From: Bacteroidota bacterium
GTDB taxonomy: Bacteria; Bacteroidota; Ignavibacteria; SZUA-365
Length of the DNA: 44,119 bases
NCBI GenBank assembly: GCA_014860565.1
Contig: JACZJN010000067.1
Location: 1-44,119, forward strand
Reading direction: 5' to 3'
Shown here: one piece after another, positions 1-44,119 of the stretch
Layout: every line of letters begins with the position of its first letter
Position numbering within the stretch: position 1 is the stretch's first letter
The notes under the pieces: generated by a model
What the model saw: the letters and a program-made list of their open reading frames with translations, nothing else
Databases searched by the model: none
What the model was told of the DNA's origin: nothing
Position numbers and translations under genes: made by a program

Positions 1-31
1 CCCGGAGACACCCCTGCGCGACACGGGGGTA

Positions 32-241
32 TCAGGCGATCGGAAAAACGCCGCAACGCGTCAGCAACGAAAATATCGCTTGCGGATTTGCCTGCGAGGG
101 TAATGCATCGGAATACCCCATGAATGATATCATCCAGCCGACGAGGAAAACGCCGATAAGAATGAGCAGCGCGACAAACACTTTCAGGAGAAATGAGAGT
201 TTTTCTTCTCTCCGCTTCAGCTCTTCGATTGATGATGTCAT
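32..241 (-). CDS. Small membrane protein of unknown function
   Basis: A complete 69-residue reading frame. Residues 1-14 are charged and polar (SSIEELKRREEK), followed by one strongly hydrophobic stretch at about 16-44 that is long enough for one membrane span. The rest is a short, mostly uncharged tail. The arrangement suggests a small inner-membrane protein with a cytoplasmic charged N-terminus. No family was recognised. The stop is inside the window, so the gene is not cut by the edge. There is no convincing Shine-Dalgarno sequence before the ATG. A 14-bp perfect inverted repeat lies just upstream (262-312). Its reality rests on the sensible charged-then-hydrophobic composition and on the absence of a competing frame. 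Confidence 0.55.
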   Translation of the reverse strand: MTSSIEELKRREEKLSFLLKVFVALLILIGVFLVGWMISFMGYSDALPSQANPQAIFSLLTRCGVFPIA

Positions 242-261
242 GGACGATCTCGCATTTAGTT

Positions 262-312
262 ACCGGGGTGCGGTTACACCTCAACGACTTACCGTGGGAA
301 CCGCACCCCGGT
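262..312. repeat. Perfect 14-bp inverted repeat, 23-nt spacer
   Basis: ACCGGGGTGCGGTT at 262-275 is matched by its exact reverse complement at 299-312. It lies in the leader of the small membrane protein gene (start 241, minus strand) and downstream of the protease terminator. There is no T-tract on either side, so it is not a standard intrinsic terminator. It could be an mRNA leader hairpin or a dyad for a DNA-binding protein. Confidence 0.6.
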
Positions 313-385
313 CCCCCAGTGAACTTTCATACATATTAATAGTGCCAGTTCGAGCCCCGTGGCCAAAATTATTTCGATTTTTTCC

Positions 386-421
386 AAAAAAAATGGCGCG
401 AACTTTCGTTTACGCCATTTT
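386..421 (-). terminator. Intrinsic terminator after the subtilisin-like protease gene
   Basis: Read on the minus strand, AAAATGGCG (421-413), a 14-nt loop and CGCCATTTT (398-390) form a 9-bp stem that runs directly into eight T residues. It begins about 30 nt after the stop codon of the protease gene at 452. Confidence 0.75.
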
Positions 422-451
422 GGCAGATATACTGACATTATGTCATGTCTT

Positions 452-3442
452 TTATTCGATAATGCGCACCGGCGCTATGAGAATCCTGGAATTTTCGTCA
501 TGGATGCGCATGAAGTACATGCCGGTGGGAAGCGACGGGAGCGCGAATACCTGCTGCTGCCTTCCGGTCGGTATGCTGCTGCCTTCCAGGCGCAGGACGA
601 AGCGGCCCTGAAGATCATAGAGATCATATTGCAGGGCTGCTTCGCGGGGGAGGAAAAGATCAAGTCGAAGCGACTGTCCTGTCCGCAGCGGCTGCGGGGC
701 GATGCCGAGCAGCGTGATGTCCGACGGACGCTGCTCCGGGGTCCGCGCATCAGTAATGTTGATCGGACGGATGACACGCGACCAGACATCGCGCGCATGC
801 GGCACGGCATCGGTAACTTCGCGGATGCTTTCGCCTGCAATCAGTGCGAATCCCACTACGAGTGTGTCGCCCGGCTGCAGGTCGACCGGACCGCTCGAGA
901 TGACCTGCGACACGTCGGTGATATCCGATACCGGCTTGATCACGCCGAGGGCGAGGGCTTTCCATTTCTCGGCTTTCGTGAAGCCGTTGTAGATGCCGAT
1001 GCGGAGCGTATCGTCGATGTCGCGGTTGTTGATGCCCCAGTACTTCACCCCGACATCATCGGCCAGCGGAAGCACGCCCACGACGACCGGGGTGCGCGGG
1101 ACACCCGTCGTATCGAGGCATATCGCCATCTGAAGGGAATCGTTGAACAGCGCGATATCGGTCTGGGAATTCGCGCCGATGTCCCAGTCGAAAAAGAGTC
1201 CGGCGTGCATCTGCTCCTGCACATTGGCGGAGACGTTGTTGATGTCGTAGCGGAGAAAAACAATGTTGCGCGTATCGTCGTCGGTGAATTCGTAGCTGCG
1301 CTGCGTGACATCGGTCTGCACGCGATAGGAAAGCGGCGCGTTCACGTCCTCGAAATGTCCGTAGCCCTGCTGCGGAGCGACAGGTCCCGGCGTGACGATG
1401 TTGTACAGTTGTTCTCCCGCGAAATCATCGCTCTGCTTGCCCCCGTCGGTGCGTGCGACGTCGACGACGAAAGGCATCTGGTTGATGACGGACCCGAGAA
1501 GAAACGCGCCTTCGAACAGCACGTTCTCGCTGCCTTTGTAATGCATTCCGGAACCGAGCACGCCGTCCATGTCGTCAAAGCCGACGTTGCCGTCGTTGGT
1601 GAGCGTCACGCGGATGTCATTGATGTCATGGTCGCGGTAACTCGGCTGCTGCACGAAGAACACGCCGCCCTGATCGTTGTATTCGCCGTCCTCGATGAGA
1701 AAAAGCAGATCCACCACGTCGTTGGGCGCGTATTCGTCGGCGAGCACGACGACGAACGGCTCAGACTCGTTGCCGACTTCGCCGAACGTGGGAATGGTCC
1801 CAGCATGGAAGCTGCCCTGCTCGATGGTCAGAAGCGGATTCGACGACGATAGCGTGATCTGCGCATCGGTTGTCGGTTCGAGCGTGTTGCGCCAGCGCAT
1901 GGTCACGACCAGTCTTTCTCCCTGGTCCGGAATGCCGTCGCCGTTGCCGTAGAGCGTGTCGGAAAGCGACCAGGTCGCCAGGCTCACCGCGGGAGAACGC
2001 TCGGTGAGGGCGCGGAAGGCGTTGATGCGTCCCTTGCCGATTTTCGATTTCAATCTCGAGGACTGCAGGTGGTCGATGGGATCGGAGGTGACCCGAATCT
2101 GCTCGAAAATCTGCTCGGGACTGTACTCGGGATGCACGCTTTTTACTAGCGCCGCAAGTCCCGCGACCAGCGGCGAGGCCATCGAGGTGCCCGTCGCTTT
2201 CACGTAGCTGGACGGAGTGGTGATGGAACAGCTGAGAATGTCGGTTCCCGGGGCGGATACATCGACCCACGGACCGTAGGTCGAGCTGGGGTTCACCTTG
2301 TCGTCGGTCGTGGTGTTCGCGACACACAGCACGTTGGGATAGGCACCGGGGGTGTGGAAACTTTCCGTCCCGGTATTTCCCGCCGCGACGACGACGATCG
2401 CGCCCTTGGAAATGGCATAGTCGATCTGTTCCTTCTGGCTCTCGAGATAGCCGGGACCGCCCCAACTGCAGTTGATGACGTCCGCGCCGTTGTCCGCGGC
2501 GTACACGATGCCGTCGTAACCGCGTATGATCGAAGGTGCGTACACGTCCGATCCGCACTTGACGGCCATGATCTTGCAGTGCATCGCCAGTCCCGCCACG
2601 CCTTTGCCGTTGTTGCCCCGCGCGGCCGCGATGCCGGCAACGTGCGTTCCGTGGAAATGGCCTTTCGTGGTCGGGGACGGATCTCCGTCATAATACGTTC
2701 CCCCGTTCAGCAGGCTGTTCCCCACGAAATCGATCCCGATCACGTCGTCGATATAGCCGTTGCCGTCGTTGTCGATGCTGTCGATGTCGGCCGGGGTGTA
2801 GACGCCGTCATGGTCGATATCCTCGATGGGATTGACCCAGATATTCTGGCTGATGTCTTCATGGCTCCAGAGGACTCCGCTGTCGACGATGCCGATCACG
2901 ACGCTGCTGTCGCCGGTGGTGATGTCCCAGGCTTTCTCCGCCTCGATCAGCGTATGCTGATACTGCTCGCCGAAGCGCGGATCGTCGGGGGTAAGATCCA
3001 GGTACTGCACGATTTCCGGCTCGGCGTATTCCACGTCGGGCAGGGCCGCGAAAGCGCGTGCGACCTCGAGCGGACTCACCGCCGCATCGAATTCGACGCG
3101 GTACATGCGTTGCAGGGCGATCTCCGAGCCGTCGGCGCGAAACCGCGTCGCATGCGACGGATACATCTGCGTCATCGTCCGCACCCCGAATTGCGCCAGC
3201 AGCGGCTGTACCGACGACATCCCCACCGCATGCTTGCTCAGCTGCTGCTCCCTTTCGCGGATGAACTTGACGATCACGCTGCCGGGGACGAACTCGGCGT
3301 CCGCGGGCAGCTGATCGAGCAGACTGCGGGATGATGAAACCTTGGGCGGCTTGGATTTCCGGGGCGTGCCGTCTCCCCCTGCGAGAAGCACCGTTACAGG
3401 AAGCATGAGGAGTGCGCAGAACAGACAGGCGAGTCGCTTCAT
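452..3442 (-). CDS. Secreted subtilisin-like (S8) serine protease with T9SS type A sorting domain
   Basis: A 996-residue secreted peptidase. A Sec signal peptide occupies about residues 1-22, followed by a prodomain-like region (about 45-150). The S8 catalytic domain (about 165-480) has an intact triad: Asp187 (GIVDSGV), His264 (HGTHVAG) and Ser420 (GTSMASP). The oxyanion-hole Asn356 (AAGNTG) is also present. An Asp-rich segment at about 208-233 looks like a calcium-binding insertion. The remaining ~500 residues hold beta-rich accessory domains, and the last ~85 residues form a T9SS type A sorting domain ending in GMYFMRIHDENS...RIIE. The ATG is preceded by GGAG six bases upstream. By family, the protein should be exported by Sec, moved across the outer membrane by T9SS, and act as a surface or extracellular endopeptidase. 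The substrate cannot be read from sequence. Confidence 0.95.
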   Translation of the reverse strand: MKRLACLFCALLMLPVTVLLAGGDGTPRKSKPPKVSSSRSLLDQLPADAEFVPGSVIVKFIREREQQLSKHAVGMSSVQPLLAQFGVRTMTQMYPSHATRFRADGSEIALQRMYRVEFDAAVSPLEVARAFAALPDVEYAEPEIVQYLDLTPDDPRFGEQYQHTLIEAEKAWDITTGDSSVVIGIVDSGVLWSHEDISQNIWVNPIEDIDHDGVYTPADIDSIDNDGNGYIDDVIGIDFVGNSLLNGGTYYDGDPSPTTKGHFHGTHVAGIAAARGNNGKGVAGLAMHCKIMAVKCGSDVYAPSIIRGYDGIVYAADNGADVINCSWGGPGYLESQKEQIDYAISKGAIVVVAAGNTGTESFHTPGAYPNVLCVANTTTDDKVNPSSTYGPWVDVSAPGTDILSCSITTPSSYVKATGTSMASPLVAGLAALVKSVHPEYSPEQIFEQIRVTSDPIDHLQSSRLKSKIGKGRINAFRALTERSPAVSLATWSLSDTLYGNGDGIPDQGERLVVTMRWRNTLEPTTDAQITLSSSNPLLTIEQGSFHAGTIPTFGEVGNESEPFVVVLADEYAPNDVVDLLFLIEDGEYNDQGGVFFVQQPSYRDHDINDIRVTLTNDGNVGFDDMDGVLGSGMHYKGSENVLFEGAFLLGSVINQMPFVVDVARTDGGKQSDDFAGEQLYNIVTPGPVAPQQGYGHFEDVNAPLSYRVQTDVTQRSYEFTDDDTRNIVFLRYDINNVSANVQEQMHAGLFFDWDIGANSQTDIALFNDSLQMAICLDTTGVPRTPVVVGVLPLADDVGVKYWGINNRDIDDTLRIGIYNGFTKAEKWKALALGVIKPVSDITDVSQVISSGPVDLQPGDTLVVGFALIAGESIREVTDAVPHARDVWSRVIRPINITDARTPEQRPSDITLLGIAPQPLRTGQSLRLDLFLPREAALQYDLYDLQGRFVLRLEGSSIPTGRQQQVFALPSLPTGMYFMRIHDENSRILIAPVRIIE

Positions 3443-3525
3443 GGAATCTCCATGGGATGGTTTCGGAAGGTGGGGGGTGGCAGGCGAGAATCTGCCCGGA
3501 GCGGGGTACCGGAGCCGTCGACCGG

Positions 3526-3531
3526 AATATA
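3526..3531 (-). promoter_or_regulatory. Candidate -10-like TATATT upstream of the subtilisin-like protease
   Basis: On the minus strand TTTTTTGTATATTCC, including TATATT (3531-3526), lies 84 nt upstream of the protease ATG. It is next to the terminator of the lipoprotein gene and shares TTTTGTATATT with the box before aroBA. Confidence 0.3.
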
Positions 3532-3532
3532 C

Positions 3533-3559
3533 AAAAAACCCCGGCGCAATGCCGGGGTT
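3533..3559 (-). terminator. Intrinsic terminator after the Ig-like lipoprotein gene
   Basis: A perfect 9-bp stem, AACCCCGGC (3537-3545) and GCCGGGGTT (3551-3559), with a 5-nt loop. On the minus strand it is followed by TTTTTTG. It sits about 40 nt past the stop of the lipoprotein gene at 3599 and about 90 nt before the protease start, so it separates these two same-strand genes. Confidence 0.85.
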
Positions 3560-3598
3560 GTGAATTCTTGGGCGTACGAAAAAATCAGACTTCGCGCG

Positions 3599-4687
3599 TT
3601 ATTTCCAGGAAACGAGTTCCTGCTGATCACCGGGCACGGGGAAGGTGCCGAGTATGGGCACGGTGATGAGCCCGGTTTCCTGCATCAGCTTGATCTGTCC
3701 GGCCGGATCGTCCGAGAACCAGATGTGCACCGGCACGACGCTCTGGTTCCCCAGAAGGTCAATGGTCACGGTGATAAGCACTTCCCAGGTGTAGATATCC
3801 TTTCCGTTGACGGTGATCACGTCACCTTTCTTGACGAACTTCCCTTTCATCGTGATGGTCGCGTTGACGAGACCGAAGGGAATCAGGATGCCGCCCGCGG
3901 GGGTGATGTCCCACTCACCGCCCGGATCGAGGGGTGCGCCGCTGTCGTCGTTGACCTTTACCATGTAGGTCCAGAACGGATCGGGAAGCACCGGCGGGGT
4001 CGGGAGGAAGCCCTGTTCGATCAGGGGACGCGTGAAGCGGCGCACCAGTTCGTTGGCGAGTCCGTACACCTGCACGTTGTAATGCGCATCGGCGCGCGCG
4101 ATCATGGTATCGATGCGGCTGATCGATGCGTCGGTCGAAATCATGCGATACCAGTCTGTCTGGCCGCCCATGTCGCCGCTGCCCGCCTCGAAACGCGAGA
4201 CGTAATTCCGGCGGGTGCTTTCGTCCTTCGCGTTGCCGTCGGCGAGATCCCATCGGTTCGAAGTGAATTCCGCCCCGTTGACGAATTGGAAGCGGAAGGC
4301 GCCGGGCACTTTGCGTTCGAAGCTCACGGTGGCGCGGTTGCTCGCGTTGCCGGCGCTGTCATACGCCTTGGCGGTGATGGAATTGATGCCGCCGGGAAGC
4401 GCGGAGATGTCGATGGTCGTCGTCCACGGCTGCTGCGTGAGCGTCGCCACCGGCGAAAGATTGTTATTCAATGTCAGTTCGATCTTCACCACTCTTTCGT
4501 TGTCCGTCGCGGTGAGCACGACTTCCAGCTGATTGCCCGTAATCTGCTGATCGTTCGTGGGCTTGACGAAGGCGACGTAGGGTTTTTCGGTGTCGCCCAC
4601 CGGAGGATTCACTCCCCCGTCGTCGCTGTCGCAGGCTGCGAGAATAAGGACAGGGATGAGAAACAGCAGGAAACGGAACTTCTTCAT
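3599..4687 (-). CDS. Ig-like domain lipoprotein
   Basis: A 362-residue protein with a lipoprotein signal peptide: MKKFRFLLFL start and lipobox LILAAC, with Cys19 as the expected lipidated residue. Residues ~30-130 look like a bacterial Ig-like domain (PYVAFVKP...VVLTATDNERVV...AKAYDSAGNAS). The remaining ~230 residues match no family I recognise. I chose the internal ATG at 4687 over a longer frame starting 11 codons upstream, because AGAGGAG lies just before it and it gives a clean signal peptide. Sequence places the protein on an outer or inner membrane leaflet as a binding or structural protein. No enzyme motif is seen. A strong terminator follows it. Confidence 0.85.
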   Translation of the reverse strand: MKKFRFLLFLIPVLILAACDSDDGGVNPPVGDTEKPYVAFVKPTNDQQITGNQLEVVLTATDNERVVKIELTLNNNLSPVATLTQQPWTTTIDISALPGGINSITAKAYDSAGNASNRATVSFERKVPGAFRFQFVNGAEFTSNRWDLADGNAKDESTRRNYVSRFEAGSGDMGGQTDWYRMISTDASISRIDTMIARADAHYNVQVYGLANELVRRFTRPLIEQGFLPTPPVLPDPFWTYMVKVNDDSGAPLDPGGEWDITPAGGILIPFGLVNATITMKGKFVKKGDVITVNGKDIYTWEVLITVTIDLLGNQSVVPVHIWFSDDPAGQIKLMQETGLITVPILGTFPVPGDQQELVSWK

Positions 4688-4759
4688 ATATATCTCCTCT
4701 GGAATGATTGGTCTGAACAATATGCTCTTATAGAATCAGGCGAATCGTTGCGGTTCAAT

Positions 4760-7700
4760 TTAGCGCATTCTAATGAAACGTCTGCTCTGCAGCTGAGTTC
4801 CCGACTGCAGCGTATAGAAATACACGCCGTCAGGCAGGTCCGCCGCGTCGAAAGCGACGGCATGTTCCCCCGCGCTGACGGTCCCGCGCAGCGGAACCGC
4901 GATTTCCCTGCCGGCGCTGTTGAAAATCCGCAGCGTCACTGTCTCGCTGTGCGCAAGAGCGAACGGCAGCATCACCACCGAAACAGCGACGGGATTCGGC
5001 CAGGCCGCTTCCAGCCGCATGCCATCGGGCAGCTTCGCCGTGCCGGCGGTGGAGAGCAGCGGATTGCCACGCAGTCGCTGTACGATCCCGGCTTTGGATA
5101 CGATCCAGCCGGTCAAGGTGTCGATGAACACCGCATCCTGCACCGAGCCGCAGGGCGAGAGCGTGGTTCGCTTCCAGGAGGAACCGAGATCTCCGCTGAA
5201 CCAGGCGCTTTCGTCGTTGATGACCCAGACGATGTCCGAACCCGCGAAGCTCTGCACATCCACGTTGCGCCGGCCATTCATCGGATAGAATGCCGCGCGC
5301 CAGCTTCCGCCGCCATTGATGGACCGCCGGACGAAGCCTGCGACGTCGTCGACGCAGAAGCCGCGCTGGGCGTCGGCGAAGGATATCGCCGAAACGTTCT
5401 GCGCCGCGATCGCGACTTCTATCCAGGACGTCCCGCCGTCGGTCGTACGGAAGATCGAAGCGTCGGAGGGATCGGAACCGGCCGTGTTCGACGAGGCGAA
5501 CCAGCCGTTGTTTTCGTCAAGAAAGGTCAGCGTGTTGTCGATCGGGAATCGCGTCGGCAGTTCCTCGGATTTCACCCAGGTGGCACCGCCGTCGCTGGTC
5601 AGATACGCAAAGCCCTTCCGCTGATTGTCGGGGTCGGGCGTGATCGCCACGCCGCGCTGCTCGTCGTGAAAGAAAATATTCCCGTAGCGTTCGTTGACGG
5701 TGGAAAGCAGTGTCACCCACGTCGTGCCGCCGTCCGTGGTTTTCATGATGTGGCCGCTGCGCGTGCCGACCACGGCGCGTTCGCCGTCGAAGGCGTGTAC
5801 GTCGAGCACCTGCGCGTTGATGCCGGGAAGCGCATGATGCGTCCAGCTCACGCCGCCGTCAGTGGAACGCGATACCAGCGCGCTGTCGCGCGCGAGCCAG
5901 AGCACCGCGGGAGCGGCGCAGGCGGCGGCGTTCACCGCCGTCGAAAGCGGCTGTGGCTGCACAATTTCCCATTCGGCCGCCGCGGCGTTCCGCACCGTAA
6001 GCGAAAAATCCTGCGCCGACGCGCCGTTCACATTCCATGCCTCCAGAGAGAAGGACGCCGCGGCACCTTCCGCCGCCCATCGCACGATGCCCAGCACGCT
6101 GTCGACGCTCGCGCCCGCGGGCGCGGCGCGCAGGCGGAAACGGGCGTCGGGCGAGGCGTCCACCACCGCCGCATAGACGAACATTTCGCCTGCGTCGAGG
6201 GTGTCGCGATCGGGCTGCGTTGCAAACACCGGGGAGAGCGGCATCGGCTGCGTCCACCGCAGGTCGTACATGCCGCGTCCGTGCGTGAATGCGCGCAGCG
6301 TGCCCGTGCGCGCGCTGAAGGCGAAGCGCTGCACCGAAATCGCCGGCATGCCCGTTCCAAGGCGCTGCCAGCTTACTCCGTCATCCGCGGAGATGAACGC
6401 GCCCAGATCGGAGCCGAGAATGATCTTTCCATCGAGCTCGATCAGGTCATTGACGGGAATGTCTGGCAGGTCGGCGTTGATGCTTTTCCATGTGCTGCCC
6501 GTATCGACGCTGCGCCACACCTTGTCGATGCCGTAGCGGCTGTAGGTGGCATAGAGAATGCCCGGACGGAAGCTCCGCACCGAACTGCAGTATCCGAGCG
6601 GAAGCGTGCCGGTTTCGACGACGGTCCAGTTTTCTCCCGCATCGCGCGAGATCGCCACGCCGCCGCCGGTGCCGCCGGCCATGACGAGCGATCCGTCATA
6701 GGGCGCCACGCTCAGGGCGGAGATGTAATAGCAGCCGCCCGCGGTCGGAACCAGGCAGCTGTTTTTCAGCGTCCAGTCGAGACCGCCGTTCGTCGATTTG
6801 TAAAGTTTCGAGGTCCCGAGGTACAGCATGTCGGGATTGTTCGGATCCATCGCGAAGTCGATGTAGAACAGCGATCGGTCGAGGCCGAGGCCGCGCTGGG
6901 ATTTCGTCCATGTGGATCCGAAATCATCGGAACGGTAGAATTTCAGCGTTTCCTTCGTCGTGTACATGATCTGCGGCTTCATGGGATTGATCGCGCCGTT
7001 GCCGCCGTCGCCGTAAAGGGCGAGAGTGAAATCCGGCGCGTCGGTGGACATCAGCGTGCCGTTGTCCTGCGTTCCGCCGAAGAGCACGGCGTCGCTCGAC
7101 GGATGCATGGCTCCGCCGATGAACTGCGTGATCGAAAGTCCCTTGTCGCGCTTCTCCCAGTCCTTGCCGTCGTTGGAGCCGACGAAGAAACCGCCGTCGT
7201 TGCCGAGATAGACCTGCGAAGGATCCTCGGGATTGAACGCGATCGCATGCTGATCCACATGTACGATGCCGCCGTAGCCCTGATCGGGCACGCGCGTCCA
7301 CGACGCTCCGCCATCGGTGCTGAAAATGATCTTCACGCCGCCGGCATACACGATGTCGGGGTTTTCCGGGTGCACGCCCATGATGTTGTCGTACCAGCCC
7401 TGCGAGGCCATGTAGTCGAAAGGCACGTCGAGCTTCGTCCACTGCGCGCCGCCGTCGGTGGTCTTGAATACGCCGAGCAGGGGGGTGACGTCGTTGCCGG
7501 TGATGTCGGAGACGCCGATGTAGAGCACGTCGGGCTGCGCGTCGCAGATGCCGATGCTCGTGCGTCCCATCAGCGAGTCGGTCATGCCCACGTCGAGCTT
7601 GAACCAGCTGTCACCGCCGTCGGTGCTCTTGTGCATGCCGTAGCGCTGGGCGGTACCGCCGCCGAATACGGCGCTGGAATGTGTGTAGAGAATCGCCGGA

Positions 7701-8497
7701 TTCCGCGGATTGATGACGATGTCGGACATGCGTCCGGTGAGGATGAGCGACCACGTCGCTCCCGCGTCGCGGCTGCGGTAGATACCGATGCTGTCGGCGT
7801 TGCGCACGCCGTCGGGGATGGCCGCGAAGAGCGTGGACGTATTGGTTGGATCGATCACGAGGTCGCTCGCGCGCGCGTATGGCGGCAGGGTGCCCTGCCC
7901 GATCTCGAACCAGTTCGTGCCGCCGTCGGTGCTCTTGAACATGCCGCCGCCGTCGAACGTGCGCTGTGCGTAACTGGCCTCGCCGGTGCCGGCGTACACG
8001 ACATTGGTGTCCACCGGATCGATCGCGATGGCGCCCAGCGCCTGCGTCGGCAGATCGTCGGAAACGGATTGCCAGTGCAGGCCGGCGTCATAGCTGCGCC
8101 AGATGCCGCCGCCGGCCGCCCCGATGAACACGGTTGCGGCGTTTTTCGGATTCACGGCCACGGTGATGATGCGACCGCCGATGTTCGCCGGACCCATGTT
8201 CTCCCACTGCATCGCATCCTGCAGGGCGCCCTTGCCCCGGGGAGCGAAGAGCGGCAGCTTCTCCCGCGACTCGTTCCAGGCCCGCACGCGCGCGCCTTCG
8301 GGAATGCTGCCGCCGGGATACGTGACCCGATCGTGGAAATACTGTGCCCGCATGTCCGGATTTGAAAGAACCGGGGCGTTCATGGTTCCGGATCCGCTTT
8401 CACCGCTCCGGGGAACGATCATCGGATCCTGCTGCGCGCCGGCACCGAGGGGAAGGAGCGCGAACGCGCAGAGCAAGAAGCAAGAATATCGAAGCAT
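4760..8497 (-). CDS. Large secreted beta-propeller (BNR/sortilin-like) T9SS protein, copy 2 of a tandem pair
   Basis: A 1245-residue protein with a Sec signal peptide ending near GAGA-QQDP. Residues ~90-740 contain many BNR/Asp-box-type repeats (S-x-D-x-G-x-x-W, e.g. STDGGTNW, SRDAGATW, STNGGLDW), as in VPS10/sortilin-like and sialidase-like propellers. Residues ~756-840 look like a putative Ig (He_PIG-like) domain with GIVRW. Residues ~845-1146 are a second, Ycf48-like propeller (TTDGGTTW, SINGGGSW). The last ~85 residues are a T9SS type A sorting domain starting at AWPNPV. It is the second gene of an operon with its paralogue at 8506-12243, only 8 nt apart. The paralogue's TAG stop is part of this gene's TAGGAG ribosome-binding site. 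Likely a surface-exposed or released adhesion/binding protein; the glycosidase catalytic residues of true sialidases were not recognised. Confidence 0.92.
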   Translation of the reverse strand: MLRYSCFLLCAFALLPLGAGAQQDPMIVPRSGESGSGTMNAPVLSNPDMRAQYFHDRVTYPGGSIPEGARVRAWNESREKLPLFAPRGKGALQDAMQWENMGPANIGGRIITVAVNPKNAATVFIGAAGGGIWRSYDAGLHWQSVSDDLPTQALGAIAIDPVDTNVVYAGTGEASYAQRTFDGGGMFKSTDGGTNWFEIGQGTLPPYARASDLVIDPTNTSTLFAAIPDGVRNADSIGIYRSRDAGATWSLILTGRMSDIVINPRNPAILYTHSSAVFGGGTAQRYGMHKSTDGGDSWFKLDVGMTDSLMGRTSIGICDAQPDVLYIGVSDITGNDVTPLLGVFKTTDGGAQWTKLDVPFDYMASQGWYDNIMGVHPENPDIVYAGGVKIIFSTDGGASWTRVPDQGYGGIVHVDQHAIAFNPEDPSQVYLGNDGGFFVGSNDGKDWEKRDKGLSITQFIGGAMHPSSDAVLFGGTQDNGTLMSTDAPDFTLALYGDGGNGAINPMKPQIMYTTKETLKFYRSDDFGSTWTKSQRGLGLDRSLFYIDFAMDPNNPDMLYLGTSKLYKSTNGGLDWTLKNSCLVPTAGGCYYISALSVAPYDGSLVMAGGTGGGVAISRDAGENWTVVETGTLPLGYCSSVRSFRPGILYATYSRYGIDKVWRSVDTGSTWKSINADLPDIPVNDLIELDGKIILGSDLGAFISADDGVSWQRLGTGMPAISVQRFAFSARTGTLRAFTHGRGMYDLRWTQPMPLSPVFATQPDRDTLDAGEMFVYAAVVDASPDARFRLRAAPAGASVDSVLGIVRWAAEGAAASFSLEAWNVNGASAQDFSLTVRNAAAAEWEIVQPQPLSTAVNAAACAAPAVLWLARDSALVSRSTDGGVSWTHHALPGINAQVLDVHAFDGERAVVGTRSGHIMKTTDGGTTWVTLLSTVNERYGNIFFHDEQRGVAITPDPDNQRKGFAYLTSDGGATWVKSEELPTRFPIDNTLTFLDENNGWFASSNTAGSDPSDASIFRTTDGGTSWIEVAIAAQNVSAISFADAQRGFCVDDVAGFVRRSINGGGSWRAAFYPMNGRRNVDVQSFAGSDIVWVINDESAWFSGDLGSSWKRTTLSPCGSVQDAVFIDTLTGWIVSKAGIVQRLRGNPLLSTAGTAKLPDGMRLEAAWPNPVAVSVVMLPFALAHSETVTLRIFNSAGREIAVPLRGTVSAGEHAVAFDAADLPDGVYFYTLQSGTQLQSRRFIRMR

Positions 8498-8505
8498 GCG
8501 GTCTC

Positions 8506-11500
8506 CTATCGTGCGATGACGATGCGTCGCGTCACGGCCTGAAGACCGCTGCGCAGGGTGATGAAATACACGCCGTTGCTGAATCCGCGCGGGTCCCAGC
8601 TCGTGAAATGGTCGCCGGCTTCGAAACTGCCGTCGAGCAGCGTGGCGAGTTCCTTGCCCGCGGCATTGTGTAGCGTGAGCGTGACCGGTCCCTGCCGGGC
8701 GGCCGTGAAGGGAATCACGACGCCGTCGACGCCGTCATGCACGGGATTCGGCCAGGCGGCGCCGAGTGTCAGTTCCTGTGCGGCCGCGGGTTCGCGCACT
8801 CCGGTCGCGAGTGGATTGCCGATCTGCTTTTCCACGATGCCGTTTTTCGTCACGGCCCAGCCGGTGAGTGAATCCGCGAAGGCGAGTCCGAGCATTCGGC
8901 CGGCGGGAATGAGCGTGGTTTTCACCCAGGTCGTCCCTTCGTCCTTGCTCACCCAGGCGTATTCGTCGCTCAGCACCCAGAGGGCGCGGCTGACCGGATC
9001 GGCGTACAGGCCGACGAGGCGCTCGCCGTTCATCGGATAGAATGCGGAGAGCCAGCGACCGCCGCCGCTGACGGTGCGGCGAATACGCTGCGACACGTCG
9101 TCAATGAACCACCCCTTGAGTGGATCCACGAAGGCGATGTCGGAAACGAAATCGATGTCGCTTCCCGCGCCTTTCTCTTCCCAGGTCACGCCGCCGTCAA
9201 CGGTGCGGAATACGCTGGCGTCGCCCTGCTCATAATAATTCGAGGAGGCGAACCAACCGTACTGGTCGTCAACGAATTGCATGGTGTTGTACAGCGGAAT
9301 GCGCGCGTTGAGCCGCTGGGCGGTGCGTGTCCAGGTCTCGCCGCGGTCGCTGGTGAGGAAGACGTCGGCGCTGTCGTTCGCACCCTGGCTGACGGTGATG
9401 CCGCGCTTCTGGTCCCAGAAATGGATGTTGCCGAAGCGGGAATCGATGCCGTAGAGCACGTCGCGCCACGTCGCGCCGCCGTCGGTGGTCTTCCAGATGT
9501 GGCCGCTGCCGGTGTTCATCAGACTTTGCGGTCCGCCGGTTCCAACAAAGGCGGTATCGCGGTCGAAGGCGAAGACCGAGATCACGGACACTTCGGTATT
9601 CGGCAGCCGCATGTGGGTCCAGGTGCGCCCACCGTCTTCCGAGCGCGATACGCGTGCAGTGTCGCGGGCCAGCCACAGCGAACGGTCCGGCGCGACGAAG
9701 ATGTGATTGACCTGCGCGTCCATGCGCTCGCTCTGGACAATCTCCCACTCCGTCGAAACGACGTCCGCGGTCTGCAGCGTGAAGGTCTGCGTTCCGCTCC
9801 CGGCGGCATTGCTCGCTTCGATCGTGACGCGCGTGATCAGGTCGCTTGCGGTCCATCGCACGACACCGAGCACCGGATCGACCGTGGCGCCCTGCGGACC
9901 CTCGACCAGGCGGAAGGTCGGACGCGGCCAGGCGTTCACGACCGGAGCGTAGACGAAGGGCTGGAACATGTGCAGCGTCGTGGTGTCGGGACGCGAAACA
10001 AATTTCGGCTGTTGCTGCGCGGGCTCCTTCCACTGCAGGTCGTAATTGCCGCGGCCGTGCGTGATCGCGCGGAGCACGCCGGTTTCCTGCTGATACAGCA
10101 GCCGCTGCACGGAAACAGCGGGCATGCCGGTACCGAGCCGCTGCCAGTGTACGCCGTCGTTGTCGCTGACGAACGTGCCCAGATCGGTTCCGATCACCAG
10201 TCGTCCGTCGAGCGCTGCGATGTCGTTGACCGGCACATCCGGAAGATCTCCTGTGATGTCGGTCCAGTTCCGCGCGTAGTCGGTGGACTTCCAGACTTTC
10301 GCGACGCCGTACGCGCTGAACGTGGCATACATCACGCCCGGTTCCCAGGTGCGAAAGGCACTGCAGGTGGCACGGGGGAGTTGTCCGTTGGTCAGCTGCC
10401 AGGTGCTTCCCGCATCGTAGGAGACGCTGGTCTGTTCGGGGGCGGCGGCGAGAATGATCTTGTTGTCATACGGCGCGATGCTCACCGCCGTGACGTAGTA
10501 GCAGGACCCGCCGCCGGTGGGAAATGCGCAGGTGTTGAGCTGATCCCAGGTGCCGCCTCCGTTGGAGGTGCGGTACATGCGGTAGGTGCCGACGTACAGC
10601 ACATCCGGATCTTCTTTGTCCATTGCGTAGGCGATGTAGAACAGCGATCCTTCGTTGGGAAGCGTGCCCTGCGCCCAGGTCCAGGTCTGCCCGAAATCTT
10701 CCGAGCGCCAGAGCTTGAGCCGCTCCTGCGTCGTGTACATGACATTGGGCTGCGACGGGTGGATATACCCGTTGCCGCCGTCGCCGTAGAGCGAAAGCTC
10801 GAATTCCGGTCCACGATCCGAGACCAGCGTCCCGTTGTCCTGCGTTCCGCCGAAAAGGAACGCGTCGTTGCCGGGATACATGTCCCCGCCGATGAACTGC
10901 GTGATCGAGAGTCCGATATCGCGCTTGTCGAGCGTCTTTCCCTGATCGGTCAGAAGGAACAATCCGCCGTCGTTGCCGACGTACACACGGTCGGGATTGC
11001 TCGGATCGAATTCGATTTCATGCTGATCCACGTGAAGAATGCCACCGGCCAGCTGGTCGGCGATGCGTTCCCAGTTCTGTCCGCCGTCTCCCGAACGGAT
11101 GAGCTTCACGCCGCCGGCATAAACGATATCGGGATCGGAGGGATCCACGCCAACGATGTTGTCGAACCAGCCCTGCGCAACCATGTAGTCGAAGGGAATC
11201 GGGAGCTTGTTCCAGCTCGTACCGGCGTCTGTGGTCTTGAAGACGCCCATCAGAGGCGTGCGGCCCGCCCCCGTCACTTCCGAAACGCCGAGATACAGCA
11301 CATCCGGCTGCGAGGCGCAGATGCCGATGCCGGTGCGTCCGATCAGCGAATCGGTCACGCCGATATCGAGCTTCGTCCAGTTGTCGCCGCCGTCGGTGGT
11401 CTTGAACACGCCGTAGCGCGGTGCGGTGTAGGCGCCGATCACCTTGCTCGAGACGGTGTAGAGTATATCGGGATTGAGAGGATTGATGACGATGTCGGTC

Positions 11501-12243
11501 GTACGCGCCGGAAGCACCAGCTGCCAGGTGGCTCCGCCGTCTTTCGATCGCCAGATACCGTTGATCGTTTCGTCGGCGAGTCCGTACGGAACCGCGGCGT
11601 AGAGGATGTCGGGCTGCAGGGGATTTATGGCCATGTCGGATATGCGCGCGTACGGCATCGTACTCGCACCGACCTGCGCCCAGCTTTCTCCGGAATCCGT
11701 GCTCTTGAACATACCCGCCCCCGCGAAGGAATAGCCGCCGAAGCTGGCGTCGCCGGTGCCGGCATACACGATGCTCGTATCGACGGGATTGATGACGATG
11801 GACCCCATCGACTGGGTGGGAAAATCATCCGAGACCGAGGTCCATGTCAGGCCGGCGTCCCACGAACGCCACACCCCGCCGTCGGCCGCGCCCACGTACA
11901 TGGTCATGGGATTGAGCGGATTGATGGCGAGCGCGAAAATGCGTCCCCCGATATTGTCGGGACCCACGTTCTTCCACGTCGGATCGGCCGCGCCCTTGGC
12001 GAGCGGCGCGTACACGGGGAGTTTCTGCATCTGCTCGAACGCGCGTGCCTGCGCGCCCGCGGGCGCATGCGCATTCGGCCACGATACGCGGTTGTGGAAA
12101 TATTCGTAGCGCGCTTCGGCGTTGCTTTTCGCACGCTGTTTCACCTCGTCGCCGGGCCGATAGATCAGCGGATCCTGGGCGGATGCCGGAAACAGGCTGG
12201 CGAAAAAAACGGCCACGATAAAGAAGGAAGTGCCAATGCGCAT
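8506..12243 (-). CDS. Large secreted beta-propeller (BNR/sortilin-like) T9SS protein, copy 1 of a tandem pair
   Basis: Also 1245 residues, colinear with the downstream copy over its whole length. A signal peptide ends at about PASA-QDP. A large propeller with Asp-box repeats (SWDAGLTW, STDSGESW, TTDGGDNW, TTDAGTSW) covers ~80-735. An Ig-like putative domain spans ~746-828 (GVVRW). A second propeller covers ~830-1145, and the T9SS type A sorting domain starts at AWPNPV near 1163. The start is preceded by GAGGT five bases upstream, and a Bacteroidota-style promoter lies at 12314-12344. It heads a two-gene operon. Family knowledge points to cell-surface or extracellular location via T9SS. The ligand or substrate is not inferable. 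Confidence 0.92.
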   Translation of the reverse strand: MRIGTSFFIVAVFFASLFPASAQDPLIYRPGDEVKQRAKSNAEARYEYFHNRVSWPNAHAPAGAQARAFEQMQKLPVYAPLAKGAADPTWKNVGPDNIGGRIFALAINPLNPMTMYVGAADGGVWRSWDAGLTWTSVSDDFPTQSMGSIVINPVDTSIVYAGTGDASFGGYSFAGAGMFKSTDSGESWAQVGASTMPYARISDMAINPLQPDILYAAVPYGLADETINGIWRSKDGGATWQLVLPARTTDIVINPLNPDILYTVSSKVIGAYTAPRYGVFKTTDGGDNWTKLDIGVTDSLIGRTGIGICASQPDVLYLGVSEVTGAGRTPLMGVFKTTDAGTSWNKLPIPFDYMVAQGWFDNIVGVDPSDPDIVYAGGVKLIRSGDGGQNWERIADQLAGGILHVDQHEIEFDPSNPDRVYVGNDGGLFLLTDQGKTLDKRDIGLSITQFIGGDMYPGNDAFLFGGTQDNGTLVSDRGPEFELSLYGDGGNGYIHPSQPNVMYTTQERLKLWRSEDFGQTWTWAQGTLPNEGSLFYIAYAMDKEDPDVLYVGTYRMYRTSNGGGTWDQLNTCAFPTGGGSCYYVTAVSIAPYDNKIILAAAPEQTSVSYDAGSTWQLTNGQLPRATCSAFRTWEPGVMYATFSAYGVAKVWKSTDYARNWTDITGDLPDVPVNDIAALDGRLVIGTDLGTFVSDNDGVHWQRLGTGMPAVSVQRLLYQQETGVLRAITHGRGNYDLQWKEPAQQQPKFVSRPDTTTLHMFQPFVYAPVVNAWPRPTFRLVEGPQGATVDPVLGVVRWTASDLITRVTIEASNAAGSGTQTFTLQTADVVSTEWEIVQSERMDAQVNHIFVAPDRSLWLARDTARVSRSEDGGRTWTHMRLPNTEVSVISVFAFDRDTAFVGTGGPQSLMNTGSGHIWKTTDGGATWRDVLYGIDSRFGNIHFWDQKRGITVSQGANDSADVFLTSDRGETWTRTAQRLNARIPLYNTMQFVDDQYGWFASSNYYEQGDASVFRTVDGGVTWEEKGAGSDIDFVSDIAFVDPLKGWFIDDVSQRIRRTVSGGGRWLSAFYPMNGERLVGLYADPVSRALWVLSDEYAWVSKDEGTTWVKTTLIPAGRMLGLAFADSLTGWAVTKNGIVEKQIGNPLATGVREPAAAQELTLGAAWPNPVHDGVDGVVIPFTAARQGPVTLTLHNAAGKELATLLDGSFEAGDHFTSWDPRGFSNGVYFITLRSGLQAVTRRIVIAR

Positions 12244-12313
12244 AACGACCTCATGCTCTGTCTGCGTGCTGGAAGAACGGAAAATGATGAAGCGAGAATT
12301 GTGCCTATCATGG

Positions 12314-12344
12314 AAAAACTACTACGACAGGGCGGGAATGTCAA
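12314..12344 (-). promoter_or_regulatory. Candidate Bacteroidota-type promoter for the tandem propeller operon
   Basis: On the minus strand TTG (part of TTGACA, 12344-12339) is followed after exactly 20 nt by TAGTTTTT (12321-12314), a 7/8 match to the Bacteroidota -7 box TAnnTTTG. It lies about 70 nt upstream of the ATG at 12243. Confidence 0.5.
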
Positions 12345-12363
12345 TGAAGATCGGCGCACATGT

Positions 12364-12369
12364 TATATT
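12364..12369 (+). promoter_or_regulatory. Candidate -10-like box TATATT next to the CoA-binding gene start
   Basis: TATATT ends 5 nt before the preferred ATG at 12375. If it is the -10 element, transcription would begin at about the start codon and the mRNA would be leaderless, which fits the lack of a Shine-Dalgarno sequence here. The same hexamer recurs upstream of four other genes in the window. Confidence 0.3.
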
Positions 12370-12374
12370 ACGTC

Positions 12375-12770
12375 ATGAATCAGCACCTGACGACCCTTCT
12401 GCGCAACACCCGCCGCATCGCGGTGGTGGGACTTTCCGACCAGCCCTGGCGGACCAGCTATCAGATCGCCCAGACCCTGCTCGCGCACGGGTATACCGTG
12501 CTGCCGGTCAATCCGAATTTCGGGGAATGGAACGGCATACCTGCCTGGCCCGATCTTGCGAGCGTTCCCGGCCCGGTGGATATGGTGAATGTATTCCGTC
12601 GCTCGGAGTTCGTTTCGGGAATTGTCGACGAAGCGATCGCCATCGGTGCGCAGGCGCTGTGGACACAATTGGGCGTGGTTGACTGGGAGGCGGGCGAACG
12701 GGCGGAGCGCGCAGGGCTGCACGTCGTCATGGACCGCTGTATCGCGGTGGAACTCTCGCGAATGGGATAA
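12375..12770 (+). CDS. CoA-binding domain protein (YccU-like)
   Basis: A 131-residue single-domain protein of the CoA_binding_2 type. A Rossmann-like N-terminus (RIAVVGLSDQPWRTSYQIAQ) is followed by YTVLPVNP and then alternating strands and helices. These include PVDMVNVFRRSE and ALWTQLGVVD, and it ends with the family's MDRCIAVE segment. The length matches the family. Members bind CoA or related nucleotides in the cytoplasm; the physiological role is unknown. An in-frame ATG five codons earlier (12360) is possible, but neither start has a ribosome-binding site. The next gene converges on it from the other strand with 33 bp between them. Confidence 0.88.
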   Translation: MNQHLTTLLRNTRRIAVVGLSDQPWRTSYQIAQTLLAHGYTVLPVNPNFGEWNGIPAWPDLASVPGPVDMVNVFRRSEFVSGIVDEAIAIGAQALWTQLGVVDWEAGERAERAGLHVVMDRCIAVELSRMG

Positions 12771-12803
12771 CCCTCCTCGGTCTCCTCTCTCCTCCCCCGT
12801 CAG

Positions 12804-12986
12804 TCAGCCTTCGGCTTCGTTTTCGACGGCGACCTGCCGGGTATCGAGGTCGATTTCCACATGAATGGTATTGGGTCTGCAGCAGACCTGGCAATCCTCG
12901 ACGAATACCTGGTCCTCACCCGCGGAAATATCCACGTCGATCTCATTGACTTCGAAGCACCAGGCACAGCGAAATGTCTTTCGCAT
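12804..12986 (-). CDS. CPXCG-type cysteine-rich small protein
   Basis: A 60-residue protein matching the Cys-rich CPXCG family in length and layout. It has an N-terminal Cys pair (Cys7, Cys10), an acidic middle (EIDVDISAGEDQVFVED) and the C-terminal signature DCQVCCRP (Cys32, Cys35, Cys36), probably a metal-binding knuckle. The usual CPxCG is altered to CAWCF here. A strong AGGAGGAG ribosome-binding site precedes the ATG. The family is of unknown function, and the gene stands alone between the CoA-binding gene and the amidase operon. Confidence 0.85.
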   Translation of the reverse strand: MRKTFRCAWCFEVNEIDVDISAGEDQVFVEDCQVCCRPNTIHVEIDLDTRQVAVENEAEG

Positions 12987-13064
12987 GGCACTCCTCCTGT
13001 TTGGCGGTGTGCCTGTAAACTAGCCCGCACCGAGAGCATTGTCAAGATGAAAAGCGCTGTCGCG

Positions 13065-14789
13065 CTATTCCTTCAGGCTTTTTTCGTATTCCTTCGCGTA
13101 GGATGATATGGCATCGAAAAAGAGCTTGGCCAGATGCTCCTGCCCCTCGTTCGATGCGAGGAATTTCTCCTCGTTCCGATTGCTCACAAAGCCGCTCTCA
13201 ATCAATACGCCCGGCATGGAAGCGCCCACGAGAACATAGAAGCCCGCCTGTTTGACTCCCTTGCTCGTCACCTGCCTGCTGGCCTTGACCTCGTCATGCA
13301 GCAGTTCCGCGAAGCGCTCGCTGTATTTCGCGTAGGCGCTGTGCGCCATGTTGATCAGGATGAAACTCTCGTTGTCGAGCTTGGCGTACCGTTTTTCGTA
13401 GTCCTTTTCAAGCTTGATGACCGAGTTTTCGAATTCCGCGATGCGGATGGCCTCGGCTGTGCGTCCGGGCCGAAGGATATACACCTCGAACCCCTTCGCG
13501 CTCGAGGGTTTCGCCTCGGTGGCGTTGCAGTGAATGGAGATGAACAGCTTGCCTTCGGCCGCGTTCGCGATCTGACCGCGCTTGTCGAGGGGGATGAACG
13601 TGTCGTCCTTGCGCGTGTACACGATTTTCACCCCGGGCATTTCGCGTTCGATCATCTTGCCAAGCTTCAGCGCGATCCCGAGCGTGACGTTCTTCTCCTT
13701 GATACCGCTCACGCCGATCGCGCCCGGGTCCTTGCCCCCGTGGCCGGCGTCGATGACGATGCAGTCGAGTTTCCATTTCGAACGGTCGCCGTCCTGCTTG
13801 CCGCGCTTGTCGGCGTTGAGCACGGTGCCGACGTCGACTTTCCTGAACAGCGAAACGAGGAGGTCGCCGGACTTCACGTCGCGGCTGATCTTGTCGGACG
13901 TGAAGCTGCCGTTGAGCGTGAAGCTGATGCGCGCATTGCCGCCGAGCTGCTCGGCCTCCACACCGGTGATTCCTTCGCCGTCTGTGGGCGTCTGCCGCAA
14001 TTCGTTCACGTCGACCGAAGCGCCCGAGAGCGTCACGACGAGACTGCCGTTCTTCAGCTCGCTGTCGAAACTCTTGACCTGCTTGCGCGTGTGGATGCGG
14101 ATGAGGGTGCCGTTTTTCCGCGTGTCGACGCTGATGCGGCCGATGTCGTAGGTCGAGGCCTTCTCTACCGCGATTTCACGCGGGGCCAGATCCGCCGCCC
14201 CTGCCCCCGGCGTCGCAGTGTCGCTGCTCGATGCGCCTGCGTCGGGAACCGCGGCGCCATCGTTCGTTCCACTTTTTGATGAACGTGCGGCCAGCGATGT
14301 CCCACTCTCAGGGACGCCGGTCACGCGCGCCACCGGCTTGCTGGTGCTGGTGATCACCAGTTCGGCTTTCCCCTGGTCAAGCAGCAGACTCATGCCCCAG
14401 GTCCGGCTCAGCAGCGGCAGCGCCGGGGCCATCGGCAGATAATACGCGACCTGCGTGCGCGACACTTCCACCGGCAGTTGATACACTTCGCTGATGGTGT
14501 TTTCGCGATGCGAGAGCACGACGACGAAAGGATTGTTCGCCGTGAATTTCAGGCGGTTCTCGCCGACGCGGACTTCGATTTTGCCCGACTCGGCGTTCTC
14601 ATACGTCGAGAGACCCGCGCCCTTGCTCAGTTCATTGAGCGAGGCGTAGAGCACGCCGTCGTGCTCGAAGGCCGGCACGGTGAACTTCCGTTCGCCGAAC
14701 ACGACTTTCAGAGACGTGATTTCCGCCTGTGCGGGTGTAAGGAACGTGGAACACAGCAGGAGAGAAAGGAGAATGGTTGCGAAACGCAT
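13065..14789 (-). CDS. N-acetylmuramoyl-L-alanine amidase (AMIN + Amidase_3)
   Basis: A periplasmic cell-wall hydrolase that cleaves the amide bond between MurNAc and the stem peptide. A Sec signal peptide (MRFATILLSL... to AQA) is followed by a beta-rich N-terminal domain resembling the copper-amine-oxidase-like N domain. A Ser/Gly/Ala-rich linker comes next, then an AMIN-type domain and the Amidase_3 domain. Counted from an alternative ATG eight codons upstream (14813), the zinc and catalytic residues are His358 (DAGHGG), Glu373 (GIKEK), His428 (SIHCNA) and Glu539 (LIESGF), all present. I prefer 14789 because it gives a standard signal peptide; neither start has a clear ribosome-binding site. 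It is last in a probable operon behind the SpoIIE-type phosphatase gene, which ends about 30-55 nt upstream. Confidence 0.93.
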   Translation of the reverse strand: MRFATILLSLLLCSTFLTPAQAEITSLKVVFGERKFTVPAFEHDGVLYASLNELSKGAGLSTYENAESGKIEVRVGENRLKFTANNPFVVVLSHRENTISEVYQLPVEVSRTQVAYYLPMAPALPLLSRTWGMSLLLDQGKAELVITSTSKPVARVTGVPESGTSLAARSSKSGTNDGAAVPDAGASSSDTATPGAGAADLAPREIAVEKASTYDIGRISVDTRKNGTLIRIHTRKQVKSFDSELKNGSLVVTLSGASVDVNELRQTPTDGEGITGVEAEQLGGNARISFTLNGSFTSDKISRDVKSGDLLVSLFRKVDVGTVLNADKRGKQDGDRSKWKLDCIVIDAGHGGKDPGAIGVSGIKEKNVTLGIALKLGKMIEREMPGVKIVYTRKDDTFIPLDKRGQIANAAEGKLFISIHCNATEAKPSSAKGFEVYILRPGRTAEAIRIAEFENSVIKLEKDYEKRYAKLDNESFILINMAHSAYAKYSERFAELLHDEVKASRQVTSKGVKQAGFYVLVGASMPGVLIESGFVSNRNEEKFLASNEGQEHLAKLFFDAISSYAKEYEKSLKE

Positions 14790-14843
14790 GGCACCCGGGG
14801 AAGTGTTGGACATTGGATTGGCGGGCGGTGGCGCCCGGTGGGA

Positions 14844-16073
14844 TCATTTCTTGCGTTTGATCACGACGACCGTCTTGTCGTCGGAATATACGCCTTCGGC
14901 GCTAAAGGTCTGCACGTCCTGGAGAATCTCGAGACAGATATCCTTCGCGCTCATGCCGGCGCTGCGCGTGATGACCTCCATGATGCGGCCTTCCTGGTAC
15001 TCGTCGGTACCGTCGTTGGCCTCGCTGATGCCGTCGGTGTAGAGGACGAGCACGTCTTCCGGCATGATGTTGGCGTTGGTCACGCTGAAATGCGCATCGG
15101 GGATCAGACCGATCACCGGACCGGTCACGCTCAGTTCGCTGCAGTCGCGTCCCTTCGCGTGATAGTGAATCGGTTTGCAGTGCCCGGCGTTGGAATAGAG
15201 CATCAGTCCCTCTTCCCCCGCGAACAGCTCGCAATAGAAGAGCGTCAGGAAACGTTCGTGCGGAAAAATGCGGCGGTTGATCGTGTTGATGCGGCGCAGC
15301 ATCGACGAGATGCGGCTCTCCGCCTCGACGCTCATCATCAGCGCGCCCGAAACGAACAGCGCCTGCACCGCGGCCGAGAATCCCTTGCTGGCGGCATCGC
15401 CGATGGACACGGCCATGCGGTCGGGATCGTCGTCGAGGGGATAGTAATTGAAGAAATCACCGCCGACGGTTTTTTCCGGCAGCGAAATACCGTAGAGCTC
15501 GTAGCTGCCGAACGAGAATTCGTGCTCCGGAAGAATGCGGCGCTGCAGGTCGCGGGCCATCTCCATTTCAGACAGCAGGCTCCGCTTTTCCTCTTCGGAG
15601 CGTCTGCTGTTGAGCAGCTGCGTCACCGCCTGTCCGGCGATGGAGAGAATGTACTTGAATTCGAGATCGTTCAGCGCCGTGTTGAATGCCATCAGGTATT
15701 CGTAATAGGCGAGTCCGGCGAGCGAGACGCGGTTGCCGATGCCGGTGGCGGAATACTTGATGATGCCCTTCTTCCGCAAGGCGCGGTTGGTTTCGTCGGC
15801 GAGCACGGTCCGCTTGCGCGCGACCTGTTCGAACACGGCGTAGCCTTTCAGGCGGATTTCGAAACCGACGCCGACGGATTCGATATTGCCCTGCTCGTAG
15901 ATGAGTCGGTACTTGCGTTCTCCCGGAAGCAGCTTCCAGACGCGTCCCCCCGTCACGGTGGTGCGCTCGTTCCGAACGATTTCGTCGAGAATGGCCGTCA
16001 GCATCGCCTCGTCGGAATCGAACTGCCGGGCGCCGATATTTTCGATGAGACGATATAATGTGCGTTGTGTCAT
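14844..16073 (-). CDS. SpoIIE/RsbU-type PP2C serine phosphatase with N-terminal sensor-like region
   Basis: A 409-residue cytoplasmic protein. Residues ~20-170 form a GAF-like region without a recognised ligand motif. A short helical linker (SRRSEEEKRSLLSEMEMARDL) joins it to a SpoIIE-type PP2C phosphatase domain (~190-409). Metal-binding motifs are visible: VGGDFF, IGDAASKG, LYTDGISEAND and DDKTVVV. The family dephosphorylates phosphoserine on anti-sigma-factor antagonist proteins in partner-switching pathways. No antagonist or anti-sigma gene is adjacent. It lies between the MFS transporter and amidase genes on the same strand, probably in one transcript. There is no obvious ribosome-binding site. 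Confidence 0.9.
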   Translation of the reverse strand: MTQRTLYRLIENIGARQFDSDEAMLTAILDEIVRNERTTVTGGRVWKLLPGERKYRLIYEQGNIESVGVGFEIRLKGYAVFEQVARKRTVLADETNRALRKKGIIKYSATGIGNRVSLAGLAYYEYLMAFNTALNDLEFKYILSIAGQAVTQLLNSRRSEEEKRSLLSEMEMARDLQRRILPEHEFSFGSYELYGISLPEKTVGGDFFNYYPLDDDPDRMAVSIGDAASKGFSAAVQALFVSGALMMSVEAESRISSMLRRINTINRRIFPHERFLTLFYCELFAGEEGLMLYSNAGHCKPIHYHAKGRDCSELSVTGPVIGLIPDAHFSVTNANIMPEDVLVLYTDGISEANDGTDEYQEGRIMEVITRSAGMSAKDICLEILQDVQTFSAEGVYSDDKTVVVIKRKK

Positions 16074-16117
16074 GGAATCGTGATTGCGTCAGTAAATATG
16101 AAATTGAATAGCAGCGG

Positions 16118-17302
16118 TCAGTCCCAGAGTGTCACACGCACCAGGAACACCACGCCGAGGAGCACGAAGCCGCCGGTCAGGAAGGGCCATGACGTTCCGA
16201 ACACCTGGAAGACGAACGCGCCCCAGACCGGTCCGAGCACGCGACCGAGTGCGCCGAGCGACTGGTTGATGCCGAGGATGCCGCCCTGCTGCCGCTCGTC
16301 GGCATGCCTCGAAATGAGGCTCAGGCAGCTCGGTGTCATGATACCCGTGCCGAAGGAAAGCACGGCCAGCACCCCGAGCAAAGTCCATGTGTCCGGCGCG
16401 AAGGGAATCGCTGCGAGCCCCGCCGAGGTGAACGCCGCACCAACGAGAAACAGCAGGCGCTCTCCGAAGCGCTGGCTGAGACTGCGAATCAATCCGCCCT
16501 GCGTGATCGCGCCGATGATGCCGATGAAGCCGAAAAGATAACCGACCTCGCGTTCGCTGAAACCGAACTCACGGGTCGAGATCAGCGGGAAGGTCGCATA
16601 GATATTGGCGTAGCCGAACGTGATCAGGAAAAACAGTATGAGAAGCATCCCGATCTTCGGGCGTTTGAGCGCGGCGATCATCAGGGAAAAATCAAAGGCC
16701 TTGGCCACGGGCGCCGGCTGCGCGTCTTTCTTCAGCGATTCGGGCAGCGCGATGAACGCGGTCACGAGTGCGATCGTCGAGAGTGCGGCAGCGGCGAAGC
16801 CGGGCACGGCGTAGCCGTAGCCGACGAGGGTTCCGCCGATGAACGGACCGAACACGAAACCCAGGCCAAACGCCGCGCCGATCAGTCCCATGCCCCGTGC
16901 CCGTTCTTCAGGACGCGTGACATCGGAAATGTAGGCCTGTGCCGCCGAGATGTTCGCGCCACCCACTCCGCCGAGCAGACGGGAGATGAACAGCATTTCC
17001 AGCGAATGCGCCATGCCGAACATGACGTAGCTGACGGCGGTCAGAGAGAGGCCGAAAATGAGGATCGGACGGCGACCGAGACGGTCGGAGAGTCGTCCCC
17101 ACACCGGAGTGAACAGAAGCTGCGAAAAGGAAAACGCCGCGACGAGGAAGCCCACGGTGACGTCGCTCGCGCCGAACCCGGCTTCCGCGTAGGAAGGAAT
17201 GATGGGAATGACGATGCCAAATCCCAACAAATCAATGAAGGTGATCAGAAAAATGATCGCGAGGGGAGTTTTTTTCATGCGTACGCTGGCGGCCGGCAGC
17301 AT
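16118..17302 (-). CDS. MFS transporter (TetA/DHA1-like)
   Basis: A 394-residue major facilitator with twelve apparent membrane spans. The MFS motif A between spans 2 and 3 is GRLSDRLGRRPIL, and a motif-C-like segment (GLGFVFGPFIGG) lies in span 5, the antiporter signature. The overall sequence resembles TetA-type drug:proton antiporters of the DHA1 group, but resistance to a given drug cannot be inferred. The ATG at 17302 shares its A with the TGA stop of the isocitrate dehydrogenase gene, which suggests translational coupling. An in-frame ATG eight codons later (17278, MKKTPLA) is an alternative start. The SpoIIE-type phosphatase gene follows after 44 nt. Confidence 0.9.
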   Translation of the reverse strand: MLPAASVRMKKTPLAIIFLITFIDLLGFGIVIPIIPSYAEAGFGASDVTVGFLVAAFSFSQLLFTPVWGRLSDRLGRRPILIFGLSLTAVSYVMFGMAHSLEMLFISRLLGGVGGANISAAQAYISDVTRPEERARGMGLIGAAFGLGFVFGPFIGGTLVGYGYAVPGFAAAALSTIALVTAFIALPESLKKDAQPAPVAKAFDFSLMIAALKRPKIGMLLILFFLITFGYANIYATFPLISTREFGFSEREVGYLFGFIGIIGAITQGGLIRSLSQRFGERLLFLVGAAFTSAGLAAIPFAPDTWTLLGVLAVLSFGTGIMTPSCLSLISRHADERQQGGILGINQSLGALGRVLGPVWGAFVFQVFGTSWPFLTGGFVLLGVVFLVRVTLWD

Positions 17303-18324
17303 CAGGACAGCCGGGCCATCTCCTCGACGATGTGCGAAGCCATTTCGTCCGTGCCGACGAAATTGACGGGATTGAGGTCGCGCGTCACGGCGTTGCTGTC
17401 ATGGATGACGTTCGCGACGGCACGTTCCACTTTGCGCGCGGCGTCCATTTCACCGAGGTGGTCAAGCATCATGGCCGCGGCGAGGATGAGCGCGGAAGGA
17501 TTGGCGATATTCATCCCCGCGATATCCGGAGCCGATCCGTGAACGGCTTCGAAGATGGCGTGCTCGTTGCCGATGTTGGCGCCGGGAGCGAGTCCGAGTC
17601 CGCCGACCAATCCGGAAGCGAGATCGGAGAGAATGTCGCCGAACAAATTGGTGGTGACGATGACATCGAACTGATGCGGGTTCATCACCATCTGCATGCA
17701 CATGTTGTCGATGATCTTGTCTTCGAAGAGAATATCGGGGTACTCCTTCGCCACGCGGCGGGAGATATCGAGGAACATGCCGCTGGTAAACTTCAGGATG
17801 TTGGCCTTGTGCACCGCGGTTATCTTCTTGCGACCCTGGCGTGCCGTCCATTCGAAGGCCGCGCGCACGATACGCTCGCAGCCTGCCTTGGTCACGATGC
17901 CGATCATTTCCGCTGCGCTGCGGCGGCTGTCGATGTAATGTTCGAGGCCGCTGTAGAGTCCCTCGGTGTTCTCCCGGAAAATCACCATGTCGAGATTATG
18001 GTAGAGGCTGCGCACGCCTTCGAAGCTTTTCGCGGGTCGGATATTCTGGTAGAGGTCGAATTCGCGGCGCAGGGCGACATTGATGCTTTTGAAGCCCGTT
18101 CCCACCGGCGTGGTCAGCGGACCCTTGAGCGCGACCTGATGTTCCTTGATGGCATCGATCACCTCTTCAGGCAGCGGGGTGCCCGATGCTTCCATCGCCT
18201 TGACGCCGGCCTGGAACTCGACCCATTCGATTTCGACGCCCGTGGCATCCACGACCTTGCGCGCTGCCGCGGTGATGTCCGGTCCGATCCCGTCTCCGGG
18301 AATGACGACAACTGTATGTTTCAT
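17302..18324 (-). CDS. icd: Isocitrate dehydrogenase, NAD-type
   Basis: A 340-residue member of the isocitrate/isopropylmalate dehydrogenase family. In the TCA cycle it oxidatively decarboxylates isocitrate to 2-oxoglutarate. The substrate-loop signature S-x-N-x-x-L-R ([18 protein letters not shown]) and the catalytic Tyr (YSGLEH) and Lys (HKANILK) are present, as is the metal-binding [12 protein letters not shown]. The loop marks isocitrate rather than isopropylmalate as substrate. In the coenzyme loop HGSAPDIAG, Asp-Ile replaces the Lys-Tyr of NADP-dependent enzymes, so NAD use is inferred. The start at 18324 ([15 protein letters not shown]) is chosen over a frame extended by 36 codons, because the extension is not family-like and contains a promoter. 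It heads a probable four-gene operon with the transporter, phosphatase and amidase. Confidence 0.92.
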
Positions 18325-18361
18325 GGTATTGTCGGAAAAGTGCTGTGGATTGAGACAATTA

Positions 18362-18392
18362 CAAAAGTATTGAGACATGCCGCAAAATTCAA
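18362..18392 (-). promoter_or_regulatory. Candidate Bacteroidota-type promoter for icd
   Basis: On the minus strand TTG (18392-18390), a 20-nt spacer and TACTTTTG (18369-18362) match the Bacteroidota consensus TTG-N19-21-TAnnTTTG exactly. The box ends 37 nt before the icd ATG, which supports the short icd start. Confidence 0.6.
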
Positions 18393-18414
18393 GGCGAGAG
18401 GTGCGTGTTCTTTC

Positions 18415-18420
18415 TATATT
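18415..18420 (+). promoter_or_regulatory. Candidate -10-like TATATT for the lipoprotein gene
   Basis: TATATTAC lies 32 nt upstream of the ATG at 18453 in the divergent intergenic region shared with icd. No good partner -33 box was found at the expected distance. Confidence 0.3.
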
Positions 18421-18452
18421 ACAGTTCAACATACGAATAATCTGGAAAACGG

Positions 18453-19424
18453 ATGTCGCATTTCCTTTTTGCCGCTCCCAGAAGTGTCACCGTGTGCGCC
18501 TATTTCCTGCTGACGGTGTGCCTGCTCCCTCTTCCCGCCTGTTCGGGTGACGATGCCCCGACGTCGACATTGCCGCCCGAAGACAGCACGCATACCATTG
18601 ACAGTGGCATCGTATACCTGGCTCCGGTGACGCTGTGTACCATCGACGATAAGCGGCTGGCGGAAATTTCCGGCATCGCGCCGTCGCGGCTGCGCGACGG
18701 ACTGTATTGGCTGCATAACGACAGCGGCGGCGAAGCGCGGCTGTTCGCCGTCGACACCAACGGCATCACGCTCGCGACCTGCGAACTGCTCGGCACTGCG
18801 AACCGCGATTGGGAAGACCTCGCTTCGGTGACGCTGAACGGGACCGCATGGCTGTATGTCGGAGATATCGGGGACAACGATAAAAAATACGCGACGGTGA
18901 GCGTCTCCCGCATCCGGGAACCGCAGGTGCAGGCGAACTGGCGCGACAGCACAATCACCGCTGCCGCGGAAACGGCGGTGTTTCGTTATCCCGACGGCGC
19001 GCACGACTGCGAGGCCCTGATGGTGGATCCGCGCGACGGCGGCATTCTCCTGCTGGAGAAAAATGGCACCTCCTGCGGCGTCTACGCGGCTGCCTGGCCC
19101 GGCGCGGGCGGCGAAGCCGCGCTGCAGCGCATCGCGGCGTTTCGCCTTCCATTCGAGTTTTCGCTGTGGCGGCTCGTCACCGGCGCGGATATGCATCCCG
19201 GTTCGCGGCGCATCGCCGTGCGCACGTATACCGCGGTACTCGAATACCTGGCACCGGCAGGATCGACGCCTGCGGCGCTGTTCGACAGCACCGCCGTGCA
19301 GAACATCAGCACGCCCGGCCTGACACAGGCCGAGGCCGTCTGCTACAGCCGCGACGGACGCGATATCCTCACGACCTCGGAGGGCGTCAACCCGCCTCTG
19401 CTTATCATCCGCCGCTCGGACTAG
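18453..19424 (+). CDS. Propeller-like lipoprotein of unknown function
   Basis: A 323-residue protein with a long lipoprotein-type signal sequence ending in LPLPAC (Cys30). The mature part reads like a beta-propeller with motifs EISGIAPS, HNDSGGEARLFAVD, DWEDLASV and YVGDIGDND. These are typical of SdiA/phytase-esterase-like or WD40-like secreted propellers that lack a defined enzyme activity. The pattern suggests a surface-bound protein with acidic, possibly calcium-binding loops. It is transcribed divergently from icd. I do not recognise a named family with confidence. Confidence 0.8.
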   Translation: MSHFLFAAPRSVTVCAYFLLTVCLLPLPACSGDDAPTSTLPPEDSTHTIDSGIVYLAPVTLCTIDDKRLAEISGIAPSRLRDGLYWLHNDSGGEARLFAVDTNGITLATCELLGTANRDWEDLASVTLNGTAWLYVGDIGDNDKKYATVSVSRIREPQVQANWRDSTITAAAETAVFRYPDGAHDCEALMVDPRDGGILLLEKNGTSCGVYAAAWPGAGGEAALQRIAAFRLPFEFSLWRLVTGADMHPGSRRIAVRTYTAVLEYLAPAGSTPAALFDSTAVQNISTPGLTQAEAVCYSRDGRDILTTSEGVNPPLLIIRRSD

Positions 19425-19538
19425 GGCAAATTTCCGGTACCATTTCAATCTGCCGGCCGTAAGCGAAACCTCGCCTTCCGCCTCGCGTACGCCCATGCAC
19501 GTGTTGATTTACACACAACATCATGCATGGAGGCAGGT

Positions 19539-20027
19539 ATGAAAACCCTCACCCTTATCCTGTCGCTGCTCCTCTTGATGTGCGGGCAGCTCCCTGCCCA
19601 GCCAGGGACCTCCCGACTCAACGAACAGCAGATCGCCCTTCTGGCGACAAACGTCACACGCAATCTTGCGCTCGATTCCGACGAGATCAAAGCCAACACA
19701 CTGCAACTTTTGATCGACCTGGATGCGACCCATCCTGAGGTTGAACTCGACTTTGCCGTCATTCCGGTGATGCGCATTCTCAAGCGCCATACAGAGGAAG
19801 GCATGCGTGTCCTTGCCGCCGTGGCCCTGCAGCATATCGGCGGCGAGCGCGCCCGGTTCGCGGTGGAGCGCCGTGCAGAGTACGATGCGTCTGCATTCGT
19901 GGCGCGGAATTGCGCGCGCATCGCCGTATTCTGGGACACCGAATCGACGGTCTACCCCGTCCTGGCGCAGGCCGATACACCGTCCGACGGCCATTCCCCC
20001 GCTCCTGATCCCGCCGCGTTCGAATAA
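19539..20027 (+). CDS. Small secreted helical protein, paralogue A
   Basis: A 162-residue protein with a Sec signal peptide (MKTLTLILSLLLLMCGQLPAQ). The mature part is predicted to be helical and HEAT-like (NEQQIALLATNV..., EIKANTLQLLIDL, MRVLAAVALQHI, ARFAVERRAEYD). It aligns without gaps to the next gene's product over 103 positions; about 49 are identical by eye. The start at 19539 follows a good GGAGG site; an ATG four codons earlier is in frame. Residues ~141-162 form a Pro/Ser/Ala-rich tail absent from paralogue B. The function is unknown. The two genes probably arose by tandem duplication. Confidence 0.82.
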   Translation: MKTLTLILSLLLLMCGQLPAQPGTSRLNEQQIALLATNVTRNLALDSDEIKANTLQLLIDLDATHPEVELDFAVIPVMRILKRHTEEGMRVLAAVALQHIGGERARFAVERRAEYDASAFVARNCARIAVFWDTESTVYPVLAQADTPSDGHSPAPDPAAFE

Positions 20028-20046
20028 TAATTGCCGAATTCATCCC

Positions 20047-20091
20047 CCGGAGACGGAAAAAAATATTTTTTTGATTTTTTTTCGTCTCCGG
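20047..20091 (+). repeat. Long hairpin between the two small secreted paralogues
   Basis: CCGGAGACG (20047-20055) pairs with CGTCTCCGG (20083-20091). Pairing continues through a G-T wobble, seven A-T pairs and a T-A pair, giving an 18-bp stem with a 9-nt loop. The T-run lies inside the hairpin rather than after it. It could be a terminator-like or RNA-processing/stability element limiting read-through from paralogue A to B. Confidence 0.75.
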
Positions 20092-20172
20092 TGAAACTTC
20101 CTCCAGGGGCCCCCGTAAACAGCTCCAGTTGCTGTTACTTTTACGAATGAAACCAAATCCGGAGATGATACA

Positions 20173-20631
20173 ATGAAGAAGTCCCTGACCACTCTCGCCC
20201 TGATGCTCGCGTTCGTCGCACTGCCGCTCACTACTTCTTTCGCGCAGGATGCCCGTCCGCTCACCGATCGCCAGATGGAACTGATCCAGACCAACGTGCT
20301 TGCAAACCTCGAAAGTCCTTCGATGGAAGTGCGCGCCACCACGATGCAGCTCCTGATCGACCTGAAGAAGACGTATCCCGCATACGACATCAATTTCGCC
20401 GTGCTCCCCATGATGGAGACGCTCAAGAGCGACGAGAAGCCTGAGTTCCGCATCCTCGCAGCGCTGACCCTGTATCATCTCGATTCAGAGCTTGGACGTT
20501 TCGCCGTCGAGCGCCGCGCCCAGTACGATAGCAACGATCGCGTCGCCCGCCATTGCTCGATGCTGGCTCGCAACTGGGGCAAGGCCGCCGTCTCGACCGA
20601 CCTGATCGCCGAGACCCAGCGCAAGTTCTGA
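20173..20631 (+). CDS. Small secreted helical protein, paralogue B
   Basis: A 152-residue protein with a Sec signal peptide (MKKSLTTLALMLAFVALPLTTSFAQ). Its helical body is colinear with paralogue A: both have QLLIDL, FAV-P-M, RFAVERRA-YD and VAR-C. The strictly shared segment RFAVERRA-YD is the best family marker. GGAG precedes the ATG, and a strong intrinsic terminator follows about 70 nt after the stop. HEAT-repeat-like helical pairs suggest a protein-binding role in the periplasm or outside the cell, but there is no direct evidence for one. Confidence 0.85.
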   Translation: MKKSLTTLALMLAFVALPLTTSFAQDARPLTDRQMELIQTNVLANLESPSMEVRATTMQLLIDLKKTYPAYDINFAVLPMMETLKSDEKPEFRILAALTLYHLDSELGRFAVERRAQYDSNDRVARHCSMLARNWGKAAVSTDLIAETQRKF

Positions 20632-20698
20632 ACCACGCATTAGATATCTTCGGATCGCATTCGATCGACCCTGAAAAAAGACTTCAATGACATAGATG

Positions 20699-20724
20699 GA
20701 CCCGCCATTCGGCGGGTCTTTTCT
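20699..20724 (+). terminator. Intrinsic terminator after paralogue B
   Basis: GACCCGCC (20699-20706), loop ATTC and GGCGGGTC (20711-20718) are followed by TTTTCTT. It serves the plus-strand pair; on the minus strand no T-tract follows. Confidence 0.88.
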
Positions 20725-20732
20725 TACCATTT

Positions 20733-22475
20733 TCACTCTGTTACAAGGATCTTCCGTATTTGCCGCGATTCCGCCTGTGTAATTTCGAGTAGATACATCC
20801 CGGGTCGGACATTCGGGACAAGAAGGCGTATAACGTCTCCCTCGAATGTGAAAGACTCGCCTGCGGTGAAAATGCATCTCCCGAAGGTGTCAAATATTCT
20901 TATCCTATTCGGTACGGCGGCTCCTCCTCTGATGTTAAGAAGTCCACCTGCACGCACTGGTTGTGGGTACATGTCACCTGGCAGCGTTGGAGGACTCTGT
21001 ACGCTCGTTCTCGAGGGCACGCTATCCACCCGGAATCGGCCTATGAAAAGATCCATGCCACCAATCAGGCCTTGCTGCCATGCCGATGGGGATATCATCT
21101 TTGGCTGGTCACGAAGACCGCCTAAGAGGTAGACATACCCCCTGTATTCCTGGAAATGCCCAAGACTGCAGTAATTCGGATAATCGATCATCAGAACGGC
21201 ATTGTGAAATCGATTTTCGATGGGATCGTACTCGATCATACCTGCCTTGTGAAGATCGATCACGGAATCAGAAACTGTCAGATCTTGTCCGAATGCGGTA
21301 TTCGTCGTGGTTCGGAATTCCAAGTACAGTTTATCCTGTACAATTAATCCACCGGCGATTCCGAGTGTGTGCCATCCAGTGACATACTCGATCTTTTTCC
21401 CGACCGGATTATACAGTCCGAGGAAGAAAATCCCAGGGGTTTCCAGCATTATTTCCCCAAAGGGAAAATCGTTACTTGATGTGCTGGCAGCATGAAGTAC
21501 GACCCAATCTCCGACGAGCGTTCCTTTATAGATGACATCTGCCGCCGCTCCACCCAGATACGTCGCGTATTGCAGTTGACCAAGCTCTTTATCGATGTCT
21601 ATGATGAGGGCATCCTGTGATCCCGCATATTCCTTTTGCCATGCATTGGGTGTCACGGGATAGCCCGGAGCACATGTGCGTGCGATAACCAAGTAGGAAT
21701 CGGGAGTTTCGAGAAGATCTTCGATCCCGCTCAGGTAATCTCCTACTTCGCCGAGATAGGTTGCCCGAAAAATTACATTTTCATCAATAACCGCTATGAA
21801 GCAGTTTTCAGTAGTCCCGTCACGAAATGGCATCCATGCATCAGCCGATGTACGAAGATTCGCCGAATTCGAGATCCCGGCGATTACGATTCGCCTATCA
21901 CTGTCAACAATCACGCGGGTTGCATGGTCATTTCTGTTCCCCCCGAAGTATGTCGCATACTCGACCTGCAATTCGGCCAGATTGAATACCATGTACCAGC
22001 CATCGTCCGAACCACTGCGAGTCTTCTGCGTTGCATCACCGGTGACAGGGAATCCCAATGATTCGGTACCCCCGACAAGCACCACACAATCCTCACCCAA
22101 TAATGCAGCGTCCGAGCAGACATCGTTTCGCTCGGCTCCGATGTAGGAGCAGTAGAGAAGGACTTTCCCATCGAGATCGAAGATGGCGATATAGCCATCA
22201 CTTCGTCCGCCAGGTTCCGACTGTACTGCGTTTTTCGTTACTGGTATACTCTGACCATACGTCGAACCTACGACGACGATGCACTGATGCTTCTCACTAA
22301 CGAGGATTGTCCTTCCTGAAACATCCTGACCTGTCCCTTCATCGATCCCGAACATCGTCAGTATCTCGAAACTTCCCGGGACGATTCCCTGGGCGCGCAA
22401 CTGCGGATCGATCAATGAGACAACGACTGCAAAGATGACAACTGTGTATTTTAACGTCTTACTAATGATGTGCAT
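20733..22475 (-). CDS. SBBP-like repeat T9SS protein
   Basis: A 580-residue secreted protein. A signal peptide (MHIISKTLKYTVVIFAVVVS to LRAQG) is followed by repeats of the SBBP/beta-propeller type. Typical segments are YCSYIGAERNDV, YATYFGGNRNDH and YATYLGGAAADV, each followed by a strand and then a phrase like GFPVT or YPVTPNA. The last ~85 residues resemble a T9SS type A sorting domain (MYPQPVRAGG...GMYLLEITQAES...KILVTE). The start at 22475 is chosen because it begins the hydrophobic signal sequence; a longer frame would overlap the upstream gene. No ribosome-binding site is evident. G+C is visibly lower than in the flanking genes. It is co-oriented with the metalloprotease gene 62 nt upstream. 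Confidence 0.85.
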   Translation of the reverse strand: MHIISKTLKYTVVIFAVVVSLIDPQLRAQGIVPGSFEILTMFGIDEGTGQDVSGRTILVSEKHQCIVVVGSTYGQSIPVTKNAVQSEPGGRSDGYIAIFDLDGKVLLYCSYIGAERNDVCSDAALLGEDCVVLVGGTESLGFPVTGDATQKTRSGSDDGWYMVFNLAELQVEYATYFGGNRNDHATRVIVDSDRRIVIAGISNSANLRTSADAWMPFRDGTTENCFIAVIDENVIFRATYLGEVGDYLSGIEDLLETPDSYLVIARTCAPGYPVTPNAWQKEYAGSQDALIIDIDKELGQLQYATYLGGAAADVIYKGTLVGDWVVLHAASTSSNDFPFGEIMLETPGIFFLGLYNPVGKKIEYVTGWHTLGIAGGLIVQDKLYLEFRTTTNTAFGQDLTVSDSVIDLHKAGMIEYDPIENRFHNAVLMIDYPNYCSLGHFQEYRGYVYLLGGLRDQPKMISPSAWQQGLIGGMDLFIGRFRVDSVPSRTSVQSPPTLPGDMYPQPVRAGGLLNIRGGAAVPNRIRIFDTFGRCIFTAGESFTFEGDVIRLLVPNVRPGMYLLEITQAESRQIRKILVTE

Positions 22476-22537
22476 GAGCTGTATGTTATGTGATTGCGTG
22501 CCGTTAGCCTCTGGCGGACGGGACGCGTATTTTTGAC

Positions 22538-25500
22538 TTACAAGACAATGATTTTTGCGATGCACCGCTCTCCAACACTTTGGAAAACAAGTATATACAT
22601 CCCAGGAGTAAGCGATGGCAAGGAGAATGTCCGTTTGCTCGATAATGCGTCGGATGGTACGTGAAGCTCGCAGACTTGCCGACCAAGAATATCGAAGAGC
22701 GTAAGTCGGCCGGCATCGCCCTTGGCAATAATGACATTGAGTACCTGACCGGAGCCAAGCTGCGTCGGATATACCTCAAGTACCTCGGTGGCTCTGAGTC
22801 TCATTGCGACAGCTGGACGTTTGGGCGTCGGTATATCGAAGTATGTGTGCAAGTAATCGAGTTTCAACTCACGACCCTGGCTTTCGAACGATCCCCGCCG
22901 GATGTTCGTCCGCATGTATGCACGGACATGCGACTGGCCGGCGGGCAATTCGATGCCCGCTGTGAAACTCGTGTCAGTCAACCCTGGCGGCACTCGGTAC
23001 TCGCCACTGGTGGAGAGTACGGCTCCACCCATTGCGTCGTAGAGGATTGCTTCGAGGATCGTTGTGTCCACGCCCTGAGTGGTCACAAGACGCATCGGCA
23101 GCGTGATATAATCACCGCGGTACATTTCCACAGGAGTTGTACGTGTTAGCGAATCGATAGGAGTGCCGTTCATGCCTCCCTCGTACCAGTCCATATGGCG
23201 GGGAGGGATCTCACCAATGAGCGTGCCGAGGCTGTCGCGAAGCTCACCGGTATGTTGTCTGAAAAGCTGCATGTGGGTTCCATCCTGGCGAACTCCGAGC
23301 ATGAGTTCGGTGTCGACGCCGCACGTTCTCGTCCCAGAACTCGAATCCACCGTCCGTGATCGAAAAGTCACGCACAGAGCATCACGAGGTCGGGCATCGT
23401 ACAAGGACACAACACGGGTGGAGGCGATAAGCGGATCCGACTGCGTGTGCTCCGCCAGAATCGGGTAGGAAGTCATCGAACCCTCGGAAAGCGAACTCGG
23501 TTTGACATACGGTTTGTCCGTCCAGAGTGTACCGGCCGTCATGAGTGCATCACCATGCTCTACAATCCAGGCGTGGACACGGCGGTTGCTGTTCATGGTG
23601 TCGGGGATGATGACGCGTGCGTCACGAAGGAGGTGATTGTCGCGATCTACGAACACATCCGTTGCGAAAGAACCATAACTGCTGTCGAGGTCGCGGGAAA
23701 ACGAAGCTACGGCAAACAGGTCGGGTGGATCCGGGTTGCCCGTGACTGTATATGACATCGAAAGATCAACCACAACACGCCTGTCCAGGAATGTACAATG
23801 AGGGTCGTGCATCGACAGGATATTTAGTGTGTCACTGAGGGACAACGTAGTTCTCCATTGCGAATCGGAGTCGTACCATTCGACCCTGTTTCCCAGGGCA
23901 TACGCAATGACAAATGTTGTGTCGTCCACTCCCACCGAAGGATTGGAGAAGCTCCCGGCGCGATTGCGCATGGTTTCGCGTGCAAAGCTCAGGCCGCCAT
24001 CCCTGCTGATCCAGTAGTACATGCTGTCAGGACCCGGAAACGCGCACACAAGCAAGTTCCCGTCCGAAGCGCTTGCCGGACGCAACGGATTGTCGCTGGG
24101 AGGGTCAATGAGAAGAGTAGCATAATGATCAGTACAATTCTCGGGGAATGCTCCGACGGGCTTTCTGGCGATATACGAATAGTCGGAACCAGTGAACTCC
24201 CAGAAGCACCAAATTCCTTCGTTTGTCGCTGCTATCGTCGCGTTTTCGGCATAGCCTTGATCGTGGTCGTCGCGCGCGGTCCCCATGCCCTCTATCGGAC
24301 TGACGACATATACATCACGCCAGGACGCTCCATGATCTGTCGACCTGTTGACAAGCACCATGCCGTCAAGGTTCTGAACGAAATAGTCTTGATCATCGAA
24401 ACGGGTGTGCTTCTGCTGACCGTTGTACTTCGTCGCGGAAGAATCCGCTCTCGCAGTCGTCCCATATACCTGCGTCTGAACGAAAAGCTGATCGATTATC
24501 AATCTACCGAGCTGATTCGAGTCGGCGTTAGCGTTATATTCACGGAAGAAGAGGAAGACGTTCCGCGTTTTACCGGACTCGCAGCCGGGATTGGGATCCA
24601 GAACCCAGTCTATCAACCCGGGTTTGGTACGAACGCTGAATGTGGATTTTCCTTCCGATCCGTCGAAGAAATCTCCTGGACCGCCATATTCTAATTTCGT
24701 CGAGTCGATAAGGTCGTAGTTTCCGTCAGCCTCATACAGGTTCAGATTAGCATTACGGATCGTGCCCGCACCCCACACGAGGAAACCACCTTCGCAGGAC
24801 GGATCGACAGGACAGCACGTTGAAGAGTTTTCAATGTCGAGCACACGGAGACTGTCATCCCAACCAACCAGACGACGGTTTTCAATTATAAGGTACGAAT
24901 GCCACTGATAGTCCCAGAGAATGGTATCGAGAGGTGCCTCGGAAACGGGAATGATCATTACCCAGGGAGGACCATTCCCATACGGCAGTTCGACAATAGG
25001 CATCCATGGACCGTTCCAATCGCCAGGCTGGTCATGAATCTTGAAGTCAAGCCAACCAAAACGCAATCGATGCCAAGGATCTAGCATCGGTGGTACATAC
25101 GCCGTTTTAATACTGCTTCCCATCAAGGAATAGTGACCAGTCTTGCCTTGTGCGGTCCCGCTTGCGTACAGATCGCGGTTATACAGGTCATTCGACCGAT
25201 AGTCTCGGCAAACGGAGTGTACCAGTTCATGGAACGGTATCGCGGGGCTCATGAAGCAGTCGTTCCAGTTCCGTTCCGCGACGACACTCCAAGCCGTGAC
25301 GGTGTCGCCAATAGCTTTGTAGCCGGCCGCGCCACCGCCGATCATACCTCCAGCGTAAACAATCAACAGAGCGTCGATTTCTTTCCAATCGGGATTGTAG
25401 GCCGAGTCGGCGATGGTGAACGCGTGTTCCACGATCTCCGTGTACCAGCCTTCCCCGCCGGTCCGAGGCTTGTACAGCGGCAAGCGCAGCCAGTTGATGC

Positions 25501-25984
25501 TTGCATTCCGATCCTCGCCAGTCGAATCAAGCGTGACGGCATTCAGGATGCCTTCCCTGCCAGAACCTCCGTCGATGTACGGTTCAACTTCGCAAAGCCC
25601 GAAACTGTTGTCATGAATGTAACGGTGGAAACTGCCGTATTGATACCAGCCAGTTTGATTATCCGAGAATACGGACGACACGGCGGTGTCAGGATGAATG
25701 ACATTGCCGTTTTCCTGAAACATGATATCATAATAGTCCCGGTACCGGTACTTGTTTTCCTTCAGGGTACTGTCGGGCATTCGACCCCAACTCCCCTTTG
25801 CGCCGGTCCAGGTGCTGTCGGAATCAATGAAGTCCACGAGGACGATCGCGACCCGTTTCGTTCCTGCCACCTGGGCAAGGAGATGTGGGGTAACAATCAG
25901 GACAGAGAAGAAAATGAGAAGGAGTAGCCCCCCCCCCCTGGACCTCAGAATACTACATTTACACGATTCTGAAAGCTGTATCAT
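22538..25984 (-). CDS. Secreted M6-like metalloprotease with propeller region and T9SS sorting domain
   Basis: A 1148-residue protein. The signal region contains RGGGLLLLIFFSVLIV (residues ~16-31). An M6/immune-inhibitor-A-like protease domain has zinc motif HELVH at 252-256, followed by SVCRDYRSNDLY, with a downstream SLMGSS (Met-turn-like) about 25 residues later. The third zinc ligand is probably Asp261 or the Asp in NDLY. A middle region (~530-900) has sialidase-like blades (STDHGASW, SRDGGLSF). The C-terminus (VYPTQLGSGQ...PGMYILVFQ) is a T9SS type A sorting domain. The start at 25984 has GGAG six bases upstream; an upstream in-frame ATG exists at 26020. An 11-G tract lies in codons 16-19. 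Codon use and base composition differ from the neighbours. Likely an extracellular protease. Confidence 0.82.
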   Translation of the reverse strand: MIQLSESCKCSILRSRGGGLLLLIFFSVLIVTPHLLAQVAGTKRVAIVLVDFIDSDSTWTGAKGSWGRMPDSTLKENKYRYRDYYDIMFQENGNVIHPDTAVSSVFSDNQTGWYQYGSFHRYIHDNSFGLCEVEPYIDGGSGREGILNAVTLDSTGEDRNASINWLRLPLYKPRTGGEGWYTEIVEHAFTIADSAYNPDWKEIDALLIVYAGGMIGGGAAGYKAIGDTVTAWSVVAERNWNDCFMSPAIPFHELVHSVCRDYRSNDLYNRDLYASGTAQGKTGHYSLMGSSIKTAYVPPMLDPWHRLRFGWLDFKIHDQPGDWNGPWMPIVELPYGNGPPWVMIIPVSEAPLDTILWDYQWHSYLIIENRRLVGWDDSLRVLDIENSSTCCPVDPSCEGGFLVWGAGTIRNANLNLYEADGNYDLIDSTKLEYGGPGDFFDGSEGKSTFSVRTKPGLIDWVLDPNPGCESGKTRNVFLFFREYNANADSNQLGRLIIDQLFVQTQVYGTTARADSSATKYNGQQKHTRFDDQDYFVQNLDGMVLVNRSTDHGASWRDVYVVSPIEGMGTARDDHDQGYAENATIAATNEGIWCFWEFTGSDYSYIARKPVGAFPENCTDHYATLLIDPPSDNPLRPASASDGNLLVCAFPGPDSMYYWISRDGGLSFARETMRNRAGSFSNPSVGVDDTTFVIAYALGNRVEWYDSDSQWRTTLSLSDTLNILSMHDPHCTFLDRRVVVDLSMSYTVTGNPDPPDLFAVASFSRDLDSSYGSFATDVFVDRDNHLLRDARVIIPDTMNSNRRVHAWIVEHGDALMTAGTLWTDKPYVKPSSLSEGSMTSYPILAEHTQSDPLIASTRVVSLYDARPRDALCVTFRSRTVDSSSGTRTCGVDTELMLGVRQDGTHMQLFRQHTGELRDSLGTLIGEIPPRHMDWYEGGMNGTPIDSLTRTTPVEMYRGDYITLPMRLVTTQGVDTTILEAILYDAMGGAVLSTSGEYRVPPGLTDTSFTAGIELPAGQSHVRAYMRTNIRRGSFESQGRELKLDYLHTYFDIPTPKRPAVAMRLRATEVLEVYPTQLGSGQVLNVIIAKGDAGRLTLFDILGRQVCELHVPSDALSSKRTFSLPSLTPGMYILVFQSVGERCIAKIIVL
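25928..25938 (-). repeat. 11-nt poly-G tract inside the metalloprotease signal-peptide region
   Basis: A run of eleven C on the plus strand (G on the coding strand) encodes Arg16-Gly17-Gly18-Gly19 just before the hydrophobic core of the signal peptide. Gain or loss of one base would shift the frame and abolish the protein. Confidence 0.85.
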
Positions 25985-26164
25985 GCTGAGCTCCGTAGTA
26001 TGCTCTGTCGAGCCGGTCATTCTGACCGCTCCAAGTGATCCGTCCGAAACCTGGAATGATGGAACGGCACATAGTACGTATATCGGAGCAGTATATCAAG
26101 AATAATTGCCCGTCTTGCAAATTCGGATGGATCTCCGTACATAGGGGAAAAAGGAGCCGCACGT

Positions 26165-27328
26165 ATGAGATCCCACGATTCCGGACGCCGACGCTTTCTT
26201 TCCACGCTCGCGACAGGCGCCGCCGCCGCGGCCCTGCTGCCGTCGCTGCACCTGCCCCTCCGGGCGGTAGGCGACGAGAAACCCGCGACGAACATCGCCG
26301 ATGCGCTGAAGATACCCCGTACACCGCAGTCGATGCCCGGACGCTATCCCGGACGCGTCGTCGAGGCCTTCGATCCTGCCTCGGTGCGGGAGGGCGCGCC
26401 GGTCGGCGAGCGCGCGAATGTCATGCTCGAGCGTGCAATGCTCGAACTCACGGGCGCGGCAACGCTTCAGGAGGCGTGGCTGCAGTTCGTCGGTCCAGAG
26501 GACATCATCGGACTCAAGGTCAATCCCGTCGCGGGGAAGCTGCTCTCGACATCCCTGGAGGTGACCGACGCGGTCATTGCTCAGCTCGAAGCCGCGGGGA
26601 TTCCGCGGAAGAACATCGTGATCTGGGACCGGCGGGAGTTCGAACTGCACGAAGCCGGGTTTACCGCGGAACGCTTTCCGGGCGTCCGCATATGGGGGAC
26701 CGAGTGCAAGGACGAAAAGGACTCGTTCTACGACGCCGACGGCAAATTGTACGGCGAAAAGCGCATCGATAAGGACTGGTATTACTGGGCGGATTGCGAA
26801 GAATCGTACGACGAGGAAACCCTCCCCTACATGATCAACGAGGGCAAGCATTCGTACTTCTCGCGCATCGTGACCGAGGAACTGACAAAGATCATCAATA
26901 TTCCGGTACTCAAGAACGCGGGTCCCACCGTCACGCTCTGCCTGAAAAACCTCGCATACGGTGCGATTTCCAACACGGCACGCCTTCACAAACCGCTCTG
27001 GGCGGAAACCTGCGCGCAGGTGCCCTGTTTCCCGCCGCTGCGCGACAAGGTCGTGCTCAACATCGTCGACGGCCTCATCGGCTGCTATCATGGCGGTCCG
27101 GGGGCGAACCCGCAATTCATCACTCCCTATCATCGTCTTCTCGTCGGCAGCGATCCGGTCGCGGTCGACCGCATCGGCTACGATATCGTGCTGGCCAAGC
27201 GCCTGGAAATGGAAGTACAGAAAGAGCCCTCCCCGCGAGGCACCGGCTTCCTGGAAATGGCCGCGGAGTACAAGCTCGGCGTGGCCGATCCCGCTCTCAT
27301 CAAACACACGAAGGTAGACCTTTCATGA
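26165..27328 (+). CDS. Tat-exported DUF362 protein
   Basis: A 387-residue protein with a twin-arginine signal (RRRFLSTLATGAAAAALL, residues 8-25), so it is probably folded, perhaps with a cofactor, before export. The body matches DUF362: EDIIGLKVNP near the N-terminus, INIPVLKNAG...LCLKNLAYG in the middle and YHRLLVGSDPVAVDRIGYDIV near the end. DUF362 proteins are often associated with iron-sulfur or redox contexts, but their reaction is unknown. No CxxC cluster is present; scattered cysteines occur at ECKDE, ADCEE and ETCAQVPC. AAAGGAG precedes the ATG. Its TGA overlaps the ATG of the next gene (ATGA), so the two are translationally coupled. Confidence 0.88.
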   Translation: MRSHDSGRRRFLSTLATGAAAAALLPSLHLPLRAVGDEKPATNIADALKIPRTPQSMPGRYPGRVVEAFDPASVREGAPVGERANVMLERAMLELTGAATLQEAWLQFVGPEDIIGLKVNPVAGKLLSTSLEVTDAVIAQLEAAGIPRKNIVIWDRREFELHEAGFTAERFPGVRIWGTECKDEKDSFYDADGKLYGEKRIDKDWYYWADCEESYDEETLPYMINEGKHSYFSRIVTEELTKIINIPVLKNAGPTVTLCLKNLAYGAISNTARLHKPLWAETCAQVPCFPPLRDKVVLNIVDGLIGCYHGGPGANPQFITPYHRLLVGSDPVAVDRIGYDIVLAKRLEMEVQKEPSPRGTGFLEMAAEYKLGVADPALIKHTKVDLS

Positions 27329-28224
27329 AACCGCGTTCCCTGATTATCGCCATCCTTTTCCTCACAGCGTTCTGCGGGATTGCCGTCCATGCTTCATCGC
27401 ACCATGGTCCCATAACCGCGACGTCCATCACCGCCGCGGCGTCACTGGAACTGACCGCGAAGGATCTTCCGGGTTGGGAAATCAGTGCGCCCGAACGCTA
27501 CAGCGCGAAGGAACTCTACGGCTACATCAACGGTGGTGCGGAGATCTATCTCGAATACGGCTTTCGCCAGGTGACCGGCCAGCGCTGTGCGCAGAAGAAG
27601 CATGAGCTGCAGGTGGATATCTATGAAATGGTCAATCCTGAAGCGGCGTTCGGCATGTTTTCCGTGCTGCGCGGCCGCTGCGGTGCGGCACTTCCCGGGA
27701 CACAGTGGCATTGCGTGACGCCTGAACAGATTCTCTTTGCCAAAGGCGCATATCTGGTTTCCATCGTTCCCTACGACCGTGCGGCGGAAACGCGCACGGC
27801 GGCGATGCAGGCGGCGAAAGCGCTGGTCTCACGGATCCGCGGCGCGGAATTCCGTACTCCTCCCGCGTTCCGCAGCGCCCCTCTCTCGACATCGCAAAAG
27901 AATCTGCGCTATATCCACGGACCGCTCGCGCTGCAAAGCGTGCTGGACGAGTGGTCGCAGTGGTTCGACGGCGTCGAGCGCTTCGAGATGTATCACACGG
28001 TAGTCGGCGACGGCGGACGCCGCACGGAAGCCGCAACAGTGAAGTTCCGGTCCAAACGGGACGCAGAGCGCTTCCTCTCTCAGTGCGGAGCGCCCGCCGG
28101 AAAGGGGAAGGATGGCTGGCGCGTCGACGCACAGCGCAATTTCGCATTGCGGGACAAGGGCGGACAGTCGATGGATGTCCTGTATGGACCGCAGATGGAA
28201 TCGCTGAGACGCAGTTGGAAATGA
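27325..28224 (+). CDS. DUF6599 family secreted protein
   Basis: A 299-residue protein with a Sec signal peptide (MKPRSLIIAILFLTAFCGIAVHA). The mature part has the family's GYINGGAEIYLEYGF, VDIYEMVNPEAAFGMFS and a later repeat-like half (VLDEWSQWFDGVERFEMYHT). The function is unknown; the protein is probably periplasmic. The ATG lies in an ATGA overlap with the DUF362 gene. This coupling suggests that the two proteins work together, possibly as a periplasmic redox or metal-handling pair; this is an inference. A bidirectional terminator follows. Confidence 0.85.
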   Translation: MKPRSLIIAILFLTAFCGIAVHASSHHGPITATSITAAASLELTAKDLPGWEISAPERYSAKELYGYINGGAEIYLEYGFRQVTGQRCAQKKHELQVDIYEMVNPEAAFGMFSVLRGRCGAALPGTQWHCVTPEQILFAKGAYLVSIVPYDRAAETRTAAMQAAKALVSRIRGAEFRTPPAFRSAPLSTSQKNLRYIHGPLALQSVLDEWSQWFDGVERFEMYHTVVGDGGRRTEAATVKFRSKRDAERFLSQCGAPAGKGKDGWRVDAQRNFALRDKGGQSMDVLYGPQMESLRRSWK

Positions 28225-28245
28225 GTCCTGCCCTCAGAAAAAGAG

Positions 28246-28282
28246 AAACGCTCCCACAGAATTGCGGGAGCGTTTTTATTTT
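28246..28282 (+). terminator. Bidirectional intrinsic terminator
   Basis: AAACGCTCCC (28246-28255) and GGGAGCGTTT (28266-28275), with a 10-nt loop, are followed by TTATTTT on the plus strand. On the minus strand the stem is followed by CTCTTTTTC. It lies between the convergent DUF6599 and rhodanese genes. Confidence 0.85.
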
Positions 28283-28316
28283 CAGTGGCAGCATGAGCTG
28301 CGAAAAGATTTTCCCT

Positions 28317-28733
28317 TCAGCGGTTGTTCGCGCCGAACGCAGCACGCCAGGCGCGCATGCCGCCCGTCACGTTGTAGGCCTCGAAGCCGTGTTCACGCAA
28401 AATGCGCGTCGCCACCCCGGAGCGGTTGCCGCTGCGACAGATCACGTACACCGGTGATTTCTGATACGCTTTCAATTCCGCAAGGCGCTGCTCGAGTTCC
28501 TGCACGGGAATGTTGATGACGCCGTCGAGCTTGCCGAGTTCGCTGGTGAGTTCGGGCGCGGTGCGCACATCAAGCACGACCGACCCTTTGTCCTTCGCGA
28601 TTTTCTTTTGCAGATCCTGAACGGACACTTGTTCTCCGGGCTTTTCTGTCGAGCAGGCGCAGACGAGGGGAACGACGGTCAGGAGCAAAATGAGTCCTGC
28701 CAGCAAGTGTTTCCATTCGTATTGCTTTTTCAT
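28317..28733 (-). CDS. Rhodanese-domain lipoprotein
   Basis: A 138-residue protein. A lipoprotein-type signal ends with VCAC (Cys27 probable, Cys25 possible). It is followed by a single rhodanese domain (~35-135) with active-site loop CRSGNRS (Cys99) and the LDVRTAPE motif. By family it should bind or transfer sulfane sulfur as a Cys persulfide in the envelope. The start at 28733 is chosen because it begins the signal sequence; it lies 2 nt after the stop of the FmdB-type gene. The longer frame reading through that gene is an artefact. Confidence 0.88.
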   Translation of the reverse strand: MKKQYEWKHLLAGLILLLTVVPLVCACSTEKPGEQVSVQDLQKKIAKDKGSVVLDVRTAPELTSELGKLDGVINIPVQELEQRLAELKAYQKSPVYVICRSGNRSGVATRILREHGFEAYNVTGGMRAWRAAFGANNR

Positions 28734-28735
28734 CG

Positions 28736-28978
28736 CTAGCCCAACCCGCACATGCCGCTTGCGCATCCGCCGTACGACGGCACGCCGCAGCTGCCGCTTT
28801 CGCAGGAGGGGGCGGAAGAAACCGTGCTGCCGGTGGATGCGGCGAACGATGAGAATTTCTTGACGTAGGAGCGGGACTCGCAGGACGGGCACTGCACGAT
28901 GTCGGGATTTTCAGCCCCTTTGTGCAGCACGTCGTAAACGGCCTCGCAGTCAGTGCATTTGTACTCAAAAATGGGCAT
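28736..28978 (-). CDS. FmdB-family zinc ribbon protein with cysteine-rich tail
   Basis: An 80-residue protein starting MPIFEYKCTDC, the hallmark of the FmdB/CxxC_CXXC_SSSS regulatory zinc ribbon. Zinc ligands are Cys8, Cys11, Cys30 and Cys33. After a Ser/Ala linker the C-terminus adds four more cysteines (59, 64, 72, 77) in SCESGSCG and GCASGMCGLG. The family is usually assigned a regulatory or metal-binding role without a known target. The start is supported by GAGAGGA nine bases upstream and by the family N-terminus; 87 upstream codons in the same frame are spurious. Confidence 0.88.
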   Translation of the reverse strand: MPIFEYKCTDCEAVYDVLHKGAENPDIVQCPSCESRSYVKKFSSFAASTGSTVSSAPSCESGSCGVPSYGGCASGMCGLG

Positions 28979-28992
28979 GGGAGTATTCCTCT

Positions 28993-29214
28993 CTACGATT
29001 CTGTGGTGTTCTGATCCTGCGCCTCCGGCGTCGGGGCGGTTTTCTTCCGTGCTGGAATCAGCCACGTGGCGCCGACGACACCGCCATAGAGCACGCTCGT
29101 GTACCAATTGCTGGTGATCGGGCAGGTCCCGCTCAGGCAGCCGATGAAGTACCAGTACGCGTAGCCGATGGCGACGCCGATAAAAACCGGAAGCAATTTT
29201 TTTATGATTTGCAT
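28993..29214 (-). CDS. DUF6132 small membrane protein
   Basis: A 73-residue protein with two short membrane spans (about 7-24 and 40-54). The segment between them, GCLSGTCPITSN, contains Cys26 and Cys31 and is the recognised hallmark of the DUF6132 family. AAAGGA lies 8-10 nt before the ATG. It is the first gene of a compact operon (14 and 2 nt gaps) with the FmdB-type and rhodanese genes. The role is unknown; the Cys motif beside a rhodanese lipoprotein suggests thiol or sulfur chemistry at the membrane. Confidence 0.85.
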   Translation of the reverse strand: MQIIKKLLPVFIGVAIGYAYWYFIGCLSGTCPITSNWYTSVLYGGVVGATWLIPARKKTAPTPEAQDQNTTES

Positions 29215-29308
29215 TGCGTGATCGTCCTTTCTCTATCACAGTAAGATGCAGAAGGCGCCGAATGGTCGCAATGCATTTTTCACTTCCCCCCTGCTCCGGG
29301 GGATTCGA

Positions 29309-30484
<1,176 letters not shown>

Positions 30485-30552
30485 GCTGCCATCCATGGTT
30501 CGTCGCGATACGGTGAAGCACACAAGATACGGCATGTCCGTGAATCATGCAC

Positions 30553-30592
30553 GGGTGCGCCTGACGGCGAGGGGGTGCGCCTCACGGCGAGG
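30553..30592. repeat. 20-bp tandem repeat, two copies
   Basis: GGGTGCGCCTGACGGCGAGG (30553-30572) is directly repeated at 30573-30592 with one G-to-C change, and GGGT follows as a partial third start. It lies in the intergenic region between the M24 gene and trkA. Confidence 0.8.
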
Positions 30593-30626
30593 GGGTCTTG
30601 AAGTCGCATGTTGTGAGCCCGGACCG

Positions 30627-30632
30627 TATATT
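30627..30632 (+). promoter_or_regulatory. Candidate -10-like TATATT upstream of trkA
   Basis: TATATTATTCC lies 40 nt before the trkA ATG at 30673. It resembles the boxes found before several other genes, but no partner -33 element is at the right distance. Confidence 0.25.
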
Positions 30633-30672
30633 ATTCCAACAGCTATCCAGACGCGCGGAGCGGATTCCATTC

Positions 30673-32055
30673 ATGAATATCATTGTGATCGGAGCAGGAC
30701 TGGTCGGGACCAGCCTTGCCGAGCAACTGCAGAATCAGGGACACAACATCACCGTCATCGAGTCGGAGCCGCTGCGCTGTGAAGCGGTGGGCGACAAACT
30801 GGACGTGCGCGTGGTGCCGGGTTCCGGCAGCAATCCGCAGGATCTCGAGGAAGCGGGACTGAACAACGCCGACATGCTCATCGCCGCGACGCCAGTGGAC
30901 GAGGTCAATCTCATCGCGTGTGCGATCGCCCAGCGCTACGGCGTGCAGCATCGCATCGCGCGCATTCGCAACGCGAATTTCATCGCAGGCAGCGCACATC
31001 TGCAGCCGGAGCATTTCGGCATCACACAGGTCATCTATCCGGAGGAGAATACGCTGGGCGCGGTGATGAATTACATCGAGACGCCTTTCGCCATCGACGC
31101 GCAGGATTTTGCACAGCGCACGGTTTTCCTACGCAGCTATCGCATCACCGAGCGGATGCCCGTCGCGCATCGCAGCCTGGTCGATCTGCGCAACGATCCC
31201 CGCGGACACCGACTGCTCGTGGTTGCCATCATCCGTGATGAAAACGTGATCATTCCCCGCGGAGACACCGTGATACTCCCCGGTGACAAACCGTTGTTCA
31301 TCATTCCACGCGAAGCCCTGGCCGATTTTCTGACGCTCGTTGCGGTCGACCCAGGAGCGAAGCGCAAGGCCATCGTATTCGGCAACACGCTCACGGCGGT
31401 GAACATCGCGCACGCATTGCACAAGGAACTCGAGACCGTGATCTTCATCGATCCCGATCTCGAACACGGCAATCTCGCGGCCGCGAAGCTGCACGGCATC
31501 GATGTCCTGCACGGGAGCGGCGACGACGCCGACGTGCTCCGCGAGGCGAATGTGCGCTTCGCTGATTTCTTCATCGCCGCTTCCGAACACAACGATGAGA
31601 ACGTGCTTTCGTGCCTGCTGGCCAAATCAGAAGGCGCGAAGGAAGTCATCGCCATCGTCAACGACGATCAGCATTCCGATCTTTTTCTTTCCATCGGCAT
31701 CGATCACATCATCAATCCGCGCCAGCTGACGGCCGGCGGCATTCTGAATGCCATTCTCCCCGGGTACGTCAGCACGGCGCTTCACATCGAGAAAAGCGAC
31801 ATTGACGTGCTGCGCCTTCGTGTCGCCGGCGATGCCGCCGTGGCGCACAAGGCGCTGAAGGACAGCTGGAAGCGCGTGCTGGGCGTCTCGATCGTCGGCG
31901 CGGTGCTGCGCGACAATGAAATGCTGGTTCCCACCGGCAACACCGTGTTGCTGCCGGGCGACATCGTGATCGTTTTCACGCGTGCAGTCGGCATCAAGAA
32001 AGTACGCAAGCTCTTCGGATCCGTCGAACAGTCCTTCGCTCCCGGCCATGCATAA
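30673..32055 (+). CDS. trkA: Trk potassium uptake regulator TrkA
   Basis: A 460-residue cytoplasmic peripheral protein that gates the TrkH potassium channel. It has two tandem RCK modules, each a Rossmann NAD-binding domain followed by a TrkA_C domain. The first Rossmann motif is IGAGLVGTSLAEQL. The second (IVFGNTLTAVNIAHAL) lacks the full glycine signature, so the first is likely the main nucleotide site. The start at 30673 is the family start (MNIIVIGAG); the 25-codon extension upstream is in frame but has no support. Its stop overlaps the trkH start by 8 nt, so the two form a translationally coupled operon. Confidence 0.94.
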   Translation: MNIIVIGAGLVGTSLAEQLQNQGHNITVIESEPLRCEAVGDKLDVRVVPGSGSNPQDLEEAGLNNADMLIAATPVDEVNLIACAIAQRYGVQHRIARIRNANFIAGSAHLQPEHFGITQVIYPEENTLGAVMNYIETPFAIDAQDFAQRTVFLRSYRITERMPVAHRSLVDLRNDPRGHRLLVVAIIRDENVIIPRGDTVILPGDKPLFIIPREALADFLTLVAVDPGAKRKAIVFGNTLTAVNIAHALHKELETVIFIDPDLEHGNLAAAKLHGIDVLHGSGDDADVLREANVRFADFFIAASEHNDENVLSCLLAKSEGAKEVIAIVNDDQHSDLFLSIGIDHIINPRQLTAGGILNAILPGYVSTALHIEKSDIDVLRLRVAGDAAVAHKALKDSWKRVLGVSIVGAVLRDNEMLVPTGNTVLLPGDIVIVFTRAVGIKKVRKLFGSVEQSFAPGHA

Positions 32056-33646
32056 ACGGACCGTGCTTTATGGAGTGGCCCGCCTGCTGCAGGTGATGGG
32101 ACTGGCGCTGCTGCCGCCGGCGATCATCGCATGGTACGATACACCGGAACTGACATTTGTCCAACGAATCTGGGCTCCGGAATTCTCCGGCTTCTGGATC
32201 GCGATTCTCGCCGCGCTGTTCTTCGGCACGGCGATCGCCACCCTGCTGAAAAAACGCAGCCTGACGCAGACGGTGCGAGAGGGATTCGCCATTGTGACGC
32301 TCGGGTGGATCGTGCTGGCAGTGTTCGGCGCGATTCCGTTTTTCATCTGGTTTCTCGAGAACGGGGGCGATTACAGTGTTCTCGGCATGATGCATGCTCT
32401 CACGGACAGTGTGTTCGAGATCATGTCGGGCTTCACCACCACGGGCTCCACCATTCTCACCGACATCGAAGCTGTTCCTCGCGGACTGCTGTTCTGGCGC
32501 AGTCTCACACACTGGCTCGGCGGCATGGGAATTGTCACGCTCGCGCTGGTGATCTTCCCTGCGCTTGGCGTCTCCGGGTATCACATGTTCAAGGGCGAAG
32601 TACCCGGGCCTACCACCGAGAGGCTCCAGCCGCGTCTGGCGGAAACCGCCACCATCCTGTGGGGCGTGTACGCGCTGCTCTCCCTGGCGGAAACCGTGCT
32701 GCTGATGCTGGGCGGTTTGGACTGGTTCGATGCGCTCTGCCATACCTTCGGCACAATGGCGACCGGCGGCTTCTCGACAAAAAATCTTTCCGTCGGACAC
32801 TTCGACAGCGATTTCATCCACTGGGTGATCATCATATTCATGTTCCTGGCGGGCGTCAATTTCCTGCTGCACTACAACGTGCTGAAGGGAAACACGAGAA
32901 TCCTCAAAGCCGACCGGGAATTCCGTTTTTACACCGGGATCATCATCGGTGCGACGGTGCTTGCCACCCTGATCCTGTACTTCGAGGGACTCCCCTCCGC
33001 GGAATATTCCCGCACGCATTTCCGCAGCGAGCCGGTACCGTACGAGGATTTCGTCTCGCATGTGCATGAGGAGTCCGGGAAGATCGAATCGTTCTACGGC
33101 AGTTTCCGTGAGGCGGCGTTCCAGGTCGTCTCCATCACGACGACAACCGGCTTCGGCTCGGCAGACTTCGATGTCTGGCCGACAACAATCCGGTTGATGC
33201 TGATTGTGCTGATGTTTTTCGGGGGATGCGCGGGTTCGACCGGAGGCGGTATGAAGATGATACGCGTGTTGATCAATATGAAAGCAGCCGCGAGGGAGAT
33301 CATCAAGATGGCCCGGCCGCGGATTATTCGTCCCGTCAAAGTGGGCGGCGTTCCGGTCGAAGAAGTACGTGTGGGGAACATCGTTTCTTTCTTCATCCTG
33401 TTTCTCTCCCTGAGCGTTATTTCCTCGCTGGCGATGACCTTCTTCGTCCCCGATCTGGTCACTGCGTTCACTTCCGTGGTTGCCTGTCTTGCAAACATCG
33501 GTCCCGGTCTGGCGGGCGTCGGATCCATCGAAAATTTCGCATGGATTCCCATCCCGGGGAAGTGGATACTGATTTTCAACATGCTGCTGGGCAGGCTGGA
33601 AATTTTCACCGTGCTGGTGCTTTTCCGCGCTTCGATATGGCGCTGA
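32048..33646 (+). CDS. trkH: Trk potassium channel subunit TrkH
   Basis: A 532-residue integral membrane potassium translocator. It contains the four M1-P-M2 repeats of the TrkH/KtrB superfamily. Selectivity-filter segments are recognisable at TTTGSTIL, ATGGFSTKN, TTTGFGSADF and CAGSTGGGMKM. It works with TrkA to import potassium. The start lies inside the end of trkA. The region downstream to 33716 is a short convergent gap with the next gene and has no clear terminator. Confidence 0.94.
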   Translation: MHKRTVLYGVARLLQVMGLALLPPAIIAWYDTPELTFVQRIWAPEFSGFWIAILAALFFGTAIATLLKKRSLTQTVREGFAIVTLGWIVLAVFGAIPFFIWFLENGGDYSVLGMMHALTDSVFEIMSGFTTTGSTILTDIEAVPRGLLFWRSLTHWLGGMGIVTLALVIFPALGVSGYHMFKGEVPGPTTERLQPRLAETATILWGVYALLSLAETVLLMLGGLDWFDALCHTFGTMATGGFSTKNLSVGHFDSDFIHWVIIIFMFLAGVNFLLHYNVLKGNTRILKADREFRFYTGIIIGATVLATLILYFEGLPSAEYSRTHFRSEPVPYEDFVSHVHEESGKIESFYGSFREAAFQVVSITTTTGFGSADFDVWPTTIRLMLIVLMFFGGCAGSTGGGMKMIRVLINMKAAAREIIKMARPRIIRPVKVGGVPVEEVRVGNIVSFFILFLSLSVISSLAMTFFVPDLVTAFTSVVACLANIGPGLAGVGSIENFAWIPIPGKWILIFNMLLGRLEIFTVLVLFRASIWR

Positions 33647-33716
33647 CCGCACGAGTGGAGCGCGCGAGGATGGTGGGAAGATACGCCGGGGCGATTACCG
33701 CGGCGTGATGGAATGC

Positions 33717-34952
33717 TTACGACGAAGCCCCTGGCTGAAACAGGTCGTCGAGCCAGTCGAAAACAAGTTGATTGAGACGCGGGAGATTGCTGTAGTGATT
33801 GAAGGCATCCGATTCGTGCAGATTCGGAATCAGAATGAGATCCTTCACCTCTGTCCGTACACCGCTGCAGAACTCCTCCGTCTGCCGTACCATTTCCGCA
33901 TTCGTTTTTTCTCCCCGGATGCAGAGTGTCGGGCAGTGGATACGGTAGAGCAGATCCTCCACCGAAAAGGCCTCTGTGCATTTGACCAGGGCCTGTAGAC
34001 GGCTGACGCCGAAACGGCGACACATGTTCAACACCATCAGCTTCAGATCTCCGCGCATGAGGCTCGGGGGAAGCTCGTTCAGTGCATGGTAATCGACGTC
34101 GAACATGAGGGCGCGCTGTCCGAGCATCTCGACGAAAAGCCGGTGGAGATTCAGGTACGGCGGATTCACCACCAGCGCTTTGACTCGGGGATCAAACGCG
34201 GTAACGCGCGTCGCGAAGTAGCTGCCCAGACCGTTGCCGATCAGTGCCAGACGATCATTGTCGACGTCGGCGCGGTCATGGAGAAAATCGAGTGCGACCT
34301 GCAGCGGTATTTCATAATCATGCTGAACGTGCGAGGCCGGATCGCGGCGGAGCACGCCGGCCTGACCGGGACCCTGGAATAGAAGGACGTTGTAACCGCG
34401 GCGCAGGGCGCTGATGCCGTGATAGAAATACAGTTCCTCGCCGCTGCTCTCGATTCCCGGAACAACCAACAATGTGGGGCGCGGAGCGCCGCTGTCGTCA
34501 GGGCGCAGGAAATATGACGGATACGCCTTTCCGTTCGCGGAGAGTTCGACCAGTCCTCCGCCCCATGGCAGTCCTTGCAGCGCGTACTGAAAACACTCCT
34601 CGCATTTCATACCGAGATGAACATGCTCCCCTTCACCGATGATAGCGTAATATTCCGCCATATGAAAATAATTGGCTGCACGGAGATAGTGCTCGGTCGC
34701 GCTCGTGGTATGTCCCTGTTCCATCGCAAGTCGGGCCTGCTGCTCCACTTCGGCGGTGAGCAGCGACCACCCCCGCACCCAGCCGGGAAGATCCCACATG
34801 CTCATTCCCTGGGCAACCGAGAAGCACTCGCCCAATGTGGATGCGCCGAACGCCGCCAGTCCGAGTTCACGGAAGAGCTTGAATTCGAATTCGGGATGTT
34901 TGAGGATATCAGTAAAAACTGTATTTGACGCGGAATTGCTATCAAGTTCCAT
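33717..34952 (-). CDS. Alpha/beta hydrolase-fold protein lacking the catalytic serine (probable pseudoenzyme)
   Basis: A 411-residue protein with an N-terminal helical region (~20-125; helices such as QARLAMEQGHTTSATEHYLRAA) followed by an alpha/beta hydrolase core. The fold is supported by TLLVVPGIESSGEE, YNVLLFQGPGQA, RLALIGNGLGSYFATR and CPTLCIRGEK. The layout is like FrsA or the dihydropseudooxynicotine hydrolase group. At the nucleophile elbow the expected G-x-S-x-G reads G239-N-G241-L-G243, so the nucleophile Ser is Gly. The usual acid (GxxD) is also not seen at GEKTN. It is either a non-catalytic binding protein or uses another residue. It is transcribed alone, convergent with trkH. 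There is no strong ribosome-binding site. Confidence 0.85.
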   Translation of the reverse strand: MELDSNSASNTVFTDILKHPEFEFKLFRELGLAAFGASTLGECFSVAQGMSMWDLPGWVRGWSLLTAEVEQQARLAMEQGHTTSATEHYLRAANYFHMAEYYAIIGEGEHVHLGMKCEECFQYALQGLPWGGGLVELSANGKAYPSYFLRPDDSGAPRPTLLVVPGIESSGEELYFYHGISALRRGYNVLLFQGPGQAGVLRRDPASHVQHDYEIPLQVALDFLHDRADVDNDRLALIGNGLGSYFATRVTAFDPRVKALVVNPPYLNLHRLFVEMLGQRALMFDVDYHALNELPPSLMRGDLKLMVLNMCRRFGVSRLQALVKCTEAFSVEDLLYRIHCPTLCIRGEKTNAEMVRQTEEFCSGVRTEVKDLILIPNLHESDAFNHYSNLPRLNQLVFDWLDDLFQPGASS

Positions 34953-35314
34953 ACAGTGCCCGTGCTGGGAATGGGAAATTACCTGAGGCTCAGAGTTGCG
35001 CGAAGGGCCGGCTCAAACATTGGAATGGGGCGCATGAAGTGCGTACGAACAAAAATCAAGCCGATATTTTTTTCAGGCAGATACAATATTTTTTCAATGA
35101 CTTACGCCCGATTCATGTGAAGATTCCGAACACATCGTGAATATTGTGCACGGAATATTTTAAGGAAATAAAGCGGTTTTCCGCGTCACGGCGGTCCGAC
35201 GGCTTCGACTGCTCCGCGAAACGGACATAGCCGGGAAGCGAAAAATCGTTGTGCAACTATGTGAAAAATGTGATATAATGGCGGAAGATCATTTTGTTAT
35301 CAAGGAGGTTCCCC
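34953..35314. other. 362-bp intergenic region between divergent genes
   Basis: No open reading frame worth annotating. It holds the divergent promoters of the hydrolase (-) and T9SS (+) genes. It is AT-rich around 35060-35160 (runs such as CGATATTTTTTTC and ATACAATATTTTTTC). A TATAAT at 35274-35279, preceded by TTGTGC at 35249-35254 (19-nt spacer), is a weak sigma70-like candidate for the plus-strand gene. Nothing else was recognised. Confidence 0.6.
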
Positions 35315-36535
35315 ATGCGCAAAACCGCTACACTGTTGGCTGTGGCCATCGTTGTCCTGTGTACCGTATCAGCCAACGCGCAGGTTTCTGCGGACAACAT
35401 CATCATGCGCGTCCGCACGGTGTGCAATTCCGGACAGGGCGGAACGTTGCTCGCTTCGTTCGAGATTAAACCCCTTACGAACATGTGGGCCCCGAATTAC
35501 GGGCGCATCGGGGGATTCAGCGTCGTTTTCACATATACCTCGACGAAGCTTGTTCTCCAGGGGGTCGGCCAGCGGTATGAGCCCGGATATTGGGGAAGCC
35601 CTTACCGGAGCCAGGCGTTCGGTTCCTCGGCATGGTTCAACCAGCATGCGCACAGCGGAAATCCGGGGTCTGCCCTGCCGGTCGAGGCGCAGTATTTCAA
35701 TCCGGCATCCGATTGCCAGGGGAATCCGCTCAACGACGGTTTTTTCGAGATCATGTACTATCAGATGAACATCGGCGTCACCGCGAACGGAACGGTGAAC
35801 CTTGGTTTGTACGACGTGCAGGCCTATCAGACATTTCCCTATCAGCAGAACGTCAACCACACTGCCATTTTCAACGCGGATCTGACGCTCAACAACAACG
35901 ATTCCACCGAAGTGGTCATCGGTCTGCTCATTCCGGTCGAACTTGCGGCCTTCAACGTCACTGCCCGACCCGACGGGAAAATGCTGCTGAGCTGGCACAC
36001 CGAAACGGAGACATCGAATCTCGGTTTTGAGATCGAGCGCGGCGATGGCGAGAATTTCGAGCGTATCGGCTTCGTCGCCGGACGTGGTACGACAACGGAA
36101 GCGCACACGTACAGCTGGATCGACGACGCGCCCGTCACATCGCGCAGCGACAACCTGGTGTATTACCGCCTGAAGCAGATCGATACTGACGGAACGTCCT
36201 CCTACAGCGAAGCGCATCCGGCCGAAATTCTGCCGACCTTCATCGGGCTGGAGCAAAACTATCCGAATCCGCTCATGGTGGGCACCAGCACGAGCATTCC
36301 CTTTACGTTGTCGGTACCCGCATCGGTCGACATGGCGGTGTACAACGCGATGGGGCAGAAGATCGCAACGCTCGTCGATGGTGTCGAACGTCAGGCGGGC
36401 CATCACGTAAGCAAATGGAACGCGCGTTCCGACCAGGGCGAGCTTCTTCCCGCGGGCGTGTACTTCGTGCGCTTCTCGGCCGAGATCGGTGGCGAACGCA
36501 TCAGTGATATGAAGCAGATTTCCCTCATCCGCTGA
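35315..36535 (+). CDS. Secreted T9SS protein with cohesin-like and FnIII-like regions
   Basis: A 406-residue protein. A Sec signal peptide (MRKTATLLAVAIVVLCTVSANA) is followed by a beta-rich region (~25-190, e.g. GGFSVVFTYTSTKLVLQG) that resembles a cohesin-type module, without certainty. A fibronectin-type-III-like stretch (~205-315) has LSWHTETETSNLGFEIERG and YYRLKQIDTDG, common before T9SS tails. The sorting domain begins at EQNYPNP and ends at the C-terminus (QISLIR). AAGGAGG lies just before the start, a near-ideal ribosome-binding site. A strong terminator follows. Likely an extracellular structural or adhesive protein; no enzyme motif was seen. Confidence 0.88.
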   Translation: MRKTATLLAVAIVVLCTVSANAQVSADNIIMRVRTVCNSGQGGTLLASFEIKPLTNMWAPNYGRIGGFSVVFTYTSTKLVLQGVGQRYEPGYWGSPYRSQAFGSSAWFNQHAHSGNPGSALPVEAQYFNPASDCQGNPLNDGFFEIMYYQMNIGVTANGTVNLGLYDVQAYQTFPYQQNVNHTAIFNADLTLNNNDSTEVVIGLLIPVELAAFNVTARPDGKMLLSWHTETETSNLGFEIERGDGENFERIGFVAGRGTTTEAHTYSWIDDAPVTSRSDNLVYYRLKQIDTDGTSSYSEAHPAEILPTFIGLEQNYPNPLMVGTSTSIPFTLSVPASVDMAVYNAMGQKIATLVDGVERQAGHHVSKWNARSDQGELLPAGVYFVRFSAEIGGERISDMKQISLIR

Positions 36536-36575
36536 TCTGCCCGGCGCACTCCGCGTCACATCAGATTTTCTCCGC

Positions 36576-36610
36576 AAGGGGCTGTTCCCGTGAACAGCCC
36601 CTTTGCATTT
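36576..36610 (+). terminator. Intrinsic terminator after the T9SS gene
   Basis: A perfect 11-bp stem, AAGGGGCTGTT (36576-36586) and AACAGCCCCTT (36593-36603), with a 6-nt loop, is followed by TGCATTTT. It also shows that the glyA start cannot lie at the upstream in-frame ATG (36590) inside this hairpin. Confidence 0.85.
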
Positions 36611-36763
36611 TCCCGCTTTCTGCGCCATGTCGAAATCGCCTTATTCCCTCCACGATCGATGGCCGTGTTACGAGGCGATGCGACTCGTTTTTTTCTCCCG
36701 AGGAACATTTCGTATTTTTTGGATTCCGGACACGGAGTTCTTTCACCTTCGAAGAGATACATT

Positions 36764-38062
36764 ATGTCCTACCTTGCTGAAACCGACCCCCGCATTCATG
36801 ACATCATTCACGACGAAACGAACCGGCAGATCAACAAGCTGCAGCTGATCGCCTCGGAGAACTACGCATCTCCGAGTGTGCTCGAGGCGACGGGCAGCGT
36901 GCTGACCAACAAGTATGCCGAAGGATATCCCGGCAAACGCTACTACGGCGGATGTGAATTCGTCGACCAGGCAGAGGAGCTGGCGCGCGAGCGCCTCATG
37001 CAGCTCTTCGGCGCCGAATACGCCAACGTGCAGCCGCATTCCGGCGCCACCGCCAATCAGGCCGTGTACTTCACGTATGTGAAGCCGGGCGACAAGGTGC
37101 TGGGCATGGACCTCGCCCATGGCGGGCATCTCACCCACGGCTCGCCGGTGAATTTTTCCGGCAAGCTGTATGATATCATCTCCTACGGTGTAAGCCGGGA
37201 GACAGGCACCATCGATCTCAACGAGGTCGAAAGCCTCGCCATGCGTGAAAAGCCGAAAATGATCATCGTCGGCGCCAGTTCCTATCCGCGCAACATCGAC
37301 TATAAAGCCTTCCGCGAAATCGCCGACAAGGTTGGCGCATTCCTGTGGGCCGACATCGCGCATCCGGCGGGCCTGATCGCCGCAAAGCTGCTCAACGATC
37401 CGATCCCGCATTGCCACATCGTGACATCCACCACGCACAAGACACTGCGCGGTCCCCGCGGCGGCATTATCATGATGGGCAAGGATACCGAGAATCCTTT
37501 CGGACTCGTTGCTCCGAAATCAGGCCGCGTCAAGATGATGTCTGAAATCGTCGATAGCGTCGTCATGCCGGGCATTCAGGGCGGTCCGCTCATGCATGTG
37601 ATCGCAGCAAAGGCCGTGGCCTTCGGCGAGGCGCTGCAGCCGTCCTTCCTCACCTATCAGAAACAGGTCGTCGCCAATGCCGCGCGCCTGGCCGAGCTGA
37701 TGGTCGAGCGCGGGTTCAACCTCATCTCGGGTGGAACCGACAACCATCTCATGCTCATCGATCTGCACAACAAGAATGTGACCGGCAAGGAAGCGGAAAA
37801 CGCCATGGAACGCGCCGGCATCACGCTCAACAAGAACATGGTGCCGTTCGACGACCGCTCCCCCTTCGTCACCAGCGGCATCCGCATCGGCGCGGCGGCC
37901 ATCACCACGCGCGGCTTCCGTGAAAATGATATGGCATTCGTGGCCGAGATGATCGATACGGTCATCAACAACGTGAATGATGAAGCCGTGCAGGACAGCG
38001 TGCGCGGGAAGGTTCAGGAGTACTGCTCGAAATTCCCCCTCTACACGGATCTGACCGACTGA
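36764..38062 (+). CDS. glyA: Serine hydroxymethyltransferase
   Basis: A 432-residue PLP enzyme of the usual length. It converts serine and tetrahydrofolate to glycine and 5,10-methylene-tetrahydrofolate in the cytoplasm, feeding one-carbon metabolism. The PLP lysine lies in [13 protein letters not shown] (Lys226). The N-terminal [15 protein letters not shown] and the YYGGCEFVD motif are also present. The start at 36764 (MSYLAETDP) is the family start, preceded by GAAGAGAT; the 58-codon upstream extension overlaps a terminator. A TATTTTTTG at 36713-36721 may be its -7 box. A terminator follows. Confidence 0.96.
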
Positions 38063-38084
38063 CCGCGTCCCCTTTCTCGAACTG

Positions 38085-38118
38085 AAAAACGCCCTGTTTC
38101 CAAGGGTGTTTTCTTTTT
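38085..38118 (+). terminator. Bidirectional intrinsic terminator between glyA and the glycosyltransferase gene
   Basis: AAAACGCCCT (38086-38095) and AGGGTGTTTT (38103-38112) pair with one G-T. They are followed by CTTTTTC on the plus strand and by CGTTTTTC-type T-tracts on the minus strand. It sits between convergent genes ending at 38062 and 38148. Confidence 0.8.
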
Positions 38119-38147
38119 CACGGAGCTCTGAATATCTCGGAGACGTT

Positions 38148-39347
38148 TTATTCCAGTGTTGCAAGCAGGGCGCTGTACCCCCTGGCATGCATTCTCCATG
38201 AGTATTGCTCGCATACGCGACCGCGCGCCTCCAGGGCCTGATGCTGCAGCACACGCAGCCGACCAAGCACTTCGAGGATCGCGCGGGCGATTTCCTCGGG
38301 CGAACTGCGTGCAAGCGGCCGTACCGCGGCAGCGAGGGCGACGAGGTCCGGCACGACTCCCGCCTTCGCGCCTGCGATCAGCGGAACGCCAGCCGCCGCC
38401 GCCTCGAGAGCGACGAGTCCGAAGGATTCATGCTGCGAGGGTTGAACGGCGATATGCTGCGCGCACATCAGGTTGTGCAGCGCGGACTGCGGCAGCCATC
38501 CCGCGAAGTGAACGGCTTCCGCAATCCCGAGATTCCGCGCAAGCTGCTGCAAGGCAGGCCGGAGGAAGCCGTCCCCTGCCACGGTGAGACGCAGGTCGAC
38601 ACCCTCCTCGCGGCGCACGCGCTCGACCGCCCGCAGCAGCGGGTCGACATTCTTGCTCGCCAGATCCAGCCGCGAAACGCAGATGCAATGCAGCGGAGGG
38701 GGAATGGGAGGGTCGGCGGCAGGGAGGTCATCTTCTACCGCAAGGGGAATGACGTGCACGCGCTTCCCCGGCAGCGCCTGTTTCATCTCTGCTTCCTGTA
38801 CGCCGCACTGCGCGATGACGGCATCGGCCGACACGAGCTGTTCGAGCAGCCAGTCGCGCAAGGGAGTTTGTCCCTCCTCCGGCATCGAGCCCAGCGTTTC
38901 ATTTTCATCCATCCAGAGCGGGACGCCATTTACAGACGCGGCCATGCGGGCGAGGGGGGCAGCGGCATGCAAATAATGCAGCAGCACGGCGTCAAAATGA
39001 TGTCGATGGATCAGTGAGCGCAGCCAGCGGCTCTGCTGCCAGAGATACAGGCGTGGATTGATCCGCCATCCCAGCAGGTCGGGAAGTGTGAAGCAGAAGC
39101 GATGATGCACAGCGACGTGCGGGAACAGCTGCGCTCTCTTCGGCAGTGCACGCAACACGCGGAACCAGCGGCGATCATAGCCGCCGAACGCGAGATTCTT
39201 CAGACGCGGCAACATGCGGACAAGGGAGACGACCGTAACATCCGCAACGCCATCGAGGGAACGCAGATGCGAAAGCATCCATGCGGCGGGACTGCGATCG
39301 GGATCGATCGGATACTTGTCGGTTATTATCAGGATGCGCTGCATCAT
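38148..39347 (-). CDS. GT4-family glycosyltransferase
   Basis: A 399-residue GT-B fold glycosyltransferase. The N-terminal half contains RILIITDKYPIDPDRSPAAW and the acceptor-side helices. The C-terminal half has the retaining GT4 signature: CVSRLDLASKNVDPLLRAV, LTVAGDGFLRPALQ and the E-x7-E motif in HESFGLVALEA. Members transfer a sugar from a nucleotide-sugar donor to a lipid- or polysaccharide-linked acceptor in the cytoplasm. The donor and acceptor cannot be told from sequence. It starts 9 nt after the AroB-AroA fusion stop and is probably cotranscribed with it. An adjacent second Met at codon 2 is an alternative start. Confidence 0.9.
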   Translation of the reverse strand: MMQRILIITDKYPIDPDRSPAAWMLSHLRSLDGVADVTVVSLVRMLPRLKNLAFGGYDRRWFRVLRALPKRAQLFPHVAVHHRFCFTLPDLLGWRINPRLYLWQQSRWLRSLIHRHHFDAVLLHYLHAAAPLARMAASVNGVPLWMDENETLGSMPEEGQTPLRDWLLEQLVSADAVIAQCGVQEAEMKQALPGKRVHVIPLAVEDDLPAADPPIPPPLHCICVSRLDLASKNVDPLLRAVERVRREEGVDLRLTVAGDGFLRPALQQLARNLGIAEAVHFAGWLPQSALHNLMCAQHIAVQPSQHESFGLVALEAAAAGVPLIAGAKAGVVPDLVALAAAVRPLARSSPEEIARAILEVLGRLRVLQHQALEARGRVCEQYSWRMHARGYSALLATLE

Positions 39348-39356
39348 GCTGCTAAC

Positions 39357-41645
39357 CTATCCGTGTGTCCGCACGGACCAGCCGGCGCGACGAGCATCGT
39401 CCCAGAAACGGGGGTAGGACTTCGTTACTGTCCACGGGCGGTCGAGCAGAACTGCGCCCTGACTCACCAGCGTCAGAAGGGTGCCTGCCATCACCAGGCG
39501 ATGATCTCCATGCGTTGAAAAAAGAACATCCTGCCGGACTGTGGCGTTCGGGCGCAGCAGCAGTCCGTCACTGCGGGCCTCGGCATCCACACCCACCTCC
39601 CGGAGTGTCGCGACGAAATCGTCGATGCGGTTGGATTCCTTGTTCCGCAGATGCGCGGCGCCGGTGAAAGTGACGGGATGCGCCGCGGTCAGTGCGGCGA
39701 TCGTCAATACCGGAAGCAGATCCGGGACCAGTGAGAGATCGATTGTCTGCGGAGCGCGACGTGCCTCTCGCAATGCCGTGAGATAGCGTTCGACGGCGCC
39801 GTCGGGCTGGCGTGGGATGCGTGCTTTCTGTCCCGCCTCGATCGGGTGTCCCAGATAATGCGCGATGCTCCACACCGCGCTGGAGCTTTCGTCGGCCTCG
39901 ATGTCGATGGTGAGTTTCTCGTTGAGACGCTCGGTCTGGTTGAGCGCGATCAGATCCCCATGCGCGATGATTTCCACGCCTGCCTGTTCGAGCATCGCGA
40001 TGGTCAGGTCGAGGTAGGCACGGCTGACCGGCTCGCCGAGCAGACGGATGGTGAAGGGAAACTCCGCGCCCACGGCCAGCAATGCGAGCGCCGAAACATA
40101 CTGGGACGACAACGACGGATCGATGGAAAACACCTGCGGCATCTGCTGCCATCCCCGCACGACATACCCCTGTCCGGAGAGATCCCGAAATTCCTCGATC
40201 GTCGCACCGCCGCTGCGCAGGGAACGCAACAGGGCGTCGTGCGGACGCTGCATGAGTGCGGGAGAAAGCAGAAGCTTGGTCGGCTTCACATTGGTGCAGC
40301 AGAGCGCGAGAAGGAAGCGGAAGGTGGTGCCGCCTTCACATACAAATACCGTACGCTCGCCCTCTTCCATACCTGGACGGAAATCGCGATTGAGATTGTC
40401 GACCACATAGCCCCGGGCGGTTTCCTCGATGGGGTAGCCGAGGCCGCGCAGCGCGCGCAGCATGCAGCGCACATCGTCGGCATCGCTCCGGCCGTTGATC
40501 ACCGTGCGTCCCATCCGCTGGGCGGCGATAATGAGCGCCCGGTTCAGTTCGGATTTGCTGGCCTCGATGCACAGCGGCACCGCGCGAGGCGAACGAAGAC
40601 GGACGCGTACCTGAACGCCGGCGAACCAAGCGGCGGTGCGGCGAAGCGCGGCGATCCAGTCCGCTGCGGTCAGGTCGGCTGTGACGACGGGATCTCCGAT
40701 ATCGCGTAGGAGCACGGAACCCAGATGTCCGTCACTGTGCTTCTTGTCGCGCAGAATCGCGGCCTCCAGCACGCCGTCTTCCGGCAGCGCCGGCAGGGAG
40801 ATAAGCAGCGGGAACAGGGTTTCGCGGCAATGTCTTGCCGCCTCCTCGGCCATGCCCCGTGATTGCGCCAGATCGAGTCCGGCGGCCATACCCCATGCGA
40901 CCGCGGCGCCATGGCTGACGCCGGTCGTGAGTTCCAGCGCATGCGCAAGCGTGTGGCCGAGATTGAGTACGGTGCGGAGGCCCTGCTCTTCGTACGGATC
41001 CAGCCCCACGATGTGATCCTTGATGCCGACAGCGTACTCGATCATCCGGCCGAGGCGGTCGCTGACCTCCGCGAAGGGAGCGTAGGTCAGCGCTTCGATT
41101 TCTTCACCTGTAAGCGCGCGCACACTTTTCGCATCACCGAGCCAGAGTGCCTTGAGCAGTTCGACCATGCCGTCGCGCCGCAGCGTTACCGGTAGCGTGG
41201 AGAGGAATTCCTCCACCAGCAGCACGCGTTCCGCGGGATAAAACGTTCCGAGCTGATTCTTCGTGCTGCCGAGATTCACCGCCGTTTTTCCGCCGTGCGC
41301 CGAATCCACCATGGCGACCATGGTCGTCGGGACATGCCAGAGTCCGACCCCGCGCCAGAGAATGCTCGCAAGAAAACCGACCGCATCGCCCACGCTGCCG
41401 CCGCCCACGGCCACAAGCGTCAACGGCTTGCTCGCGCGGCGGTGGAGCACATGGCCGGCGAGTTCCTCGATGCCCGCGAGCGTCTTGAGTTTTTCACCGG
41501 CATCCACGAGCACGGGATGATCGAAGCGCTCAAGGATCTCCTGCGGCAGCCTCCGATCGGCAACGACCACGGCGTGTACCGGCAGGGAAAGGTCGTCCAG
41601 TGTGGCGATGCGTTCAAGCACGCTGCGGCTGTCTTGTTCCTGCAT
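39357..41645 (-). CDS. aroBA: Fused 3-dehydroquinate synthase / EPSP synthase (AroB-AroA)
   Basis: A 762-residue bifunctional shikimate-pathway protein. Residues ~20-325 are 3-dehydroquinate synthase with NAD-binding GGGSVGD (82-88) and the GGKTAVN loop. Its zinc ligands are Glu162, His231 and His245, with catalytic Lys165 and His235. Residues ~350-762 are EPSP synthase: SKSELNR (Lys364, Arg369), SLSSQY (513-515), VPDLLP (Asp642), LRNKESNR (Arg667, Glu670) and DHRLVM (Arg716). Lys742 lies in VTKSYP. All expected active-site residues of both halves are present. The start at 41645 has AGGA nine bases upstream. A 25-codon extension to 41720 runs through low-complexity, noncoding-looking DNA, but would restore the usual distance from the N-terminus to GGGSVGD, so the start carries some doubt. 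It lies 105 nt downstream of a T9SS gene. Confidence 0.95.
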   Translation of the reverse strand: MQEQDSRSVLERIATLDDLSLPVHAVVVADRRLPQEILERFDHPVLVDAGEKLKTLAGIEELAGHVLHRRASKPLTLVAVGGGSVGDAVGFLASILWRGVGLWHVPTTMVAMVDSAHGGKTAVNLGSTKNQLGTFYPAERVLLVEEFLSTLPVTLRRDGMVELLKALWLGDAKSVRALTGEEIEALTYAPFAEVSDRLGRMIEYAVGIKDHIVGLDPYEEQGLRTVLNLGHTLAHALELTTGVSHGAAVAWGMAAGLDLAQSRGMAEEAARHCRETLFPLLISLPALPEDGVLEAAILRDKKHSDGHLGSVLLRDIGDPVVTADLTAADWIAALRRTAAWFAGVQVRVRLRSPRAVPLCIEASKSELNRALIIAAQRMGRTVINGRSDADDVRCMLRALRGLGYPIEETARGYVVDNLNRDFRPGMEEGERTVFVCEGGTTFRFLLALCCTNVKPTKLLLSPALMQRPHDALLRSLRSGGATIEEFRDLSGQGYVVRGWQQMPQVFSIDPSLSSQYVSALALLAVGAEFPFTIRLLGEPVSRAYLDLTIAMLEQAGVEIIAHGDLIALNQTERLNEKLTIDIEADESSSAVWSIAHYLGHPIEAGQKARIPRQPDGAVERYLTALREARRAPQTIDLSLVPDLLPVLTIAALTAAHPVTFTGAAHLRNKESNRIDDFVATLREVGVDAEARSDGLLLRPNATVRQDVLFSTHGDHRLVMAGTLLTLVSQGAVLLDRPWTVTKSYPRFWDDARRAGWSVRTHG

Positions 41646-41682
41646 GACGACGTTCCTGCGAGTGGGGGGGGAAGTTCGATGA

Positions 41683-41688
41683 AATATA
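41683..41688 (-). promoter_or_regulatory. Candidate -10-like TATATT upstream of aroBA
   Basis: On the minus strand TTTTTGTATATTTC, including TATATT (41688-41683), lies 38 nt before the aroBA start. TATATTTC matches the Bacteroidota -7 box TAnnTTTG at 7 of 8 positions. An 8-G run (41664-41671) lies between the box and the start. Confidence 0.35.
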
Positions 41689-41750
41689 CAAAAAGGATCC
41701 GACACGGTCGGCCGGTTCACCGTGATGCGGATGCACGAACGTCATGTCGC

Positions 41751-43925
41751 TCATCGGAAATGTGTCAGAAGCCGGATCCGCCGCTCTCCTCCGGCCTCGG
41801 CGGTGAGCAGGTACGCGCCCGCCGGAAGCGATGCGACAGTCAGGGTTCGGTGAAAGGAACCCGTTTCGCGGACCTGCTCCTCCTGCACCACGATCTGCCT
41901 TCCGAGCATGTCGGTGAGCGCGATGCGAAGCGATCCCGGCCCGTGCATCGCGATCTCGACCTCGATGCGGTCGCGGAAGGGATTCGGATATGCTTCGCGG
42001 AGTTCGAAGCCCGCTGGGATTTCCCGTTCATCCACCGGGGTCGCCAGACCGGCGTAGTTCCCGTAGAGTGCGCCGTCCGCGGCAACGGCAAAGAGCCTGT
42101 TTTGATACGGAGCATGCTGGAGGCGGACGTAATGCAGGATATTCTGATCCGGATAGATCACATCCCACCGAAGTCCGTCGTTCTGCGACCGGCAGACCCC
42201 GCCGTCGAATGTCGCCACCGCCAGCACTCCGATGTAATTGGTCACCATGGCGGTAACGTATTGTCCCGGCGAGGCCGAGGCGGTCGGTGCCCAGGTGAGG
42301 CCGAGATCAGAGGAACGGAACACTCCCGCCCCGTAGCTGCCGGCGTACAGGTCGCCGTCCGGGGTTTGCAGCAGGGCCGTGATATTCGGATGCGTCAGTC
42401 CGTTGGTAACGCGATACCACGACATCCCCGCATCCGTACTGCGCTGCAGCCCTTCCCCGAACGTCCCGGCGAGGAGCAGGCTGTCGCTCACGGCGAGAAC
42501 GCTGCGCACGGGAACGGAAGAAATTGATCGTTGCATGAATTCCCATGCCGTTCCTCCGTCACGGCTGACGGCCACGGCGCCCCGTTCCGTCCCGGCGAGG
42601 AGCAGGCCGCCCGCACCGGAAGCCGCCGCTGTCACGCTTTCCCCGGACAGGTCGCCGGACAACGGGATCCAGGTGGTACTGCCGCGCGGCAGCCGGTACA
42701 CGAGGCCGTCCATGCCGAACGCGATCACGCTGGAATCGGGCCGCGCCGCGAGCGTGCGGATCCGGGGATCGGCGAGTCCCTCGATGGACTGCGACCAATG
42801 CATGGCGTACAGCTGATTATGCGTGGCGGTGGTGAAGAGACAGTGCGCGCCGGCCGCATAGAGCTTCCCGTCCTGGATGAGGATATCACGCACGGAATCC
42901 ATCCCCAGCCCGGTCATTCTCAACTCCCAGGTGCGTGCCTCGTCTTCGGAGACGAGAACACTGTCCTGCCCGTACAGCACGAAATACCGACCCTGGAAAT
43001 CGATTGCGGTGCGGCCCGGTTTCCCATAGTCGGGAAGCATGCCTCCCACCGGAGTCCAGTGATCCCCATCCGTCGAACGATAATAGCCGCCGGCGGTCAG
43101 GGCCATCAAGGGGCCCCTCTTGTCCCGGAATATCCGCCGCACGTACATCGACGGACTTCCGGGAGCGCCGAGACCGTCGCTCGCATCCTGCCAGATGAAT
43201 GACGGCCGCTTCGCGCGCTTTATACCGCTCACGGCGAGGGCCGCCCAGGCATCGTTTCCCTCGGAATAAATATACAGGACTTCTTCATTCCCCAGTCCCG
43301 TGTTTGCAGGAGCCCAATTCTGATGCCACGGCGCCCATCCGCTTCCGGAGACATACACCGTTCCCGGCCAAGTGTAGCACAATGCCCGGTCGTCGTCGAA
43401 GGTCGCGAAATGCCGAATATGCGTGACTTCCGAAGTCGGGATTCCGTCCACATACTTTCGTGCCACCCCGAGATGATCGACGTGCACCATGTAATCCGGT
43501 CCACAGGTCATGTAGAAGCTGCCCAGGCCCGCGGCATACACGTAGCCTCCACCGTTCCCCACGGCGCCGCCGTGGTAGTTCCACGTGATTCCGCCATCGG
43601 ACGAGGTGAACACGCCTTCCGTCCCCTTGTCATTGAGACGGACATTGGCCGCCATCACCAGCGCGCTGGGGCCGGACGCGGGATCGGGTTCGATGAAGGA
43701 GATGGCCTCGCTGCGACCGGGTGAAACGACCTCCCGCCAGAACCGGCCGCCGTCATCACTGCGATACAAGGCGTACCGTGACATAAGATAGGCCGCGCTG
43801 TCGTCGAGAACGAACAGTTGATGGTACCCGTACAGGTCCACGTCGTCGATGCGTTGCCATCTCCCGTATTGCGCCTGCAGGCCCACGGTGAGCAGCAGGA
43901 AGAGAAGGAAGGAACGCATGATCAT
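41751..43925 (-). CDS. Secreted beta-propeller T9SS protein
   Basis: A 724-residue protein. A Sec signal peptide (MIMRSFLLFLLLTVGLQAQYG) is followed by BNR/Asp-box repeats spread over residues ~25-640: SDDGGRFW, SSDGGITW, SEDEARTW, SRDGGTAW, STDAGMSW and SSDLGLTW. A T9SS type A sorting domain starts at AYPNPF (~645) and ends the protein. It is likely surface-exposed or released. Repeat spacing suggests one or two propellers; no sialidase catalytic residues were recognised. A start two codons later (MRSFLL, 43919) is also possible. GGGGGT precedes the ATG. It is upstream of, and co-oriented with, the aroBA fusion, but the TATATT box before aroBA may separate their transcription. Confidence 0.9.
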   Translation of the reverse strand: MIMRSFLLFLLLTVGLQAQYGRWQRIDDVDLYGYHQLFVLDDSAAYLMSRYALYRSDDGGRFWREVVSPGRSEAISFIEPDPASGPSALVMAANVRLNDKGTEGVFTSSDGGITWNYHGGAVGNGGGYVYAAGLGSFYMTCGPDYMVHVDHLGVARKYVDGIPTSEVTHIRHFATFDDDRALCYTWPGTVYVSGSGWAPWHQNWAPANTGLGNEEVLYIYSEGNDAWAALAVSGIKRAKRPSFIWQDASDGLGAPGSPSMYVRRIFRDKRGPLMALTAGGYYRSTDGDHWTPVGGMLPDYGKPGRTAIDFQGRYFVLYGQDSVLVSEDEARTWELRMTGLGMDSVRDILIQDGKLYAAGAHCLFTTATHNQLYAMHWSQSIEGLADPRIRTLAARPDSSVIAFGMDGLVYRLPRGSTTWIPLSGDLSGESVTAAASGAGGLLLAGTERGAVAVSRDGGTAWEFMQRSISSVPVRSVLAVSDSLLLAGTFGEGLQRSTDAGMSWYRVTNGLTHPNITALLQTPDGDLYAGSYGAGVFRSSDLGLTWAPTASASPGQYVTAMVTNYIGVLAVATFDGGVCRSQNDGLRWDVIYPDQNILHYVRLQHAPYQNRLFAVAADGALYGNYAGLATPVDEREIPAGFELREAYPNPFRDRIEVEIAMHGPGSLRIALTDMLGRQIVVQEEQVRETGSFHRTLTVASLPAGAYLLTAEAGGERRIRLLTHFR

Positions 43926-44119
43926 TCTGCACCCCCATTATTGAAAATCAAATCATGTGGATGCGGCAACTTCGGCATTCACATTATAAAAGGCAAGCAA
44001 GTCTCATCTTCTCACGCAGGAACCCGCCGCGGAGGGACGGGCCCGCGGCGTTCCGTGATCCGGGTTTGATCGAGGAGTCATGGCCGCGCCTCGTAGAGGT
44101 TGCCATGGAACCCGCACAG
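43926..44119. other. Window-end intergenic sequence
   Basis: A 194-bp stretch with no gene recognised. It should hold the promoter of the propeller gene; a TATAATG-like box reads on the minus strand near 43983-43989. The last ~90 bases are G+C-rich and may begin another gene cut by the window edge, but no frame is long enough to judge. Confidence 0.4.

Follow-up and report, generated by a model that had tools for sequence, protein, structure and literature searches.

We have identified a bacterial gene, aroBA, that encodes 3-dehydroquinate synthase (DHQS) and EPSP synthase (EPSPS) as one protein of 762 aa. The gene lies at 39357..41645 on the reverse strand of the window, the 44,119-nucleotide stretch of Bacteroidota DNA analysed here, and it is supported by a single open frame, by Pfam domains of both halves and by orthologues in 31 genomes. 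Wherever aroBA occurs, a second fusion gene, aroKDE, is also found, which encodes shikimate kinase (SK), a type I-like 3-dehydroquinase (DHQase) and shikimate dehydrogenase (SDH). AroBA is very probably a bifunctional enzyme and the cell's only source of steps 2 and 6 of the shikimate pathway, working with the trifunctional AroKDE as a two-piece equivalent of the eukaryotic AROM protein. In two distant bacterial lineages, the five activities would then be divided between a pair of multidomain proteins that are inherited together and keep the order of AROM.

The aroBA frame and its two halves

The aroBA frame runs from an ATG at 41645-41643 to a stop codon at 39359-39357 with zero internal stops, in agreement with the continuous AroB-AroA frame proposed in the initial annotation. 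Pfam domains were all found above their gathering scores in the encoded protein (DHQ_synthase at aa 46-153, DHQS_C at aa 159-280 and EPSP_synthase at aa 360-749, the last with 168 bits). The DHQS half comprises aa 1-335 (40641..41645, reverse strand) and the EPSPS half aa 346-762 (39360..40610, reverse strand). Between them lies a fast-evolving linker of ~10 residues (about aa 336-345; 40611..40640, reverse strand), which was delimited by fold ranges of 3..342 and 342..762. Relative to the nearest relative, differences at the three codon positions amount to 11/6/48% in the DHQS half, 12/8/48% in the EPSPS half and 27/47/40% in the linker. Both halves are under purifying selection, and the linker alone is loose. 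A glycosyltransferase-like gene, named by similarity judged by eye and not part of the shikimate pathway, follows 9 bp beyond the aroBA stop codon (38148..39347, reverse strand), and a similar gene lies downstream in several relatives.

The window genome is a draft of 4.75 Mb in 223 contigs (98% complete), which raises the question of an assembly chimera or a frameshift artefact, both among the conditions that the initial annotation had named as fatal to the fusion. Single-frame orthologues align with aroBA from end to end and across the junction, with 48-83% identity within the family and order of the window genome and 40-46% in other lineages. The same frame is present in independent assemblies, including the single-contig chromosomes of four genomes (G007, G072, G073 and G080), and these rule out a chimera or frameshift, to which we assign next to no probability. 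Because end-to-end orthologues occur in the family, in the order and in other lineages, aroBA is neither a chance frame nor an assembly join. A Pfam search found no second DHQ_synthase match in the window genome, and the sole other PF00275 match, on contig C23, is MurA-like as judged by eye. Separate copies of aroA or aroB, which the initial annotation had asked to be sought elsewhere in the genome, are therefore ruled out by this search.

The catalytic residues of both halves had been read as being in place, and residue mapping bears this out for all that were tested. In the DHQS half, the residues mapped to A. nidulans AROM DHQS are intact at E51, K54, D87, R98, D114, K120, K129, N130, E162, K165, K209, R224, N228, H231, H235, H245 and K301. 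Of the 18 A. nidulans DHQS positions tested, the window protein keeps every one, and they are nearly invariant across 18 diverse fusions; the Zn ligands E162, H231 and H245 are among the residues kept, as is H235. In the EPSPS half, residues K364, S365, R369, T440, R467, S513, S514, Q515, Y544, D642, K669, E670, R673, H715, R716 and K742 are intact and correspond to E. coli AroA K22, S23, R27, T97, R124, S169, S170, Q171, Y200, D313, K340, E341, R344, H385, R386 and K411. E. coli AroA N94, P101 and N336 are replaced by E, F and H in the window protein. The EPSPS catalytic residues tested are nearly invariant across the same number (18) of diverse fusions.

An AlphaFold2 model of the AroBA protein was built on twelve orthologues (pLDDT 85.9, pTM 0.88). 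Its DHQS half matches the bacterial DHQ synthases 6lla/3qbe over 326 residues (Z 32.5), and its EPSPS half matches the E. coli-type EPSP synthase 3nvs over 398 residues (Z 44.9). By sequence, the best match among solved structures is fungal AROM, in one stretch through both halves. The DHQS half had been described as short at its N-terminus; it is, and the shortening is conserved in every fusion. In alignment with the E. coli enzyme, about 14 residues are absent at the end and the first alpha-beta unit is shortened, while the modelled DHQS fold is complete.

Neither half reaches its NCBIfam equivalog cut-off, which is a scoring threshold and not a biochemical trait: the DHQS half scores 226.6 bits against 305 for aroB (TIGR01357) and the EPSPS half 218.6 bits against 287.25 for aroA (TIGR01356). 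The first 52 positions of the TIGR01357 profile are unmatched, consistent with the short N-terminus. The low aroB score, a fold common to the members of the sugar-phosphate cyclase superfamily and the presence of a different DHQS-like protein in Bradymonadia could be taken to mean that the DHQS half is another cyclase of this superfamily and that the true AroB was missed. We consider this highly improbable, as every tested DHQS active-site residue is present, including R224/L227/N228, and the top NCBIfam score is that for aroB, above the cyclase model TIGR04425. The window genome also holds no alternative AroB candidate in the Pfam search, and aroA, aroC and the KDE protein are available to use the DHQS product.

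The partner protein aroKDE

A pathway query of the window genome located aroC on contig C15 (C15:30443-31465), followed by one frame that matched both AroE and AroK. This second fusion gene, aroKDE (C15:31486-33306, equivalent to L175:2987-4807), encodes 606 aa with the domains in the order SK, DHQase type I-like and SDH, as determined by the pathway query, Pfam and fold comparison. Pfam identified SKI and Shikimate_dh_N, the latter just below its cut-off in the window genome and above it in relatives. Pfam DHquinase_I gave no match in the middle domain, which is therefore named DHQase type I-like.

The predicted structure of AroKDE (pLDDT 92.2) matches Arabidopsis DHQase-SDH (6bmb) over 414 residues (residues 167-606; Z 23.5, rmsd 3.1), a match that places the TIM-barrel fold of DHQase I in the middle domain. 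The model also matches the C-terminal halves of AROM (6hqv, 7tbv), and a profile of the AroKDE family aligned from SK into the beginning of AROM DHQase. Neither an hhalign comparison of the DHQase-like domain with E. coli AroD nor a PDB search using this domain alone returned a match. Residues K294 and H261 are invariant in AroKDE and were aligned by eye with E. coli K170 and H143; together with the predicted fold, this Lys/His pair suggests that the middle domain acts as a DHQase. Type II DHQase is absent from all 16 genomes of the window's order, and queries with E. coli AroD, AroE and AroK found nothing beyond aroKDE in the window genome. AroKDE is thus the most likely source of steps 3, 4 and 5.

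The two fusions co-occur strictly. The aroKDE gene was found in 31/31 genomes with aroBA and in 2/85 without it. Among the relatives of the window genome it is present in 13/13 with aroBA versus 0/48 without, and among Bradymonadia in 18/18 versus 2/37, the two exceptions (G074 and G075) being Bradymonadia with aroKDE and no detected aroBA. The genomes counted are related, so Fisher p-values of about 1e-12 overstate their independence. In some genomes the two genes share an operon, and in two cases they are translationally coupled. The order aroBA-aroKDE-aroC was observed in three loci (L055, L056 and L171), with an ATGA overlap of 4 bp between aroBA and aroKDE in the first two, and the order aroKDE-aroC-aroBA in three others (L176, L177 and L185). 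Within the window's own taxonomic order the arrangement differs from aroBA-aroKDE-aroC. In the window genome itself aroBA has departed from the shared shikimate cluster and lies on a different contig from aroKDE, so that co-transcription of the pair is not general.

Distribution and proposed function

The aroBA fusion is present in 12/12 genomes of the window's family and in one genome of another family of the same order. A third family of the order (G013, G014 and G015) contains no aroA, aroB, aroC, aroKDE or type II DHQase, and since all of these shikimate genes are missing the pathway has apparently been lost there. The remainder of the sampled class has separate aroA and aroB genes, or none; three of its families (f15, f16 and f17) also gave no aroA or aroB matches. 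No further true fusion was detected among 395 evenly drawn Bacteroidota. Seven apparent fusions from the phylum scan (L148-L154) were rejected, as stop codons lie in between: aroB and aroA are adjacent there, in the same order and in frame, and are still separate genes. Some of these pairs are adjoined by aroC or DAHP synthase, and they are plausible raw material for a fusion.

When 84,980 species genomes were scanned with two short conserved motifs, aroBA was also located in Bradymonadales, including Lujinxingia vulgaris, Lujinxingiaceae and other MAGs. The fusion is present in at least 18/57 Bradymonadia genomes, and a Myxococcota-wide scan found no additional copies. This distribution is a lower bound, because the motif scan would miss fusions with other motifs.

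We propose that the N-terminal half of AroBA would convert DAHP to 3-dehydroquinate (step 2) and that the C-terminal half would convert shikimate-3-phosphate and PEP to EPSP (step 6), with AroKDE supplying the intervening steps 5, 3 and 4. The initial annotation had been puzzled by a fusion of two non-consecutive steps; because the steps between them sit on a co-occurring second fusion outside the window, this puzzle is largely answered. AroBA would be expected to dimerise through DHQS, as AROM does (PMC6851490, PMC9074039), and a transient complex with AroKDE may form; we infer both the catalysis by each domain and the physical association of the two proteins. The main benefit might be that the fused steps are held at a 1:1 dosage. 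That the fusion confers a benefit is an assumption, since the throughput of AROM in vitro is reportedly not above that of its isolated domains (PMC9074039), and for this reason we favour, as a guess, dosage or co-regulation or a loose AroBA-AroKDE assembly over channelling. The fusion probably arose by stop loss between adjacent aroB and aroA genes.

Such a stop loss could also have been neutral and harmless, leaving a fusion without mechanistic meaning and two proteins that act separately by diffusion. Steps 2 and 6 do not follow one another, other Bacteroidota have aroB and aroA side by side in frame, the short linker is not conserved, and the operon is dispersed in the window genome, all of which would suit a neutral event. 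However, aroBA has been kept in at least 31 genomes of two phylum-level lineages, no re-splitting was observed, and it is always accompanied by another fusion that covers the AROM steps it lacks. A neutral origin is a real possibility, and we consider it doubtful compared with the functional pairing of AroBA and AroKDE.

Other DHQS-like genes were noted in Bradymonadia. The second DHQS-like match in these genomes was rejected as a spare AroB, as CDA(S/A)I.HKQ replaces VDS..GGKT. It is a nucleotidyltransferase - DHQS-like protein of 620-700 aa, encoded at four Bradymonadales loci (L102-L105) beside an SDR and a sugar-kinase-like gene; together these genes resemble a conserved, as yet uncharacterised pathway of the cyclitol type. 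One Lujinxingiaceae MAG carries a second aroBA copy (L057:7995-10229) that is altered at the equivalents of R130, K152, N162 and N268 in DHQS and of K340 and R344 in EPSPS. We read this copy as a decaying or repurposed paralogue, or as a binning or sequencing error.

Relation to AROM and to other shikimate fusions

Fusion of the five central shikimate steps is regarded as typical of fungi and protists; prokaryotes are described as using single enzymes, a few bifunctional proteins aside (PMC6851490, PMC10792529). Eukaryotic AROM/Aro1 (C. thermophilum 6hqv, C. albicans 7u5s) has the same order and five activities, and the DHQS and EPSPS halves of AroBA align to AROM 89-837; the bacterial pair differs in its two polypeptides, its highly divergent DHQase and an EPSPS that falls outside the AROM group in trees. 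Prokaryotic fusions with one homologous domain are represented in NCBIfam by AroK-AroB (NF010556, NF010627), AroA-Cmk (NF008816) and TyrA-AroA (NF011381). These have another partner or order, none combines AroB with AroA, and AroBA scores far below their cut-offs. A bifunctional DHQD-SK enzyme of Clostridia, CASP15 target T1180 (PMC10792529), resembles AroKDE as a prokaryotic fusion of two steps that do not follow each other, 3 and 5, and in having a DHQase of type I, whereas AroKDE is a trifunctional SK-DHQD-SDH protein. Plant DHQase-SDH (Arabidopsis 2o7s/6bmb), the fold match to AroKDE described above, lacks a shikimate kinase domain and shares 17-18% identity. Two-domain bacterial EPSPS proteins have been mentioned with the partner unnamed (PMC9394408). 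NCBIfam contains no model for a DHQS-EPSPS or an SK-DHQase-SDH fusion, and we found no report of bacterial DHQS-EPSPS or SK-DHQD-SDH proteins in the openly accessible literature searched. No tested domain of AroBA or AroKDE reaches its curated NCBIfam equivalog cut-off, so that steps 2-6 could be called absent from these genomes when pathways are reconstructed automatically; this matters for annotation, as each fusion protein accounts for two or three steps.

The likeness to AROM first seen in the domain order of AroBA is confirmed for DHQS-EPSPS, as a resemblance of order and composition. The five AROM domains are encoded on two polypeptides, split between EPSPS and SK, and the AROM order DHQS-EPSPS-SK-DHQase I-SDH is followed within each protein, and across both genes in L055, L056 and L171. 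Every genome examined has two genes, and a pentafunctional single polypeptide was found in none. Such a natural half-way state bears on why AROM exists and on whether its order was selected, by convergence, or inherited, and it offers a test of whether non-consecutive fusions bring a benefit beyond channelling.

A fused ancestor might be shared by the bacterial pair and eukaryotic AROM, either through an operon joined into AROM or through an acquired AROM that was split at EPSPS/SK. All five domains are in AROM order, which a random order of five would match with a chance of 1/120, and in Bradymonadia aroBA-aroKDE reproduces the full order with an overlap as small as 4 bp. AROM also comes out on top when either protein is searched by fold or by sequence, a rank explained by its spanning all of the domains.

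Trees of each half against AROM, as the initial annotation had suggested, included three fungal AROMs. The aroBA fusions form one clade in both trees (DHQS 100/100, EPSPS 100/99). In the EPSPS tree, sequences of the Bacteroidota order form a clade (99/96) beside Bradymonadia (82/79), which fits a single origin of bacterial aroBA and one transfer between the lineages; the fusion probably passed a single time, in either direction, from one to the other of these groups, the Bacteroidota order and Bradymonadia. In the same tree the AROM sequences fall with E. coli AroA (94/93); the closest sequence outside the fusions is a Myxococcota AroA encoded beside an AroK-AroB gene (L170; 99/96, long branch). 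AU tests with the fusions alone rejected a clade of fusion and AROM for EPSPS (p-AU 0.012, and 0.032 in another run); with L170 included the clade was no longer rejected (0.10), and for DHQS it was not rejected (p-AU 0.27). The EPSPS half thus argues against a shared fused ancestor, while the DHQS half is compatible with one. AROM DHQS scores 198 bits with gamma-proteobacterial AroB (3okf), to which it is far closer than the fusion, at 106 bits, is to AROM, and the DHQase domain of the bacteria has diverged beyond what Pfam recognises. Since the EPSPS clade with AROM is rejected for the fusions alone and AROM DHQS lies nearer to gamma-proteobacterial AroB, independent assembly of aroBA is likelier than descent with AROM, and we consider a shared fused ancestor unlikely. 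It seems slightly less probable still that AROM was assembled from the aroBA-aroKDE pair of bacteria, or that this pair descends from a split AROM; if true, AROM would have come about by fusion of a bacterial operon between EPSPS and SK, and this origin would be testable in living bacteria.

The Myxococcota genome that carries L170 (G701) was rejected as a case of aroBA fusion, as it has an AroK-AroB frame and a separate AroA. At this locus (G701:C82) the genes are arranged aroKB - aroA - aroC, and in the trees no unfused AroB or AroA lies closer to the fusions than those encoded here, which sit on long branches. The cluster possibly represents a pre-fusion or a rearranged state.
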